NCBI RefSeq assembly: GCF_002831685.1
Contig: NZ_CP025119.1
Location: forward strand, 3,310,501 to 3,374,500
From: Polaribacter sp. ALD11
Lineage (GTDB): Bacteria; Bacteroidota; Bacteroidia; Flavobacteriales; Flavobacteriaceae
Direction: 5' to 3'
Length of the DNA stretch: 64,000 nucleotides
In this document: positions 1 to 64,000 of the stretch, in pieces
Layout of the letters: every line of letters starts with the position of its first letter
Position numbering within the stretch: position 1 is the stretch's first letter
Notes under the pieces: model-generated
The model's database searches: none
Told to the model about the DNA's origin: nothing
What the model saw: only the letters and a program-made list of their open reading frames with translations
Made by a program: the position numbers and the translations under genes

Positions 1-326
1 TAAAGACTATAAAAATTACAGATAATGATAATTATATTGATTTAAGTAGTTTATTAGTCAATAATATTGAAATGTTTGAAGCTTCTGAAGAAAATAAAGA
101 TATCCTCTATGTAAAGGTATTAGAAGTAGTGAATAAAATGCCACTTAAAATGCAGGAGATTTTTAGACTCAAATTTTTAGAAAATTATAAGTATAATGAG
201 ATTTCAGAAGAACTTAATGTCTCTGTAAATACTGTTAAAACCCAACTAAAAAGAGCAAAAGTTAGGATTAAAGATTCTGTAATAATTATGCTTTTTTTGT
301 TGTTAATTGTCAATGTTTTTATTTAA
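1..326 (+). CDS. ECF RNA polymerase sigma factor, C-terminal part (cut by window edge)
   Basis: The reading frame is open from base 3 with no stop upstream, so the ATG at 72 is internal and the gene begins outside the window. The visible part is sigma-70 region 4: a helix-turn-helix with NEISEELNVSVNTVKTQ followed by a basic helix (RAKVRIKD), which contacts the -35 element in this family. It is followed by a hydrophobic C-terminal tail. The gene stands 133 bp before a FecR anti-sigma gene and a SusC receptor with an STN domain. This is the usual arrangement of a cell-surface signalling cascade in Bacteroidota, so it likely controls the uptake genes behind it. Confidence 0.88.
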   Translation, partial: KTIKITDNDNYIDLSSLLVNNIEMFEASEENKDILYVKVLEVVNKMPLKMQEIFRLKFLENYKYNEISEELNVSVNTVKTQLKRAKVRIKDSVIIMLFLLLIVNVFI

Positions 327-459
327 ATATTGTCATAATCTTCTATTTTTTCTAAAAAATATAAAATATTTTTGTCACCCCTTTTTAAATTAACATTGTC
401 TTAACAATAAGGTGGTTTACCGCAAGGTTATAATTTTATACAAAAAGATATTTTCTTAA

Positions 460-1596
460 ATGGAGTTTTCATTAATAATAAAAAAAATTAACAACACGCT
501 TTCTGAAAAAGAAGCATTAGAGTTTGATTTATGGTATTCAGAATCTGAAAAACATAGAACATATTTTGAAAAGGTTAAAAATAATAAAGATTCAGAAGAA
601 TATATTTTTAATAAAGAGAAAAATTGGAGTTCTATTGAAGATAAAATAAAAACTACTAAAAAAACAAATTGGAAATATTATGCAGCTTCAATTGCATTAT
701 TGTTTTCCATTTCCTATTTCTATAATCCAATAGATAAAATAGAAAAAACTTCAGAAGTAATTGTTAACCCTGTAGATAGTAACAAAGCAATACTAACATT
801 AAGTGATGGTAAAGAGGTTATTCTTTCTAAAGAAGATACAGTTGAAAATTTAATTTTTAAAAGAGAGGGTAAAAATATTGCTTACAAATCTTCAACTAAG
901 TCCGAGAAACCTAATTTAGGTCAGAAGGTTAAGGAGATTGAGTATAATATTCTTACAACAAATACAGGTGGTGAGTTTTCTTTGACATTAGAAGACGGTA
1001 CAAAAATTTGGTTGAATTCAGAATCTAAACTTAAATATCCTGTAAGTTTTACAAAAGGAACTACTAGAGAAGTTGAATTGATTTATGGAGAGGCTTACTT
1101 TGAAGTTTCTTCAAGCAGAAATAATTCGGGAGATGGTTTTAGGGTTCTAAACTCTCTACAAAATGTAAGTGTTTTAGGTACTTATTTTAACATTAAAGCG
1201 TATCCAGAGGATAATGAAATAATTACCACTTTAATAGAAGGAAAAGTTTTCGTTGAAAACAAGATTGGTGAAAAAGTTTATTTGAAACCAAACGGGCAGA
1301 CCATATTAAACATGTCAACTCTAAAAATACAACAGAAAGAAGTAGAAGCAAAAGAAGAAATTTCTTGGGTTAGAGGATATTTTAATTTTAAAAACCTTCA
1401 ATTAACAGAAATTACAAAAGTACTTTCTAGATGGTATGATGTAGATATTTCTATACAAAATAAAGAAATTGAAAATTTAAGGTTTAATGGAGTTTTAAAC
1501 AAAAAACAAGATATAGAATTTGTTTTAGAAGCAATAACAAATACAAGTAATATTACTTATGAAATTAAAGATAAAAATATAAAATTAAGAAAATAA
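460..1596 (+). CDS. FecR family anti-sigma factor
   Basis: This 378-aa single-pass inner-membrane protein has a cytoplasmic N-terminus of about 70 residues, one membrane segment at about 72-88 (ASIALLFSISYFY), a periplasmic FecR domain at about 160-275 (TGGEFSLTLEDGTKIWLNS, LIEGKVFVEN) and a C-terminal DUF4974-type domain at about 305-375 (WVRGYFNFKNLQLTEI). In this family the N-terminus binds the ECF sigma factor, and the periplasmic part receives the signal from the STN domain of the outer-membrane receptor. Both partners are encoded next to it. The start at 460 is the first ATG and gives the expected length. Confidence 0.93.
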   Translation: MEFSLIIKKINNTLSEKEALEFDLWYSESEKHRTYFEKVKNNKDSEEYIFNKEKNWSSIEDKIKTTKKTNWKYYAASIALLFSISYFYNPIDKIEKTSEVIVNPVDSNKAILTLSDGKEVILSKEDTVENLIFKREGKNIAYKSSTKSEKPNLGQKVKEIEYNILTTNTGGEFSLTLEDGTKIWLNSESKLKYPVSFTKGTTREVELIYGEAYFEVSSSRNNSGDGFRVLNSLQNVSVLGTYFNIKAYPEDNEIITTLIEGKVFVENKIGEKVYLKPNGQTILNMSTLKIQQKEVEAKEEISWVRGYFNFKNLQLTEITKVLSRWYDVDISIQNKEIENLRFNGVLNKKQDIEFVLEAITNTSNITYEIKDKNIKLRK

Positions 1597-1602
1597 AGAA
1601 AA

Positions 1603-1652
1603 AAGGAAAGTGGTTTTGTCAATCTCTCACAATGTAAAAACCACACTTCCTT
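1603..1652 (+). other. Imperfect hairpin between fecR and susC
   Basis: The arms AAGGAA..GTGGTTTT (1603-1617) and AAAACCAC..TTCCTT (1637-1652) pair with a small bulge around a 19-nt loop. No T-run follows, so this is not a standard intrinsic terminator. It may lower or stabilise susC transcript relative to fecR. Function is inference. Confidence 0.4.
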
Positions 1653-1695
1653 AAGATCATGCTTATTAATCAATTAATTAACACTTAACAAATTT

Positions 1696-4600
1696 ATGGA
1701 AATTAAATTTACTGAAGCCTTTTTTCTCTCACGAAAAAAGCTATTAACTACTATTATGAGAACGTTTATTTACTTATTTTGTACAATATCATTTGCTTTT
1801 GTTTCAAGTGAAGGAGTATCTCAAAACGCAAAAATTAAAATCGATTCAGATATAACCATATCTGTTGAAGAAGTTTTTGAACTTATTAAAAAACAAACAG
1901 ATTACACGTTTGTTTACGAAAACAGTCTTTTTAACAAGCTCCCAAAAGTTGTGTTAAATAAAGGTATTATCGTTGTAAAAGAACTTTTAAATAAAAGTTT
2001 AGAAAAAAGTAATGTCGTTTATATTTTCAATAAAGATGGATCAATCTTATTAAAAAAGAAAATAGTTCAACAAAAAATTACCGGAACATTAATAGATAAA
2101 AACAGCATGCCTATTATAGGGGCATCTGTAAGTGTTAAAGGAACAGGTAAAGGTACTGCGACAGATTTTGACGGAAAATATTCAATAGCAGCATCTAAAG
2201 GAGATGTATTGGTTTTTCAATCTTTAGGCTTTCAAACGAAAGAAGTTGCAGTAGGTAGTTCATTGGTTTTAAACGTTAGTTTAGAGGAATCTACAGAAAA
2301 TCTTGCTGAGATTGTTATAACAACAGGTTATGATAAAATTAACAAGAAAAGTTTTACTGGAGCCGCAACGACAATTAATGCTGTAGATTTAAAAATTGAT
2401 GGTATTAATGACGTGAGTAGAATGTTAGAGGGTAAAGTAGCAGGGGTTAACGTACAAAATATTACAGGGACATTTGGAGCAGCACCACAAATTACAATTA
2501 GAGGATCTTCTTCTGTTTTTGGTAATAATAATCCATTGTATGTTATAGATGGTGTCGTACAAGAAGATATTGTTGAACAAGACTTAGATGCCTTAACTTC
2601 AGGAGATGCTTCAACTTTAATTAGTTCTTCGATTGCAGGAATTAATGCTACAGATATTAAAAAGATAGATATTTTAAAGGATGCTTCTGCTACATCAATA
2701 TATGGTGCAAGAGCAAGAAATGGAGTTATTGTAATCACAACCAAGAGTGGTAAAAAGTCAAGTCCTTTAAAGGTTACATATACTTTAGAACAAACAGTAA
2801 GAGATATACCTAGTTATTCTCAATATGATATTTTAGATTCAAAAGAAACTGTAGGTGCACTTCAAGGATTAAGAGAACAAGGTTTTTTAAAATTACCAGC
2901 TGTAGGAAATGCTAGATTTTCTGGAATTTATGGTATTTTAGAAAAGCAAATTAATTCCTTCCAAAATGGAGGCTTTGGTGTGGTAAATACACAGGAAGGT
3001 CGAAATAAGTTTTTACAACAGTATGAACTAGCAAATACAAATTGGTTTAAGACACTTTTTAGACAGTCTTTAATGCAAAATCATTCAATTAATTTTAGTG
3101 GAGGTGGAGAAAATAATTCTTTTTATGCTTCGATTGGTTTTGTAAGTGATCCTGGTTGGTCTATTGCAGATAAAGTTACAAGGTTAACTTCTAATATAAA
3201 GAATACGTATTACTTTTCAGACAAATTTAAGATAACGCTGGCAACGGTAGCGTCTATTAGAGATCAAAAAGCACCAGGTACATTTAGAAGAGTTGCTGAT
3301 GTTGTTGATGGCCAATTTTCTAGAGATTTTGATATTAATCCATTTAGTTATGCTTTAAATACATCGAGAGCATTAAGACCAAGAGATAATAATGGAGATT
3401 TAGAATATTATACTAATAATTGGGCTCCGTTTAATATTTTAGAAGAGTTACAGAATAATACGATAGATCTAGATGTAAAAGATATTCGGTTTCAGTTTGA
3501 TGCTTCTTATAAAATAACAGATGCTCTTACTTATGATTTGAATATGTCTTCTAGGTATGTTAATAGCACAAGAGAACATCAAGTAAGAGAGAAATCTAAT
3601 GTAGTAAGAGCTTATAATTCAGATGGAACTCCTGTAATTGCTAATGCAAATATATTTTTATACACAGATCCAAACAATCCAGACGCTATTCCTGTTACTG
3701 TCTTTCCTGAAGGTGGCTTGTATATTAAAAATGATAATACATTAACATCTTATTATGTGAGAAATAGTTTTAAGTATGACAAAACATTTAATAATAAACA
3801 TAATATTAATGCTTTATTAGGTCAAGAACTTCGTTATGTAGACAGGTTAAGAAACGAGTTCACTGGTTACGGTTTACAATTTGAAAACGGGTTTACGCCT
3901 TTTACAGATCCGAGGTTATTAGAAAAAATAATAACTGATGGTGATAATTATTTTGACTTAGCAAGAGACAGAGAAAGAACAGTTGCTTTTTTTGGTAGGG
4001 CAACCTATTCTTATGATGATAAGTATATTTTTTCTGCAACGGGAAGGTATGATGGATCTAACAGACAAGGTGAATCTACAAGTTCTAGATGGTTGCCAAC
4101 TGCAACCGTAAGTGGAAAATGGAATGCATCTGATGAAAATTTTATAAAAGACTCTAATGTTATAAATAATTTGCAATTTAGAAGTTCTTATGGACTTTCT
4201 GCTTCACCAGGGCCTGCAACAAATGCATTGGCAATTTTTAGAAGCGAAATTACAGATAGACTAACAGTTAAAGAAAGAGAAACGTTTTTAAATATAGATG
4301 ATTTAGAGAACTCTGAGTTAACTTGGGAAAAGCAGTATGAATTAAATTTAGGATTTGATTTAGGATTATTTAATAATAGAATTCAAGTAACAGCAGATGT
4401 TTGGAAAAGAGATGTTTTTGATAATATCGATTTGGTAAGAACAAATGGTATTGGAGGACAATTATTTAAATTTGGTAATAATGCTGACATTGATACTAAA
4501 GGTGTAGAGTTTGCAATTACAACAAAAAATATTAAAACTACAGATTTTAGTTGGTCTACATCTCTTAACTTTTCTTATTTTGATCAAAAAATAACAAAAC

Positions 4601-5340
4601 TTCAAAATGAACCTCGTGTTATTGATCTTGTTGATTTACAGGGAGGTAATGTAGTCGGTTTCCCCTTGAATTCTTTGTTTTCTTTTAAATTCAATGGATT
4701 AAACAATCAAGGAGTTCCTACATTTGAACTGCCAGAAGGAGATGATTCTGTAACAGATGTAAATTTTCAAGACTCAGAAAATATACTAGACTACTTAGTA
4801 TCTAATGGTTCTGTTCAGGCTAACATGAATGGAGGTTTTTCAAACACATTCAAGTATAAAAATTGGGATTTAAGAGTTTTAATAACGGGTGCTGGAGGTA
4901 ATGTTGTAAGGTTAAACCCTGCGTTAGATAATTTTTATACAGGAACTAATGTGTTTACTAAAAGTACTGTTAATAGATGGATGTTTGATGGAGATGAAAC
5001 CAGAACGAACATCCCGAAAATTGTAGACGTTAGAAATAATAATTCTTTTGGTAGCAGTGCTCTTTCTAGAGCATACAATGCTTATAATTTTTCTACTGAT
5101 AGAGTAGCTAGTGGAGATTTTCTTAGAATGAAAAATGTTTCGCTTGGTTATAATTTCGACGGAAATGTTTTAGATAAAATAGGGCTGTCTTCATTAAGAG
5201 TTCAATTTCAAGGAACAAATTTATTCTTAATTTATTCAGACGCTAAGCTAAATGGTCAAGATCCTGAATTTTATGGTACTGGTGGAGTTGCACTTCCTAT
5301 CACTAGACAATTTACAATGTCACTAAATATTGGTATATAA
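1696..5340 (+). CDS. SusC/RagA-family TonB-dependent outer-membrane transporter with STN signalling domain
   Basis: This 1214-aa receptor imports a ligand across the outer membrane using TonB energy. In order it shows a basic N-terminus and signal sequence (cleavage near SEGVSQ, about 43), an STN domain (about 48-115) that signals to FecR, a carboxypeptidase-regulatory-like repeat (about 128-200, GASVSVKGTGKGTATDFDGKYSI), a TonB plug (about 215-355, including the SusC-type ASIYGARARNGVIVITTK) and a large beta-barrel. The gene lies 99 bp after fecR and 11 bp before susD. The substrate cannot be read from sequence; there is no glycosidase nearby, and the following metallohydrolase suggests something other than a plain polysaccharide. 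Confidence 0.95.
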   Translation: MEIKFTEAFFLSRKKLLTTIMRTFIYLFCTISFAFVSSEGVSQNAKIKIDSDITISVEEVFELIKKQTDYTFVYENSLFNKLPKVVLNKGIIVVKELLNKSLEKSNVVYIFNKDGSILLKKKIVQQKITGTLIDKNSMPIIGASVSVKGTGKGTATDFDGKYSIAASKGDVLVFQSLGFQTKEVAVGSSLVLNVSLEESTENLAEIVITTGYDKINKKSFTGAATTINAVDLKIDGINDVSRMLEGKVAGVNVQNITGTFGAAPQITIRGSSSVFGNNNPLYVIDGVVQEDIVEQDLDALTSGDASTLISSSIAGINATDIKKIDILKDASATSIYGARARNGVIVITTKSGKKSSPLKVTYTLEQTVRDIPSYSQYDILDSKETVGALQGLREQGFLKLPAVGNARFSGIYGILEKQINSFQNGGFGVVNTQEGRNKFLQQYELANTNWFKTLFRQSLMQNHSINFSGGGENNSFYASIGFVSDPGWSIADKVTRLTSNIKNTYYFSDKFKITLATVASIRDQKAPGTFRRVADVVDGQFSRDFDINPFSYALNTSRALRPRDNNGDLEYYTNNWAPFNILEELQNNTIDLDVKDIRFQFDASYKITDALTYDLNMSSRYVNSTREHQVREKSNVVRAYNSDGTPVIANANIFLYTDPNNPDAIPVTVFPEGGLYIKNDNTLTSYYVRNSFKYDKTFNNKHNINALLGQELRYVDRLRNEFTGYGLQFENGFTPFTDPRLLEKIITDGDNYFDLARDRERTVAFFGRATYSYDDKYIFSATGRYDGSNRQGESTSSRWLPTATVSGKWNASDENFIKDSNVINNLQFRSSYGLSASPGPATNALAIFRSEITDRLTVKERETFLNIDDLENSELTWEKQYELNLGFDLGLFNNRIQVTADVWKRDVFDNIDLVRTNGIGGQLFKFGNNADIDTKGVEFAITTKNIKTTDFSWSTSLNFSYFDQKITKLQNEPRVIDLVDLQGGNVVGFPLNSLFSFKFNGLNNQGVPTFELPEGDDSVTDVNFQDSENILDYLVSNGSVQANMNGGFSNTFKYKNWDLRVLITGAGGNVVRLNPALDNFYTGTNVFTKSTVNRWMFDGDETRTNIPKIVDVRNNNSFGSSALSRAYNAYNFSTDRVASGDFLRMKNVSLGYNFDGNVLDKIGLSSLRVQFQGTNLFLIYSDAKLNGQDPEFYGTGGVALPITRQFTMSLNIGI

Positions 5341-5351
5341 AAAATAATAAA

Positions 5352-6848
5352 ATGAAAATATTATATAAAAAAATAACTAAAGTTACAGCGCTGCTATTTC
5401 TTTTTTCTTTGGTAGCTTGTAATGATTATCTATCTGAATTACCAGATGATAGAACAACTATAAATAGTGGAGAAAAAATAAAAGCATTAATTACAGGTGC
5501 TTACCCACAAGGTAATTATATGTTAATGGCAGAATTAATGTCAGACAATGCATTGTCTAAACCAACTAATAATGGAGTAGCTAATGATTTACTGCATGAG
5601 CAAATGTTTAATTGGGAAGAAAGTATCGATTTAAATCAAGATTCTCCAACCGCGTATTGGGTAGCTTGCTATGAAGCTATTGCACAAGCAAACCAAGCAC
5701 TTGAATCGATAGAAGAATTAAAAAATCAATTTAATTTAGACGCAGAAAAAGGAGAAGCTTTAATTGCAAGAGCGTATGCACATTTTATGTTGGTTAATTT
5801 CTGGGGGAAACACTTCGATCCATCAACAGCAAATTCAGATTTGGGTATTCCTTACGTTACTAAACCAGAAACTGTATTAATTCAAAAATACACTAGAAAT
5901 ACAGTAAAAGAAGTATATGATTTTATTGAACGAGATTTAAATGAAGGGTTAAAACTAATTAAAAATAGAGAAGAAAATCCTAAGTTTCATTTCTCTAAGG
6001 AATCAGGACAAGCCTTTGCTGTTCGTTTTTACACATATAAAGGAGATTGGGATCAAGTGATATTAAATGCTAATGAATTATTAATTAACCCTAGATTACA
6101 AGTTAGGGATATGGTAGCATATAGAACACTTTCTTATGGAGAGCGTACTTTTAGGTATAATAATACTTTAGAAGATGCAAATATTCTTGTAAACTCTGTA
6201 AGTTCTTGGTGGGCAAGGAGTTTTGCATCAACAAATTATGGACTTTTATCTGGATCAGATATTTTTACTTCTGGAAACCCTCTAAACAAGCAATGGGCGT
6301 ATCAAACTTTTGGGGGTGATAAGTTTTCTAACTTACCAAAATTTGATGAGTATTTTAAAATTACAAACCAGAGTGCAGGAACCGGTTTTGGTCTTACTCC
6401 ACAAGTTTTGTTTAGCTATGATGAAGTTCTTTTAAATAGAGCAGAAGCGTATGCAATGAAAGAGAATTATACTAATTCATTAAAAGATTTAACAGATTTC
6501 TTGTCTAAGAAAACAGTAGGTTTTAATAATGGAACAGATAATTTAACAGCAGAAATGGTTACAGATACTTACCCTGTTATTGCAAATGAACTGACACCTT
6601 CTTATGGTTTTAAGGATGACAAACAAACCTCTTTTGTAAAAGCTGTTCTTAGTTTTAAACAAAAAGAATTCTATCACGAAGGTTTAAGATGGTTTGATGT
6701 TAGAAGGTTTAATATAGAAATTAAAAGAGCTTATAAGAAACAAAATTCTTTCGTTTCAGAAATTACTTTAGCTAAAGATGATTTGCGTAGACAAATGCAA
6801 ATACCAGAGTCTGCTACCAATATTGGCTTAATTAAAAATCCTAGGTAA
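5352..6848 (+). CDS. SusD/RagB-family surface lipoprotein
   Basis: This 498-aa lipoprotein has a lipobox ending at C23 (SLVACNDY), followed by acidic residues common in surface-exposed lipoproteins. The N-terminal part carries the TPR-like helices of SusD (YWVACYEAIAQANQALE; EALIARAYAHFMLVNFWG). The C-terminus has the typical VLSFKQKEFYHEGLRWFDVRRF segment of RagB/SusD. By family it forms a lid on the SusC barrel and binds ligand. It lies 11 bp after susC and 19 bp before the metallohydrolase, so it is cotranscribed with both. Confidence 0.94.
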   Translation: MKILYKKITKVTALLFLFSLVACNDYLSELPDDRTTINSGEKIKALITGAYPQGNYMLMAELMSDNALSKPTNNGVANDLLHEQMFNWEESIDLNQDSPTAYWVACYEAIAQANQALESIEELKNQFNLDAEKGEALIARAYAHFMLVNFWGKHFDPSTANSDLGIPYVTKPETVLIQKYTRNTVKEVYDFIERDLNEGLKLIKNREENPKFHFSKESGQAFAVRFYTYKGDWDQVILNANELLINPRLQVRDMVAYRTLSYGERTFRYNNTLEDANILVNSVSSWWARSFASTNYGLLSGSDIFTSGNPLNKQWAYQTFGGDKFSNLPKFDEYFKITNQSAGTGFGLTPQVLFSYDEVLLNRAEAYAMKENYTNSLKDLTDFLSKKTVGFNNGTDNLTAEMVTDTYPVIANELTPSYGFKDDKQTSFVKAVLSFKQKEFYHEGLRWFDVRRFNIEIKRAYKKQNSFVSEITLAKDDLRRQMQIPESATNIGLIKNPR

Positions 6849-6867
6849 TAATTAACTTTAAACACTT

Positions 6868-7848
6868 ATGAAAAATATATATATATTAATAGCATTAGTA
6901 ATTGTAGGGTTGTTTCAATCGTGCAGTAATGTAGATGAAAAATTAACTGAAAGTAATATAGACATTACAACACCTGGCCTTAATAGTACAGATAGTTGGT
7001 TAAGAGATAATTATACAACACCATATAATATAGACGTTACTTATAAATGGGATGAAGGTCGTGTAGATTTAAATAGATTTTTATTTCCACCAACGCTAGA
7101 AAATGTTATTCCTATTATGGAAGCTGTTAAGATAATTTGGATCGATACTTACTCTGCGGTAGGTGGAGAAGAGTTTGTGAAAAAAATAGCTCCTAGAGAG
7201 TTAGTCTTAATTGGTGGTTTTAACTTAAATGAAAATGGAACGCGTACTTTAGGTTTTGCTGAAGGTGGAAAAAACATTGTTTTATTTGAGGCAGATTTAA
7301 TCAATTTAAAAGACAAAGCAAGTATAACCCGATTTGTGCGTACAATTCAACATGAATATACACATATATTAAATCAACAATTTAGATTTGATGAAGAGGC
7401 TTTTAAGCAAGTAACACCAGGAGATTATACGTCACAATGGTTTAATCCAGCAGATAGAACAGAAAGATTTGATATTGCAAACGAATTAGGTTTTATTACA
7501 GATTATTCAAGGTTAAGCCATACCGAAGATTTTGCAGAAATGACAGCAACATTGTTATCAAACTCAGCAGTAGACTATCAGGCCATTTTAAATAATATTA
7601 GTAAGAGAATTATAGATAAGGCTGTATCAAATGCGCTAGGGCAATTAGATGCAACAGCAACTGCAACAGAAGTTAAAATAGCCACAGATGCAGCTACTTT
7701 AATAGCAACTCCTCAAGCAGAAAAAGCAATTGATTTAATTAAACAAAAAGAAGCTTTGGTTGCTAGTTATTTTTTAAAACAATTTAATGTTGATATTTAT
7801 GAGCTACAAAGAGTAGCTGCGGAAAATATTATTAAAGCCACAATATAA
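6868..7848 (+). CDS. Substrate-import-associated zinc metallohydrolase lipoprotein (HExxH)
   Basis: The 326-aa lipoprotein has its lipobox cysteine at C19 (FQSCSN). A zinc-metalloprotease motif HEYTH occurs at residues 162-166, followed by downstream acidic residues (HTEDFAEMTATLL) that may supply the third ligand. It matches what is known of the family of HExxH lipoproteins found beside SusC/SusD pairs; membership is recognised from memory of motif and context, not from a search. It probably trims the ligand, peptide or otherwise, at the cell surface before import. It lies between susD (19 bp) and the DUF4302-like gene (5 bp). Confidence 0.8.
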   Translation: MKNIYILIALVIVGLFQSCSNVDEKLTESNIDITTPGLNSTDSWLRDNYTTPYNIDVTYKWDEGRVDLNRFLFPPTLENVIPIMEAVKIIWIDTYSAVGGEEFVKKIAPRELVLIGGFNLNENGTRTLGFAEGGKNIVLFEADLINLKDKASITRFVRTIQHEYTHILNQQFRFDEEAFKQVTPGDYTSQWFNPADRTERFDIANELGFITDYSRLSHTEDFAEMTATLLSNSAVDYQAILNNISKRIIDKAVSNALGQLDATATATEVKIATDAATLIATPQAEKAIDLIKQKEALVASYFLKQFNVDIYELQRVAAENIIKATI

Positions 7849-7853
7849 AAAAT

Positions 7854-9188
7854 ATGAAATATCTAAAAAAAATTAATTGGCAAATATTAGCATTACTTTT
7901 TATAGTAGTCTTATATAGTTGTGAAGATAATAGTGATCCAGAGCTTTTGTTCGAAGATGTACCAGCAGTTCGGTTCGAAAAAAAATTAAAAAAAGTAAGC
8001 GATTTTTTAATAGCTCCAGAGGCAGGCTGGAAAATGACTTATTTTACAGATGAGACTGCTTTGGGTGGGTTTACTTTTCTTTTTGATTTCATAAATGAAT
8101 CAGAAGTTAGAATGGATTCTGATTTTGGTAATGCAGATCCTACGAAAACTAGTTTATATGGTCTTTCATTGGGGGCTACACTTAAATTAACATTTACAAC
8201 CAAAAATGTTATTCACGAATTATCTGATGGAGCTAATTTTCCAGACGCAGCATTTGTGGGGCAAGGTTATAAAGGAGATTTTGAGTTTTTGTTCTCTAGT
8301 ATAGAGGGTGAAGATATTATTTTTAGAAGTAATCGTAACCCCTCAAACTACATAAAATTTGTTAGAGCATCTAAAGATGAATGGAACAATCTTTCTACTC
8401 AGAACAGAGCTATGTTAAAGAACATTAAGAATGATCCTTCAAAATCAGTTTTTAGGAGTTTAACTATTGAAAATAAAGGAAATGTAGCGTCGTATTCATT
8501 TAATTATAATAATGCAAGACGTTTCTCTACATCAATAAAGTTAGATGAAAATGGCGAAGTACTAGACGTGAATTTTGGTATTGCACCTACTGCGACTGGT
8601 TTTAAGGTGAGTCCAGCAATAACGGTAGGGAATATTGAAGTCGAAAACTTTATTTATGATGAAATAAACAATGAGTTTGTTGCAGAAGAGCAAGGTGCAA
8701 AGGTAACAATTAGTTATGTGGGTACTCCTGCAATTCCTTTAACGGGTAAAGATATTCTACCAAACTTTTTAATTTTACATAATCCGTTTTTAAATTCTTT
8801 GGCTTCTGATTGGACTCCAGACTTAACAAATGTTGGTTTTAGTAATTTAATAACAAATTTAAATGCTTCTATTTTCTTCGATGTTACTAGAATTGATTTA
8901 TACGACTTAGATAAAGATTCAGGTAGAATTTTTATAGGAACTAGTATTGGTAATGCTTTCTACAATATTAGCAAAGAAGTTAAAAATGGTAAGATTTACT
9001 TAACTATAGTATCAACAACAACACCACAATTTTTTACTGATGCTATAAAGCCACTATTGGACGTAATAGTAGATTCTAACGGTTTATATGTAGATCAACC
9101 TACCACATTAAATGGTTCTTCTAATAGAATTTTTAGTTTTGTACCTGCTAGTAATACAACTATTAGATATAGTGCGGTTCAATTATAA
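7854..9188 (+). CDS. DUF4302-like lipoprotein of the SusC/SusD locus
   Basis: The 444-aa lipoprotein has its lipobox at C23 (LYSCEDNSDPE), and the acidic stretch just after Cys fits surface export. The N-terminal region (LKKVSDFLIAPEAGWKMTYF, then a beta-rich GGFTFLFDF segment) resembles DUF4302 proteins, which commonly accompany HExxH lipoproteins at SusC/SusD loci. No catalytic motif is visible. It is probably an extra ligand-binding surface protein. It is the last gene of the operon, followed by a strong terminator. Confidence 0.65.
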   Translation: MKYLKKINWQILALLFIVVLYSCEDNSDPELLFEDVPAVRFEKKLKKVSDFLIAPEAGWKMTYFTDETALGGFTFLFDFINESEVRMDSDFGNADPTKTSLYGLSLGATLKLTFTTKNVIHELSDGANFPDAAFVGQGYKGDFEFLFSSIEGEDIIFRSNRNPSNYIKFVRASKDEWNNLSTQNRAMLKNIKNDPSKSVFRSLTIENKGNVASYSFNYNNARRFSTSIKLDENGEVLDVNFGIAPTATGFKVSPAITVGNIEVENFIYDEINNEFVAEEQGAKVTISYVGTPAIPLTGKDILPNFLILHNPFLNSLASDWTPDLTNVGFSNLITNLNASIFFDVTRIDLYDLDKDSGRIFIGTSIGNAFYNISKEVKNGKIYLTIVSTTTPQFFTDAIKPLLDVIVDSNGLYVDQPTTLNGSSNRIFSFVPASNTTIRYSAVQL

Positions 9189-9206
9189 AAATATTTTAAT
9201 TTTTTA

Positions 9207-9240
9207 AAGAAAAACCCTTTAGCAATAAAGGGTTTTTCTT
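9207..9240 (+). terminator. Intrinsic terminator of the SusC/SusD operon
   Basis: A perfect 14-bp stem (AAGAAAAACCCTTT at 9207-9220 and its complement at 9227-9240) closes a 6-nt loop, and the 3' arm is T-rich. It lies 19 bp after the DUF4302-like gene. Confidence 0.9.
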
Positions 9241-9320
9241 ATTTATAAGTATTTTTCTAAAACATATAATTGTTTGTAAATCTATTTTATGTTGTATTTT
9301 TACTTTATTGATATAATCAA

Positions 9321-9797
9321 ATGTATTTTAGAGCGTTTATTTTTTTATTAACGATTATTTTTATCACTTCTTGTGATAAATTTTCATTTTCAAAAACGAA
9401 TAAAAATCAATTTACAGATACCATTGTTAATTTTTCTTCTGTAGATACATCACCTTCCTTTAAAATTTGTGATTCCTTAATAAATAAAGAAGAAAAGTCT
9501 AATTGTTTTAGGAATACAATTCACAGAAAAATAGGAGTGGAGCTACAAAAACATGAATTCATTATTAAAGATTCAATTTCTGAAATTATCTATGTAGATC
9601 TGCTAATAGATGCGAAAGGAAATATTGTTTTAGAAGCAATACAAGCATCAGAAAGTATAAAAAAACAATTACCAAAACTAGACAGTCTTCTAAAGGTTTC
9701 TGTAGATAGAATACCAAGTATTCACCCAGCAATTAAAAGAGGTATTCCTGTAACAACAAAGTATCGGTTACCAATACTCATTCAATTAAAAGAGTAG
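9321..9797 (+). CDS. Small lipoprotein with TonB C-terminal-like domain
   Basis: This 158-aa protein has a lipobox ending at C18 (FITSCDK). Residues about 85-158 read like the TonB C-terminal fold: a strand with VDLLIDAKGNIVLEAIQAS, a helix ending in DRIPSIHPAIKRGIPVTTKYRLPI, the position where TonB-like proteins have a mPkWxPg..GxPV..ftlPI pattern. A canonical TonB would be anchored by an N-terminal membrane helix and carry a Pro-rich linker, and neither is present here. The promoter candidate is TTTG at 9273 and TATTTTTA at 9295 with 18 nt between. Its role is unknown; the neighbouring SusC locus may be coincidental. Confidence 0.6.
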   Translation: MYFRAFIFLLTIIFITSCDKFSFSKTNKNQFTDTIVNFSSVDTSPSFKICDSLINKEEKSNCFRNTIHRKIGVELQKHEFIIKDSISEIIYVDLLIDAKGNIVLEAIQASESIKKQLPKLDSLLKVSVDRIPSIHPAIKRGIPVTTKYRLPILIQLKE

Positions 9798-9835
9798 TTT
9801 TTGTTTCTAAGGAAATAAGCAAGAAGCTTAAAATA

Positions 9836-9886
9836 ATAAAGGTTACATACTGCTGCAAAATATTGAAACTAGAATATAACCTTTAT
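9836..9886 (-). terminator. Possible terminator after obg
   Basis: The 10-bp inverted repeat ATAAAGGTTA / TAACCTTTAT (9836-9845, 9877-9886) has a long 31-nt loop and a T-rich exit on the minus strand. It lies downstream of the obg stop. The loop is long, so this is only a candidate. Confidence 0.35.
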
Positions 9887-9943
9887 AAAATGTAAATTAA
9901 TAAGATTCTGAAACATGTTCAGAATTATCTGTAAACGCAAATA

Positions 9944-10933
9944 TTAGTTAAGCATTTCCCAAAGTTTATCTTTCAATTCTTGCAACCCTTTTTGGGCAAC
10001 AGAAGATATAAATAAAGCTTCAACACCTTTTGGTAGGTCTGCTTTAATTTCTGCTTGCAACTCATCATCTAACATATCTGTTTTAGATATTGCCAATAAA
10101 CGGTCTTTATCTAATAACTCAGGATTGTGTTGTTTCAATTCATTTAAAAGAATTTCATATTCTTTATTAATGTCATCGCTATCTGCAGGAATTAAGAACA
10201 ACAACGCAGAGTTACGTTCTATATGACGCAAAAAACGATGCCCTAAACCTTTTCCTTCTGCAGCACCTTCTATAATTCCAGGAATATCTGCAATTACAAA
10301 TGTTTGATGATTTCTATGTTCAACAATTCCTAAGTTAGGTTTTAAGGTTGTAAAAGCATAATCTGCAATTTTTGGTTTAGCAGAGGTTAAAACAGACAGT
10401 AAGGTAGATTTTCCTGCGTTAGGAAAGCCAACCAAACCAACATCTGCTAGTAATTTTAATTCGATTCTAAACCAACCATCTAAACCATCTATACCTGGTT
10501 GTGCATATCTTGGTGTTTGGTTTGTAGAAGATTTAAAATTCCAGTTTCCAAGTCCACCTTTTCCACCAGGTAATAGAACTACCTCTTTACCATTTTCTGT
10601 AATTTCGTGTAAGATTTCGTCAGTATCGGCATCTCTAATAATAGTACCTAAGGGTACATCTATAAAAATATCTTCAGCATCACGGCCTGTACTTCTACTT
10701 TTACTTCCTGCACCACCACCTTCAGCTCTAAAATGACGTTTAAATTTTAAGTGAAACAATGTCCACATGTTTTTATCACCACGTAAAATAATGTGTCCAC
10801 CACGTCCACCATCACCACCATCAGGTCCACCTTTAGTTATGTATTTTTCTCTGTGTAAATGCACAGATCCTTGTCCTCCTTTTCCAGAGGATGCGTAAAT
10901 TTTTATGTAATCGACAAAATTTCCTTCAGTCAT
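9944..10933 (-). CDS. obg: GTPase Obg/CgtA
   Basis: This 329-aa Obg-family GTPase acts in 50S ribosome assembly and the stress response. The N-terminal Gly-rich OBG fold spans about 1-158 ([30 protein letters not shown]). The G domain follows, with P-loop GFPNAGKS (about 167), switch [25 protein letters not shown] and SKTDM. There is no C-terminal OCT extension, which gives the short form usual in Bacteroidota. It is preceded by the HPRT-adk gene on the same strand about 76 bp upstream and may be cotranscribed with it. Confidence 0.96.
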
Positions 10934-11009
10934 GTTTTCTGTTTAATTATGTAATTGCTTAATAGTGTAATTAAAAAGATACCTATTAAACATTTGCAAA
11001 GTTACGCCT

Positions 11010-12128
11010 TTAAAGGGTATCAAACACTTTAGAAATTCGTTGTGTAATTTCTTCTACAGAACCTACACCATTAATTCCGTAGTATTTATTTTGATCATCA
11101 AAATAATCCTTTAAAATAGCTGTTTTTGTATTGTATTCATTAAAACGATTTCTGATTTTACTTTCATCAGTATCATCCGTTCTTCCACTTGTTTTTCCTC
11201 TTTCTAATAAACGAGTTACCAAAATATCTTCTGGCACCTCAAGTGCAATCATTCCATTTACTTGTTCTCCTTTTTCAGCTAAAAAGATATCTAAAGCTTC
11301 TGCTTGAGATTGTGTTCTAGGAAAACCATCAAAAATAAAGCCATTTGCATCTGCATTTTTTTCTACCTCTGCTTTTAGCATCTCTATGGTAACTTCATCT
11401 GGCACCAAATCGCCTTCATCCATATATTTTTTAGCCAACAAGCCTAATTTTGTTTCGTTTTTAATATTGAAACGAAAGACATCTCCAGTAGAAATATGTA
11501 GTAGATTGTACATATTTTTTAAAAATTCTGCTTGTGTTCCTTTTCCGGCTCCTGGAGGGCCAAATAATACGATGTTTTTCATTTTTGGTTTTGTTGATAG
11601 TTGATATATTTCTGGATAATTTCTTCCTAAGCCATTATAGTCTAAACCATAACCAACAATAAATTTATCATCAATACTTAGACCGATATAATCTATTGGT
11701 AACTCTTTTCTAAAAACCTCTGGTTTAAAAAATAAAGTAGCTATTTTTAGTTGTTTTACGTTTTTGTCTCTAAAGATATTATAAATTTCTTGAAGTGTGG
11801 TACCTGTGTCTATAATGTCTTCTAATATGATAACCGTTCTGCCTGTTAAATCTTCATTAAGACCAACTAGGTGTTTTACATTGTCTGTTGTAGAAGTACC
11901 TTCATAGGAAGCTAATTTAACAAAAGAAATTTCACAGTCACCTTCGAACTCTCTCATAAAATCTGCTGCAAATAAAAAACAACCATTTAAAATACCAACA
12001 AAAACAGGTACTTCATCTTTAGGTAAATCTGCTTTTACGCTTTTTGCTAAATATTTTACAATTGCCGAAATTTTTTCCCTACTAATAAAAGGCTTAAAAT
12101 ATAAATCTTGAAGTTTTATAATACTCAT
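11010..12128 (-). CDS. adk: Bifunctional hypoxanthine phosphoribosyltransferase-adenylate kinase
   Basis: One frame encodes two purine enzymes. Residues 1-180 are HPRT (VPVFVGILNGCFLFAADFMRE; PRPP-binding VIILEDIIDTGTTLQE), which salvages hypoxanthine/guanine. Residues about 183-372 are adenylate kinase (P-loop FGPPGAGKGTQ, DGFPRTQSQAEAL, short LID around RGKTSGRTDD), which balances AMP/ADP/ATP. The start at 12128 (MSIIKLQDL) was chosen over an ATG at 12203, because the longer version would run through the secDF terminator hairpin and adds a non-homologous tail. Related flavobacterial adk genes are similarly long, so the fusion is a lineage trait rather than an assembly error (recalled, not searched). 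Confidence 0.92.
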   Translation of the reverse strand: MSIIKLQDLYFKPFISREKISAIVKYLAKSVKADLPKDEVPVFVGILNGCFLFAADFMREFEGDCEISFVKLASYEGTSTTDNVKHLVGLNEDLTGRTVIILEDIIDTGTTLQEIYNIFRDKNVKQLKIATLFFKPEVFRKELPIDYIGLSIDDKFIVGYGLDYNGLGRNYPEIYQLSTKPKMKNIVLFGPPGAGKGTQAEFLKNMYNLLHISTGDVFRFNIKNETKLGLLAKKYMDEGDLVPDEVTIEMLKAEVEKNADANGFIFDGFPRTQSQAEALDIFLAEKGEQVNGMIALEVPEDILVTRLLERGKTSGRTDDTDESKIRNRFNEYNTKTAILKDYFDDQNKYYGINGVGSVEEITQRISKVFDTL

Positions 12129-12162
12129 AAGAGTGCAAATATAACTGCTATTATTGAAATGA

Positions 12163-12218
12163 AAAAACCGTTTTCTTATGAATTGCTGAAACAAGTACAG
12201 CACAAGAAAACGGTTTTT
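12163..12218 (-). terminator. Two-tier terminator after secDF
   Basis: A perfect 15-bp inverted repeat (AAAAACCGTTTTCTT at 12163-12177, complement at 12204-12218) encloses a second small stem TGCTG/CAGCA. T-runs on both sides make it work in either direction. It sits between the secDF stop and the HPRT-adk start. Confidence 0.8.
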
Positions 12219-12235
12219 AATATGTTAAATTAGAA

Positions 12236-15235
12236 CTAGTTGTTCTTTTCTTCTTTTTTAGAAGTATCATACATTATTGGTGTTGCAACAAATAATGATG
12301 AATATGTACCAACTATAACACCTACAATTAGTGCAAACATAAATCCTTTAATAGAATCTCCACCAAATAAGAAGATTGCTAACATTACTAATAATGTTGT
12401 TAAAGAAGTATTTATTGTTCTTCCTAAAGTAGAACTTAAAGCTTTATCTACAACTCTGCTATATTTCCATTCTGGGTGTGTTCCTGTAAATTCTCTAATT
12501 CTATCAAAGATAACCACAGTATCATTTAAGGAATAACCAACAACCGTTAAAATGGCGGCTATAAAAGATTGACCGATTTCCATATCGAAAGGCATGAAAC
12601 TATATGTGATAGAGAATACAGCTAATACGATTAATACATCATGAAAAACTGCAATTACCGCTCCAATAGAGAAAGATACTTTTCTAAAACGTAATAAAAT
12701 GTATAAGAAAACAACTAGTAAAGATCCAAAAACAGCATATAAAGCATCTGTTTTAATATCATCTGCAATAGTTGGTTCTACCTTAATGTAACTCATTACA
12801 CCAGAACCTTCTTTTTCAAAACCTGGTTTAAAGTTATCATAAGTTGTGTCTCCTAGGTAAGATTTTAATCCAGTAAATAAAGTGTTTTGAACTTCTTCAT
12901 CTACTTCTTGTCCTTCATCATCAATTCTATAAGCAGTTGTTATTTTTAATTGATTTGGCGTTCCGTATGTTTTTACTTCAGGTGCAGAACCAAAAGCATC
13001 TTTTAATGTTTCTGCAACTTTAGTAGAATTCATGTCTTGATCGAAACGAACAACAAAAGAACGACCTCCTTTAAAGTCTACACCCTGTTTTAATCCGATT
13101 GAAAAGATTGAAATAAGACCACCAATAATAATTGTTCCAGAAATGATATATGCAATTTTACGTTTCTTTAAGAACTCTACACTAATATTCTGAAACCATC
13201 CTTTAGAGATAGAAGTGTTAAAAGTTAACTTAGAGTTTTTATTTACAGCTCCATCAATTAATAAACGAGTAATAAATACAGCAGTAAATAAAGAGGTTGC
13301 GATACCAATCATTAAAGTTAAAGCAAAACCTTTAATTGGTCCTGTTCCAAAAACAAATAAGATAATACCTGTTAAAAGAGTGGTAATGTTTGCATCAATA
13401 ATTGCAGATAACGCTCCTTTTACAGAGAACCCTTCTTCTACAGATTGTTTTAACCCTTTCTTCTTAAATAAACTTTCTTTAATTCTTTCGAAGATAATTA
13501 CGTTTGCATCAACAGACATACCAATTGTTAAAATAATACCAGCAATACCAGGTAATGTTAACACAGCGTTGAAAGACGCTAAAATTCCGAAGATGAATAA
13601 GATATTTACAATAAGTGCAATATTGGCATATAAACCAGCTTTACCATAGTATAAGATCATCCAAAGTAAAACCAATAAAATTGCTAAACCAAATGAAAGG
13701 AAACTAGCGTCTATTGCTTCTTGTCCTAAAGAGGGACCAACAACTTCTATTTGAATAATTCTTGCAGCAGCTGGTAATTTACCTGCTTTTAATACAGTAG
13801 CAATATCTTCTGCCTCTTCAATAGTCATGCTACCACCAGAAATAGAAGTACTACCTCCTGTAATTGCATTGTTTACTGTTGGTGCAGTGTATACATTGTT
13901 ATCTAAAACTACTGCAATAAATTTATCTTTTTGTGCAGCTAAATCTGTTGTTAGTTTTGCCCAATCTTTAGAAGCACCACTATTCATAGTCATGCTAACT
14001 TCAGGTTTATTTAATTGACTAAAAACTTGAGAAGCATCTAAAATAACATCGCCTTCTAAAGGGGCAACATCATTTCTATTTGATTTTATTGCATATAAAG
14101 CAACTAATTCATCCGCTTCAAAGTCACTGTTTTCAGTTCCTGGTTGTTGCGTAGAAAAAGATTTATAATCCCATAAGAATTTTACATAACGTAATTCATT
14201 AGGTAGTAAATCTCTAATTTCTTTTCTTTTTAATAAGTCATTTACAGTTGCTGTATCTATAACTTTAGCATACCCAATTGTAGAGCTTAATTGCGCCTGC
14301 ATTGGACTTAAGTAAGAGAAAAGCATTTTTTGGTTTACTTGTGTAGAATCGATAGATTCTCCTAATAAATCATCAATATCATCTTTTTTAACAGTGTCTT
14401 TAACTTTTTCAGTTACAGAAGTATCTTTTAATAATTCTATAGATTTAGAATTTGCTATAGATAAATATTGTAAAACTTCTGCATTAGAATATACTTCCCA
14501 AAACTGTAATTCAGCTTTACTAGTAATTAAAGAAGTTACACGTTCAATATCTTTAGCGCCTGGTAATTCAATTTGAATTCTACCAGAATTTCCAATTCTT
14601 TGAATGTTAGGAGAGGCTACACCAAATTTATCAATTCTACTTCTTAAAACTTCAAAAGCAGTACCAATAGAACTATTAATTTCTTTTTGTAAAGTTTCTC
14701 TAACAGAAATATTGTTTTCATTAAAAGAAATTTTCTCACTTAATCCTTTTGTTCCAAAAATTGAAGGATCACTTAATTTAGTGTCTCCAGCAATTTTTTG
14801 AAATTCTTCGAAGAATAAGTCTAAATAATTTGAATTACTACTTTTTTGCTTTTCATCTGCAGCTTCTAAAGCTTTATTAAAAGCTTCATTTTTAGAATCG
14901 TTAGACAAATTCTTTAAAACCTCTTTAACAGAAACTTGTAAGATAGCATTAATACCACCTTTTAAATCAAGACCAAGATTCATTTCTTTGTCTCTAACAT
15001 CATTGTAGGTATATTTAGCAATACCTAAATTAATAATGTCTTTGTTTGCAACACTGTCTAAATATTTCTTTTCAGAAGCAGCTTTCTTTCTTGCATTATT
15101 ATCAGTTACCTTTAATTCAGCATATTCTTTAGCATCCGTTTCTACTTTGTTTGCTAAGAATGTGAATGATAGTTGATATAAACTCACTATTCCGAAAAGA
15201 ATAGCAAATACTTTAATCAGTCCTTTGTTTTGCAT
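12236..15235 (-). CDS. secDF: Protein translocase subunit SecDF (fused SecD-SecF)
   Basis: The 999-aa inner-membrane RND-type protein uses the proton gradient to pull preproteins through SecYEG. The SecD half has membrane segment 1 at about 7-27, DLKGGINAILQV (P1 head start), a large periplasmic domain and a five-helix bundle (LPGIAGIILTIGMSVDANVIIFERIKE). The SecF half starts near 690, with VDFKGGRSFVVRF and a second bundle (VVGYSLNDTVVIFDRIRE). SecD-SecF fusion is normal in Bacteroidota. The long periplasmic insertion between SecD P1 and the bundle (about 120-440) is larger than in E. coli. Confidence 0.96.
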   Translation of the reverse strand: MQNKGLIKVFAILFGIVSLYQLSFTFLANKVETDAKEYAELKVTDNNARKKAASEKKYLDSVANKDIINLGIAKYTYNDVRDKEMNLGLDLKGGINAILQVSVKEVLKNLSNDSKNEAFNKALEAADEKQKSSNSNYLDLFFEEFQKIAGDTKLSDPSIFGTKGLSEKISFNENNISVRETLQKEINSSIGTAFEVLRSRIDKFGVASPNIQRIGNSGRIQIELPGAKDIERVTSLITSKAELQFWEVYSNAEVLQYLSIANSKSIELLKDTSVTEKVKDTVKKDDIDDLLGESIDSTQVNQKMLFSYLSPMQAQLSSTIGYAKVIDTATVNDLLKRKEIRDLLPNELRYVKFLWDYKSFSTQQPGTENSDFEADELVALYAIKSNRNDVAPLEGDVILDASQVFSQLNKPEVSMTMNSGASKDWAKLTTDLAAQKDKFIAVVLDNNVYTAPTVNNAITGGSTSISGGSMTIEEAEDIATVLKAGKLPAAARIIQIEVVGPSLGQEAIDASFLSFGLAILLVLLWMILYYGKAGLYANIALIVNILFIFGILASFNAVLTLPGIAGIILTIGMSVDANVIIFERIKESLFKKKGLKQSVEEGFSVKGALSAIIDANITTLLTGIILFVFGTGPIKGFALTLMIGIATSLFTAVFITRLLIDGAVNKNSKLTFNTSISKGWFQNISVEFLKKRKIAYIISGTIIIGGLISIFSIGLKQGVDFKGGRSFVVRFDQDMNSTKVAETLKDAFGSAPEVKTYGTPNQLKITTAYRIDDEGQEVDEEVQNTLFTGLKSYLGDTTYDNFKPGFEKEGSGVMSYIKVEPTIADDIKTDALYAVFGSLLVVFLYILLRFRKVSFSIGAVIAVFHDVLIVLAVFSITYSFMPFDMEIGQSFIAAILTVVGYSLNDTVVIFDRIREFTGTHPEWKYSRVVDKALSSTLGRTINTSLTTLLVMLAIFLFGGDSIKGFMFALIVGVIVGTYSSLFVATPIMYDTSKKEEKNN

Positions 15236-15276
15236 GTTCGTTATTTTATGTCGACTTTCTTTTTTTTAAAAACGAG

Positions 15277-15307
15277 CAAATATATTGTTTCTCGTAAAAT
15301 CTGACAA
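15277..15307 (-). promoter_or_regulatory. Bacteroidota-type promoter of secDF
   Basis: On the minus strand, -33 TTG (15305-15307) and -7 TATATTTG (15277-15284) are separated by 20 nt, matching the TTG-N17-23-TAnnTTTG pattern of the primary sigma factor of this phylum. It stands about 40 bp before the secDF start codon. Confidence 0.65.
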
Positions 15308-15392
15308 TTATTTTTGGTGATTGTTTTTTGTTATTTATAGTGTGATACTCCTAAATTTAAAGGGGTTGCAAAAAATGGAAATGAGTACATTT

Positions 15393-15995
15393 TTAGCTAA
15401 TGTAGTTTTGGGGGCCAGCTCTAACTTCTGGCTCTTTGTAAGAAGTTCTGTTCTTTGTAAAAGAATTGTTTTTATTAACTTTATATGCAATTTTATAAAG
15501 TTGATCTGTTTTGTGTTGCTCTAAGTTTTTTGCGAGAGCCAAGTAATTTACAGTTGTAAACCTATCCGAATTATATTTTATTTCAAATACAAATTGATCA
15601 TCTAAATTAGAGATATCAGTTTTAACTGTTAGTTCATGAATATCAATATTGTAATTAGAAGAGTTGTTATTATCTTCTTTGTCTTTAGAATTTTGATTTA
15701 GAATTAATTTATGCTGACTTTTGAGAACTTCTTTAATATTATTTATGCCAACAGCACTATAATAAGAAATTTTTAAAGTGCCTTTTTTGTTTGTTTTGAT
15801 TGTAATATTTACAACGCCAAGTTTTATTAGTTCTTCTTTTACTTTAGCAACGGTGTTTTTAATATTTTTTTTGTTGATTTTAGAGTCAATAAACTCTAGA
15901 ACAATTTCTTGATTTGGTATTGAAATTTGCTCCTGAGATGCACTAAAGTAGAGAAATAATAAAAAGAAAGTACTAATGTACCATTTTGCTTGCAT
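15393..15995 (-). CDS. Secreted protein of unknown function
   Basis: I do not recognise this 200-aa protein. It starts with a clear signal peptide (AKWYISTFFLLFLYFSASQ, cleavage near 20). After that it is a mixed alpha/beta protein rich in Lys and Asn, with two repeated-looking beta-alpha units (VVNITIKTNKKGTLKISYYSA; LTVKTDISNLDDQFVFEIKY). The C-terminus ends in EPEVRAGPQNYIS. It is a single gene between secDF and the divergent fhs. A periplasmic location is inferred from the signal peptide and the absence of a lipobox. Confidence 0.7.
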   Translation of the reverse strand: MQAKWYISTFFLLFLYFSASQEQISIPNQEIVLEFIDSKINKKNIKNTVAKVKEELIKLGVVNITIKTNKKGTLKISYYSAVGINNIKEVLKSQHKLILNQNSKDKEDNNNSSNYNIDIHELTVKTDISNLDDQFVFEIKYNSDRFTTVNYLALAKNLEQHKTDQLYKIAYKVNKNNSFTKNRTSYKEPEVRAGPQNYIS

Positions 15996-16103
15996 GAGTC
16001 AAATATATAAAAATATTGCTTCTTAGTTCTTAATTAAAGAATCTTATTTAATTCTGTAATACGTAGTTTTATAGTGTAATGGTATAAGAGTTTTAAATAT
16101 TCT

Positions 16104-16111
16104 TATTTTTG
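16104..16111 (+). promoter_or_regulatory. Candidate -7 element for fhs
   Basis: TATTTTTG matches TAnnTTTG, 52 bp before the fhs ATG. No clear TTTG is seen at the -33 position, so only the -7 element is supported. Confidence 0.4.
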
Positions 16112-16163
16112 ACTATATTTATTCTCTTAAAAATCAAAAAACAATAATACGTAAATAGTAGCT

Positions 16164-17840
16164 ATGGAACATCAATCTGATATTGCAATTGCGCAAGCAA
16201 AAACACTGCAACATATAAAAAATATTGCTAAAAAATTAAATATAGAAGAGGACGACTTAGAAATGTACGGGAAGTACAAAGCAAAATTACCATTATCTTT
16301 AATAGATGATGAAAAAATAAAAAGCAACAATTTAGTTTTGGTTACCGCCTTAACACCAACACCTGCAGGTGAAGGGAAAACTACCGTTTCTATTGGTTTA
16401 ACGGAAGGTTTAAATAAAATAGGAAAACAAGCAACCGTTGTTCTAAGAGAGCCTTCTTTGGGGCCTATTTTTGGAATGAAAGGTGGCGCTGCTGGTGGAG
16501 GATATTCGCAAGTTGTACCAATGGAAGATATTAATTTACATTTTACGGGAGATTTTAATGCGGTCGAAAAGGCAAATAATTTATTATCAGCATTAATAGA
16601 TAACAACATTCAAAGTAAAACCAATAACTTAAACATAGATCCTAGAACTATTCTATGGAAGCGTGTGATAGATATGAACGATAGATCTCTGCGTGATATT
16701 ACCATTGGTTTAGGAGGTACTTCTAACGGTGTGCCAAGGCAAGACGGGTTTAATATTACTCCCGCTTCTGAAGTGATGGCAATACTTTGTATGGCTTCAA
16801 ATTTAGAAAATTTAAAAGAACGTTTAGGAAACATTTTTATCGGTTTCACTTTTGATAGAAAACCGATTTTTGCAAGAGATTTAAAAGCCGAAAATGCGAT
16901 GGCTATTTTGTTGAAAGATGCCATTAAACCTAATTTAGTGCAGACATTAGAAGAAAATCCTGCGATTATTCATGGCGGACCGTTTGCAAACATTGCGCAA
17001 GGAACAAATACTATTATTGCGACTAAAATGGGACTGTCATTATCTAACTATGTTGTTACTGAAGCAGGTTTTGGTGCGGATTTAGGAGCTGAAAAGTTTT
17101 TGAATATCAAGTCTCAGTTTGCGAATCTAAACCCTAAATGTGTGGTTTTGGTTGCTACTATTAGAGCTTTACGTCATCATGGAGGTGCTAAATCAGAAGA
17201 GTATAATACAGCAGATCTAGAAAAAGTGAAAGACGGATTTAAAAATCTTGAAAAGCATATTGAAAATATTAGAAAATTTAACATAGAACCGGTGGTTGCA
17301 ATTAATTCTTTTGTTTCAGATTCTGAAGAAGAAGTGAAGTTTGTAATTGATGCCTGTGCCAGCTTAGGAGTAAAAGCAGTTTTGTCTGAAGGTTGGGCAA
17401 ATGGAGGTGAAGGAACTAAAAAATTAGCCGAAGCTGTCGTAGATGTTGTAGAAAACAAAGCAACCCAATACAAACCTTTGTACAATTGGAAATCTCCTAT
17501 TAAAGAGAAGATTGAAACTATTGCAAAAGAAATTTATGGAGCAGATAAGGTTGTTTATGATACGAAGGCTGAATTAAACCTTAGAAGAATAGATAAATTA
17601 GGATTTAATAATTTTGCTGTTTGTATGGCAAAAACACAAAAATCTTTTTCAGATGATGCGAATTTAATAGGAAGACCTACTGGTTTTACAATAACCGTTC
17701 GTGAAATTGAAATAGCTGCAGGTGCAGAGTTTGTAATTCCTATCTTAGGAAAAATGATGCGAATGCCTGGGTTGCCATCAATTCCTGCGTCCGAAAATAT
17801 GAGCATTGATAATAATGGTGTTATTTCTGGATTGTCTTAA
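16164..17840 (+). CDS. fhs: Formate-tetrahydrofolate ligase
   Basis: This 558-aa cytosolic enzyme makes 10-formyl-THF from formate, THF and ATP, feeding purine and formyl-Met synthesis. The ATP-binding segment TPTPAGEGKTTVSIGL lies at about 66-81. Other family blocks are EPSLGPIFGMKGGAAGGGYSQV, HFTGDFNAVEKANNLLSALIDN and the C-terminal PTGFTITVREIEIAAGAEF / MPGLPS. Length and all blocks are intact. It stands alone on the plus strand, ended by a hairpin terminator. Confidence 0.97.
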   Translation: MEHQSDIAIAQAKTLQHIKNIAKKLNIEEDDLEMYGKYKAKLPLSLIDDEKIKSNNLVLVTALTPTPAGEGKTTVSIGLTEGLNKIGKQATVVLREPSLGPIFGMKGGAAGGGYSQVVPMEDINLHFTGDFNAVEKANNLLSALIDNNIQSKTNNLNIDPRTILWKRVIDMNDRSLRDITIGLGGTSNGVPRQDGFNITPASEVMAILCMASNLENLKERLGNIFIGFTFDRKPIFARDLKAENAMAILLKDAIKPNLVQTLEENPAIIHGGPFANIAQGTNTIIATKMGLSLSNYVVTEAGFGADLGAEKFLNIKSQFANLNPKCVVLVATIRALRHHGGAKSEEYNTADLEKVKDGFKNLEKHIENIRKFNIEPVVAINSFVSDSEEEVKFVIDACASLGVKAVLSEGWANGGEGTKKLAEAVVDVVENKATQYKPLYNWKSPIKEKIETIAKEIYGADKVVYDTKAELNLRRIDKLGFNNFAVCMAKTQKSFSDDANLIGRPTGFTITVREIEIAAGAEFVIPILGKMMRMPGLPSIPASENMSIDNNGVISGLS

Positions 17841-17844
17841 AAAG

Positions 17845-17885
17845 GAAACCTCACAGATTTTTATAACCTGTGAGGTTTCAATTTT
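17845..17885 (+). terminator. Terminator of fhs
   Basis: A 12-bp perfect stem GAAACCTCACAG / CTGTGAGGTTTC (17845-17856, 17868-17879) with an 11-nt loop is followed by CAATTTTT. It begins 5 bp after the fhs stop. Confidence 0.85.
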
Positions 17886-17936
17886 TATGTGTATAGTTCT
17901 AAATAAAATTTTGATTAAGGCATGTATGAAGTGATG

Positions 17937-20048
17937 CTATTCATTTTTTAAAATAAGAGTAATACTCAGTCTTATTTCTCCATAAGAAACTTCTTCGTTT
18001 AGTTTCTCGTAAATTGGTTTCAGTTCGATTTTTCGATCCAATTTATTAAAAGCAATTCTTACTTTATCTAGAACTTCTTTGGTAACATATTTTTCTAATA
18101 CTACTTCTTTTCCTTCCGAGTATAATTGAGATAAATGTGAGAAAATAGTGGTAATTGATAAACTTCTTTTTTCTGCAATTTCTGTCGGATTAAATCCTTC
18201 TTTATACAAGTTAAAAGTTTCTTGTATTGTAGTTGTTTTTTTAGGTTTACTTGCTCCTTTAAATTTGCGAATAACAGTCATGAATTCTTCGCCATATTTT
18301 TCCATTTTGTTCATTCCAACTCCGGAAATCGCTAGAAATTCATTTTCGGTTACAGGAAGTTCACTTGCCATTAATTTTAATGTTTTGTCATTAAAAATGA
18401 TGTAAGCTGGCATCTTCTCTTCCTTTGAAATGGAGTATCTTAATTTTTTAAGCGCTGTAAATAAATCTTTATTTGTCTCGCTTCCAATTGCTGTTTTTAC
18501 TGTTTTTGGTTCCTTCTTTTTATCGTCAGCGGTTAAAGGAGTTGTTAATCGTATTGTTTTTTCTCCTTTTAAAACCTCCCAACCGATTGGAGTTATTTTT
18601 AAAGCAGAATTTTCGCTATACATTATTTCAATCAATCCTTGGTTTGCCATTTGAATCACATAATCTCGCCAGTCGAAGAATGAAATATCCTTTCCTATTC
18701 CATATGTTTTTAGAGTGAAATACTGTTTTGTATGAATGTCTGCGTTATTGCTTCCTCTTAAGACATTTATAAGCATTGTTATTCCATCTTTTTCGCCCAT
18801 TCTTACAATTCCAGAAAGTGCTTTTTGAGTTAGAATAGTGCCTTCAAAATCTTTTGGCGGATTTTCGCAAACATCACAATTGCCACAGTTCTCTGTAAGA
18901 TGTTCTCCAAAATAAGATAATAATATTTTTCTCCTACAAGATTTAGCTTCTGCAAATTGAAGCATTCTGTTTAACTTCTCCTTTTGCATCCCTGTATTGG
19001 CACCATTATCTGCAAATTGACTATACAGCACAAAATCTCTCATATTGTAGTACAACATGGTTTCTGATGGTAATCCATCTCTTCCTGCTCTTCCTATTTC
19101 TTGGTAATAGCCTTCGAGGTTTTTAGGTAAGTTATAATGAATTACAAAACGCACATTCGATTTATCAATCCCCATTCCGAAAGCAATGGTGGCAACAATT
19201 ATTTTGGTATCGTCATTTATAAAATCGGTCTGAGTTCTTTCTCTTTCTTCGTGATTCATTCCGGCGTGATAAAATGCTACGGAATGCCCATCTTCTTTAA
19301 GATAACTGGCTACTTCTTCTGTGTTTTTTCTACTCAAACAATAAATAATACCGCTTTCGTTTTTTCTTCGTTTTATAAAAGAGACAATTTCTTGTAGCTT
19401 TTTCTTTTTTTGGACTTGCCCTCGTACTTCTATGCTTAGGTTTTTTCGGTCAAAAGAAGAAATAAATAATTTTGAGTTTGTTAAACCTAATTGTTGCTCA
19501 ATATCTTTTCTAGCAGATTTGTCTGCAGTTGCAGTTAATGCCATAAAAGGCACATTTGGAAGCGAATTTCTAAATACTTTTAATTGGGTATATTCAGGTC
19601 TAAAATCATGCCCCCACATACTTACACAATGTGCTTCGTCAATAGCAACTAATTTTATATTTAGTGCTTTTAACCAAGTGTTACGAACCGATATCAATTT
19701 TTCTGGCGATAAATACAATAATTGTAAGTCGCCATTAATAGCGCTATTAATTACTTCGTTTTCTTCTTGAGGAGATATAGAGCTGTTAAAAAAAGCTGCT
19801 TTTATTCCGTTTGATTTTAAAGCTTGTACTTGGTCTTTCATTAATGAAATAAGCGGAGAAACTACAAGTGTAATTCCATCAAAAACCAATGCAGGAATTT
19901 GGAAACACATCGATTTCCCACCACCAGTTGGCATCAGTACAAAACTATCTTTTCCGTCTATTGTTCGGTTGATGATTTCTTCTTGTAACGGACGAAAGTT
20001 TTCGTAACCAAAAATATTTTTTAAAAGGGTGTGTGTTTGTTTCTTCAA
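17937..20048 (-). CDS. recQ: ATP-dependent DNA helicase RecQ
   Basis: The 703-aa 3'-5' DNA helicase of recombination repair has Walker A in MPTGGGKSMCFQIP (about 40-53), DEAH box AIDEAHCVSMWGHDFRPEY, motif VI QEIGRAGRDGLPS, a zinc-binding cysteine cluster (CRRKILLSYFGEHL..CGNCDVC, about 375-400), a winged-helix RQC domain, an HRDC domain (about 525-595) and a C-terminal helix-turn-helix of the YpbB/RecQ type (FNPTEIAEKRSLSITTIFSHL). All parts are intact. Its C-terminus is longer than that of E. coli RecQ, which is common in this phylum. Confidence 0.96.
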   Translation of the reverse strand: MKKQTHTLLKNIFGYENFRPLQEEIINRTIDGKDSFVLMPTGGGKSMCFQIPALVFDGITLVVSPLISLMKDQVQALKSNGIKAAFFNSSISPQEENEVINSAINGDLQLLYLSPEKLISVRNTWLKALNIKLVAIDEAHCVSMWGHDFRPEYTQLKVFRNSLPNVPFMALTATADKSARKDIEQQLGLTNSKLFISSFDRKNLSIEVRGQVQKKKKLQEIVSFIKRRKNESGIIYCLSRKNTEEVASYLKEDGHSVAFYHAGMNHEERERTQTDFINDDTKIIVATIAFGMGIDKSNVRFVIHYNLPKNLEGYYQEIGRAGRDGLPSETMLYYNMRDFVLYSQFADNGANTGMQKEKLNRMLQFAEAKSCRRKILLSYFGEHLTENCGNCDVCENPPKDFEGTILTQKALSGIVRMGEKDGITMLINVLRGSNNADIHTKQYFTLKTYGIGKDISFFDWRDYVIQMANQGLIEIMYSENSALKITPIGWEVLKGEKTIRLTTPLTADDKKKEPKTVKTAIGSETNKDLFTALKKLRYSISKEEKMPAYIIFNDKTLKLMASELPVTENEFLAISGVGMNKMEKYGEEFMTVIRKFKGASKPKKTTTIQETFNLYKEGFNPTEIAEKRSLSITTIFSHLSQLYSEGKEVVLEKYVTKEVLDKVRIAFNKLDRKIELKPIYEKLNEEVSYGEIRLSITLILKNE

Positions 20049-20124
20049 TTTTTAGCAATTAAGTAGCAAAAATACGTATTGAGTCCTAGAATTGCTTAGG
20101 TATGTTTGAAAATGTTTAACAAAA

Positions 20125-20152
20125 AAAATCCAACTCAAAAGAGTTGGATTTT
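20125..20152 (-). terminator. Terminator of mdh
   Basis: A 12-bp stem AAAATCCAACTC / GAGTTGGATTTT with an AAAA loop has an 8-T exit on the minus strand. It lies 36 bp after the mdh stop. Confidence 0.88.
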
Positions 20153-20187
20153 ATGATGTACTAATATTTAAAAACTAAATACTTTTT

Positions 20188-21114
20188 CTATAATTCTAAT
20201 AAACCGTTTGTTTTAGTAACGCCTTCAGCAGATTCTTGTAAATGTGCTTTTTCAGCATCACTTAAATTAATTTCTACAATTTTCTCAATTCCGTTTTTAC
20301 CTAAAACAACAGGAACTCCAATACATAAATCGTTCAAACCATATTCACCTTCTAATAAAGTAGAACAAGGGAATATTTTTTTAGTATCACAAGCAATTGC
20401 TTGTACCATACCAGAAACTGCAGCTCCAGGAGCATACCAAGCAGAAGTACCTAATAAACCAGTTAAGGTTGCACCACCAACTTTAGTGTCTTGCATTACC
20501 TGCGCTAATCTTTCTTCAGAAATAAATTCTGAAACAGGAATAGAGTTTCTTGTTGCTAATCTTGTTAAAGGAACCATTCCTTTATCTGAATGCCCACCAA
20601 TTACCATTCCGTCAACATCAGAAATAGGCGCACCTAAAGCTTCTGCTAATCTATATTTAAAACGTGCAGAATCTAAAGCTCCACCCATTCCTATAATTCT
20701 ATTTTTTGGAATTCCTGTAGTTTTATGAACTAAATAGGTCATTGTATCCATAGGATTAGAAACCACAATGATAATTGTATTAGGAGAATGCTCGATTAAA
20801 CTAGCAGATACCATTTTTACAATTCCAGCATTAATTCCAATTAATTCTTCACGAGTCATTCCTGGTTTTCTAGGAATTCCAGATGTAATTACACAAATGT
20901 CAGAATTTGCAGTTTTAGAATAATCGTTTGTACTTCCAGTGATTTTAGTATCAAAACCATTTAAAGAAGCAGTTTGCATTAAGTCCATTGCTTTCCCTTC
21001 TGCAAAACCTTCTTTAATGTCTAAAATAACAACTTCAGAAGCAAAATCTTTAATAGCAATGTATTCTGCACAACTAGCACCTACTGCACCTGCACCAACA
21101 ACTGTAACTTTCAT
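20188..21114 (-). CDS. mdh: Malate dehydrogenase
   Basis: This 308-aa NAD-dependent enzyme of the TCA cycle is of the LDH-like type. It has dinucleotide-binding GAGAVGAS near the N-terminus, substrate-loop GIPRKPGMTREELI (Arg pair) at about 80-93, VVSNPMDTMTYL, GMGGALDSARFKY and catalytic His in VIGGHSDKGMVPL (about 175). A single gene, bounded by terminators on both sides. Confidence 0.97.
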   Translation of the reverse strand: MKVTVVGAGAVGASCAEYIAIKDFASEVVILDIKEGFAEGKAMDLMQTASLNGFDTKITGSTNDYSKTANSDICVITSGIPRKPGMTREELIGINAGIVKMVSASLIEHSPNTIIIVVSNPMDTMTYLVHKTTGIPKNRIIGMGGALDSARFKYRLAEALGAPISDVDGMVIGGHSDKGMVPLTRLATRNSIPVSEFISEERLAQVMQDTKVGGATLTGLLGTSAWYAPGAAVSGMVQAIACDTKKIFPCSTLLEGEYGLNDLCIGVPVVLGKNGIEKIVEINLSDAEKAHLQESAEGVTKTNGLLEL

Positions 21115-21193
21115 ATTTTTATTTTTTAATTATGTTGAATATATTCTTCGCTAAAATACGAATTTTTAGACAAGGTATTCGTTAATTTAAAGC

Positions 21194-21228
21194 AAAAAAA
21201 AGACATCTAAACGAGATGTCTTTTTTTT
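21194..21228 (-). terminator. Terminator of the 21.2-22.3 kb outer-membrane gene
   Basis: The 15-bp stem AAAAAAAAGACATCT (21194-21208) with its complement (21214-21228) and 5-nt loop has a U-run in both directions. It lies just after the stop of the minus-strand gene ending at 21247. Confidence 0.85.
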
Positions 21229-21246
21229 GTTGTATTTTAAATAGTA

Positions 21247-22254
21247 TTATCTAATACTAATTGCTATACCTAAATTAGCAGTATTATATTCTTGTAAAGT
21301 GTAGCTTCCAAAAATTTTGAAAAACCCTAAACTTAGTCTTGCACCAATAGTAGATCTAAATCCGCTAGCATCAAACTTTGAGTTTATCGGGTCGTTTACC
21401 TCTCTTTTTTGACCAGCATAATTTAATTCATACTTCCCTAACATTTTAAGAGTTGAATTTCCAGAACCGTATCCTACACCTCCATATAAATTGATGATAG
21501 GAAAGTTTAAAGAAGCAATTGCTTGAACCGTATATGAGTTTAATTTAAATTCCGCAAGACCATTGGTAACATCTACATCTCCATTGTCTGTAATGTTATA
21601 ATCAACATTCATCGTTGTATAGGCTGCAAGTAAAGATACGTGTAATGGTGTTTTTCCTATTGGACCAAACCAATCTGTAATTTCTTTTTTTAATCCAATA
21701 CCAAATAAATCCCCTTTTACATCATCAGAACCAACTTTTGGCACGAATCTTAAGCTTACTTCAAACTTGGCAGGTAAACCTACATTTAATTGAACTGCTG
21801 GGGTTGGAACTGCACTTAGTGGCAAGCTTTCTTTGACTCCTCCAGGAGCATCAAAAGTTGTGTTATAGTTTATAAGAGGATTATCTGGATCATTATAATT
21901 AACCACTGTAGATGGAGTTATATCTTCAGAACCTGCAACAGTTGCCGCTGTGATACTTCCTGTATTTATGGAGGATAAACCAGATAATGTAAACATTTCA
22001 TCTTCCTCTGGCACTAATGATGCATTTAAACCAATTGAAATATCGAACCCAAAAGGTTTATGAACTTTTGCTGTGTGATACCAACCGTTATTCATACCAT
22101 AAATTAAACCTTTCATGGCAGGACTAATATAGGCATTAATTAATTTACCTCGATCGTTATCGTTTGCTAATAGGTATCCTTCAAAACCATCTTGTGCTTT
22201 TGTGTTGAATGTTAAGGCGAAAACACCTAAAAAAAATATAATTGATTTTTTCAT
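21247..22254 (-). CDS. Outer-membrane beta-barrel protein, DUF6588-like
   Basis: The 335-aa exported protein has signal peptide KKSIIFFLGVFALTFNTKAQ (cleavage about 20). Alternating hydrophobic strands are dense in the C-terminal half (LHVSLLAAYTTMNVDYNI, VQAIASLNFPIINLYGGVGYG, TIGARLSLGFFKIFGSYTLQEYN) and end in the aromatic/basic pattern of a barrel. It resembles flavobacterial proteins grouped as DUF6588, recognised by general sequence feel only. Function is unknown. It is monocistronic. Confidence 0.6.
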   Translation of the reverse strand: MKKSIIFFLGVFALTFNTKAQDGFEGYLLANDNDRGKLINAYISPAMKGLIYGMNNGWYHTAKVHKPFGFDISIGLNASLVPEEDEMFTLSGLSSINTGSITAATVAGSEDITPSTVVNYNDPDNPLINYNTTFDAPGGVKESLPLSAVPTPAVQLNVGLPAKFEVSLRFVPKVGSDDVKGDLFGIGLKKEITDWFGPIGKTPLHVSLLAAYTTMNVDYNITDNGDVDVTNGLAEFKLNSYTVQAIASLNFPIINLYGGVGYGSGNSTLKMLGKYELNYAGQKREVNDPINSKFDASGFRSTIGARLSLGFFKIFGSYTLQEYNTANLGIAISIR

Positions 22255-22377
22255 TTTAGAGAAATTTAATTAGTGGTTAGCTATTATGGTGGCAATATAT
22301 AAAATTATGTTAAAATACCTGTTAAAGGAATCTGTTTTTCCTTAATAAAAGAGAAAAATACCTACCTCTAGGTATTA

Positions 22378-22406
22378 AAAAACCCTAACTTAGAGCTAGG
22401 GTTTTT
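22378..22406 (-). terminator. Terminator of gyrB
   Basis: AAAAACCCTA / TAGGGTTTTT (22378-22387, 22397-22406) forms a 10-bp stem around a 9-nt loop with an inner CT/AG pair. U-runs lie on both sides. It is 26 bp after the gyrB stop. Confidence 0.85.
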
Positions 22407-22431
22407 ATTACTATTTTTTTGTGTTTAAAAT

Positions 22432-24933
<2,502 letters not shown>

Positions 24934-27444
24934 ATGTATTTTAAATTTTTACTTACTTTTTTAACATTATTTAGTATTACCACAGTTAATAGTCAAAATA
25001 CAGGCGTATTGAAAGGGGTAATAATAACAGAACAAGGCCAACCTATAATGGGTGCAAATGTTCATATAAAAAGTTTATCTATTGGAACAACTTCTAATGA
25101 GAAGGGAGAATTTATATTAAAAAAAATAGCAAATAATTCTTACACAGTAGAAGTATCATATTTAGGGTACAATACAGTTTCTAAAAAAGTAGTTGTAAAT
25201 AATTCAGAAACGATTCAGAATTTCATATTAAAAGAAAGTTCATATATGCTAGAAGGTGTTGTTATAACATCTCAAAAAAGAGAGCAAAAGAATAAAGATG
25301 TTCCTATTGCAATCACATCTTACGGAACCGAGTTTATCGAAAACCAAGGAACTTTTGAATATGATGCTTTGTCAGAATACGTACCTGGTTTTCAAGTGCA
25401 AATTCAAAGTGTAAATAATCCTGGTATTGTTATTAGAGGGATTACAAGTGATAGTGGAGATTCTAGGGTAGAACCAAGAGTGTCAATTTTTCAAGATGGT
25501 GTTTCTATAAGTAAGTCGAGAGGTTCTGTAGTAGAACTGTACGACATAGAACGTATAGAAGTTTTAAAAGGACCACAAGGAACATTATTTGGTAGAGGAG
25601 CACAAATTGGTGCGATGCACATCATTCAAAATAAAGCAAAAAACGAAACATCTGGTGCTGTAAAAGTTGGTTATGGTAATTACAATCAGATTTTAACTAC
25701 CGGTTACTTTAATGCTCCTGTAGTAGAAGATAAATTATTTTTTAGAGCGGCTGCGATCTATAATAAAAGAGATGGTTTTATAAAAAATCTTTCTGGAGGA
25801 GATTTAAACGGAAAAGAAACTGCTGCGTTTAGAACTTCTTTTAAATATTTAATAAATGATGATACAACTTTAGATCTTATTGCAAACTGGCAAAAAGATA
25901 CACCTCCAGGAACCTCTTTTAAAAGTGGAACGTATGCTCCTTTAGGAGGAGATACAAACCCGAATACTTTTGCAGATCTAGAAAGAGGAGAAGAATTAGG
26001 TTTAGATAGAACTGTTTGGGGTGTTACTGGTATTTTAAAACATGAGTTAAATGATATTTGGGACGTAACTTCTACAACTGCGTATAGAAAATTTAATTCT
26101 GATGAGGCTTTTGATGCAGATGGAACGGTTGCTCCGGCTTTATTTTTTCATGAAATATCAAAAGGAAAACAATTTAGCCAAGAAGTTAGATTTAATTTTG
26201 ATACTGATGATAAATTTAGAGGTTTTTTCGGAGCCAATTTCTTCTATGAAGATGGTTCGCAAGAAGTGCCCTGGGAATTGGATGAAAGAAGTTTTGCAAT
26301 GTTAATCTTAAATCCTGCTGCTTTCGTTTTAAATGGAATACCAACTTTATTGCCAAATATACCTAATGATCCTGCTGCTTTTGGTGCAATAGCAGGCGCT
26401 CCTTTAAGTTCTTATAATAAAGAAAGGAATACTAATTTTGGTAAAAATTATTCTGGAGATATTTTTGCTGACGCTTCTTATGATGTTACAGATAAATTAT
26501 CATTTACGGTAGGTTTAAGAGCTACTTGGGAAGATATTAATGCAGCCTATCAAGTAGAAGATGCTGCAACTCCCTCGAATTTAGGGTATTTAACAGGCAA
26601 TTATCCCAATATATTATTTGCGACTACAAACGGAGAAAAAATAGAAGCGAGTGAAAGTTTCTTATCAGCAGTGGGGCGTTTTGCAGTAAATTATGATATA
26701 AATAATAATATTACTTTATTCGGTACAGCAGCTAGAGGAAGAAGACCAAACGTTATTAGTGTTACAGCAACAGAAACGAACATCTTGTCAGACGAAACGG
26801 TATTGTCTTACGAAATCGGAGCAAAATCGCTGTTTTTAAACAATAGATTACAGTTTGATATGAATGCTTATATGTATGCGTATTCTAATTTTCAAACAAC
26901 AATTACTAAGTTTGAAAATGGAAAATTAGTGTCTACGCCAGAAGATAGCGGAAACGCAAGTTCATTTGGTTTTGAAGCAGCTGCGCAATATGCTTTTACA
27001 AAAAGCAGTAGTTTTTTCGCAAATTATGGGTACATCGACGCTTCTTTTGATGATAAAGATTCTAATGGAAATGAGCAAGTACTAGCGGGAAATACATTTA
27101 GATTGACTCCTAAGCATTCATTTTCTATCGGGTTTAACATCAACCCAAAAATAAACGAAAATTTAGAGTTCTTTTTTAGACCAACATACACCCATAAGTC
27201 TAAAGTATTTTTTGAAGAAACAAATTTACCTAACATTTCACAAGATGGTTATGGTATTTTAAATTATAGAGTAGGTCTTACTATAAACAAAACGTATGAA
27301 CTTGGGTTTTATATGAATAATGCTTTAAACAAGCAATATATTATAGATGCTGGTAATACAGGTGGGGCTTTTGGAATTCCGACATTTATAGCTGGAGCAC
27401 CAAGGTTTTTTGGAGCGCAATTAAAAGTGAAATTTTATATCTAA
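24934..27444 (+). CDS. TonB-dependent outer-membrane receptor (not SusC type)
   Basis: The receptor is 836 aa from the ATG at 24934. It has signal peptide YFKFLLTFLTLFSITTVNSQ, a carboxypeptidase-regulatory-like repeat (GVIITEQGQPIMGANVHIKS), a plug (VPIAITSYGTEFIENQG; RIEVLKGPQGTLFGRGAQIGAMHIIQN) and a barrel ending in FGAQLKVKFYI. A GTG in frame at 24904 overlaps the -7 promoter element, so it lies upstream of the likely transcript start and was rejected. Plug and barrel resemble catecholate or small-molecule receptors. The next gene, an esterase-GDPD, suggests uptake of a lipid head-group product, which is inference only. Confidence 0.92.
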   Translation: MYFKFLLTFLTLFSITTVNSQNTGVLKGVIITEQGQPIMGANVHIKSLSIGTTSNEKGEFILKKIANNSYTVEVSYLGYNTVSKKVVVNNSETIQNFILKESSYMLEGVVITSQKREQKNKDVPIAITSYGTEFIENQGTFEYDALSEYVPGFQVQIQSVNNPGIVIRGITSDSGDSRVEPRVSIFQDGVSISKSRGSVVELYDIERIEVLKGPQGTLFGRGAQIGAMHIIQNKAKNETSGAVKVGYGNYNQILTTGYFNAPVVEDKLFFRAAAIYNKRDGFIKNLSGGDLNGKETAAFRTSFKYLINDDTTLDLIANWQKDTPPGTSFKSGTYAPLGGDTNPNTFADLERGEELGLDRTVWGVTGILKHELNDIWDVTSTTAYRKFNSDEAFDADGTVAPALFFHEISKGKQFSQEVRFNFDTDDKFRGFFGANFFYEDGSQEVPWELDERSFAMLILNPAAFVLNGIPTLLPNIPNDPAAFGAIAGAPLSSYNKERNTNFGKNYSGDIFADASYDVTDKLSFTVGLRATWEDINAAYQVEDAATPSNLGYLTGNYPNILFATTNGEKIEASESFLSAVGRFAVNYDINNNITLFGTAARGRRPNVISVTATETNILSDETVLSYEIGAKSLFLNNRLQFDMNAYMYAYSNFQTTITKFENGKLVSTPEDSGNASSFGFEAAAQYAFTKSSSFFANYGYIDASFDDKDSNGNEQVLAGNTFRLTPKHSFSIGFNINPKINENLEFFFRPTYTHKSKVFFEETNLPNISQDGYGILNYRVGLTINKTYELGFYMNNALNKQYIIDAGNTGGAFGIPTFIAGAPRFFGAQLKVKFYI

Positions 27445-27456
27445 TAATTATAATAG

Positions 27457-27494
27457 GAATACTATCTAAAAAAAAATAGATAGTATTCTTTTTT
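27457..27494 (+). terminator. Terminator between TonB receptor and hydrolase-GDPD gene
   Basis: The 12-bp stem GAATACTATCTA / TAGATAGTATTC (27457-27468, 27477-27488) with an A8 loop is followed by TTTTTT. It starts 13 bp after the receptor stop and ends 14 bp before the next ATG, so read-through would be needed for cotranscription. Confidence 0.82.
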
Positions 27495-27507
27495 AAATAG
27501 AAAAACA

Positions 27508-29271
27508 ATGAAAAAATTGAGTATTACATTTCTTTTATTAATGCTATTTATTACTATTGTAAAAGGGCAAGAAGTTGTAAGTTTAGCTACAATTAAAAAT
27601 AGTATTCATAAGAAAGAAATTAATGTAGCGGGAATGAAATTAGGAAATGAAGCCAAAATAATTTGGTCTAAAGAATACAAGGAAAAAAAAGCTCCAATTG
27701 CATTTGTATACTTGCATGGTTTTGGCGCAAGCAGTAGAGAAGGTGAACCAGTAATGAGTCTACTTTCAGAAAAATACAATGCCAATGTTTATATGTCTCG
27801 TTTAAAAGAACATGGTTTAGATAGAGATGACAACTTCGTGAATTTGACACCAGAAAATTATATTGCCTCTGCAAAAGAAGCTTTAGAAATAGGAAAAACT
27901 ATTGGAGAGAAAGTAATTTTAGTAAGTACTTCTACAGGCGGAACTTTAAGTTTAAAGTTAGCTTCAGAAGATACTACTATTGCAGGTTTAATTATGTATT
28001 CGCCATTTATAGGACTTAAAAACCCTGCATTTGCAGCAATTCTAACACCAGAAGGTAAAGCCAGATTTATAAAAAGTAATGGTAGTGAAATTATGAAACA
28101 GAATAGACCAGAAGAGGAAGCGAAATACTGGTCAACTTCTTATCATATTAACGGCTATGAAGCTTTAGTTAAAATGTTAATAAGTAACATGACTTCGGAA
28201 ACTTTTTCGAAAGTTAAGATTCCGGTTTTTGTAGGTTACTATTATAAGAATGAAAAAGAACAAGATCAAGTAGTTTCTGTTTCTGCTATTTTAAAAATGT
28301 ACAATGGTTTAGGAACTTCTATTGATAAAAAAACTAAAAAGGCATTTCCAGAAGCAGGAAACCATGTAATTGGGTGCGATTTAAGATCTAATGATTGGAA
28401 AAGTGTATATGATGAAACTGTAACTTTTATTGATGCTATTATTTTAGAGAAAGAACAAAAGTTCGATTTTGATTTACAAGGTCATAGAGGAGCAAGAGGT
28501 TTATCACCAGAAAATACAATTCAAGCTTTTAAGAAGGCGTTAGATTTAGGTGTAAATACACTAGAATTAGATGTTGTAATTAGTAAAGATAACAAGGTGG
28601 TAGTTTCTCATGAACCTTGGTTAAATGAAGAGGTTACTTTAGATGCCGTAGGAAAGAAGATTACTAAAGAAACTGCTTTGGCTTTTAATATGTATAAAAA
28701 TAAATACAAAAAAATAAAAAGTTACGATGTTGGTTCTATTGGAAACCCTAAGTTTTTAGAGCAGAAAAAAGAAGTTGCTTACAAACCATTATTATCTGAA
28801 GTAATTACTTTTGCTGAAGCTAAAAATAGTGAAATTCGGTATAATGTAGAAATTAAAAGTACACCAACAGATGAAGAAAAAGGATATCAACCTTCCGTCG
28901 CTGAATTCTCTAATCTTGTAATTGAGCAGTTAAAAGAATCAAAATTACCTTTAGAAAGAATAACAGTGCAAAGTTTCGATCCTAGAGTTTTAGAATATAT
29001 TCATAAAACAGATCCAGAGTTTACTTTGGCATTTTTAACGTATCAAAATGATTTTGAAACGAATCTAAAAATGTTAAGTTTTGTACCAAAAATTTACAGT
29101 CCGTACTTTATTTTATTGAATAAAGAAGAGGTGAAAACGATTCAAGATAAAAATATGAAAGTTATTCCGTGGACGGTAAATAAAAAAGAAGACATGGTTA
29201 ATTTATTAAAAATGGGTGTTGATGGAATTATTACAGATTATCCCAATATTGCAATTCCTTTAAGAAAATAA
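27508..29271 (+). CDS. Secreted alpha/beta hydrolase-glycerophosphodiester phosphodiesterase fusion
   Basis: This 587-aa exported protein (signal peptide to about residue 20, IVKGQ) has two enzyme domains. Residues about 45-312 form an alpha/beta hydrolase: oxyanion HGFGASS (70-76), nucleophile S142 in VSTSTGGT (a variant GxSxG) and terminal His in EAGNHVIG. Residues about 320-585 form a GDPD: catalytic GHRGARGLSPENT (H326), ELDVVISKD, HEPW, NVEIKS and IPWTVNKKEDM..GVDGIITDYP. The GDPD domain should split glycerophosphodiesters into glycerol-3-phosphate and alcohol. The hydrolase could remove acyl chains first, so a two-step phospholipid degrader is plausible. Confidence 0.88.
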   Translation: MKKLSITFLLLMLFITIVKGQEVVSLATIKNSIHKKEINVAGMKLGNEAKIIWSKEYKEKKAPIAFVYLHGFGASSREGEPVMSLLSEKYNANVYMSRLKEHGLDRDDNFVNLTPENYIASAKEALEIGKTIGEKVILVSTSTGGTLSLKLASEDTTIAGLIMYSPFIGLKNPAFAAILTPEGKARFIKSNGSEIMKQNRPEEEAKYWSTSYHINGYEALVKMLISNMTSETFSKVKIPVFVGYYYKNEKEQDQVVSVSAILKMYNGLGTSIDKKTKKAFPEAGNHVIGCDLRSNDWKSVYDETVTFIDAIILEKEQKFDFDLQGHRGARGLSPENTIQAFKKALDLGVNTLELDVVISKDNKVVVSHEPWLNEEVTLDAVGKKITKETALAFNMYKNKYKKIKSYDVGSIGNPKFLEQKKEVAYKPLLSEVITFAEAKNSEIRYNVEIKSTPTDEEKGYQPSVAEFSNLVIEQLKESKLPLERITVQSFDPRVLEYIHKTDPEFTLAFLTYQNDFETNLKMLSFVPKIYSPYFILLNKEEVKTIQDKNMKVIPWTVNKKEDMVNLLKMGVDGIITDYPNIAIPLRK

Positions 29272-29445
29272 GTGTTTTAAATAAAAGTAGTAAAATACCC
29301 TAATTTTATCTTTGTATTTATTTAGACTTAAAAGTTAATAAGTAGTTTTTTTATAAATAGACTTGTATATTTTACAATATCACTAATTAAATATCAATAT
29401 TTTAGAGATACTTCAACAGCACTATAAAATTATAAAAAAGAGGTT

Positions 29446-29473
29446 TTTGTACCATATTTTCTGCATATATTTG
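29446..29473 (+). promoter_or_regulatory. Promoter of the gat operon
   Basis: The -33 TTTG (29446-29449) and -7 TATATTTG (29466-29473, full match to TAnnTTTG) have 16 nt between them. The predicted transcript start near 29478-29481 leaves about 10-13 nt before the leader peptide ATG. Confidence 0.7.
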
Positions 29474-29490
29474 TGCGTATAGAAAATAAT

Positions 29491-29538
29491 ATGACAATTA
29501 ATAATAACAATCGTAATTTCAATAATTCTAATTTATAG
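29491..29538 (+). CDS. Asparagine leader peptide of the gat operon attenuator
   Basis: The short frame ATG..TAG encodes 15 residues, MTINNNNRNFNNSNL, of which 8 are Asn, including four in a row. It follows a full promoter by 17 bp and precedes an antiterminator/terminator pair and genes for Asn-tRNA formation. As in his, trp or thr leaders of other bacteria, ribosome stalling on the enriched codons would report lack of the charged tRNA. There is no Asp codon in the frame, so the signal would be specifically Asn-tRNA(Asn). The peptide itself needs no function. AT-richness favours AAT codons, but not at this density and place. Confidence 0.85.
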   Translation: MTINNNNRNFNNSNL

Positions 29539-29599
29539 AACGGAAGGTTGTTGTTTAAAAATATATAAAGCCTTCCAAAAATTTGGAAGGCTTTTTTTT
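29539..29599 (+). promoter_or_regulatory. Antiterminator/terminator switch of the gat operon
   Basis: The terminator has stem AAAGCCTTCCAA (29567-29578) with complement (29583-29594) and T8 to 29599. The competing pairing is GGAAGGTT (29542-29549) with AGCCTTCC (29569-29576), 8 bp including one G-U, which uses the terminator 5' arm. The antiterminator arm begins 4 nt after the leader stop codon (29536-29538). A terminating ribosome would cover it and let the terminator form, whereas a ribosome stalled on Asn codons 4-9 leaves it free. Confidence 0.83.
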
Positions 29600-29617
29600 G
29601 AATCTAAAATTAAAGAC

Positions 29618-29884
29618 ATGAGTAAAATAATGACGGTAGACATTTTGTCTAGTATTAAAGGAGCAAAACCATCGGAATCGGTGAATAAATTATTTGATGT
29701 AATTAAAAATGCAAATCAGAATAATAATGCTACACATACGGTTCATAATAATGTAGTGTTTTTAAGTGATTTAAGAGAAGATGTAGTTATTGAAAGTGCT
29801 TCCTTAGAAAAAGAAATTATTAGAGAAAACTTTCCAAGAGAAAAAAACGGATTTTTAGTGGTTGCTAAAGTGATAGAAGATTAA
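29618..29884 (+). CDS. 88-aa protein of unknown function, first gene of the gat operon
   Basis: I do not recognise this protein. It has no membrane segment or signal. The N-terminal half includes an Asn-rich stretch (KNANQNNNATHTVHNN, about 30-45), and the C-terminal half is charged and probably mixed strand/helix (EIIRENFPREKNGFLVVAKVIED). It starts 18 bp after the attenuator T-run and ends 1 bp before gatA, so it is under the Asn switch. It occupies the place where GatC would be expected, but lacks the GatC pattern of N-terminal helix (VxxLAxLARLxl) followed by the extended wrap segment. An alternative start is ATG at 29630. Confidence 0.7.
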   Translation: MSKIMTVDILSSIKGAKPSESVNKLFDVIKNANQNNNATHTVHNNVVFLSDLREDVVIESASLEKEIIRENFPREKNGFLVVAKVIED

Positions 29885-29885
29885 T

Positions 29886-31277
29886 ATGGAGTCGCAGATA
29901 AAAAAAATACATCAACAATTGATGTCTAAAGAAATTACTTGCACAAGTTTGGTGCAAGAAAAGTTGGACTTATTAAAACAAAATACGCATAATACTGTAA
30001 ATTCTTTATTAGAAGAAACTGCTTTAGCATTGGCTAAAAAAGTAGATGCTAAAATAAAAAATGGCGAAGAAATAGGTTTGTTAGAAGGTGTTCCTTTCGG
30101 AATTAAAGATGTGTATATGTTGCAAGGAACCTACACAACAGCAAGTTCAGACTTGTTAAAGAAATACAAAGCTGCATATACAGCAACTTCTATTCAGAAA
30201 TTGTTAGATGCAGGTGCAATTCCTCTAGTAAAAGAAAATTGTGATGCTTTCGGACATGGTTCTTCTTCTGAAAACACCATATTTGGAGCCGTTAAAAATG
30301 CGATTGATCCAACTTTAGTTGGTGGAGGTTCTAGTGGAGGTTCTGCAGTAAATGTTGCAAAAGACTTTACCGTTTTTTCAATTGGTGGAGATACAGGAGG
30401 TTCTATTCGCCAACCCGCAGGTTACAATAAAGTATACGGATTTAAACCAACGTATGGTAGAATTTCTAGATACGGATTAATGGCGTACGCATCTTCTACA
30501 GATTGTGTTGGGCCTATTGCAAAATCTATTGAAGACATAAGAATTGTTTTAAATGTGATGAGCGGAAAAGATGTAAGAGACCAAACTAGTTATGCTTCTG
30601 ATGTTATTTCTGAAGATTTAAATTCAACAATTAAAACGGTTGGATATTATACCAATTTTATTGAAAGCGATGCAATAAGCAAAGAAATTAAAGCCGATTT
30701 CTTATCAACTTTAGAAAAAATAAAAGCCAAAGGAATTAAAGTGAAAGCATTAGATTTCTTTAATGCTGATGTATTAGTTTCTACGTATTACACCTTGGCA
30801 ATGGCAGAAACTGCTTCTAATTTATCGCGTTTAGACGGTACAAATTATGGTGATAGAGTAGAAGGAGCGAATTTAAAAGATACGTATGCTATTACACGAT
30901 CAGAAAAATTTTCCGAAGAAACAAAAAGAAGGATTGTTGGTGGAAACCAAGTGTTATCTCAAGGTTTTTCTGATGAAATTTATTTAAAAGCACAAAATTT
31001 AAGAAATCAGATTTCTGCAAGATTTAGTGAAGATTTTGAAACCGTAGATATAGTTTTATCTCCAGTAACGCCTGCAAATCCGCCAAAAATTGGCGAGAGC
31101 TTAAATGATCCTTTAGCTATGTATTTATCAGATGCTTACACGGTTGGTTTTAGTTTAGGTGAGTTACCTACGTTAACCATTCCTAAAGGAACTAATACAG
31201 GATTACAAATTACAGCAGACAAGAAAAAAGATGCGGAAGTTTTACAATTTGCTAACTTCTTAAACGATATTTTATAA
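29886..31277 (+). CDS. gatA: Asp-tRNA(Asn)/Glu-tRNA(Gln) amidotransferase subunit A
   Basis: The 463-aa amidase-signature enzyme releases ammonia from Gln for transamidation by GatB. It has catalytic Lys in GVPFGIKDVY (about 74) and the amidase Ser-rich core GGGSSGGSAVNVA..FSIGGDTGGSIRQPAG (about 146-178, containing the cis-Ser and nucleophile Ser), followed by YGFKPTYGRISRYG, as in all GatA. Its stop overlaps the gatB start by one base (TAATG), so the two are translationally coupled. Confidence 0.95.
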   Translation: MESQIKKIHQQLMSKEITCTSLVQEKLDLLKQNTHNTVNSLLEETALALAKKVDAKIKNGEEIGLLEGVPFGIKDVYMLQGTYTTASSDLLKKYKAAYTATSIQKLLDAGAIPLVKENCDAFGHGSSSENTIFGAVKNAIDPTLVGGGSSGGSAVNVAKDFTVFSIGGDTGGSIRQPAGYNKVYGFKPTYGRISRYGLMAYASSTDCVGPIAKSIEDIRIVLNVMSGKDVRDQTSYASDVISEDLNSTIKTVGYYTNFIESDAISKEIKADFLSTLEKIKAKGIKVKALDFFNADVLVSTYYTLAMAETASNLSRLDGTNYGDRVEGANLKDTYAITRSEKFSEETKRRIVGGNQVLSQGFSDEIYLKAQNLRNQISARFSEDFETVDIVLSPVTPANPPKIGESLNDPLAMYLSDAYTVGFSLGELPTLTIPKGTNTGLQITADKKKDAEVLQFANFLNDIL

Positions 31278-34200
31278 TGGAACAAGCGCAATTAAATGAA
31301 GCTTTAAAAGCTCACGATTTAGAATTGATTATCGGTTTAGAAACGCATGTTCGTTTAAATACTAAATCCAAATTATTTTGTTCTTGCCCAAATGAAGAAA
31401 CAGAAGCTCCTAATACAAATATTTGTTCTGTTTGCACAGGGCAAATGGGGGTTTTACCAGCCATAAATAAAGAAGCTATTACAAAAGCTATTTATTTTGG
31501 AAAAGCAGTAAACTCTACATTTTCAAACGAGGTTACTTCTTGGGATCGTAAACATTATGAATATCCAGATAATCCGAAGAATATACAAATTACACAGTTT
31601 CACAATCCTGTAATTCCAGATGGTAGCGTTTCTTGTTATAGAAATGACGGATCTGAATTTAAAGTAAGTTTAACACAAACACATATCGAAGAAGACGCTG
31701 CAAAATTAATGCACGAAAAGAAAATTTCTTTAGTAGATTTTAACAAAGCAGGGGTTCCGTTAATAGAAATTGTTACAGATCCTTGTATTCGTAATATTGA
31801 AGATGCATCTATATATGCACAATATATTCAGCGTATTGTTCAGAATTTAGGTATTTCTGAAGCAAATTTAGAAAAAGGAGAGTTTAAGTCTGATGTTTCT
31901 GTTTCCTTAAGAAAAAAAGGAAGTACCATTTTAAACCCAAGAACAGAAATTAAAAACTTGAATTCGTTTAAGTTTATGGTGGAAGCTTTAAATGAAGAAA
32001 TTGAAAAGCAATTAAATTACTTTACAGAACATAAAGATTTTAGACCAGATCAAACTACGGTTTTATGGGATGCAGATTTAAAGCAGACCAAAACCATGCG
32101 TACAAAGGAATTTGAAGCAGATTATCGTTTTATTTCTGAACCAGATTTACCATTTGTTTCTATAAAAGAGGTAGTTGCAAGTATTAAAATTGATGCAAGT
32201 GCTTTACCTTATGCGGTGGAAACTGTTTTAATAAAAGGTGGAGTTTTACCACAAGATGCAAAGTTTTTTACTGCGGATGCCATTCGCTCTAAAATATTTA
32301 TGACGATGAATGAAGCAATTCAAGATCCGTCTTTTGTTGCAAAAACATTGGTAAATAATATTGGCGCAGATGCATATGAAAACATTCATCAAGTTGATGA
32401 TTTAATTGAAATTTTTCAGTTGTTTAAAGCAGATAAGATTACATCTGTTTTAGTTCAGAATGGAATCACATCGTATTTAAAAGATGTTAAATTCGATTAT
32501 AAAAAGTATTTTGATGAGAACACCATTTCAGAAGAAAAAATTACTGCTGCAATCGCAAAAGTAATTTTAGAAAATGAAGCAATTGCAACTGATATTAAAA
32601 ACGGAAACCAAGGAAAAGCAGGTATTCTTGTAGGAAAAGTAATTGCAATTATTGGTAAAGGTGCTTCAGGAAAAGTAATTCGAGAAGGCATTTTGAAACA
32701 ACTTTCTGGTGATGTTGCAACTGTGAAGAGTGAAGTAGGAGGTGAGCAAGTGGAGGCAAAAGATGAAGAGCGAAAGGTGAATATGGAAGAAGAAGTTTTG
32801 CCGAAAACTCCAATTATCATAAAAGAAGAATATAGAACGCATAAAATATCTGAATTAACAGAAGCATCAATTAATGAGAAAGTTACTTTATCTGGTTGGG
32901 TTTCTAGTGTTAGAGATCATGGTGAATTGATGTTTATCGATTTAAGAGATTCAAGTACTCAAATTTTTCAGGTTCGTTTAAGTAGAGAATCATTTTCTAA
33001 TCTAGACGAGTTGGTGAAGTTGAAACCAGAATCTGTGATTTCTGTAACAGGAATTGTGGTTCAACGTAATGAAGACGATTATAATGCAGGATTAAGAACA
33101 GGGAAGTTAGAATTAGAAACATCTGATTTAGAAATTTTAAACCTTTCTAAAACACTGCCTTTTGAAATTAAAAGAGCGATAAAAAGTAATGAGAAAGTCC
33201 GTTTTGAATACAAGTTTTTAGACCATAGAAATGACGAGGTTCGTAAAGCAATTGTAAACAGACATAAAGTAATTAAATTACTACGCGATATTTTAGACGA
33301 AGAAGAATTTTTAGAAATTGAAACCCCTATTTTAACTGCAGGGACAGACGAAGGAGCAAGAGAGTTTATTGTGCCTACAAGAAAACAATCTGGTTTGTTT
33401 TATACATTACCACAAGCACCACAACAGTTTAAACAAATGTTAATGGTGGGTGGTTTTGAAAAATATTTCCAAATTGCACGTTGTTTTAGAGATGAAGATT
33501 CTCGTGGAGACAGACAGCCAGAATTTACGCAATTAGATATAGAAATGGCATATGCAAGTATGCAGCAAATTATAGATTTAAACACAAAAATGTTTAATGA
33601 AGTGGTTCGTAAAATTTACGGTAAAAAATGGATTTTATATCCGTTTGAAGTAATTACCTACAAAAATGCGATGGATAAATATGGTTGCGATCGACCAGAT
33701 TTACGTTATGGTTTGCAGATGCAAGACATTACAGACATTGTAAAGGATACCACTTTCCAAGTTTTTAGCAAACCAATTGAAGAAGGTGGAATTGTAAAAT
33801 GTATTAAAGTTTCTGCGAAAGAACAAGGAAACAAAAGAATGTCTAAAGGGCAAATTGAAAACTTAACGGCTATAGCACAACAAAATGGTTTAGGTGGTTT
33901 GGCGTATATTATTGTAAATGAAAACGATTTACAATCGCCAATAATTAAGTTTTTAGGTGAAGAAATTGCTGAAAATATTATAAAATTTACGGAAGCTAAA
34001 GTAGGTGATATCGTATTTTTCTCTGCGGCAGATTATGCAACTGCAAATAAGGCGTTAGATGCAGTTCGTCAAGAAATGGGACGCATTTTAAAGCTGATAA
34101 ATCCGAAGGAATTAAGACCTGCTTGGGTGGTAGATTTCCCGATGTTTGAAAAAACAGATGAAGGAAGATGGACATTTACACACAACCCTTTTTCAATGCC

Positions 34201-34612
34201 AGCAATTTACGATTTAGATAAGCATATGACTGGAGAAGATGAAGAAATAGGAACCATTATTGCGCAACAATACGATTTAATCTTAAACGGTTATGAAATT
34301 GGTGGAGGTTCTGTTCGTGCACATAAATCAGAAATTTTAGAAGCAACCTATAAAAATATGGGGTACAATAAAGAGGAAATGATGAAAAGTGTTGGAACCA
34401 TGTATAAAGCTTTTCAATATGGAGCACCACCTCACGGAGGAATTGCTTGGGGAATAGATCGTTTAATGATGATTTTAGAAAAGAAAGCTTCTATTAGAGA
34501 AGTAATGGCGTTTCCTAAAACAGGTTCATCGGAAGATTTATTATTTAATGCGCCTTCTATTTTATCTGATAAAAAGGTTGAAGAAATGAATGTTCGAATT
34601 ATAAGGAAGTAA
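31277..34612 (+). CDS. GatB-AspRS fusion: amidotransferase subunit B joined to aspartyl-tRNA synthetase
   Basis: One 1111-aa frame. Residues 1-about 480 are GatB (IGLETHVRLNTKSKLFCSC; DFNKAGVPLIEIVTDP; a YqeY-like tail ending in GKASGKVIREGILKQL-type sequence). An acidic linker spans about 485-515. Residues about 517-1111 are a complete bacterial AspRS: OB-fold anticodon domain, class II motif 2 (FQIARCFRDEDSRGDRQPEFTQLD), GAD insertion and motif 3 (GGIAWGIDRLMMIL). H548 in SVRDHGELMF sits where P. aeruginosa-type non-discriminating AspRS has His and E. coli has Leu, so tRNA(Asn) charging with Asp is expected. Fusion would pass Asp-tRNA(Asn) directly to the transamidation site. Confidence 0.93.
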   Translation: MEQAQLNEALKAHDLELIIGLETHVRLNTKSKLFCSCPNEETEAPNTNICSVCTGQMGVLPAINKEAITKAIYFGKAVNSTFSNEVTSWDRKHYEYPDNPKNIQITQFHNPVIPDGSVSCYRNDGSEFKVSLTQTHIEEDAAKLMHEKKISLVDFNKAGVPLIEIVTDPCIRNIEDASIYAQYIQRIVQNLGISEANLEKGEFKSDVSVSLRKKGSTILNPRTEIKNLNSFKFMVEALNEEIEKQLNYFTEHKDFRPDQTTVLWDADLKQTKTMRTKEFEADYRFISEPDLPFVSIKEVVASIKIDASALPYAVETVLIKGGVLPQDAKFFTADAIRSKIFMTMNEAIQDPSFVAKTLVNNIGADAYENIHQVDDLIEIFQLFKADKITSVLVQNGITSYLKDVKFDYKKYFDENTISEEKITAAIAKVILENEAIATDIKNGNQGKAGILVGKVIAIIGKGASGKVIREGILKQLSGDVATVKSEVGGEQVEAKDEERKVNMEEEVLPKTPIIIKEEYRTHKISELTEASINEKVTLSGWVSSVRDHGELMFIDLRDSSTQIFQVRLSRESFSNLDELVKLKPESVISVTGIVVQRNEDDYNAGLRTGKLELETSDLEILNLSKTLPFEIKRAIKSNEKVRFEYKFLDHRNDEVRKAIVNRHKVIKLLRDILDEEEFLEIETPILTAGTDEGAREFIVPTRKQSGLFYTLPQAPQQFKQMLMVGGFEKYFQIARCFRDEDSRGDRQPEFTQLDIEMAYASMQQIIDLNTKMFNEVVRKIYGKKWILYPFEVITYKNAMDKYGCDRPDLRYGLQMQDITDIVKDTTFQVFSKPIEEGGIVKCIKVSAKEQGNKRMSKGQIENLTAIAQQNGLGGLAYIIVNENDLQSPIIKFLGEEIAENIIKFTEAKVGDIVFFSAADYATANKALDAVRQEMGRILKLINPKELRPAWVVDFPMFEKTDEGRWTFTHNPFSMPAIYDLDKHMTGEDEEIGTIIAQQYDLILNGYEIGGGSVRAHKSEILEATYKNMGYNKEEMMKSVGTMYKAFQYGAPPHGGIAWGIDRLMMILEKKASIREVMAFPKTGSSEDLLFNAPSILSDKKVEEMNVRIIRK

Positions 34613-34945
34613 ATTTTTAATAATTTTTTAAAATATTAAAATCTCGCGAAAGCGAGATTTTTTTTTGTTTTGGTTAAAAAGAGGTCTTAATAAAAGTGTT
34701 TGTTTTAGGTTGGTATGTATGGTTTGTTGTGTGTTTTAAGCAAATAAATCACAATCGACAAAAGTTTTGTTTTTAGACTTTCATGAATAAGCTAAAAATC
34801 AGCAATTAAGTTTATATGGTGTTGGAAATTGTAGTTGTTAAATTATAGAATATTTTTCAAATCTTGTTTTCTAATTTAGAGAAAATAATTACCAACTACG
34901 AAAGTCCACGAGGACTTTCGTAAGTAGGCTAGAGCTAGTAATAAG
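34613..34945. other. Intergenic stretch after gatB-aspS
   Basis: These 333 bp have no gene. They contain the gatB-aspS terminator at 34638-34666 and a GC-richer hairpin ACGAAAGTCC / GGACTTTCGT (34898-34907, 34912-34921, loop ACGA), extendable with CTA/TAG outside. The second lacks a T-run and looks like a dispersed repeat or processing hairpin. Confidence 0.6.
34638..34666 (+). terminator. Terminator of the gat operon
   Basis: A 10-bp stem AAAATCTCGC / GCGAGATTTT with a GAAA tetraloop is followed by more T (to 34666). It lies 25 bp after the gatB-aspS stop. Confidence 0.92.
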
Positions 34946-35662
34946 TTATATACGGTGTTTTACACAGGCTTTATTTACTCTATTTGTAATTCTTTCATTT
35001 CGTTTATCTATAAGCTCAATTGTACTTTCCATATAACTCTCATAATCATTTTTATTTTCTGGTAGAGCAGAACGTTTGAAGTTGTCAAAGGGCAAAGAGA
35101 ATTTGATTTCTCCATTATTTCCTATAAAATCTTGAAGCATAAAAAAATCTATATAACCTTTAAAGTCTTCGAATAATTTAAAAAAATCAGAGTATCGTTT
35201 TAATGTACTTGTCAAAGGGCTTTCCTCATTTACATAATATCTTCTGAAACATTCCAAAGTTAAGTCAAATCTGTCACTTATCTTACGATTAACTCCTCTT
35301 GCTTGATTAATCGTAAACCCATCTTTTCTATGTGCAGGAAAAACTATGTGTCCTCCAATTGTTCTGACTTTTTGTTGAAATTTCTCTTTTTGAGATTCAC
35401 TCAACCAACCATCCAATTTTCCGTTATATTTTCCAACAAAATGTGGGCACATTCTATCGCTCGATAAATTGTCAGTCAAATTAGTTTTTAGTATTAATCT
35501 TCCATAATTTTTACTTGAAATTCTTAAATCTAAAGTACTATTATTAGAAATTTCTTTATTCCATAAAAGACTATGGATTTCATATAATTTTTGACTATCA
35601 GTATCAGGGTCACCACATTTACTATCTAACCTGTAATCATATTCAATATCTATATTGTTCAT
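34946..35662 (-). CDS. DUF6994-like protein of unknown function
   Basis: The 238-aa cytosolic-looking protein has no signal or membrane segment. The N-terminus (IEYDYRLDSKCGDPDTDSQKLYEIHSLLWNK) and the middle (SSDRMCPHF; RTIGGHIVFPAHRKDGFTINQARG; YLLQDFIG-like MLQDFIGNNG) resemble DUF6994 proteins, which occur scattered in many phyla. No catalytic motif is recognised. It stands alone on the minus strand between the gat and trp operons and is flanked by hairpins, which fits a mobile orphan gene. A TATACTTG element just upstream could serve as -7. Confidence 0.6.
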   Translation of the reverse strand: MNNIDIEYDYRLDSKCGDPDTDSQKLYEIHSLLWNKEISNNSTLDLRISSKNYGRLILKTNLTDNLSSDRMCPHFVGKYNGKLDGWLSESQKEKFQQKVRTIGGHIVFPAHRKDGFTINQARGVNRKISDRFDLTLECFRRYYVNEESPLTSTLKRYSDFFKLFEDFKGYIDFFMLQDFIGNNGEIKFSLPFDNFKRSALPENKNDYESYMESTIELIDKRNERITNRVNKACVKHRI

Positions 35663-35846
35663 AGTTTGTTCTGGTTTTTTCTAGCTTACGTAGAATGCAA
35701 GTATATCATCATTGTTGATATATTACATATAGTTTATAACTCATAAAGTTACTCTTTTCACTCAAACGGCACAAATCACTTTCTATCTAATAATCTATAA
35801 TATTCTAAAAAAAAAGTTATTTCAGTAAATAAATTCAAATTAAAGG

Positions 35847-35877
35847 TTGCTCAATTTAAAAATCTACCTTATTTTTG
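35847..35877 (+). promoter_or_regulatory. Promoter of the trp operon
   Basis: The -33 TTG (35847-35849) and -7 TATTTTTG (35870-35877) have 20 nt between them. The predicted start near 35882-35885 makes the leader peptide almost leaderless (ATG at 35885). Confidence 0.68.
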
Positions 35878-35884
35878 TAACTCA

Positions 35885-35935
35885 ATGAAAAATACACAAA
35901 ACATATCTTGGTGGTGGAGCTCTCTTAATTTATAA
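35885..35935 (+). CDS. trpL: trp operon leader peptide
   Basis: The 16-residue frame MKNTQNISWWWSSLNL has three consecutive TGG codons (35909-35917), followed by a terminator and trpE. Trp is normally rare, so three in a row next to a trp operon is diagnostic of ribosome-mediated attenuation. Its small size kept it off any length-filtered gene list. Confidence 0.93.
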   Translation: MKNTQNISWWWSSLNL

Positions 35936-36003
35936 GTGAGAACTAAACCTATATGTATATAATATACCAAAAAAGGCTTATCTCACGATAAGCCTTTTTT
36001 TTT
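35936..36003 (+). promoter_or_regulatory. trp attenuator (antiterminator and terminator)
   Basis: Terminator: 14-bp stem AAAAAAGGCTTATC (35969-35982) / complement (35987-36000), loop TCAC, T-run to 36003. Proposed antiterminator: GTGAGA (35936-35941, directly after the leader stop) with TCTCAC (35981-35986), plus TTAT (35930-35933) with ATAA (35988-35991). It is weaker than the gat version but uses the same position relative to the stop codon. Confidence 0.78.
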
Positions 36004-36055
36004 ATGATGATTTTTTGGGTCATCATAAGTAAAAAAAGAATAGACAAATGTCCCC

Positions 36056-36101
36056 TCGAGCGCAGTCGAGAGGTTCTAAAATAAGTCTCGACTGCGCTCG
36101 A
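36056..36101. repeat. REP-like palindrome in front of trpE
   Basis: The perfect 16-bp inverted repeat TCGAGCGCAGTCGAGA / TCTCGACTGCGCTCGA has a 14-nt loop and is far more GC-rich than its surroundings. It resembles the dispersed CTCGACTGCGCTCGAG-type repeats I know from flavobacterial genomes. It ends 16 bp before the trpE ATG, so the folded RNA would lie next to the ribosome entry site. Confidence 0.8.
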
Positions 36102-36117
36102 CCAGACAAAAAGTAAA

Positions 36118-37509
36118 ATGAAAAAATTACAATTTAAGACAATTCATAAAACGAAGATCGCGGATACAGTTACACCAGTAGGTTTGTACTTGCGTTTTAG
36201 AGATAAATATGCAAATACTTTGTTGCTAGAAAGCTCAGATTATCACAGTAAAGAAGAGAGTTTTTCTTTTATTGCTATAGAGCCAATTGTTACCATGAAA
36301 GTGGACGATTATCAGTTTTCGGTTACTCATAAAGGTACAGAAACTGAGGCACAACCCATCAATAAAAACTTTTATCAGTTATTCGATAAATTTACAAGTT
36401 CTATTGCTTTAGAGTGTCCTGCGGAATTAAAATCATTCAATGGTTTGTATGGATATTCGACATTTGATGCTGTTCAATATTTCGAAAACATCAAATTTAC
36501 AAACAAGAAAGCACCTTCTGCAATTCCAGAAATGCAATACAGTTTTTATAGATTTATTATTGCCATCAATCATTTTAATGATGAAATGACACTGATAGAA
36601 AATATTGAAGAAGGAACGGAATCTCGCATACATGAAATCCAAACAATTATAGATGCACAAGCATTCAATACACAAAAGTTTGAAACTGTAGGAGAAGAAA
36701 CTTCAAATGTTACAGGAGAAGAATTTAAAGAATATGTAAGACAAGCAAAAACGCATTGTAAAAGAGGAGACGTTTTTCAGTTGGTATTATCACGCCAATT
36801 TCAACAGAAATTTAAAGGAGACGAATTCAATGTGTATAGAGCATTGCGTTCTATAAATCCGTCGCCATACTTGTTTTATTTCGATTACGGATCTTTCAAA
36901 TTAATGGGTTCTTCACCAGAAGCACAGATTAAAATATCAGGCGGAAAAGCGACTATTAATCCGATTGCAGGTACATTTCGTAGAACGGGTGATACAGCAG
37001 AAGATATTAAATTAGGTAAGAAACTATCCGAAGATAAAAAGGAAACGGCAGAACACGTAATGTTGGTAGATTTGGCGCGAAATGATTTGAGCAAACATGC
37101 CGATAAAGTTACGGTAGAGGTATTTAAAGAGGTGCAATATTTTAGCCACGTTATTCATTTGGTCTCTACGGTTAGAGGAAAAATTAAAGGAAATCCGATT
37201 GAAATTGTTGGAGATACTTTTCCTGCCGGAACGCTGAGTGGCGCACCAAAATACAAGGCAATGGAGTTGATTAATAAGTATGAAAATCAAACACGCGGAT
37301 TTTATGGTGGCGCAGTCGGCATTATCGGTTTAGATGGTTCTGTGAATTTGGCGATCGCCATTCGTTCTTTTGTGAGTAAAAACAACGTTTTGTATTCGCA
37401 AGCAGGCGCAGGAATCGTAATTCATTCCGACGAAGAGAAAGAATTACAAGAAGTAAATAATAAGTTAGCAGCGTTAAATAAAGCGTTAATTTTAGCAGAG
37501 AATATTTAG
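36118..37509 (+). CDS. trpE: Anthranilate synthase component I
   Basis: The 463-aa chorismate-binding enzyme has the N-terminal Trp-binding half with the LLESSD feedback motif (about 37-42) and the catalytic half with QLVLSRQF, ATINPIAGTFRRTGD, LVDLARNDLSKH, ELVSTVRGKIKG-like VIHLVSTVRGKIKG, FPAGTLSGAPKYKAMELI and FYGGAVG. With TrpG it converts chorismate and Gln to anthranilate. It is the first structural gene after the attenuator and REP-like palindrome. Feedback inhibition by Trp is expected from the LLESSD motif. Confidence 0.97.
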   Translation: MKKLQFKTIHKTKIADTVTPVGLYLRFRDKYANTLLLESSDYHSKEESFSFIAIEPIVTMKVDDYQFSVTHKGTETEAQPINKNFYQLFDKFTSSIALECPAELKSFNGLYGYSTFDAVQYFENIKFTNKKAPSAIPEMQYSFYRFIIAINHFNDEMTLIENIEEGTESRIHEIQTIIDAQAFNTQKFETVGEETSNVTGEEFKEYVRQAKTHCKRGDVFQLVLSRQFQQKFKGDEFNVYRALRSINPSPYLFYFDYGSFKLMGSSPEAQIKISGGKATINPIAGTFRRTGDTAEDIKLGKKLSEDKKETAEHVMLVDLARNDLSKHADKVTVEVFKEVQYFSHVIHLVSTVRGKIKGNPIEIVGDTFPAGTLSGAPKYKAMELINKYENQTRGFYGGAVGIIGLDGSVNLAIAIRSFVSKNNVLYSQAGAGIVIHSDEEKELQEVNNKLAALNKALILAENI

Positions 37510-37510
37510 G

Positions 37511-37590
37511 GCGTTCGAGCGGGCTTTCCACTATATCTTTTTTCCGAAAAAGAAAAAAGTATGCCGTTTCAATCCCTAACGCAAAAGTGA
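37511..37590. repeat. Dispersed flavobacterial intergenic repeat
   Basis: The segment starts GGGCGTTCGAGCGGGCTTTC and ends CAATCCCTAACGC, with a central run of TCTTTTTTCCGAAAAAG. The ends are short inverted repeats (GCGTT/AACGC). It resembles a widespread non-coding repeat of Flavobacteriaceae genomes (recalled, not searched). An antisense reading frame across it is not a gene. Confidence 0.6.
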
Positions 37591-37597
37591 GTATTAA

Positions 37598-37683
37598 GTC
37601 ATTACGAGGAGTTTTCCGACGAAGTAATCTCTTAATTAAAAAACAGATTGCCACAGCAAATGAAAAATTTGCTTTGCAATGAC
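37598..37683. repeat. Palindromic intergenic repeat, trpE-trpG copy
   Basis: The left half GTCATTACGAGGA..CGACGAAGTAATCT and right half AGATTGC..GCTTTGCAATGAC are inverted with respect to each other. The same family occurs at 38276, 39484 and 41046, all within the trp operon. Confidence 0.75.
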
Positions 37684-37697
37684 AATTAGAAAAAAAT

Positions 37698-38273
37698 ATG
37701 AAAATATTAATTTTAGATAATTACGATTCTTTTACCTACAATTTGGTGCACATGGTAGAAAAAATTACAGGAAATTTTCCTGCAGTTTTTAGAAACGATG
37801 AAATCAGTATTGCAGATGTAGGAAACTATGATATGATTATGTTATCTCCAGGACCAGGAATTCCTGATGAAGCAGGAATCTTAAAAGAGGTAATTAAAAC
37901 GTACGCAGGAATAAAACCAATTTTTGGAGTTTGCTTAGGTTTACAAGCAATTACAGAAGTTTTCGGAGGAAAAATAATCAATTTAGAAGATGTTTTTCAT
38001 GGTGTTGCTACAGAAATGCAAGTAACAGATAAAAACGCAATTATTTTTAAAGAGGTTCCAGAAACATTTTTAGCAGCACGTTACCATTCTTGGGCAGCAA
38101 CAGACGAAGGTTTTCCTGAAGAAATACAAGTAACTGCAAGAGATGAAGATGGTTTAATTCAAGCAATTGAACATAAATTATTTCCAATTTCTGCAGTTCA
38201 ATTTCATCCAGAATCTATTTTAACAGATGTTGGTGAGCAATTGGTTAGGAACTTTATTAATGCGAATAAATAA
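37698..38273 (+). CDS. trpG: Anthranilate synthase component II (glutamine amidotransferase)
   Basis: This 191-aa class I glutamine amidotransferase supplies ammonia to TrpE. It has N-terminal ILILDNYDSFTYNLVHMVE, oxyanion PGPGIPDEAG, nucleophile Cys in FGVCLGLQAI (about 79) and catalytic His-Glu in AVQFHPESILT (about 169-171). It is separated from trpE by 188 bp made almost wholly of repeats. In other bacteria this subunit is often shared with folate synthesis (pabA); its place in the operon supports the Trp role. Confidence 0.95.
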   Translation: MKILILDNYDSFTYNLVHMVEKITGNFPAVFRNDEISIADVGNYDMIMLSPGPGIPDEAGILKEVIKTYAGIKPIFGVCLGLQAITEVFGGKIINLEDVFHGVATEMQVTDKNAIIFKEVPETFLAARYHSWAATDEGFPEEIQVTARDEDGLIQAIEHKLFPISAVQFHPESILTDVGEQLVRNFINANK

Positions 38274-38275
38274 AC

Positions 38276-38301
38276 GTCATTGCAAGGTACGAAGCAATGA
38301 C
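38276..38301. repeat. Palindromic intergenic repeat, trpG-trpD copy
   Basis: GTCATTGC and GCAATGAC surround a 10-nt centre. It is a short, nearly perfect member of the same family. It fills almost the whole 39-bp gap between trpG and trpD. Confidence 0.75.
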
Positions 38302-38312
38302 AAGTAAGAATT

Positions 38313-39302
38313 ATGAAAGCAATTTTAAACAAATTATATAACCACGAAAGATTGTCTAAATCTGAAGCAAAACAAATCTTAAAAGATATTGCTGCAGAGA
38401 AATACAATGACGCACATTTAGCATCGTTTATGACCGTTTTTATGATGCGTCCAATTACTGCAGATGAACTTGCTGGTTTTAGAGATGCGTTAATGGAATT
38501 GGCTATAAAAATAGATTTATCAGATTATAATACCATCGATATTGTAGGAACTGGTGGCGATGGAAAAGATACCTTTAATATCTCTACTTTAACTTCTTTT
38601 ATTGTTGCAGGCACCGGACAAAAAGTAGCAAAACATGGTAATTATTCAGTGTCTTCTCAGTCTGGTTCTTCAGATATGTTAGAAAGTTTTGGATACAATT
38701 TTACGAATGATGAAACTATTTTAAGAGAACATTTAGAGAAAGCGAATATCTGCTTTTTGCACGCTCCTAAATTTCATCCAGCAATGAAAGCTGTAAGTTC
38801 AACAAGAAAAGCATTGGCATTAAAAACGTTCTTTAATATGTTAGGTCCTTTGGTAAACCCGAGTTCACCTAAAAATCACATGTTAGGGACTTTTAACTTG
38901 GAAGTTGCACGTTTGTATAATTATATTTTGCAAGAAGAAGATATTAATTACGGAATTATTCACGCCATAGATGGGTATGATGAAATCTCTTTAACAAGCG
39001 GATTCAAATTCTTTACAAAGAACGGAGAGCAAATTATAAATCCAGAAGATTTAGGACAGAAAAGAATTCAACAATCAGAAATTTTTGGAGGAAATTCTGT
39101 TGCAGATGCAGCGAAGATTTTTAAATCTATTTTAGAAGGAAACGGAACAGAAGCACAAAACAATGTGGTATTAACAAACGCTGCTTTTGCGTTAACTATT
39201 GTTAATGAAGCAAAGCCTTTTGAAACTGCATTTAATGAAGCAAAAGATTCGCTTTTTGGATTGAAAGCAAAACAAATTTTAGAAAAACTAGTAAATATTT
39301 AA
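38313..39302 (+). CDS. trpD: Anthranilate phosphoribosyltransferase
   Basis: The 329-aa enzyme joins anthranilate to PRPP. Family motifs are VGTGGDGKDTFNISTL (PRPP loop, about 76-91), KHGNYSVSSQSGSSDMLESFG, the HPAMKAVSSTRKAL segment and FNMLGPLVNPSSPKNHMLGTF. The segment DEISLTSG is also conserved. It ends 1 bp before a 57-aa membrane-protein gene. Confidence 0.97.
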   Translation: MKAILNKLYNHERLSKSEAKQILKDIAAEKYNDAHLASFMTVFMMRPITADELAGFRDALMELAIKIDLSDYNTIDIVGTGGDGKDTFNISTLTSFIVAGTGQKVAKHGNYSVSSQSGSSDMLESFGYNFTNDETILREHLEKANICFLHAPKFHPAMKAVSSTRKALALKTFFNMLGPLVNPSSPKNHMLGTFNLEVARLYNYILQEEDINYGIIHAIDGYDEISLTSGFKFFTKNGEQIINPEDLGQKRIQQSEIFGGNSVADAAKIFKSILEGNGTEAQNNVVLTNAAFALTIVNEAKPFETAFNEAKDSLFGLKAKQILEKLVNI

Positions 39303-39303
39303 G

Positions 39304-39477
39304 ATGACAAAAAAGAAAAATAATTTAATCTCAATTATTCCTGCATTTTTATTAATGGGTGCAGCAATTGGTGTTCAAGTAGGAAATATTATTAAATATT
39401 CTATTGTTGGATTAATCGTTGGAATTATAATCTACTTTTTTTTGAGTTATAGAAATAAAAGAATAAATAATAAATAA
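39304..39477 (+). CDS. 57-aa small membrane protein in the trp operon
   Basis: This short frame starts 1 bp after the trpD stop. It has a basic N-terminus (MTKKKNNL), two hydrophobic helices (about 8-26, IISIIPAFLLMGAAIGVQVG, and 32-48, YSIVGLIVGIIIYFFLS) and a basic C-terminus (YRNKRINNK). Glycines spaced as GAAIGVQVG would allow close helix packing. It resembles many small unnamed hairpin membrane proteins. A role in tryptophan metabolism is not shown; the tight coupling to trpD suggests it is translated. Confidence 0.7.
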   Translation: MTKKKNNLISIIPAFLLMGAAIGVQVGNIIKYSIVGLIVGIIIYFFLSYRNKRINNK

Positions 39478-39483
39478 AAAGGC

Positions 39484-39556
39484 GTTATTCCGAAAAAGGA
39501 ACGACTAAAGGAGTATTTAAATTAAAAGAACAGATTGCTTGGTTCCTCGCAATGAC
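39484..39556. repeat. Palindromic intergenic repeat, copy before trpC
   Basis: The left half GTTATTCCGAAAAAGGAACGAC (from 39484) and right half AGATTGCTTGGTTCCTCGCAATGAC (39532-39556) match the family consensus GTCATTGCGAGGA..AATCT / AGATTGC..TCCTCGCAATGAC. Confidence 0.7.
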
Positions 39557-39570
39557 ATAATATAGAAGAA

Positions 39571-40359
39571 ATGACAATACTAGATAAAATAATCGCGTTT
39601 AAAAAGAAGGAAATAGCAAAGATAAAGGCAGAAGTTCCTATCAAAAAATTAGTTGAAAGTCCGAATTTTGGAAGAGAAGTTTTTTCACTAAAAAAATCTT
39701 TACTAGAAGTTGGTTCTACAGGTATTATTGCAGAGTTTAAGCGTCAATCACCTTCCAAAGGTATCATTAACGACAAAGCTACTATTGCAGAGGTTACAAA
39801 TGGATATTTAGATGCAAATGTTGCTGCACAATCAATTTTAACAGACACTTCTTTTTTTGGAGGTTCGATGGCAGATTTGATGGAGGCAAGAATCATCAAC
39901 CAACAAAAACCAATTTTAAGAAAAGATTTTATTGTTGATGGTTTTCAAATTGTAGAAGCAAAAGCAATCGGAGCAGATGTCATTTTATTAATTGCTTCTT
40001 GTTTAACTTCCGAAGAATTAAAAAACTACGGAAACTTGGCGGCAGATTTAGGTTTAGAGGTTTTGTATGAGATACATACGCAACAGGATTTAGATAAGAT
40101 TAATAATTTAGATAATAAGATTATCGGAATTAATAATAGAAATTTAAACACTTTTGAAGTTGATTTAGAGAATTCTATAAAATTGTCTGGCCAAATACCG
40201 GATACTTGTATAAAAGTTTCTGAAAGCGGGATTTCTGACCCGAAAATAATAACAGGATTAAAAGAGTTTGGTTTTCAAGGTTTTTTAATTGGAGAAAATT
40301 TTATGAAAACAGAAAATCCGGGAGAAGCTTGTCAAGAATTCATAAGTCAAATTAGATAA
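39571..40359 (+). CDS. trpC: Indole-3-glycerol phosphate synthase
   Basis: The 262-aa TIM-barrel enzyme closes the indole ring. Motifs are IIAEFKRQSPSKGII (catalytic Lys, about 52-66), SILTDTSFFGGS, PILRKDFIVDGFQI (Lys), VILLIASCL, EIHTQQDLDK, IGINNRNLNTFEVD and KVSESGISDP. Two bases separate it from trpF; unlike in enterobacteria the two are not fused. Confidence 0.97.
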   Translation: MTILDKIIAFKKKEIAKIKAEVPIKKLVESPNFGREVFSLKKSLLEVGSTGIIAEFKRQSPSKGIINDKATIAEVTNGYLDANVAAQSILTDTSFFGGSMADLMEARIINQQKPILRKDFIVDGFQIVEAKAIGADVILLIASCLTSEELKNYGNLAADLGLEVLYEIHTQQDLDKINNLDNKIIGINNRNLNTFEVDLENSIKLSGQIPDTCIKVSESGISDPKIITGLKEFGFQGFLIGENFMKTENPGEACQEFISQIR

Positions 40360-40361
40360 AT

Positions 40362-41069
40362 ATGAAACTGAAAGTCTGCGGAATGAAATATGTAGAAAAT
40401 ATTCAAGAAGTTGCAGCATTGCAGCCAGATTATTTGGGTTTTATTTTCTATGAAAAGTCAAAACGAAATTTTGAAGGAATTATTCCAGAGCTTTCAAAAG
40501 CTATCAAAAAAATGGGAGTTTTTGTAAATGAATATCCAGAGATTGTAATTTCTTTAGTAGAGGAATACAGTTTAGATGCAATTCAATTACATGGTGACGA
40601 GTCTGTTGATTATGTGAGAGATTTAAAAAATCAGTTAGCAGAAAGAAGGGCTTTATTTATTGAAGAAAATAAGCAGATACAGAAGAAAAAGAATCAGCAT
40701 TATATTTCTGACAACGAAGTTGAAATTATTAAAGTTTTCGGAATTAAAGATGAATTCAATTTTAATGATTTAAAGGCTTATTTAGAGCATGTAGATTTCT
40801 TTTTGTTCGATACAAAAGGAAAGGAAAGAGGAGGGAACGGAACAAAATTTGATTGGACTGTTTTAGAAAAATATCCTTTTGATAAACCTTTCTTTTTAAG
40901 TGGAGGAATCGGATTGTCAGCTATTGAAGAAGTACAAAAAATAATGAATTCAGGTTTGCCAATTTATGCTTTGGATGTGAATAGTAAGTTTGAAAGTGAA
41001 CCAGGAAAAAAGAAAATACAAGAATTAAAGAAGTTTAAAAATAACGTTATTACGAACAGCGTGAAGTAA
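40362..41069 (+). CDS. trpF: Phosphoribosylanthranilate isomerase
   Basis: This 235-aa TIM-barrel enzyme performs the Amadori rearrangement. It has LKVCGMKYVENI at the N-terminus with catalytic Cys, DYLGFIFYEKSKR, IQLHGDES, FLFDTKGKERGGNGTKFDW (catalytic Asp) and PFFLSGGIGL. The last about 8 codons (NNVITNSVK) and the stop lie inside a palindromic repeat (41046-41111), so the C-terminus was probably rewritten by repeat insertion. There is also a longer than usual charged loop near ENKQIQKKKNQH. Confidence 0.95.
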   Translation: MKLKVCGMKYVENIQEVAALQPDYLGFIFYEKSKRNFEGIIPELSKAIKKMGVFVNEYPEIVISLVEEYSLDAIQLHGDESVDYVRDLKNQLAERRALFIEENKQIQKKKNQHYISDNEVEIIKVFGIKDEFNFNDLKAYLEHVDFFLFDTKGKERGGNGTKFDWTVLEKYPFDKPFFLSGGIGLSAIEEVQKIMNSGLPIYALDVNSKFESEPGKKKIQELKKFKNNVITNSVK

Positions 41070-41111
41070 TCTGCTTATTTATTAAGAGATTGCTTCGTTT
41101 TTCGCAATGAC
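41046..41111. repeat. Palindromic intergenic repeat overlapping the trpF end
   Basis: The left half GTTATTACGAACAGCGTGAAGTAATCT (41046-41072) encodes the trpF C-terminus and stop. The right half AGATTGCTTCGTTTTTCGCAATGAC (41087-41111) ends 15 bp before the trpB ATG. Confidence 0.75.
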
Positions 41112-41125
41112 AGAATTATATAAAT

Positions 41126-42310
41126 ATGAAATCAAAATTTCACCCAGACAAAAATGGATATTATGGACAATTTGGAGGCGCATTCATTCCCGAATTGTTA
41201 CATCCAAATGTACAAGAATTAGCGGATAATTATATTCAAATTATCGAATCTGAAGAATTTCAGACAGAGTATAAATCACTACTTAAAGATTATGTTGGTA
41301 GACCAACACCTTTGTATTTAGCCAAAAGACTATCAGAAAAATACGGAGCTACTATTTATTTAAAAAGAGAAGATTTAAACCATACAGGAGCTCATAAGGT
41401 AAACAACACGGTTGGTCAGATTTTAATAGCAAAGAAGTTAGGTAAAACAAAGATTATTGCTGAAACAGGAGCAGGACAACACGGTGTTGCCACTGCAACC
41501 GTTTGTGCTTTAATGGGGTTAGAATGCACGGTTTTCATGGGCGAAAAAGACATTGTTCGTCAGGCACCAAACGTTGCTAGAATGAAAATGTTAGGAGCAA
41601 AGGTAGTTCCTGCTACAAGCGGTTCTAAAACCTTAAAAGACGCTACAAATGAAGCAATAAGATATTGGATTCAGCACCCAGAAACTTTTTATTTAATAGG
41701 TTCTGTTGTTGGTCCTGCACCACACCCAGATATGGTTGCAAGATTACAGGCTATAATTTCGGAAGAAATGAAATGGCAATTAAAGGAGAAAACAGGAAAA
41801 GAAAATCCGGATACAATTATTGCTTGTGTTGGTGGAGGAAGTAATGCTGCAGGAGCTTTTTATCATTATTTAGATGATGAAAATGTAGAATTAATTGCTG
41901 TTGAAGCGGCAGGTTTAGGAGTTGATTCTGGTGAAAGTGCTGCAACTTCTCAGTTAGGTGAAGTTGGAATTATTCATGGAAGTAAAACCATTTTAATGCA
42001 AGATGAATATGGCCAAATAGTAGAGCCTTATTCTATATCTGCAGGTTTAGATTACCCAGGAGTTGGACCTTTGCATGCTTTTTTATATGAAACTAAGCGT
42101 GCCAAGTTTATGAATGCAACAGACAAAGAGGCTTTAGCCGCAGCTTATGAATTAACTAAGATAGAAGGAATTATTCCAGCTTTAGAAACAGCACATGCGT
42201 TGGCTGTTTTATCAAAAATAAAGTTTAAGAAAGACCAAGTTGTAGTGGTTAATTTATCTGGTAGAGGAGACAAAGATTTAGAAACGTATATCAAACATTT
42301 AGAAGAATAA
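41126..42310 (+). CDS. trpB: Tryptophan synthase beta chain
   Basis: The 394-aa PLP enzyme joins indole and Ser. Motifs are [32 protein letters not shown] lysine in [15 protein letters not shown] (about 92), [30 protein letters not shown], the phosphate loop [10 protein letters not shown] and LSGRGDKDL. Full length. Its stop overlaps the next start by one base (TAATG). Confidence 0.98.
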
Positions 42311-43086
42311 TGAACAGTAATATTGTACATATTGAAAAAGAATTATCTGGTTTAAGAAATGAATTGAAAAACCATTCATTATATAAAAAGTTACACACGC
42401 TAGAAGATATTCAACTTTTTATGGAGCTTCATGTTTTTGCCGTTTGGGATTTTATGTCGCTTTTAAAAGCTTTACAGATTAATTTAACTTGCGTTTCAAT
42501 TCCTTGGGTTCCAGTAAAAAACACAGAATTGGCTCGTTTTATTAATGAAATTACAATTGCGGAAGAGAGTGATTACGACGCTAATGGTGTGATTAAAAGT
42601 CATTTTGAAATGTATTTGACTGCAATGTCTGAAGTAAGTGCTGACACCAATGCAATTAATGATTTCATTACAAAGATAAAGTCTAATGTTTCGATTGAAA
42701 AGGCATTAGAAACGGTAGAAGTTCCTACTGAGGTAAAAGAGTTTGTAAACTTTACATTTGATACTATAAAGACAAATGAAAACCACCTAATTGCGTCTGC
42801 ATTTACTTTTGGTAGAGAAGATGTAATTCCAGATATGTTTATAAATATTATTGAGAAAGCATCTTTAGAAAATAGTGAATCGTACGATAGTTTAACATAT
42901 TATTTAAAGAGACATATTGAATTGGATGGAGACGAGCACGGACCTTTATCATTAAAAATGATTGAAGAATTATGTGGTAATGATGCACAAAAGTGGAAGG
43001 AAGTTTTAGATACTGCAAAAAAAGCATTACAACTAAGAATTAACTTGTGGAGTTCTATTGAGCAACAATTAATGAATAGAAATTAA
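42310..43086 (+). CDS. DUF3050 family protein, likely heme-oxygenase-like fold, between trpB and trpA
   Basis: The 258-aa all-helical protein has DUF3050 hallmarks: MELHVFAVWDFMSLLKALQ (38-56) and HIELDGDEHGP (202-212). His and acidic residues H41, E85/E86, H98, E170, H202, D206 and H210 are placed as expected for a heme-oxygenase-like bundle that might bind a di-iron centre. The metal role is inference. It is translationally coupled to trpB (1-bp overlap) and 10 bp before trpA, an odd place since TrpA and TrpB form one complex. A Trp-linked side reaction or quality-control role is possible. Confidence 0.82.
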   Translation: MNSNIVHIEKELSGLRNELKNHSLYKKLHTLEDIQLFMELHVFAVWDFMSLLKALQINLTCVSIPWVPVKNTELARFINEITIAEESDYDANGVIKSHFEMYLTAMSEVSADTNAINDFITKIKSNVSIEKALETVEVPTEVKEFVNFTFDTIKTNENHLIASAFTFGREDVIPDMFINIIEKASLENSESYDSLTYYLKRHIELDGDEHGPLSLKMIEELCGNDAQKWKEVLDTAKKALQLRINLWSSIEQQLMNRN

Positions 43087-43096
43087 AATTATTGAC

Positions 43097-43864
43097 ATGA
43101 ATTCAATTCAAGAAGTATTTCAGAAAAAAGATAAAAACTTGTTGTCTATTTATTTTACTTGTGGTTATCCAAAATTAGAGGATACTACAAAAGTTATAGC
43201 AGCATTAGAAAAAAGTGGTGTAGACTTTATTGAGGTTGGTTTACCATATTCAGATCCTTTAGCAGATGGCCCAACAATACAAGATAGTAGCCAAAAAGCA
43301 TTAGAAAACGGAATTAATTTAGATGTTATTTTTGAGCAATTATTAACCATTAAAGAAACTAATAAAACACCTTTAGTTTTAATGGGATATCTAAATCAGA
43401 TGCTTAAATACGGTGAAGATAAGTTTTGTCAAAAAGTAGTTGATTGTGGTATAGACACACTTATTCTTCCAGATTTACCAATGGTTGAATTTGAAAACCA
43501 TTACAAGGATTTATTTGATAAATACGGAATTACAAATGTATTTTTAATAACACCTCATACTTCAGAAGAAAGAATTAGAAAGATAGACTCCTATTCTAAA
43601 GCATTTATTTATGTTGTTGCTTCTGCTTCTATAACTGGTGCTAAAGGAGATATTTCTAATAATCAAATTTCTTATTTCGAGAGAATTAAAGGAATGAATT
43701 TACAAAGTAAATTAATAATTGGTTTTGGTATTTCTGATAAGCAAACATTTAATACTGCTTGTAAGTATGCAAACGGAACAATTATAGGTTCTGCTTTTAT
43801 AAAGGATTTAGGTCTAAATGGAATTGATAAAATAGATGCTTTTATCAAACCAATAATTTCATAA
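43097..43864 (+). CDS. trpA: Tryptophan synthase alpha chain
   Basis: This 255-aa TIM-barrel enzyme releases indole from indole-glycerol phosphate and channels it to TrpB. Motifs are YFTCGYPKLEDT, FIEVGLPYSDPLADGPTIQDSS (catalytic Glu and Asp region), LVLMGYLNQMLKYG, LILPDLP, FLITPHTSEERI, YVVASASITGAKG and GFGISDKQTF. It is the last gene of the trp operon, followed directly by a terminator. Confidence 0.97.
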   Translation: MNSIQEVFQKKDKNLLSIYFTCGYPKLEDTTKVIAALEKSGVDFIEVGLPYSDPLADGPTIQDSSQKALENGINLDVIFEQLLTIKETNKTPLVLMGYLNQMLKYGEDKFCQKVVDCGIDTLILPDLPMVEFENHYKDLFDKYGITNVFLITPHTSEERIRKIDSYSKAFIYVVASASITGAKGDISNNQISYFERIKGMNLQSKLIIGFGISDKQTFNTACKYANGTIIGSAFIKDLGLNGIDKIDAFIKPIIS

Positions 43865-43865
43865 T

Positions 43866-43900
43866 AAAAAAAGCGAAACTTATTAAGTTTCGCTTTTTTT
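43866..43900 (+). terminator. Terminator of the trp operon
   Basis: A 16-bp stem AAAAAAAGCGAAACTT / AAGTTTCGCTTTTTTT with a 3-nt loop. It is bidirectional and also serves the convergent FKBP gene ending at 43918. Confidence 0.93.
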
Positions 43901-43917
43901 ATACGTTTTAAAATTAT

Positions 43918-44367
43918 TTAGTTAACACTAATTAGTTTAATATCAAAAACTAAAACGGCACCTCCAGGAATAGAACTACGTCCGTTTGCGCCATAGCCTA
44001 AATTAGACGGAACTAATAAAATACCTTTTCCGCCTTCTTTAAAATAAGTGATTCCTTCTGTCCAACCTTTAATAACTTGATTCAGTCCAAAAGAGATTCC
44101 ATTAGCATCGCTTTTATCAAAAACGTTTCCGTCTAAAAAATATCCTTTGTAGGCTACCGTTACATTAGAGCTACTAGTAGGTCTTTTTCCTTCACCTTCA
44201 TTCTCAATTACATAATATAAACCAGAGTCACTTCTGTTCGCATTAAGGTTATTTTCTTCTATGTATTTAATAATATCAGCTTCAGTTTGAGGAGTGAAAT
44301 TTGAATTGTCACTAGAGCAAGAGGTAAAAAATATTAATAAGAAAAATGATAATAAGTATGATTTCAT
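43918..44367 (-). CDS. FKBP-type peptidyl-prolyl isomerase lipoprotein
   Basis: The 149-aa lipoprotein has its lipobox Cys at 17 (FFTSCSSDNS). A complete FKBP domain at about 48-148 has VTVAYKGYFLDGNVFDKS, VIKGWTEGITYFKEGGKGILLVPSNLGYG and IPGGAVLVFDIKLISV. It probably assists folding of exported proteins at the periplasmic side of a membrane. It is monocistronic and convergent with the trp operon. Confidence 0.93.
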   Translation of the reverse strand: MKSYLLSFFLLIFFTSCSSDNSNFTPQTEADIIKYIEENNLNANRSDSGLYYVIENEGEGKRPTSSSNVTVAYKGYFLDGNVFDKSDANGISFGLNQVIKGWTEGITYFKEGGKGILLVPSNLGYGANGRSSIPGGAVLVFDIKLISVN

Positions 44368-44409
44368 TTATAGGGTTTTAAATTATTGGGCAAATATACT
44401 CGTATTAGT

Positions 44410-46020
44410 TTAATAAACCTTTTCACCATTTAAATAAGTAGAGACAGCTTTTATTAGGTGAATTTTATTTCCTTCAACACTCATAATATCCTGATTTAAA
44501 ATCACAAAATCTGCAAACTTCCCAACTTCAATAGAACCTTTTTCATTTTCTTCAAAGTTTGAATATGCCGCCCAAATAGTCATTCCTTTTAAGGTTTCTT
44601 CTCTTGTTAATGCATTTTCCATTTGAAATCCACCTTCAGGAAAATTATCAACATCTTTTCTAATAGTTGCTGCATAAAATGTTAAAAAAGGATTTACTTG
44701 CTCTACAGGAAAATCTGTTCCTAAAGCAATTTTACCGTACTTATTTAATAAATCTTTAAAAGCATAAGCACCCTTCATTCTTTTTTTTCCAATTCTTTCT
44801 GCTGCCCAATACATATCTGAAGTTGCGTGTGTTGGTTGAACAGAAGGTAGAATATTATCAAAAAGATCAAAATCTTCTTCGAAAATTATTTGTGCATGTT
44901 CAATTCTCCAACGTCTATTTTTAGCATTTGCTAAAACATCTTTATATGTTTTTAGCATCCAAGTATTCGCAGAATCTCCAATTGCATGCGTATTCATTTG
45001 GTATTCTGAAGCGGCAATTTGTTTTGCTATTTCTTGATACCTCTCCGGAGCATAAATTAAAGCACCAAAATGATTTTCTCTATCTGAATATGAGGTACGC
45101 ATTGCAGCTCCTCTAGACCCCAAAGCACCGTCTCCATAAACTTTAAAAGAACGTACATTTAATCTATCGGTTTTAATAATTCCTTTGTTTATATAATAAT
45201 CTAGGTTTTTTTGTGTTGCTGAAACCATTGCATATACTCTCATTTTTAAAGCTTTTACTTGCTGCAAGCTATCAATTAACTCGATGGTAGATTGCTCTAA
45301 ACCAGCATCATCAACAGTTGTTAATCCGTAAGAAAAAGCTGTTTTTTGAGCGTCTAATAAACCTTGAATAGCTTCTTGCTTCGTTGCATTAGGAATCTTA
45401 ATAAAATCCATAGCAGCATCAATTAAAACACCTGTCATTTCTCCATCCTTCAAAATGATTTCTCCACCAGAAACCTTTGTTTCTTTGGTTATTTCTGCTA
45501 AATCAATTGCTGCCTGATTTACTAAATACGCATGCCCATCAACTCTTCTTACAGCCACAGGAATTGTAGGAAATAAAGCATCTAACTTTTCTTTAGTAGG
45601 AAATTCTTTTACTTCCCAATCATTTTGATCCCAACCACGACCTGTAATAAAAGTTGCATTCTTTTCTTTTTGAAAAGCGACAAGTCTCTCTAAAACTTCA
45701 TCATAACTATTAGTACCATTTAAATCTACCTTTTGTTGTTGCATTCCCATTCCATAAAAATGACAATGAGCATCAATTAAGCCAGGAAGAATCGCTTGTT
45801 TTTTTGCGTCTACAATTACATCAGACTCGTATTTACCTTCAATTTCTGCATTTTTACCAACAGCTACAAAAATACCATCTTTTACTGCAAAAGCTTCTAC
45901 TTTTTCAAAACCACTGTTAACGGTATATGTATTTGAATTGATAATTATTAAGTCTACTTTTTCTTTATTGCAAGAAAAAAGTGAAAGGAGTGTAACTAAG
46001 GTTAAAAGTATTTTCTTCAT
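44410..46020 (-). CDS. Amidohydrolase family lipoprotein (YtcJ-like)
   Basis: The 536-aa lipoprotein (lipobox C17, LFSCNKEK) has a metal-dependent amidohydrolase_3 barrel. Features are GLIDAHCHFYGMG (first metal ligands), the long insertion with VRRVDGHAYLVNQAAID, a MNTHAIGDSANTWML motif, WRIEHAQ and GTDFPVEQVNPF with the catalytic Asp. The composite beta-domain is formed by both ends (DLIIINSNTYTV.. and FADFVILNQDIM). Substrates of this subfamily vary (formamides, amides, N-acyl compounds) and cannot be read here. It may form a transcription unit with the DoxX-like gene 19 bp upstream. Confidence 0.9.
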   Translation of the reverse strand: MKKILLTLVTLLSLFSCNKEKVDLIIINSNTYTVNSGFEKVEAFAVKDGIFVAVGKNAEIEGKYESDVIVDAKKQAILPGLIDAHCHFYGMGMQQQKVDLNGTNSYDEVLERLVAFQKEKNATFITGRGWDQNDWEVKEFPTKEKLDALFPTIPVAVRRVDGHAYLVNQAAIDLAEITKETKVSGGEIILKDGEMTGVLIDAAMDFIKIPNATKQEAIQGLLDAQKTAFSYGLTTVDDAGLEQSTIELIDSLQQVKALKMRVYAMVSATQKNLDYYINKGIIKTDRLNVRSFKVYGDGALGSRGAAMRTSYSDRENHFGALIYAPERYQEIAKQIAASEYQMNTHAIGDSANTWMLKTYKDVLANAKNRRWRIEHAQIIFEEDFDLFDNILPSVQPTHATSDMYWAAERIGKKRMKGAYAFKDLLNKYGKIALGTDFPVEQVNPFLTFYAATIRKDVDNFPEGGFQMENALTREETLKGMTIWAAYSNFEENEKGSIEVGKFADFVILNQDIMSVEGNKIHLIKAVSTYLNGEKVY

Positions 46021-46039
46021 TTTTTTTTGATTCTTTAAT

Positions 46040-46402
46040 TTATGAATTTTTGTACATAATATAAGCGCAATACATTAGTAGGAATTGTAAAGGAATTCTA
46101 AGAAAAGCAATTTTTTTAGAACCAATTGCGGGTCTAATTTTAGTTGCATCCCAGATATGAATAGGGAGAAAAATAACCATTAGTATAAAAATTCCTGTAG
46201 CTGCATCTTTTACGGTTCCAGAGAAAAATAAACCCAAACCTAAAAAGAATTCGATGAATCCAAAAATATAATTGATTGCAAGTTTTGGAAGAAATTCTGG
46301 GATAAAATGCTTGAAAATATTTGGTCTTATAACGTGCATAATTCCTGCAAAACAGAAAAGGACTCCGAATATAATTCTTAAAACAAGTGAGGTAGTTTCC
46401 AT
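46040..46402 (-). CDS. DoxX-like four-helix membrane protein
   Basis: The 120-aa protein has four membrane helices (about 5-22, 42-62, 66-84 and 101-117). Its first helix and loop VLFCFAGIMHVIRPNIFKHFIPEFL and the E-rich second helix (NYIFGFIEFFLGLGLFF) match the DoxX/DUF417-like family. Exact role unknown; relatives are linked to redox or sulfur metabolism. It starts 19 bp before the amidohydrolase on the same strand. Confidence 0.8.
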   Translation of the reverse strand: METTSLVLRIIFGVLFCFAGIMHVIRPNIFKHFIPEFLPKLAINYIFGFIEFFLGLGLFFSGTVKDAATGIFILMVIFLPIHIWDATKIRPAIGSKKIAFLRIPLQFLLMYCAYIMYKNS

Positions 46403-46592
46403 GAAGTTACGATTTAATAAAATTAAAACAAAAGTCTTAGAATGTGTTGTATTTATTTTTACTTCGGAAGGGAGGCTTTTACTGTTTTTTATCTGTTTTA
46501 GTATTATAAGAAAAGAGAAGGATTAATGTATTCATGAATAAGGTATTTAGTTTGCTATAAAACTACAAAAAGGAAACGAGAAAGAATATTAT

Positions 46593-47312
46593 TTATATTT
46601 CATTTAATTTTTTCTGAGCGTCTGTATATAAAAGGCTATGTTTTCTGAAATTTTCTTTCGACATCGATTTTAACTCATCAATAATTTCTAGCAAGATTTC
46701 TTTTGCTTTTTCTTCCTTATTATTCCGAATATAGAAATTAGAGAACTCTATTCTTTGTTCATAGTTAGAATATCTTTTATCAATTTTTATTAATTGATTT
46801 TCAGCTTTTTCTACAAATCCCTTTTGTTCTAAAGCCAATCCATAAAAATAGAAAGTATCTTTAAAATCTCTTTCTAAATTTATTTTTTCTGAATAGGAAA
46901 TAACTTTGTCGAAGTTTTTAATTTCAAAATAACAGGTAATCAGTTTGTTTAATGTGTAGGGTTCATCTTTAAAATTACCTTGTAATGCTTTTTCATAATT
47001 TAGAATTGCATTTTCAAAGTCTTTGTTTTGTAAATACGCATCTGCAAGATTAATTTTATTCTGAAAAGTGTTAGAAAACGCCAATTCCTTTTGTAAATCT
47101 TTAATCTTCTTAGTCGGGTTTACAATATTTGTAATTTCGTTGCTAATAGTACTTACATCTCTTTTATTGATAACCTGTGTAATTAAGTAAACAAGACAAC
47201 CAAGTAGGGGAATGAAAAGGATGATGAAAAACCAATAATAATTATTTTTGTTTTTATATGCGTGATAAATGCAATAGGCTTGTAGGCCAATAATGAAGTA
47301 ATAATAAAGCAT
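46593..47312 (-). CDS. Membrane-anchored TPR protein
   Basis: The 239-aa protein begins with two closely spaced hydrophobic helices (about 3-18 and 27-46; YYWFFIILFIPLLGCLVYLI resembles the PLDc_N anchor). A soluble region with about four TPR-like repeats follows (KINLADAYLQNKDFENAILNYEKAL; NKLITCYFEIKNFDKVISYSEKI; YFYGLALEQKGFVEKAENQL). It is likely a scaffold facing the cytoplasm. It lies 78 bp after the outer-membrane barrel gene stop and on the same strand. Confidence 0.78.
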   Translation of the reverse strand: MLYYYFIIGLQAYCIYHAYKNKNNYYWFFIILFIPLLGCLVYLITQVINKRDVSTISNEITNIVNPTKKIKDLQKELAFSNTFQNKINLADAYLQNKDFENAILNYEKALQGNFKDEPYTLNKLITCYFEIKNFDKVISYSEKINLERDFKDTFYFYGLALEQKGFVEKAENQLIKIDKRYSNYEQRIEFSNFYIRNNKEEKAKEILLEIIDELKSMSKENFRKHSLLYTDAQKKLNEI

Positions 47313-47389
47313 TTGTAAATATAATTAAAAGGATATTTTAAAAGCTATTTTTATTGAGAATTAAAAATGTTTGATAGGTTATAAAAAAA

Positions 47390-49153
47390 TTAAAAATCAA
47401 ACTTATACGTAATTCCTCCTAAAACTTGAAAACCTTGCGTATCAAAATTTGCAAAACGTTGGTAATCTGTATTCAATATGTTATTTAATCTTAGAAAAGC
47501 AGAAAATTTATCATTAAAATGATAACCACCGTTTAGGTTTACATCGATAAATGAATTTAAAGTTTGAATAGCTTTTAAACTTGAAGGGAATTCTGCATTG
47601 TACAAAGCATCTTTACGTTCATCTACATAAAAAATATTTGCAGTCGCATACCATTTATCTGCCTTGTATTTTGCTATAACGGCACCCTGTAAACTTGGCA
47701 AATTCCAGCTTTCTAAAGCATTTGTAGTTGTATAATTATCATATTGAATCTGTGTAGAAAAGGTAAGATATCTATCGAAAATATATTCGACTTCTGTAAA
47801 AAATGAAGTTGAGTTTACATCATCATAATAAATTCGATAAGAATTTCCGTATTCGTACCCTTTTAAAGGTTTGCCATTAGGAATAGTTGTAGTTCCATCA
47901 GTTTTAGAATTATTTCTTAAAAATAATGGCTTGTCTTCTTCCTTTTTTACACTAACTTTTACATTGTAACTAATGTCTCTTGTAATATTTCCTTTGAAAC
48001 CAATAAAAAAGTTTGACGATTCTGCTGTTTGTGTAATAAATAAAGTTGGTGAAACATACGGGTTTTCTTCTGTGAATTTTTTATAAGTGTTCGTTTCTAA
48101 GTTACCTGTAAAACCACCATACCCATTTATGTATTTCTTGAAAATAGTCGTTTGTAAAAATAAATCTGGAAACATGAAGAAATTAGTAATATCATTCTCT
48201 GGATCTAGGGAAATAAAGGTTCTTAAACTTGCTTTCATTGAAAAGCCTGCATATTCAAGTTTGTATTCTGGAATTAATTTTGCGGTAATTTGATTGTAAT
48301 CGATTGCGCCAGTGTTATTGTAACTGTTTTTAAAAGAACCTTTTAAGAGTTCTATTCCTGTTTTTATTGAAATTTCATTTAAATTATTACTTAAAAAATC
48401 TAAAGGGAAAATTAAATTGGCATCGAGATTAGCAACTATTTCAGAACTTTCAAATTTATCTGTAAAATAAGAAGCAGAAACCCTACCGTACTCTATATAA
48501 GAGTCATGAAATTTAAAATCTCCCGTTAATTTAAAAAAGTTATAATTTTGTTCTTCATCAATAGCATTTACAACTGCATCTGTAAAAACTCGGTCTTGAG
48601 GTAAACCATACCAATTGTAGTTCTTTCTTTCTGACTCTAAACTCACTTTCCAATCAAAATAACGCTCTTCTTGTTTAAAAAAAGTAGCAGCATTAAAATT
48701 TAAAAAATTACTGTTTAGAACAGAACTACTAACATTTTCTTCGGATGCACTATATTTTGCATGCAAACCAAATTCATTATCGAACCGAGTATTTTTATAG
48801 ATGAATAACTCTGCATATGGACTTGCATAATTGCCAAATCCAGCGGCCAAGTAGTTATTATAAACTCTTTCTTTTACACCAACATTAATCCCTTTTACAA
48901 TACCTGTTTTAGGAATAAATGTGGAAGCAACAGGTGCGGAGGAAATAGTATATTCTAATTTTTTCTTGTCGCTCTTTTTAAGCAATTGAATTGTAGGATT
49001 ACTTTTTATTTTTTTAGCATCTGCAATTTTGGGGTTGTATTTTGTAACCACATTTACAATCTCTGTTTTTACAATAGTATCTTTCTTCTTTTCTTGCGCA
49101 TTAGCAGAAAAGATACCGATTAAAATAGTGTATATAAGAAAGCCTTTTTTCAT
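47390..49153 (-). CDS. Outer-membrane beta-barrel protein (TonB-receptor-like barrel without plug)
   Basis: The 587-aa exported protein has signal peptide KKGFLIYTILIGIFSANAQ. Only about 85 residues precede the first strands, so there is no TonB plug domain. The rest is barrel, ending with TTNALES..LQGAVIAKYKADKWYATANIFYV and the TonB-receptor-like GGYHFNDKFSAFLRLNNILNTDYQRFANF..GGITYKFDF. Its ATG overlaps the stop of the upstream TPR gene (TAATG), so the two are coupled and probably act together. Confidence 0.85.
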   Translation of the reverse strand: MKKGFLIYTILIGIFSANAQEKKKDTIVKTEIVNVVTKYNPKIADAKKIKSNPTIQLLKKSDKKKLEYTISSAPVASTFIPKTGIVKGINVGVKERVYNNYLAAGFGNYASPYAELFIYKNTRFDNEFGLHAKYSASEENVSSSVLNSNFLNFNAATFFKQEERYFDWKVSLESERKNYNWYGLPQDRVFTDAVVNAIDEEQNYNFFKLTGDFKFHDSYIEYGRVSASYFTDKFESSEIVANLDANLIFPLDFLSNNLNEISIKTGIELLKGSFKNSYNNTGAIDYNQITAKLIPEYKLEYAGFSMKASLRTFISLDPENDITNFFMFPDLFLQTTIFKKYINGYGGFTGNLETNTYKKFTEENPYVSPTLFITQTAESSNFFIGFKGNITRDISYNVKVSVKKEEDKPLFLRNNSKTDGTTTIPNGKPLKGYEYGNSYRIYYDDVNSTSFFTEVEYIFDRYLTFSTQIQYDNYTTTNALESWNLPSLQGAVIAKYKADKWYATANIFYVDERKDALYNAEFPSSLKAIQTLNSFIDVNLNGGYHFNDKFSAFLRLNNILNTDYQRFANFDTQGFQVLGGITYKFDF

Positions 49154-52100
49154 TAGTGCTGTTTTTCTGGAGTTACTGAATTGTTTGTTTTAGCTTCTGT
49201 TTCTTTGATATTATCTAGCTCTAATTGTGCATCTTTTATAATATCTTTAAACTCTTTAAAGTTTTTTATAACATTTTCTAAGACAAAAGTAGCTTGGTAT
49301 ACATCTTCTAAGCCATAATAGTTTTTACCCATTATTACATAACTTTTAACAGCCCAATATTTATAAGAAGCATATTTTGCAATTAATTTCTGAACAATTT
49401 CATTAGAAGCTTCGTATTCTTTTTGTTGATTTTTAAAATATGCATTGTAATACAAAGCTTCTGCTTTTAATATACCATTTGCTGTTTTTTCTATTTCAGT
49501 ATAATATTCTTCAGCAGTAATAAAATCTTCATTTTTAATAGAAGACCTTGCAATAATTGTTTTTGCATCATTTTCTATTGTAGTATCTGTCTTATCTTTC
49601 TGTAATATTTTTTTAGCATACTCTATTGCAAGTTCATAAGCTGCTGTTTCATAATATCCTTTCATTAAATTACTTTGAGCAAAAAGAATGTTTTCTGAAA
49701 TATATGCCACTTGTTCTAGTCTGTCTAGAAGTGGGAGTGCTTCCTCAAACTTGCCTTGTTCTAAGTAAATTTGAGATAACTTGTTAAGAGACTCTTCTGT
49801 ATATTCAGTTTGTGCTTCATTGATGATGAACTCGTAATAAATTACTGATTTCTGAAACTCTTTTACTCTAAATAATACATCTGCCAAATAATAGTTTGCT
49901 TTTATTTTATGTATTCCTTGGGGAAACTCTCTAATATATTTTTGAAGACTTGCAATTATTTCTTCACCCACTTTAGACTCTAAATATTTTTTTTCTGCAA
50001 CAGCAAAAGTAGTGTTGTCTAATTCTGAATTGGTAATATTTACAAATTTTAAAGTACCAATCCAATCTACATAGTCTTCTAAGTTTCCTTCTTCTATATA
50101 AACATTTCTAGCGTTTGCAACCGCTTCTAATGCATCAGGAGAATTAGGGAACTTAGCAGCCACATCTTTGTACTTCATTAAAGATTGCATGTTATCATTA
50201 TCATTAAAATACAACAAACCTTGTCTTAACAAAGAGCGTGATATAAATACACTTTTAGGATGTTTCTCAATCAGCCTGTCATAGGCAATATGTGCATTTT
50301 TATGATCTTTTAATTTGGAATACGTATTCCCAAGTTGGTATAAAGCGTCATCTTTTAAGTTAGAAACTTGGTAGTTATTAATTACTTTTTTTAGTGTAAT
50401 TATTTTCTCTTCATTTTCATTTGTAAAACCATAACTCATCGCTATTTGATATGTTGCGTAATCTGCTCCTAAACCATAATTATCGGTCACTTTTTTATAG
50501 GCTATAATTGCTTTTTTGTAATTAGTTGTAGCGAAATAACTATCTCCTAAACGAATTAAAGCATCATATTTTAAAGCATCTGAAATGGAATCATTTTGAA
50601 GGAAGCTTGAAAATGACTCTCCAGCCTTTTCATATTCCTTTAGTTTAAAGTGACTGTAACCAATATTATAATCAACTAGCGCAAAACTGGCTGTTTTATT
50701 TGATTTTAAAAACTTATTTAAAATAATAAACTTTGTCAGCGCATCTTTATAGTCTTCTAATCTATAAATTGTTTCAGCTTCCCAATAGTGCGATTTTTGT
50801 TTAACTTCTATAAGCTTAGATTTTTTTCCTTGAGTAAAATAAGGTAGCGCTTCTTTATATTTATTTTCGTTAAATAATTGAATACCTCTATAGAAAGAAA
50901 CCTCTAAGCCTAATGCTATGTTTTCTTCGTTTTTTTTCTCTGATAAGAACTTTAAGGCGCCCTCGTAGTCTTGCTGATTTAAGAATGAAGAAACGACCAA
51001 TTTATTTATTTCTTTGTAGGCTTTAGATTTTGGATAAGTTTTTAAATAATTCTGCAAAACTTCAGAAACTGGTTGAAAAGGATTTCCTTCTTCATAGCTT
51101 AATTTAGCATAATTTAAAGCAGCATCTTCTTTAATATTTCTATCAAAACTCATTTCTGCAGCAGATTTAAAAGCATTTAAAGCCGCCGCCTTCTTGTCTA
51201 ACTTCATATAACATTCCCCTAAATGATAATATGCATTTTGAGAAACGGTATTCTTTTCATCAATAATTTTATTAAAGTTATTTACAGCATTTTCAAAATC
51301 ATTTTGCTTATAATATGCATAACCTAACTGATAAAAATCTGTGTTGTTCCATTTTCCTTTTATGCCTTTATAGCCTTTTAAGTAAGGTATCGCTTCTTTA
51401 TATTGATTAAGGTTGAAGTAACTCTCTCCAATAATTTTAGAAACATCAGATTTTAATTTTCTATCCATTGTTGGAAATAACTCTAAACCAACTTTTATAG
51501 ACCGTTTAAATTTACCTGCTTTAAAACTAATGTCTAATAAATAATAAGAAATTTCTGCTCTGTAAGACTCGTTATCTGCAATTTCTTTTAAAGTAGATTC
51601 TGCAATATCGTAATCTTCTAATTTGTACGAAATAAAACCAAAATAATATCTAGAATCATTTCCATATTTAGGATCATTAATTAATGGCAGAAAGCGTGCT
51701 TTTGCCAAAGTTAAATTCTTGGTTACTAAAAAGCAATAACCCATTTTAAAGTTCAGTTCTTTTTTGTTTTCTATAGAAAGATCATCAACAGTTACTTTTT
51801 GAAACCATTTTAAAGCATAAGACGCTTTTTTATTTGCAAAATAATAGTTTGCTACCGTAAAAAAAGCAGTATTTTTTTTACTACTATTAGGGTTTTCTTC
51901 AACAAAAGAAAGTACTTTTTTGTCTGCATCTGGCTGATTTAGTTTTACAGCACACATTGCTTCATAATAAGAAGCATCTGCTTTTAGATTAGAACCAATA
52001 GAAGCATCTTTACTAACTTTTTCAAAAGTTTTTTGAGCAGCAGCATAGGCTTTTGTATTGTACAAATTCAATCCATTATTGTATGCAGTTAAATCTGTTG

Positions 52101-52191
52101 CATCTGCAATTGTTTGTTGCGAAAAAGAGTTTATGGCAACAAAATAAATAGATAAAGAAAGAATCAGTTTTTTAAAAAAAAGAAATTTCAT
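49153..52191 (-). CDS. Large periplasmic tetratricopeptide-repeat protein
   Basis: The 1012-aa protein has an N-terminal signal peptide (ILSLSIYFVAINSFSQQ) and about 20 TPR units throughout (for example YNTKAYAAAQKTFEKVSKDA, YYKQNDFENAVNNFNKIIDEKN, KLKEYEKAGESFSSFLQND, KLKDHKNAHIAYDRLIEKHP). There is a Lys-rich N-terminal stretch and a polar C-terminal tail (TEAKTNNSVTPEKQH). No enzyme domain is seen. With the coupled barrel protein it may form an envelope complex. It is divergent from ftsE. Confidence 0.9.
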   Translation of the reverse strand: MKFLFFKKLILSLSIYFVAINSFSQQTIADATDLTAYNNGLNLYNTKAYAAAQKTFEKVSKDASIGSNLKADASYYEAMCAVKLNQPDADKKVLSFVEENPNSSKKNTAFFTVANYYFANKKASYALKWFQKVTVDDLSIENKKELNFKMGYCFLVTKNLTLAKARFLPLINDPKYGNDSRYYFGFISYKLEDYDIAESTLKEIADNESYRAEISYYLLDISFKAGKFKRSIKVGLELFPTMDRKLKSDVSKIIGESYFNLNQYKEAIPYLKGYKGIKGKWNNTDFYQLGYAYYKQNDFENAVNNFNKIIDEKNTVSQNAYYHLGECYMKLDKKAAALNAFKSAAEMSFDRNIKEDAALNYAKLSYEEGNPFQPVSEVLQNYLKTYPKSKAYKEINKLVVSSFLNQQDYEGALKFLSEKKNEENIALGLEVSFYRGIQLFNENKYKEALPYFTQGKKSKLIEVKQKSHYWEAETIYRLEDYKDALTKFIILNKFLKSNKTASFALVDYNIGYSHFKLKEYEKAGESFSSFLQNDSISDALKYDALIRLGDSYFATTNYKKAIIAYKKVTDNYGLGADYATYQIAMSYGFTNENEEKIITLKKVINNYQVSNLKDDALYQLGNTYSKLKDHKNAHIAYDRLIEKHPKSVFISRSLLRQGLLYFNDNDNMQSLMKYKDVAAKFPNSPDALEAVANARNVYIEEGNLEDYVDWIGTLKFVNITNSELDNTTFAVAEKKYLESKVGEEIIASLQKYIREFPQGIHKIKANYYLADVLFRVKEFQKSVIYYEFIINEAQTEYTEESLNKLSQIYLEQGKFEEALPLLDRLEQVAYISENILFAQSNLMKGYYETAAYELAIEYAKKILQKDKTDTTIENDAKTIIARSSIKNEDFITAEEYYTEIEKTANGILKAEALYYNAYFKNQQKEYEASNEIVQKLIAKYASYKYWAVKSYVIMGKNYYGLEDVYQATFVLENVIKNFKEFKDIIKDAQLELDNIKETEAKTNNSVTPEKQH

Positions 52192-52325
52192 AGAATTATT
52201 TTTATTCTCTTAGGGATAACGAACAATTGTTTAATTTGTTTGATAGGGAAACAAAATAATATCACAATTTTAATCAAAAATAAGAATTGTTAGCAATTCA
52301 TAGTAAAAAAATCATCAGAAACTTT

Positions 52326-52333
52326 TAAGTTTG
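52326..52333 (+). promoter_or_regulatory. Candidate -7 element for ftsE
   Basis: TAAGTTTG matches TAnnTTTG and lies 19 bp before the ftsE ATG, giving a very short leader. The -33 element is not clear. Confidence 0.45.
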
Positions 52334-52351
52334 TAGAAACTACTTAATATT

Positions 52352-53038
52352 ATGAGCAATCTTGTTTTACAATTAGAAAATGCAGACATTTATCAAAGAG
52401 ATAATTTAGTTCTTTCTAAAGTGAATTTAACCATTAATAAAGGAGATTTCTATTATTTAATAGGAAAGACAGGAAGCGGTAAAAGTAGTTTAATGAAGAC
52501 TTTGTATGGAGATTTAAGTCTGCAAAAAGGAACAGGAAGCATTGTAGATTTCGATTTAAAACAGTTAAAAGAAAAGGAAATTCCGTTTTTAAGAAGAAAA
52601 ATTGGAATTGTTTTTCAAGATTTTAAGTTGTTAAACGACAGAAACGTTTTCGATAACTTAAAATTTGTACTAAAAGCAACTGGTTGGAAAGATAAAGAAT
52701 TGATGAAAAATAAAATTCATGAAGTTTTAGGTAAGGTTGGTTTAAAATCTCAATACTATAAAAAAACGTTTGAACTTTCTGGAGGAGAACAACAAAGAGT
52801 AGCTATTGCAAGAGCACTTTTAAATGATCCAGAATTAATTTTGGCAGATGAACCAACAGGAAATTTAGACCCAAAAACATCTATGGAAGTGATGGAGCTT
52901 TTAAATGAAATTCATAAAAGTGGAAAAACCATTTTAATGGCCACGCATGATTATCAATTAATTGTAAAGTTCAAGCAAAAAACATTAAAATGTGAAGGTG
53001 GTGAGTTGTTTGAAGTTGCGCAGCAAGCTACTGTTTAA
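52352..53038 (+). CDS. ftsE: Cell-division ABC transporter ATP-binding protein FtsE
   Basis: The 228-aa ATPase has Walker A in LIGKTGSGKSSLM (about 37-49), Q-loop IVFQDFKLLNDRNVFDN (FtsE-type), signature LSGGEQQRVAIARALL, Walker B LILADEPTGNLDP and H-loop ATHDY. In the FtsEX complex it controls cell-wall hydrolases at division. FtsX is not adjacent, as often in Bacteroidota. A LolD-like role cannot be excluded by sequence. Its TAA overlaps the next ATG by one base. Confidence 0.87.
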   Translation: MSNLVLQLENADIYQRDNLVLSKVNLTINKGDFYYLIGKTGSGKSSLMKTLYGDLSLQKGTGSIVDFDLKQLKEKEIPFLRRKIGIVFQDFKLLNDRNVFDNLKFVLKATGWKDKELMKNKIHEVLGKVGLKSQYYKKTFELSGGEQQRVAIARALLNDPELILADEPTGNLDPKTSMEVMELLNEIHKSGKTILMATHDYQLIVKFKQKTLKCEGGELFEVAQQATV

Positions 53039-53928
53039 TGATTTCTGTATTAATACCTACATATAAATACAATTGCTTTCCTTTCGTGCAAGAATTGCAC
53101 AATCAATTAACTGAAGCTGCTATCAGATTTCAAATTATTTGTTTAGATGATGGTTCAAAACCTGACTTTAATATTGAGAATAATGGCATTAATAAATTAT
53201 CGAATTCTCATTTTAGATCATTAGATAAAAATATTGGTAGAAGTGCTATTAGAAATCTTCTAATAAAAGAATCTTTTTTTGATTGGTTGCTTTTTTTAGA
53301 TGCTGATGGTTTCCCTAAAAACGATAATTTTATACAATTATATGTAGATTATATACATTCAAAAACAGATTTTGTAGGTTTTATTGGAGGTAGGATTCAT
53401 AAAAAAGAAGAATCAAAAAATTTAAGAGTCAAATTTGGCACAGATAGAGAAGAATTGTCTGTTGTGTTGAGAAATAAAAATCCTTATCGTTTTTTATTTA
53501 CATCAAATATCTTACTTAAAAAAAGTGTTTTTAATAAAATAAAATTCAATGAAGATTTAAAAGGTTATGGCTATGAAGATGTGCTTTTAGGAAATTCAAT
53601 TCGAGATAAAGATTACAAAATTTTACATATTAACAACCCTGTTTATCATTTACAAATAGAGAATAACACTGTTTTTATAAACAAAACAAAACAAGGGTTA
53701 ACGAATTTATTTTTTTTAGAAAATGAGAAATTAATTACTGAAAACGATATTAAACTTTTAAAATATTTTCATAAAATAGAAGATTTAAAATTAGATGGTT
53801 TTTTTAAAAATAAAGTTAATTTTTTTATTAAAATGGCAGTAAAGACTTCTAATTTAGTTTTTTACGATTTATTTAAATTAAGTTATTTATGTTATTTAAA
53901 AGAGGTGAAAAAGTATGGGGAAGACTAG
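53038..53928 (+). CDS. Family 2 glycosyltransferase
   Basis: The 296-aa cytoplasmic glycosyltransferase of GT-A fold has N-terminal ISVLIPTYKYNCFPFVQEL, nucleotide-binding CLDDGSKPDF and the DxD-like WLLFLDADGFPKNDNF, then GGRIHKKEES and the acceptor-side ED motif GYGYEDVLLGN. There is no membrane segment. It is coupled to ftsE upstream (1-bp overlap) and overlaps the following 2OG oxygenase gene by 14 bp. Sugar and acceptor are unknown; surface polysaccharide or glycoprotein assembly is likely. Confidence 0.9.
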   Translation: MISVLIPTYKYNCFPFVQELHNQLTEAAIRFQIICLDDGSKPDFNIENNGINKLSNSHFRSLDKNIGRSAIRNLLIKESFFDWLLFLDADGFPKNDNFIQLYVDYIHSKTDFVGFIGGRIHKKEESKNLRVKFGTDREELSVVLRNKNPYRFLFTSNILLKKSVFNKIKFNEDLKGYGYEDVLLGNSIRDKDYKILHINNPVYHLQIENNTVFINKTKQGLTNLFFLENEKLITENDIKLLKYFHKIEDLKLDGFFKNKVNFFIKMAVKTSNLVFYDLFKLSYLCYLKEVKKYGED

Positions 53929-54733
53929 AAAAGAAATCTCTTTATTAATTTTACAGGAACTGTATAAAGAAAAAGAGAATCTAAAGAAACAATTTTTAGA
54001 GACTAAAAATAGTATTGGTTATTTTTATATTGATGATATTTTACCTAAAAAATTAGCTTTAGAAATTCATGCTAATTTTCCTGCAACAGAAGAAACCGTA
54101 AAAAGGAAAAGTTTAAAAGAATTCAAATTTACAGCTTTTCAAATGGATAGGTATGATGCACTTTTAGAAGAAGTAATTTATGCGTTTCAAGATGAAAAAA
54201 TCATTCAATTCATTGCTGAAATTTGTGATTTAGAAAAAATATATGGTGATGAGTTTTTATACGCTGGAGGATTATCACTAATGAAAAAAGATAATTTTCT
54301 AAACCCACATTTAGACAATTCTCATGACAAAGATAGGAACAGGTGGCGTGTTTTAAACTTACTATATTACGTAACACCCGATTGGGCGTTTGAAAATGGT
54401 GGCAATTTAGAAATTTGGCCAAATGGTTTGGATAACAAACCAATAACAATACAAAGTAAGTTTAATAGATTGGTTGTAATGACAACTCACCAAAAATCTT
54501 GGCATTCTGTTAGTAAAGTGGAAAAAAATGCTACAAGGTGTTGTGTTTCTAATTATTATTTTTCTAATGAACCTTTATTAGTGTCAGATAAATTTCATGT
54601 AACAACCTTTAGAGGTAGATCTTCAGAAAAAGTAAAAGACATAATTCTTCAAGTTGATAATAAATTACGCTCTGGCTTAAGAAAAGTTTTTAAAAAGGGG
54701 ATTAGAAAAAACCCACACCAGTACAAAAAGTAA
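53915..54733 (+). CDS. 2-oxoglutarate/Fe(II)-dependent oxygenase
   Basis: The 272-aa protein has a jelly-roll dioxygenase core. The iron ligands are visible as NPHLDNSHD (His-x-Asp, about 129-131) and KSWHSVSKV (distal His, about 191). The 2OG-binding basic residue is probably the Arg in ATRCCVSNYYF. Such enzymes hydroxylate proteins, peptides or sugars in the cytosol. It ends exactly where the convergent glycosyltransferase gene ends, with no base between them. Confidence 0.87.
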   Translation: MGKTRKEISLLILQELYKEKENLKKQFLETKNSIGYFYIDDILPKKLALEIHANFPATEETVKRKSLKEFKFTAFQMDRYDALLEEVIYAFQDEKIIQFIAEICDLEKIYGDEFLYAGGLSLMKKDNFLNPHLDNSHDKDRNRWRVLNLLYYVTPDWAFENGGNLEIWPNGLDNKPITIQSKFNRLVVMTTHQKSWHSVSKVEKNATRCCVSNYYFSNEPLLVSDKFHVTTFRGRSSEKVKDIILQVDNKLRSGLRKVFKKGIRKNPHQYKK

Positions 54734-55819
54734 TTATTTTAAATGATTGAAGATGGCAAGTAATTTTTGTTCTTGTTTTTCCCAAATTAATTCTGCTTTG
54801 GCTAATTTTAATTCTTTAGAGAAATCTTTTTTTAAGATTTGTTCAATTTGATTTGCAAGTTTCTTTGCATCTCTGTTTTTAACAATTTCACCTACATTAT
54901 AATTTTTAATAATTGTACTCATCTCTGGTAAGTTAGAAACCAAAATAGGCACTTCTGCCTGTATATAGTCGAATATTTTGTTTGGCAAAGCAAATCTATA
55001 ATTCAGTCCTAAATCTTCTTCTAGGCTAATGCCTAAATGCGCAAGTGGTGTTAATTTATGTAACTCACTCGGAGTGATTTTTCCTAAAAAAACAACTTTG
55101 TTGTTGAGGTTTTCTGAGGAAACTTTATCTTTTAGAAGTTTATAGATGTCTCCTTCGCCAATAATTACCAAAAGATGATTTTCTAGAAAATTCATTGTTT
55201 CTATTATCTTTTCTAAGCCTCTTCCTACATTAATGGCTCCTTGATATAAAATAATTTTTTTACCATTTATTTTAAAAGGAAATTCACCAAGCTCAACTTT
55301 TTTTTCAGTTGGAAGATTCATGATCGTTTCAAAAGAACAATTGTATTTTTTTTTATAAAAACCAGCAATACTATTGCAAACAGTATAGTTATTTCGAAGT
55401 CTTGGAAGCATCCATTTTTCTAAAGCAAGCCAAGTTTTTTTAACTTTAGGTCTGTTTACAAGTTCAGGTATTTCCGGAAAAAGCTCATGACTATCAAAAA
55501 CAATTTTTTTATTTTGAATCTTACCAACTAAATAATTTGGTAATAAAGTATCTAAGTCATTAGATAATAGAATATCTTTTTTTGTGAATAATAAATAGAA
55601 AAAAAGGCGAAAGTTATATTCTGCAAAAAAAAGAAAACCAGCATTAAAAAGTAAACGGAATCTTTTAGTTTGGTAATTTCGTTTTAAATTTTTACTGTTT
55701 TTAAGTTTTCTACCTAGTAATAAAACTTCAAAATTATTACTAATTAAAGTATTGCAAACCTTAGCTACTCTTTGGTCTGTAGATAAATCATTTGTAACTG
55801 TGACTATAATTTTTTTCAA
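54734..55819 (-). CDS. Family 4-type glycosyltransferase
   Basis: This 361-aa GT-B enzyme has an N-terminal acceptor domain (VTNDLSTDQRVAKVCNTLISNNFEVLLLGRKL; ILLSNDLDTLLPNYLVG; VFDSHELFPEIPEL) and a C-terminal donor domain with ILYQGAINVGRGLEKIIE, VIIGEGDIYKLLKD, VVFLGKITPSELHKL and EDLGLNYRFALPNKIFDYIQAEVPILVSNLPEM. No membrane segment. Likely part of surface glycan synthesis together with the plus-strand pair next to it. Confidence 0.9.
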   Translation of the reverse strand: MKKIIVTVTNDLSTDQRVAKVCNTLISNNFEVLLLGRKLKNSKNLKRNYQTKRFRLLFNAGFLFFAEYNFRLFFYLLFTKKDILLSNDLDTLLPNYLVGKIQNKKIVFDSHELFPEIPELVNRPKVKKTWLALEKWMLPRLRNNYTVCNSIAGFYKKKYNCSFETIMNLPTEKKVELGEFPFKINGKKIILYQGAINVGRGLEKIIETMNFLENHLLVIIGEGDIYKLLKDKVSSENLNNKVVFLGKITPSELHKLTPLAHLGISLEEDLGLNYRFALPNKIFDYIQAEVPILVSNLPEMSTIIKNYNVGEIVKNRDAKKLANQIEQILKKDFSKELKLAKAELIWEKQEQKLLAIFNHLK

Positions 55820-56063
55820 ATTAATCAGTTTTTGTGCAATATAAAAACAATAAATTGAAACGAATACAATTTTGGCTTATCAAAAGATATGTATTAGTAA
55901 CAATATGCTTTTAGGTCATATAGAATCTATGTTTTAGAATGTTATTTTGTAAAGTAGGAGTCATTTTATTATGAATTATAGAAAAATATAATTATATTTG
56001 AGAGAGATGCTAGGGGGTATTAAGAGAAGTTTTTTAATAAATTAAACTAACGAAATAAGACTT

Positions 56064-56228
56064 ATGAGTAAATGCCCTTCTTGTGAATCTGGTTGTAAGA
56101 AAAGAATTACAAAAGGTTCTATACTTAAAACCAAAATTTATAAATGCCATCAATGTAAAGCTAAATATATAAAAATTCCTTTTTTACTCTCATCAATAAT
56201 TATAAAAAAAGGGAATAGTAATAATTAA
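56064..56228 (+). CDS. 54-aa zinc-ribbon protein
   Basis: A short frame, MSKCPSCESGCKKRI..YKCHQCKAKYIK. Two CxxC knuckles (C4/C7 and C28/C31) with an extra C11 form a likely four-Cys zinc ribbon. A hydrophobic patch (IPFLLSSIIIK) and a basic/Asn tail follow. Its stop lies 4 bp before the terminator shared with tmRNA. Likely a small nucleic-acid- or protein-binding factor; no closer assignment is possible. Confidence 0.65.
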   Translation: MSKCPSCESGCKKRITKGSILKTKIYKCHQCKAKYIKIPFLLSSIIIKKGNSNN

Positions 56229-56231
56229 AAT

Positions 56232-56270
56232 AAAACCTCAACTAATTTATTTACAATTAGTTGAGGTTTT
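56232..56270. terminator. Bidirectional terminator (zinc-ribbon gene and tmRNA)
   Basis: A 16-bp perfect stem AAAACCTCAACTAATT / complement (56232-56247, 56255-56270) with a 7-nt loop and T-runs on both strands. It lies between the convergent 54-aa gene and the tmRNA 3' end. Confidence 0.9.
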
Positions 56271-56276
56271 TTAAAG

Positions 56277-56667
56277 TGGAGACGCCGAGAATCGAACTCG
56301 GGTCCAAACAAGCAGCCAAAAAGCTTTCTACATATTTAGTTCTTTCTTAATTTTCGATCAAAGGCTGATTAAGAACAATCCACCTTTAACTTATCTTCTT
56401 TAGTTTCAGAAACCCGTCAAAGCACCAGGTTTCCTATATTTACTTTTACGATATCCAAAAGTGAAACGCCGTAAATCAGGGCTGTTCGTGGACATAAAGC
56501 TTGCACACCTAGTGTGCCGAGGCCAATCCTACTATAATTCGGATTATGCAGCTAAAGCGTAGTTATCTTCGCCGTTTAAAAAGTTGAAATTAGGTTTAAC
56601 GAGTGTTATTTCATAACTCGATATGCTTACAAATTCACTGACCTTGCTGTCAAAACCAGTCGTCCCC
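56277..56667 (-). ncRNA. ssrA: Transfer-messenger RNA (tmRNA)
   Basis: One-piece tmRNA of about 391 nt. The 5' end GGGGACG (complement of 56661-56667) pairs with the 3' end CGTCTCCA (complement of 56277-56284) as a 7-bp acceptor stem with one G-U, and CCA is encoded. The 3' T-arm GGGTTCGAnTC-type loop GAGTTCGATTCTC is clear. The tag frame encodes GEDNYALAA and stop (complement of 56544-56573), close to known flavobacterial tags. It rescues stalled ribosomes with SmpB. A -7 candidate TACTTTTG lies upstream (complement of 56710-56717). Confidence 0.95.
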
Positions 56668-56819
56668 AAAATGTCAAAGAAATATTTCTTTAAAAAAAAA
56701 TACCGTTTGCAAAAGTATAAAAAATACAGTTGGTTATCATTATAAAATCTAATATCTTCGAACAAATATTATTCCATTGATGTTGAACTCGTTTCAGTGT
56801 CATATAAAAATAGAAGAAC

Positions 56820-58025
56820 ATGAAGTTTGGCATTATAAAAGAGCGTAAAAATCCACCAGATAGAAGAGTCGTTTTTTCACCAGAAAAACTACAAGAATTT
56901 AAAAATCAATTTAGAAAGGCAGAGGTTCTTGTAGAAAGTTCAGAGATTCGTGTTTTTTCTGATGATCAATATAAAGATGCAGGATTAGAAATTACAAAAG
57001 ACATGTCTGATTGCGACGTATTATTTGGTGTGAAAGAAGTACCAATTGAAGCATTAATCAAAAATAAAAAGTATTTTTTCTTTAGTCATACAATTAAAAA
57101 ACAGCCATATAATAGAAAGTTATTAAATGCAGTTCTAGACAAGAATATAGAATTGTATGACCATGAAACTATTATCCAAGAAAACGGAGCTCGCTTAATT
57201 GGCTTCGGTCGTTATGCCGGTATTGTTGGTGCCTATAATGGTTTCAGGTCAATTGGTTTAAAAAACGAATCGTTTAATTTACCAAAGGCAGAAACTTTAG
57301 ATAGTCAGCAAGAATTAATAGAAGAATTGAATAAAATTGATTTACCTAATTTTAAAATCCTTTTAACTGGAAATGGTAAAGTAGCTTATGGTGCTAAAGA
57401 GATGCTAGATGCTATGAGTATTAAAAAAGTTTCTGTAGAAGATTATTTATCTAAAAACTTTAATGAACCGGTATATTGTTTAATTGATGTTTTAGATTAT
57501 AACAAACGTAATGACGGAAAAATCGTTGATAATATTGATTTTTATAATAATCCTGAAATGTACACCTCAGATTTTATGCGTTTTGCAAAGGTTACTACTT
57601 TCTTTATTGCTGGTCATTTCTACGGAAATGGAGCACCCTATTTATTTACCAGAGATAATGCGAAATCGCTAGATTTTAACATCAAGTTTGTAGCAGATAT
57701 TTCTTGTGATGTAGATGGTCCTGTTGCTTCAACACTAAGGGCATCTACAATTGCAGACCCAATATATGGGTATAATCCACAGACCGAATCTGAAGTGAGT
57801 TATAAGGATAAAGATGTTATTGTTGTTATGGCTGTAGATAATTTACCTTGTGAATTACCAAAAGATGCAAGTGAAGGTTTTGGCGAAATGTTTTTAGAAA
57901 ATGTAATTCCTGCCTTTTTTAACAACGATAAAGATGGAGTTCTAGAACGTGCTAAAATGACAGAAAACGGGAAGCTTACCAAACGTTTTTCATATTTACA
58001 AGATTATATTGAAGGAAAAGAATAA
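56820..58025 (+). CDS. Saccharopine/alanine dehydrogenase-like NAD(P)-dependent oxidoreductase
   Basis: This 401-aa enzyme is of the AlaDH/PNT and lysine-forming saccharopine dehydrogenase superfamily. The N-terminus MKFGIIKERKNPPDRRVVFSPEKL is typical (basic RR for substrate carboxylate). It continues with DVLFGVKEVP, FFSHTIKKQPYNR, GRYAGIVGAYNGFR, dinucleotide-binding ILLTGNGKVAYGAKEML and ISCDVDGPVASTLRASTIADPIYGYNP, which matches the saccharopine dehydrogenase C-lobe. The substrate is uncertain: lysine metabolism or a related amino acid. It overlaps the DUF3820 gene by one base. Confidence 0.82.
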   Translation: MKFGIIKERKNPPDRRVVFSPEKLQEFKNQFRKAEVLVESSEIRVFSDDQYKDAGLEITKDMSDCDVLFGVKEVPIEALIKNKKYFFFSHTIKKQPYNRKLLNAVLDKNIELYDHETIIQENGARLIGFGRYAGIVGAYNGFRSIGLKNESFNLPKAETLDSQQELIEELNKIDLPNFKILLTGNGKVAYGAKEMLDAMSIKKVSVEDYLSKNFNEPVYCLIDVLDYNKRNDGKIVDNIDFYNNPEMYTSDFMRFAKVTTFFIAGHFYGNGAPYLFTRDNAKSLDFNIKFVADISCDVDGPVASTLRASTIADPIYGYNPQTESEVSYKDKDVIVVMAVDNLPCELPKDASEGFGEMFLENVIPAFFNNDKDGVLERAKMTENGKLTKRFSYLQDYIEGKE

Positions 58026-58249
58026 TGATTGAAGACAGACAGTTTCTTATTGATTTAGCAAAAATGAAAATGCCTTTCGGGAAATATAAAGGTAAATATT
58101 TAATTGATTTACCAGAGCATTATATTGTCTGGTATAAAACCAAGGGTTTCCCTAACGGAAAACTGGGGAAACAAATGGAATTGGTTTACGAGCTTCAGTT
58201 GAATGGTTTAGAAGATATTGTTAGAAAAATTAGGCGAGATTTTTGTTAA
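58025..58249 (+). CDS. DUF3820 family protein
   Basis: The 74-aa protein contains the DUF3820 signature MPFGKYKGKYLIDLPEHYIVWYKTKGFP at residues 16-43. It is small and soluble. It is coupled to the dehydrogenase gene (TAATG overlap). Its function is not known beyond weak structural links to nucleic-acid-related proteins. Confidence 0.85.
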   Translation: MIEDRQFLIDLAKMKMPFGKYKGKYLIDLPEHYIVWYKTKGFPNGKLGKQMELVYELQLNGLEDIVRKIRRDFC

Positions 58250-58326
58250 AAAATTATTCAACTTAAAAATAGAATATATTTGTTCTGAAAATACTATCTA
58301 ACTTCTATAGTTTTTTTTAATAAATA

Positions 58327-59202
58327 ATGAACATTAACGATCTAATAAACAATCCGATTTTCACTAAATCGGCATCTATATTTTTCCTTTTTTTAATTGT
58401 CTATGTAATTGTAAAAGTTTTACAAAAAGCAACTTTTAGAATAGCAAAAGACAATAGTTCTAAATACAAGTTTAAAAAAATGATTAATTTTTTAGGCTAT
58501 GTTCTATTTATTATAGGAATTTTATACCTTTTTAACACTAAATTGTCTGGTTTAGGCACTGCTTTAGGTGTTGCTGGTGCAGGTATTGCATTTGCTTTAC
58601 AAGAAGTAATTGTTAGTGTTGCTGGTTACATTACCGTTTTTACAAGTAACTTTTATAAAGTTGGCGATCGCGTAAAGTTAGGAGGCATTAAAGGAGATAT
58701 TATAGATATTGGTTTGTTAAGAACTACTTTAATGGAAATTGGCGATTGGGTAGATGGAGATTTGTATAACGGAAAAATGGTTAGAGTGGCGAACAGTTTT
58801 GTTTTTAAAGAACCCGTTTATAATTATTCGGGAGACTTCCCTTTCCTTTGGGATGAAATAACGATACCCATAAAAACAGCAGGAGATTATACATATGCAA
58901 AAGAAACTTTTGAAAAAATATTAGAAGATGAAGTTGGTGCTTTTGCAGAAACATCTCAAGTTGCTTGGAACAAGATGATAGGAACGTATAGCATTGAAAA
59001 TGCACGAGTAAAACCAATGGTTTCTATGGTTTTTGATGAAAATTGGATGACTTTTACCTTAAGATATGTTGTAGATTATAAATCTAGAAGAGGCACAAAA
59101 GCTATTTTATTTGATAAGGTTTTATCGGCAATAAAAGCATCTAACGGAAAAATAGAAGTAGGTTCTGCTGCTTTTGAAATTACTACTTTTCCTAAAAAAT
59201 AA
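58327..59202 (+). CDS. MscS-family mechanosensitive channel
   Basis: The 291-aa inner-membrane channel has membrane helices at about 14-31, 48-65 and the pore helix (about 73-105: GTALGVAGAGIAFALQEVIVSVAGYITVF), then the beta domain (YKVGDRVKLGGIKGDIIDIGLLRTTLMEI..MVRVANSFVFKEPVYNYS). The C-terminal domain is complete and soluble. It releases solutes on osmotic downshock. A decayed second MscS-like gene follows immediately. Confidence 0.9.
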   Translation: MNINDLINNPIFTKSASIFFLFLIVYVIVKVLQKATFRIAKDNSSKYKFKKMINFLGYVLFIIGILYLFNTKLSGLGTALGVAGAGIAFALQEVIVSVAGYITVFTSNFYKVGDRVKLGGIKGDIIDIGLLRTTLMEIGDWVDGDLYNGKMVRVANSFVFKEPVYNYSGDFPFLWDEITIPIKTAGDYTYAKETFEKILEDEVGAFAETSQVAWNKMIGTYSIENARVKPMVSMVFDENWMTFTLRYVVDYKSRRGTKAILFDKVLSAIKASNGKIEVGSAAFEITTFPKK

Positions 59203-59281
59203 TTTTTATTATAAACAATTAATTAACTAATTGATGTCATGATTTTGTAGTACGTATATTTTAGATTAGCAATTTCAGAAA

Positions 59282-59629
59282 AAAACAACCGAAGATATTC
59301 CTATAGTTTTACATATTTATGGAATAATTGTTTATGATGTAACTATTAGAGAAGTGTTACAAACTTTATTTAAAGGAGCAAGAAATATGGATATGGTTTT
59401 ATAAATATTAGAACCTTTTGTCTTGCTTAAAATATTAGATAATTTTTATATTAATTACGAAATTAACTGTCATACTAAGAATCTAGAAAAAGGTGCGGTA
59501 ATTTACTCGTTATTACATGAAGGTATTAAAAACGAATTGCACAATGCTGTTATCGAAATACTATCTTCACACTATAACGTCTTTAGAGATGATAACGTTT
59601 TAAAAGTTCCTCCAGAAAAATGTGCATAA
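59282..59629 (+). pseudogene. Remnant of a second MscS-family channel gene
   Basis: One reading frame, interrupted by a TAA at 59402-59404, reads like the end of an MscS protein: IVLHIYGIIVYDVTIREVLQ, then stop, then EPFVLLKILDNFYINYEIN and VIYSLLHEGIKNELHNAVIEILSSHYNVFRDDN. In intact homologues the middle reads GYDVPW..., EP.PFVL..LDDFYV.YELN, AxIYSxLHxNIxDxFNEAGIEIMSPHY. No membrane part or start remains. The 68-aa open stretch from a TTG at 59423 is therefore a fragment, not a gene. Confidence 0.8.
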
Positions 59630-59637
59630 AAGATATG

Positions 59638-59659
59638 TTAAGAGTGTTTTAAGAGTGTT
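59638..59659. repeat. Two-copy 11-bp tandem repeat
   Basis: TTAAGAGTGTT occurs twice in tandem in the spacer after the MscS remnant. No function is evident. Confidence 0.5.
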
Positions 59660-59704
59660 TTTAATAAATAATTGAAACTCTCATAAAGTTTTTACTGATA
59701 AAAA

Positions 59705-60277
59705 TTATCTTTCTACAATACCATAAGTAGCGTGAGCAATTCCTAGAATAGTGAGAGAAGAGTACCAATAACCAGGAATTACAAGACAGTAAATGCCTAA
59801 AAGTAAAGAGATACCGCTTAAAAAAAGAAGGTTTTTACGTGTTTTATTTTTAAAAATAAAAAGAAATATTGAATATTGAATTAAAAAAACAGGAGTAATC
59901 AAATCAATTAAACCTTTATTCATCAAGAAAATTAAAACAGAAAAAACAATAAGTATTCCTATTAAGTATTTTCGAAAAGCAGCTTTAGTTTTACCATTCC
60001 ATAATTGTTGTTGAAATCTTTTTACATTTCTTCTTCCGCTAAAAAATAAAGAGAACGAAGAAAATAAAACAAAAATAGCAGCAAGCGAAATAAAGATGAT
60101 TTCAATTATTTGTGCTGATAATAAACCCAAGGCATGGTCTTCAATTAAGAAACTATCTAATATATATTTATAAGCATAGGCTAAAAGAAAAAAATAGACT
60201 CCAATAAGTATACTTGTAAAACCTTTTAAAGTAAAATTGACTTCAAAATTATCGTGCAAATGTGTGTTTTTAACCAT
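59705..60277 (-). CDS. Membrane protein of unknown function
   Basis: The 190-aa protein has about six predicted membrane helices (roughly 18-37, 50-72, 103-119, 124-141, 146-161 and 167-185), arranged in three hairpin-like pairs, with basic inter-helix loops (GRRNVKRFQQQLWNGKTKAAFRKY; FKNKTRKN). I do not recognise a family; the profile vaguely resembles DUF308-like proteins. It is divergent from the DUF1801 gene. Confidence 0.65.
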   Translation of the reverse strand: MVKNTHLHDNFEVNFTLKGFTSILIGVYFFLLAYAYKYILDSFLIEDHALGLLSAQIIEIIFISLAAIFVLFSSFSLFFSGRRNVKRFQQQLWNGKTKAAFRKYLIGILIVFSVLIFLMNKGLIDLITPVFLIQYSIFLFIFKNKTRKNLLFLSGISLLLGIYCLVIPGYWYSSLTILGIAHATYGIVER

Positions 60278-60333
60278 AAGTTTTTTTAACTTTCGTAAAG
60301 ATACAAAAATGAAAAGTAGCGTTATTCAAAATT

Positions 60334-60705
60334 ATGAAGCCAGCAGAAGAATATATCTTAAATCAACCAGAACCATTTAAATCTATTTTAATGCATTTAC
60401 AAATCTTAATTGAGACAACTTTTCCTGAAGTAGATTTGCAGTTTAAGTGGAAAATACCTTTTTATTATTTAGATGAAAAGCCATTTTGTTATTTAAATCC
60501 GTCTAAAAATAAAGGATATGTAGATGTTGTTTTCTGGGTTTCTGCACATCTAACAAAATACAATGAATTTTTAATTTCAGAAAACAGAAAAGTAGTAAAA
60601 TCGTTACGCTATTTTAATATTGACGATATTAGTGAAGAAATATTATTATCTGTTTTAGAGGAAGCACATCAGCTAAAAGATAAAGGTTTTTATAAAAGGA
60701 AATAA
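60334..60705 (+). CDS. DUF1801 domain protein
   Basis: This 123-aa soluble protein of the YdhG/DUF1801 family has EEYILNQPEPFKSILMHLQILIETTFPEVDLQFKWKIPFYYLDEKPFCYLN with the conserved KW.IPFY element (about 37-44), a strand with GYVDVVFWVSA and a helical C-terminus. The fold is related to frataxin-like or YdhG small proteins. Function unknown. Single gene. Confidence 0.85.
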   Translation: MKPAEEYILNQPEPFKSILMHLQILIETTFPEVDLQFKWKIPFYYLDEKPFCYLNPSKNKGYVDVVFWVSAHLTKYNEFLISENRKVVKSLRYFNIDDISEEILLSVLEEAHQLKDKGFYKRK

Positions 60706-60893
60706 CTACTTTATTTTAAACTCTAATGCGGTTTTTCTATTAAATAAACATACAATTCAGATTTTTTTTGCATTAAAGATGGTTATAATTGTACTTTTTC
60801 CTATAGTTTTTATAATAGGTTTTGTATCATATTAAAAAGGTAAACAACGGTAATTAGACAATTATTGTGCCTCTATTTTTTTTTGACATTAAA

Positions 60894-60925
60894 AAACCAT
60901 TCAAACTTTTAAATCTGAATGGTTT
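60894..60925 (-). terminator. Terminator of kdsA
   Basis: AAACCATTCA / TGAATGGTTT (10 bp, loop 12 nt) has a U-run of six on the minus strand. It lies 22 bp after the kdsA stop. Confidence 0.75.
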
Positions 60926-60946
60926 AAATAGATGTGAAATATAATT

Positions 60947-61765
60947 TTATAAATTATTAATCGTTTTTCTAATGGCAACTAAATTTGTTAAAAGCGCTTC
61001 TAGATTGTCTAAATGTAACATATTAGCACCATCAGATTTTGCGTTTGCAGGATCAAAATGTGTTTCAATAAACAACCCATCTACATTATTTACAATTCCT
61101 GCTCTTGCAATTGTTTCAATCATTTCTGGTCTACCACCAGTAACTCCTGCAGTTTGATTTGGTTGTTGTAAAGAATGTGTAACATCTAAAATTGTAGGTG
61201 CAAATTCGCGCATTTCAGGAATTCCTCTAAAATCTACAATCATATCTTGGTAGCCAAACATGGTTCCTCTATCTGTAATCCACGCTTTATTAGAGCCAGC
61301 ATCTTTTACTTTTTGTACTGCGTGTTTCATTGCAGACGGACTCATAAATTGTCCTTTTTTTAAGTTTACAACCTTTCCTGTTCTTGCAGCAGCCACTACT
61401 AAATCTGTCTGGCGTACTAAAAACGCAGGTATTTGTAAAACATCTACATATTCTGCAGCCTTTGCAGCATCAGAAACTTCATGAATATCTGTAACTGTTG
61501 GTACATTAAAAGTTTCAGAAACTTTGCGTAAAATTTTTAATGCTTTTTCATCTCCAATTCCTGTAAAACTATCAATTCTACTTCTGTTTGCTTTTTTAAA
61601 ACTTCCTTTAAAAATATAAGGAATGGCTAATTTGTCTGTTATAGAAATTACTTTTTCAGCAATTCTAAGTGCCATTTCTTCACTTTCTATAGCACAAGGT
61701 CCTGCTAGTAAAAAAAAGTTGTTCGCGTCTAAGTGTTTTATATTCGGAATTTCAGATAAAATCAT
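60947..61765 (-). CDS. kdsA: 3-deoxy-8-phosphooctulonate synthase
   Basis: The 272-aa enzyme condenses arabinose-5-phosphate and PEP to KDO-8-phosphate for lipopolysaccharide. Motifs are NNFFLLAGPCAIESEEMALR (about 17-36), YIFKGSFKKANRSRIDSFTG, VPTVTDIHE, DVLQIPAFLVRQTDL, VNLKKGQFMSP, TDRGTMFGYQDMIVDFRG and LDVTHSLQQPN. A -7 candidate TATTTTTG lies upstream (complement of 61782-61789). It is evidence that the organism makes KDO-containing LPS. Confidence 0.97.
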   Translation of the reverse strand: MILSEIPNIKHLDANNFFLLAGPCAIESEEMALRIAEKVISITDKLAIPYIFKGSFKKANRSRIDSFTGIGDEKALKILRKVSETFNVPTVTDIHEVSDAAKAAEYVDVLQIPAFLVRQTDLVVAAARTGKVVNLKKGQFMSPSAMKHAVQKVKDAGSNKAWITDRGTMFGYQDMIVDFRGIPEMREFAPTILDVTHSLQQPNQTAGVTGGRPEMIETIARAGIVNNVDGLFIETHFDPANAKSDGANMLHLDNLEALLTNLVAIRKTINNL

Positions 61766-61833
61766 TTGTTAAAATTTTCAACAAAAATACGAAATTAAAT
61801 TAGCTATATTTATACTTTTAAAACTCAAATAGA

Positions 61834-62841
61834 ATGAAAAAAATAGTAGTAGCAATTTTAGCGTCAATAAGTATCATTTCTTGTGATAGTGCTAAAAAAA
61901 CAACAACATCAAAAAGAGTTTCTTCTGAAACAACTTCTTCAGAAAACACAATGCTAATAGATTCTAACACAGTTAGAAAACATTTATACACATTAGCGGA
62001 TGATGATATGGAAGGACGAAAATCTGGAACTGCAGGAATTGAAAAAGCAGCAGCCTACATAGAAAATGAATATAAAAAAATTGGATTATCTACGTTTGGA
62101 GATTTAACAGATTACAGACAAACATTCACTTTTAAGAATGGAAGAACCAAAGAAGACATTACTTCTAGTAATATTTTGGGTGTTTTAGAAGGGAAAAGTA
62201 AAAAAGACGAATATGTAATTATTTCTGCACATTATGATCATTTAGGAATAAAAAAGAGTGGGGAAGGAGATTTAATTTACAATGGTGCAAATGACGATGC
62301 TTCTGGTGTAGCTGGTGTTTTAGCATTGGCGGCATATTTTAAGAAAGTTGGTCATGAAAGAACCATTGTATTTGCAGCTTTTACTGCAGAAGAAATGGGG
62401 TTAATTGGGTCTACTCACTTCGGTAAAGGAATTGATGCTAGCAAATTTGTTGCGGGAATTAATTTAGAAATGATTGGTAAAACGCCAAGTTTTGGACCTA
62501 ATACGGCTTGGTTAACAGGTTTTGAACGTTCAGACTTTGGAACCATTATTCAGAAGAATTTAGAAGGAACAGGATATCAATTATTTCCAGATCCGTATAA
62601 GAAATTCAATTTGTTTTTTAGATCAGACAATGCATCTTTAGCTAGATTAGGCGTGCCTTCTCATACGTTTTCTACTACGCCAATAGATGTTGATAAAGAT
62701 TATCATCAAGTTTCAGATGAAGTAGAAACCTTAAATATGACTGTAATTACACAAACAATACAAGCAGTAGCAAAAGGGACGGAAAGTATTATTAACGGAA
62801 AAGATACGCCTACAAGAGTTGTAATTAAAGAGAAGAAATAG
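61834..62841 (+). CDS. M28 family metallopeptidase lipoprotein
   Basis: The 335-aa lipoprotein has its lipobox Cys at 17 (IISCDSAKK). The zinc aminopeptidase domain shows ISAHYDHLG (first His ligand), GANDDASGVAGVL (bridging Asp), FTAEEMGLIGS (catalytic and ligand Glu), INLEMIG and a distal His in PSHTFSTTPIDV. Likely cleaves peptides in the periplasm or at the surface. The following DUF4136 gene starts 5 bp later. Confidence 0.93.
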   Translation: MKKIVVAILASISIISCDSAKKTTTSKRVSSETTSSENTMLIDSNTVRKHLYTLADDDMEGRKSGTAGIEKAAAYIENEYKKIGLSTFGDLTDYRQTFTFKNGRTKEDITSSNILGVLEGKSKKDEYVIISAHYDHLGIKKSGEGDLIYNGANDDASGVAGVLALAAYFKKVGHERTIVFAAFTAEEMGLIGSTHFGKGIDASKFVAGINLEMIGKTPSFGPNTAWLTGFERSDFGTIIQKNLEGTGYQLFPDPYKKFNLFFRSDNASLARLGVPSHTFSTTPIDVDKDYHQVSDEVETLNMTVITQTIQAVAKGTESIINGKDTPTRVVIKEKK

Positions 62842-62846
62842 GTCTT

Positions 62847-63353
62847 ATGAAAAACATTAAATTTCTTTTCGTATTCATTTTAATTGGATGTTCATCTTCT
62901 AAAGTTGTTACAGACTATGATATAAAAGAAGATTTTTCTAAGTTTAAAACCTTTGAATTCTATGAGGATAATGGCGAGAACTTAAATGAATTTGATGTAA
63001 AGAGAATTACCAATAGTATTCTGCAAAACCTTAAAAATACTGGATTTGAACAACATGTAACACCAGATTTTTTTATTTATTTTGATACGAAAACTGTTGA
63101 AAATTTAAATAGGAACACTATTGGTATTGGTGTTGGAAACGGTGGTATTGGAGTTTCTGGAGGGATACCAATCGGCAGTAAAAAAATCAATGAAAAATTG
63201 ATTATTAAGTTTATTGAAGCAAAAACTAATGAGTTGTTTTGGGAAGGTTCTTTAAATACAGCTGTTAAAGAAAATAGAATACCAGAAAAAAGGAAATTAC
63301 ATTTAGAAAAAGTAGTACAGCAAATTTTAGTAGAATTTCCGCCAAAAAAATAA
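62847..63353 (+). CDS. DUF4136 lipoprotein
   Basis: The 168-aa lipoprotein has its lipobox Cys at 15 (ILIGCSSS). It has the DUF4136 pattern: DYDIKEDFSKFKTFEF at the N-terminus, a helix with ITNSILQNLKNTGF, a Gly-rich beta segment (GIGVGNGGIGVSGG) and LIIKFIEAKTNELFWEGSLN. It is cotranscribed with the M28 peptidase. Function unknown; family members are small envelope proteins. Confidence 0.88.
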   Translation: MKNIKFLFVFILIGCSSSKVVTDYDIKEDFSKFKTFEFYEDNGENLNEFDVKRITNSILQNLKNTGFEQHVTPDFFIYFDTKTVENLNRNTIGIGVGNGGIGVSGGIPIGSKKINEKLIIKFIEAKTNELFWEGSLNTAVKENRIPEKRKLHLEKVVQQILVEFPPKK

Positions 63354-63360
63354 AAATAAT

Positions 63361-63396
63361 AAAAAATCCTCTAAAAATTAATTTAGAGGATTTTTT
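63361..63396. terminator. Bidirectional terminator (DUF4136 gene / porin-like gene)
   Basis: A 15-bp stem AAAAAATCCTCTAAA / TTTAGAGGATTTTTT with a 6-nt loop lies between the two convergent genes. Confidence 0.92.
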
Positions 63397-63415
63397 TTAT
63401 TGTAAAATATTCTAT

Positions 63416-63895
63416 TTAGAATTGGTATCTAACACTAAATGCGATATCGCTACCATATTTATTATAATAAGTGTCACCAAAACCAATTTCTGGTCTTAAA
63501 TCTAAAGAAAGTAAAATTGGTGCTTCAGAAAAATTGTACTCAATTCCAATATCACCAGCTGCAAATACAAATGTTTCAGAATCATTATTGTCTTTACCAC
63601 TGTAGTTTCCTAAACCACCACCAACACCAGCATACCAATTGAAGCCTTCTTCAATATTCCAAACCCATTGGTAAATACCCGTAGCTTTAAAACCGTCATA
63701 GTTTTTGTTATCTCTTAAGCCTAAATCAATTTCTAACCTGTTATTATTGCTTAATGCTCTTTGGTACGAAATCTCTGCACCGAAACCATCATTATCTCCC
63801 AAACGCAATCCGATAGCATTTTCAGATATACTCTGAGCATTTGCAGAAAACGCACCAGCTACTATAAGTCCAATAATTAAAAGTGTTTTTTTCAT
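63416..63895 (-). CDS. Small outer-membrane beta-barrel protein
   Basis: The 159-aa exported protein has signal peptide KKTLLIIGLIVAGAFSANAQ (cleavage about 21). It carries about eight alternating amphipathic strands (AIGLRLGDNDGFGAEISYQRAL, NRLEIDLGLRDN, FNWYAGVGGGLGNYSG, FVFAAGDIGIEYNF, ILLSLDLRPEIGFG) and ends in VRYQF, as an eight-stranded barrel would. Function unknown. Confidence 0.78.
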   Translation of the reverse strand: MKKTLLIIGLIVAGAFSANAQSISENAIGLRLGDNDGFGAEISYQRALSNNNRLEIDLGLRDNKNYDGFKATGIYQWVWNIEEGFNWYAGVGGGLGNYSGKDNNDSETFVFAAGDIGIEYNFSEAPILLSLDLRPEIGFGDTYYNKYGSDIAFSVRYQF

Positions 63896-64000
63896 AATTT
63901 ATATTAATTTGTTTAAAGAGCAAAATTAGACTTAATCTTCGATATAAATGACCTCAAATAAGTTAAAAGTTGATTCAAATGAAATATTTATTTGTTAAAA

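Follow-up and report, generated by a model that had tools for sequence, protein, structure and literature searches.

A probable asparagine-reading leader-peptide attenuator ahead of the gatC-gatA-gatB/aspS operon of Flavobacteriaceae

What is a 15-codon frame with eight Asn codons doing between a promoter and a strong terminator, directly ahead of genes for a tRNA-dependent amidotransferase? The frame lies in a 64,000-nt stretch of the Polaribacter sp. ALD11 genome (Flavobacteriaceae, 3.57 Mb), hereafter the window. The region around it is AT-rich, and its upstream neighbour is a glycerophosphodiester-phosphodiesterase-like gene (27508-29271). The promoter, the Asn-rich frame, the antiterminator and the terminator that the initial annotation had described are all present and positioned as it had them (Table 1). 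The promoter has the TTTG/TAnnTTTG form, which we take to be the Bacteroidota consensus. The Asn fraction of the leader frame is the highest among frames of 8-30 codons from 703 ATG starts in the whole window (350 on the plus and 353 on the minus strand). The 136-nt leader folds at -28.6 kcal/mol, versus -15 +/- 2.99 in shuffled sequences (z -4.55; none of 200 shuffles is as good), and its terminator stem has 12 pairs, versus 6 in the sole other plus-strand terminator-like site of the 1.3 kb scanned. The antiterminator (segments 2:3) and the terminator (3:4) share segment 3 and are mutually exclusive, and a putative pairing of segment 1 with segment 2, absent from the initial annotation, completes the 1:2 / 2:3 / 3:4 set. 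The T-tract is separated from the gatC-like gene by 18 nt (29600-29617), a gap that would be too small for a further promoter ahead of gatC in the window.

Table 1. Features of the putative leader and of the operon behind it (window coordinates)
Feature	Position	Strand	Details and basis
Promoter, putative Bacteroidota type	29446..29473	+	TTTG 29446-29449, 16-nt spacer, TATATTTG 29466-29473; read from the sequence
Leader peptide frame MTINNNNRNFNNSNL	29491..29538	+	ATG 29491, TAG 29536-29538; 8 Asn codons of 15; sequence, 38-locus codon table, control scan
Segment 1 (putative protector), within the Asn codons	29503..29512	+	AATAACAATC; 10-bp pairing with GGTTGTTGTT 29546-29555
Segment 2	29542..29555	+	GGAAGGTT 29542-29549, partner of segment 3; GGTTGTTGTT 29546-29555, partner of segment 1
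Segment 3, shared arm	29567..29578	+	antiterminator arm AGCCTTCC 29569-29576; terminator arm AAAGCCTTCCAA
Segment 4 and T-tract, intrinsic terminator	29583..29599	+	stem 29567-29578 with 29583-29594; T-tract 29592-29599
gatC-like gene, 88 aa, divergent	29618..29884	+	best Pfam match PF02686 GatC, below cut-off; position ahead of gatA
gatA, amidotransferase subunit A	29886..31277	+	PF01425 1.2e-111; TIGR00132 429.9 bits, below cut-off 481.1
gatB-aspS fusion, 1111 aa	31277..34612	+	PF02934, PF02637, PF00152, PF02938; GatB, then a second bacterial-type AspRS

By family, the genes behind the leader are gatA and gatB-aspS, as the initial annotation had proposed, and a gatC-like gene that it did not mention stands ahead of them. 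The product of the latter scores below the curated cut-offs (21.3 vs 23 bits in Pfam, 20.6 vs 47.1 in NCBIfam), and the name gatC-like therefore rests on its place in the operon and its best family match. A gatC homologue precedes gatA in 78 of the best 80 of 552 confirmed gatB-aspS loci, gatA being off the contig end in the other two. The GatB-AspS fusion exceeds the cut-offs of both TIGR00133 (348 bits) and TIGR00459 (649.1 bits) and is 93% identical to the protein of Polaribacter sp. IC073. The divergent GatC-like protein occurs together with the fusion and is possibly adapted to it.

The genome encodes AsnRS, GlnRS and two AspRS, one stand-alone and one fused to GatB. AsnA was not found in it, and no AsnB scores above the cut-off, only partial matches being present (best 64.5 bits vs 267.1). 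Since AsnRS and GlnRS are present, AsnA is absent and AsnB remains below the cut-off, gatC-gatA-gatB/aspS is probably the asparagine biosynthetic operon of this genome. The initial contention that the leader controls transamidation rather than an amino-acid pathway is thereby corrected, transamidation probably being the Asn pathway itself. RDHG is found both in the fused AspRS and in 4wj3 (named Asp/Asn ligase), RDLG in 1eqr and 1efw, and RDKG in the stand-alone AspRS; this is an indirect hint that the fused enzyme may also charge tRNA-Asn. The one tRNA-Asn found by pattern in the genome (L205:1485-1559) has U1-A72, a pair that bacterial GatCAB needs in tRNA-Asn (PMC4206432). The same paper shows that AspRS plus GatCAB serves Asn biosynthesis in Bdellovibrio and lists Bacteroidetes among genera with AsnRS, GlnRS and GatCAB but without Asn synthetase. 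Within that group the second AspRS of the survey comes solely from Deinococcus-Thermus, so that the fused second AspRS adds to the survey (PMC4206432). AsnB above the cut-off is found in 8 of 26 leader-bearing and 10 of 23 leaderless genomes (L023 and L080 left out). These counts do not bear out a simple division into leader-bearing genomes without AsnB and leaderless genomes with it, and because of the former eight, amidation is not always the sole Asn route.

Taken together with the comparisons given below, we consider it highly probable, on sequence grounds, that the leader is a ribosome-mediated transcription attenuator which reads charged tRNA-Asn and controls gatC-gatA-gatB/aspS. The fused second AspRS would make Asp-tRNA-Asn, which GatCAB would then amidate. 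With Asn-tRNA plentiful, the ribosome would reach the leader stop codon and cover segment 2, the 3:4 terminator would form and the operon would be off. With Asn-tRNA short, the ribosome would stall on the Asn codons and cover segment 1, so that 2:3 would pair, no terminator would form and transcription would read through into gatC. On an untranslated leader, segment 1 would mask segment 2 and transcription would terminate.

To follow the leader among relatives, we used the best 80 of the 552 gatB-aspS loci obtained by protein search, a set that leans to near relatives and in which gatC is readable in 78 loci. The same leader, screened for within 350 nt upstream (158 nt in L054), is present in 37 of the 78 readable loci, a count that includes L015 and L019, both missed by a stricter sequence pattern. 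It is absent from the other 41, i.e. over half, and the conservation that the initial annotation proposed to test for extends to only a part of the relatives in this best-80 set. The window and the 37 leader-bearing loci make up alignment A1 (38 rows). This alignment upstream of gatA, which the initial annotation had suggested as a check, bears it out in that the Asn codons, the alternative pairings, the terminator and the promoter are kept in the 38 loci. According to the A1 codon table, five of the eight usual Asn positions are Asn in 37-38 of 38 rows and three in 35-36, the replacements being Ile, Met, Thr, Ser and one Lys. The core of the peptide is well conserved and both ends are variable. 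Phe is kept in 38/38 leaders and Pro in 35/38, and the codons at -3 and -1 relative to the conserved Phe are Asn in all 38 rows. Classic attenuation leaves this Phe and Pro unexplained. Conservation of non-Asn residues would favour an arrest peptide, in which stalling is caused by the nascent chain, perhaps via Phe and Pro, and does not depend on how much Asn-tRNA is available; the leaders ahead of asnA bear on this alternative.

AsnA is encoded by 29 of 397 Flavobacteriaceae genomes, 27 of which have readable upstream DNA (L181 and L182 are cut). L140, a weak match of the covariance model described below, is an Asn-rich leader ahead of asnA. Asn-rich frames precede asnA in nine of the 27 readable loci, and no Asn-rich leader was found at the other 18. 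Seven were flagged automatically and two (L165, L167) were added by eye among 12 chosen loci, the remaining 15 readable loci being screened automatically only. Six of the nine (L163-L166, L169, L170) carry two tandem Asn-rich frames, each followed by a terminator. A terminator follows all 15 frames and an alternative helix is found for ten (at most 1 of 60 shuffles reaches it). Such a helix is missing for L165 (both frames) and for the second frame of each of L164, L169 and L170. The latter three (5-7 Asn in 34-39 codons) extend into their terminator, and in L169 and L170 the first frame has no start other than GTG. In the asnA leaders segment 2 begins within the frame; in the gatCAB leader it begins after the stop. 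Outside Flavobacteriaceae, an Asn-rich leader precedes asnA in one of 12 loci (L235, from another family of the same class). AsnA (29 genomes) and GatB (59 genomes) never occur together in the 397 genomes (Fisher p 0.013, relatedness ignored). None of L096, L136, L140, L163 and L235 has an Rfam match at the gathering score. As for asnB, none of the 20 places inspected, out of 23 with AsnB above the cut-off, showed a recognisable Asn leader; in regions L194 and L198 there are frames of 22-28 codons with 4-5 Asn. In some relatives using the AsnA route, a sensor of this kind, its peptide differing in sequence, would stand ahead of asnA. That Asn leaders precede two unrelated Asn routes is, in our view, the strongest reason to take Asn as the signal. 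The asnA leaders are Asn-rich, yet they lack the NFNNPN motif of the gatCAB leader, and an arrest peptide is accordingly very improbable.

Intergenic terminators are common, and in an AT-rich region an Asn-rich frame might arise by chance, so that the terminator could simply belong to the upstream phosphodiesterase-like gene, and gatC could be served by a separate promoter behind the terminator. An origin of the frame by chance or AT bias was rejected on the strength of a control scan of ATG frames of 10-30 codons on both strands of the 80 loci (2.25 Mb; best 80 of 552), with Asn-rich defined as at least 6 Asn and at least 35%. The 11,504 short frames contained 38 distinct Asn-rich ones, 37 of which are the gatCAB leader, leaving one other; Asn-rich short frames are otherwise nearly missing from these loci. 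TAnnTTTG is found upstream of the leader ATG in 38/38 loci, at a distance of 13-20 nt, and the frame, this element and both hairpins are kept together in all of them. With, in addition, only the 18 nt between the T-tract and gatC, a plain terminator is very unlikely. In six relatives (L013, L019, L025, L069, L070, L087) extra DNA lies between the terminator and gatC, the leader being 153-298 nt before gatC versus about 127; in some relatives a later promoter may be present within this longer spacing (leader up to 298 nt before gatC).

The pairings themselves differ in how they vary among the 38 rows of A1. In the terminator, 95.4% of cells pair, and there are 14 two-sided changed cells versus 4.4 in shuffles, none of 500 being as high; two-sided covariation thus supports the terminator. 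In the antiterminator, 97.0% of cells pair, compared with 28-71% in slid versions, and this nearly invariant helix has no two-sided covariation, all 500 shuffles equalling it. Because its pairing hardly varies, covariation speaks neither for nor against it, and its support is conservation. The covariation check put forward in the initial annotation is therefore borne out for the terminator and finds nothing two-sided in the antiterminator. The protector (1:2) pairs in 91.6% of cells with weak covariation, 44 of 500 shuffles reaching that percentage; its registers differ between clades, and those clades with AAT for CGT use other registers. In 38/38 rows the best 1:2 and 2:3 helices are matched by at most 4 and at most 5 of 60 shuffles, respectively. 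GAAGG of segment 2 begins 0-6 nt past the leader stop in every row, and would be hidden by a ribosome occupying the stop codon. This position of the stop, as well as the overlap between the Asn codons and segment 1, fits a role in cis. It argues, as does the variation of both peptide ends, against a peptide that works in trans as a functional small protein. We give the latter very little credence, even with the well conserved core and the precedent of peTrpL, a leader peptide reported to have a trans role. Another sensor at the leader, be it a T-box or a riboswitch, is the least probable reading: T-boxes, judging by titles, reportedly control such operons in Clostridium, but neither a T-box nor any other Rfam family is found at gathering score at 29446-29599, and at about 120 nt the leader is on the small side for a T-box.

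A covariance model of the leader was run on the 397 Flavobacteriaceae genomes, a sample which overlaps the 80 loci in the window itself and several shared species. It gave 37 strong matches (at least 96.6 bits, the next being at 49.9 bits), and all 37 lie ahead of gatC and gatA. GatB is present in 59 of the genomes, and 36 strong matches fall in these; the 37th belongs to genome G172, whose gatA extends past the contig end. GatB genomes lacking a strong match number 23; 22 of them are readable (L223 offers 52 nt), and no Asn leader was found in these. Frames of 24-39 codons with 4-5 Asn and no ATG start occur in six of the 22 leaderless loci; we judged them to be non-leaders. A CTTTYGTAATTT-like element is located at most 120 nt from gatC in 22/22 of these leaderless loci (L206-L222, L224-L228), in 30 of the 41 leaderless loci of the first set (best 80 of 552) and in none of the 38 leader-bearing loci. 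It is perhaps an alternative promoter or operator of leaderless gatCAB operons. In a FastTree tree of 79 GatB-AspS proteins, presence of the leader needs 7 changes, versus a shuffled mean of 26.6, and the starred branches force at least 3; therefore, the leader was gained or lost several times. Among 13 weak matches (below 50 bits) that were inspected, about a hundred being left out, one is the asnA leader L140, seven are nothing recognisable and five are, by eye, Ile-rich or Ile/Thr-rich leaders (L133, L136, L137, L138, L141). A core-pattern scan of 395 Bacteroidota genomes returned nine matches in eight genomes, one being the leader of the window. No homologues of gatC, gatA, asnA or gatB-aspS occur near the other eight, within loci of 2.7-3.0 kb; the pattern is narrow, and other Asn leaders could escape it.

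Classic leader-peptide attenuators include those of the trp, his and ilv operons of enterobacteria. The proposed attenuator shares with them a short frame in which codons for the regulated amino acid abound, antiterminator and terminator hairpins with a putative protector, and coupling to the operon of its own pathway. It differs in that the amino acid is Asn and the operon encodes tRNA-dependent amidation and an aminoacyl-tRNA synthetase, not enzymes making a free amino acid. Its fit to classic attenuation is strengthened by the presence of Trp and Ile leaders of the same plan in the same genome. The former, a Bacteroid-trp leader (RF01692, 49.2 bits vs a cut-off of 49) with the frame MKNTQNISWWWSSLNL, lies 6 kb from the Asn leader (window 35863-35982) and precedes a trpE-like gene at 36118 (TIGR00564 416.2 bits, below the cut-off of 517.7). 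The latter, an Ile-rich leader MNKQVINIISIIIIVIITT of similar plan, precedes ilvD and is bordered on its other side by a gene that looks leuB-like by eye (L136, G000:C1:2018233-2018360, minus strand). Two further elements were seen in this part of the window. An inverted repeat around TCGAGCGCAGTCGA (36048-36105), between the trp terminator and the trpE-like gene, resembles a mobile hairpin repeat, and a Flavo-1 RNA motif (RF01705) is at 37513-37587 on the minus strand.

According to their titles, two papers by Saad (2012, 2013) concern a T-box that controls the tRNA-dependent synthesis of Asn in Clostridium acetobutylicum. Going by these titles, that system resembles ours in the tRNA-linked control of tRNA-dependent amidation for Asn; it differs in that RNA there binds tRNA directly, whereas here a translating ribosome would be the reader. 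This precedent in Clostridium lowers the conceptual surprise. The hisS leader peptides of bacilli (PMC2965389) likewise govern aminoacyl-tRNA-forming genes, although theirs read His and concern a direct synthetase without an amidotransferase; the same paper reports exchange of sensing systems between lineages. For Flavobacterium psychrophilum, of the same family, PMC9723704 describes structured 5' elements before amino-acid operons, with strong clues for leader-peptide attenuation; its main text has no mention of asparagin-, gatA or aspS. The initial annotation held that an Asn leader controlling transamidation was not a described class. As far as the Asn leader peptide goes, none was found among the open-licence papers listed by our searches, supplements excluded, and Lopatovskaya 2010, which deals with attenuation at operons for amino acids and aminoacyl-tRNA, could contain one; charge-sensing T-box control, on the other hand, is known in Clostridium. 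The mechanism is known; the Asn specificity and the amidation target are new as far as these listed papers reach.

With modest confidence, we lean towards the broader view that Asn-sensing leader-peptide attenuation is an unlisted class of Bacteroidota, apparently installed repeatedly ahead of the Asn route that a given lineage has retained, be it AsnA (often with tandem attenuators) or amidation. The amidation case would then be the first ribosome-read feedback loop, within the reach of our searches, whose sensor tRNA is the substrate on which Asn is built, and Asp-tRNA-Asn, an intermediate of the pathway, may join the signal. The leader would make asparagine one more amino acid that such attenuators read, and the mechanism would be extended to tRNA-dependent amino-acid synthesis. 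The comparison points to an exchange of sensors over the same pathway, a T-box in Clostridium and a leader peptide in Flavobacteriaceae. It also supports the view that in these bacteria GatCAB and a second AspRS form a route of Asn biosynthesis. One question becomes testable in this way, namely, whether a pool of Asp-tRNA-Asn, a species that should be kept from the ribosome, mimics starvation at the leader.
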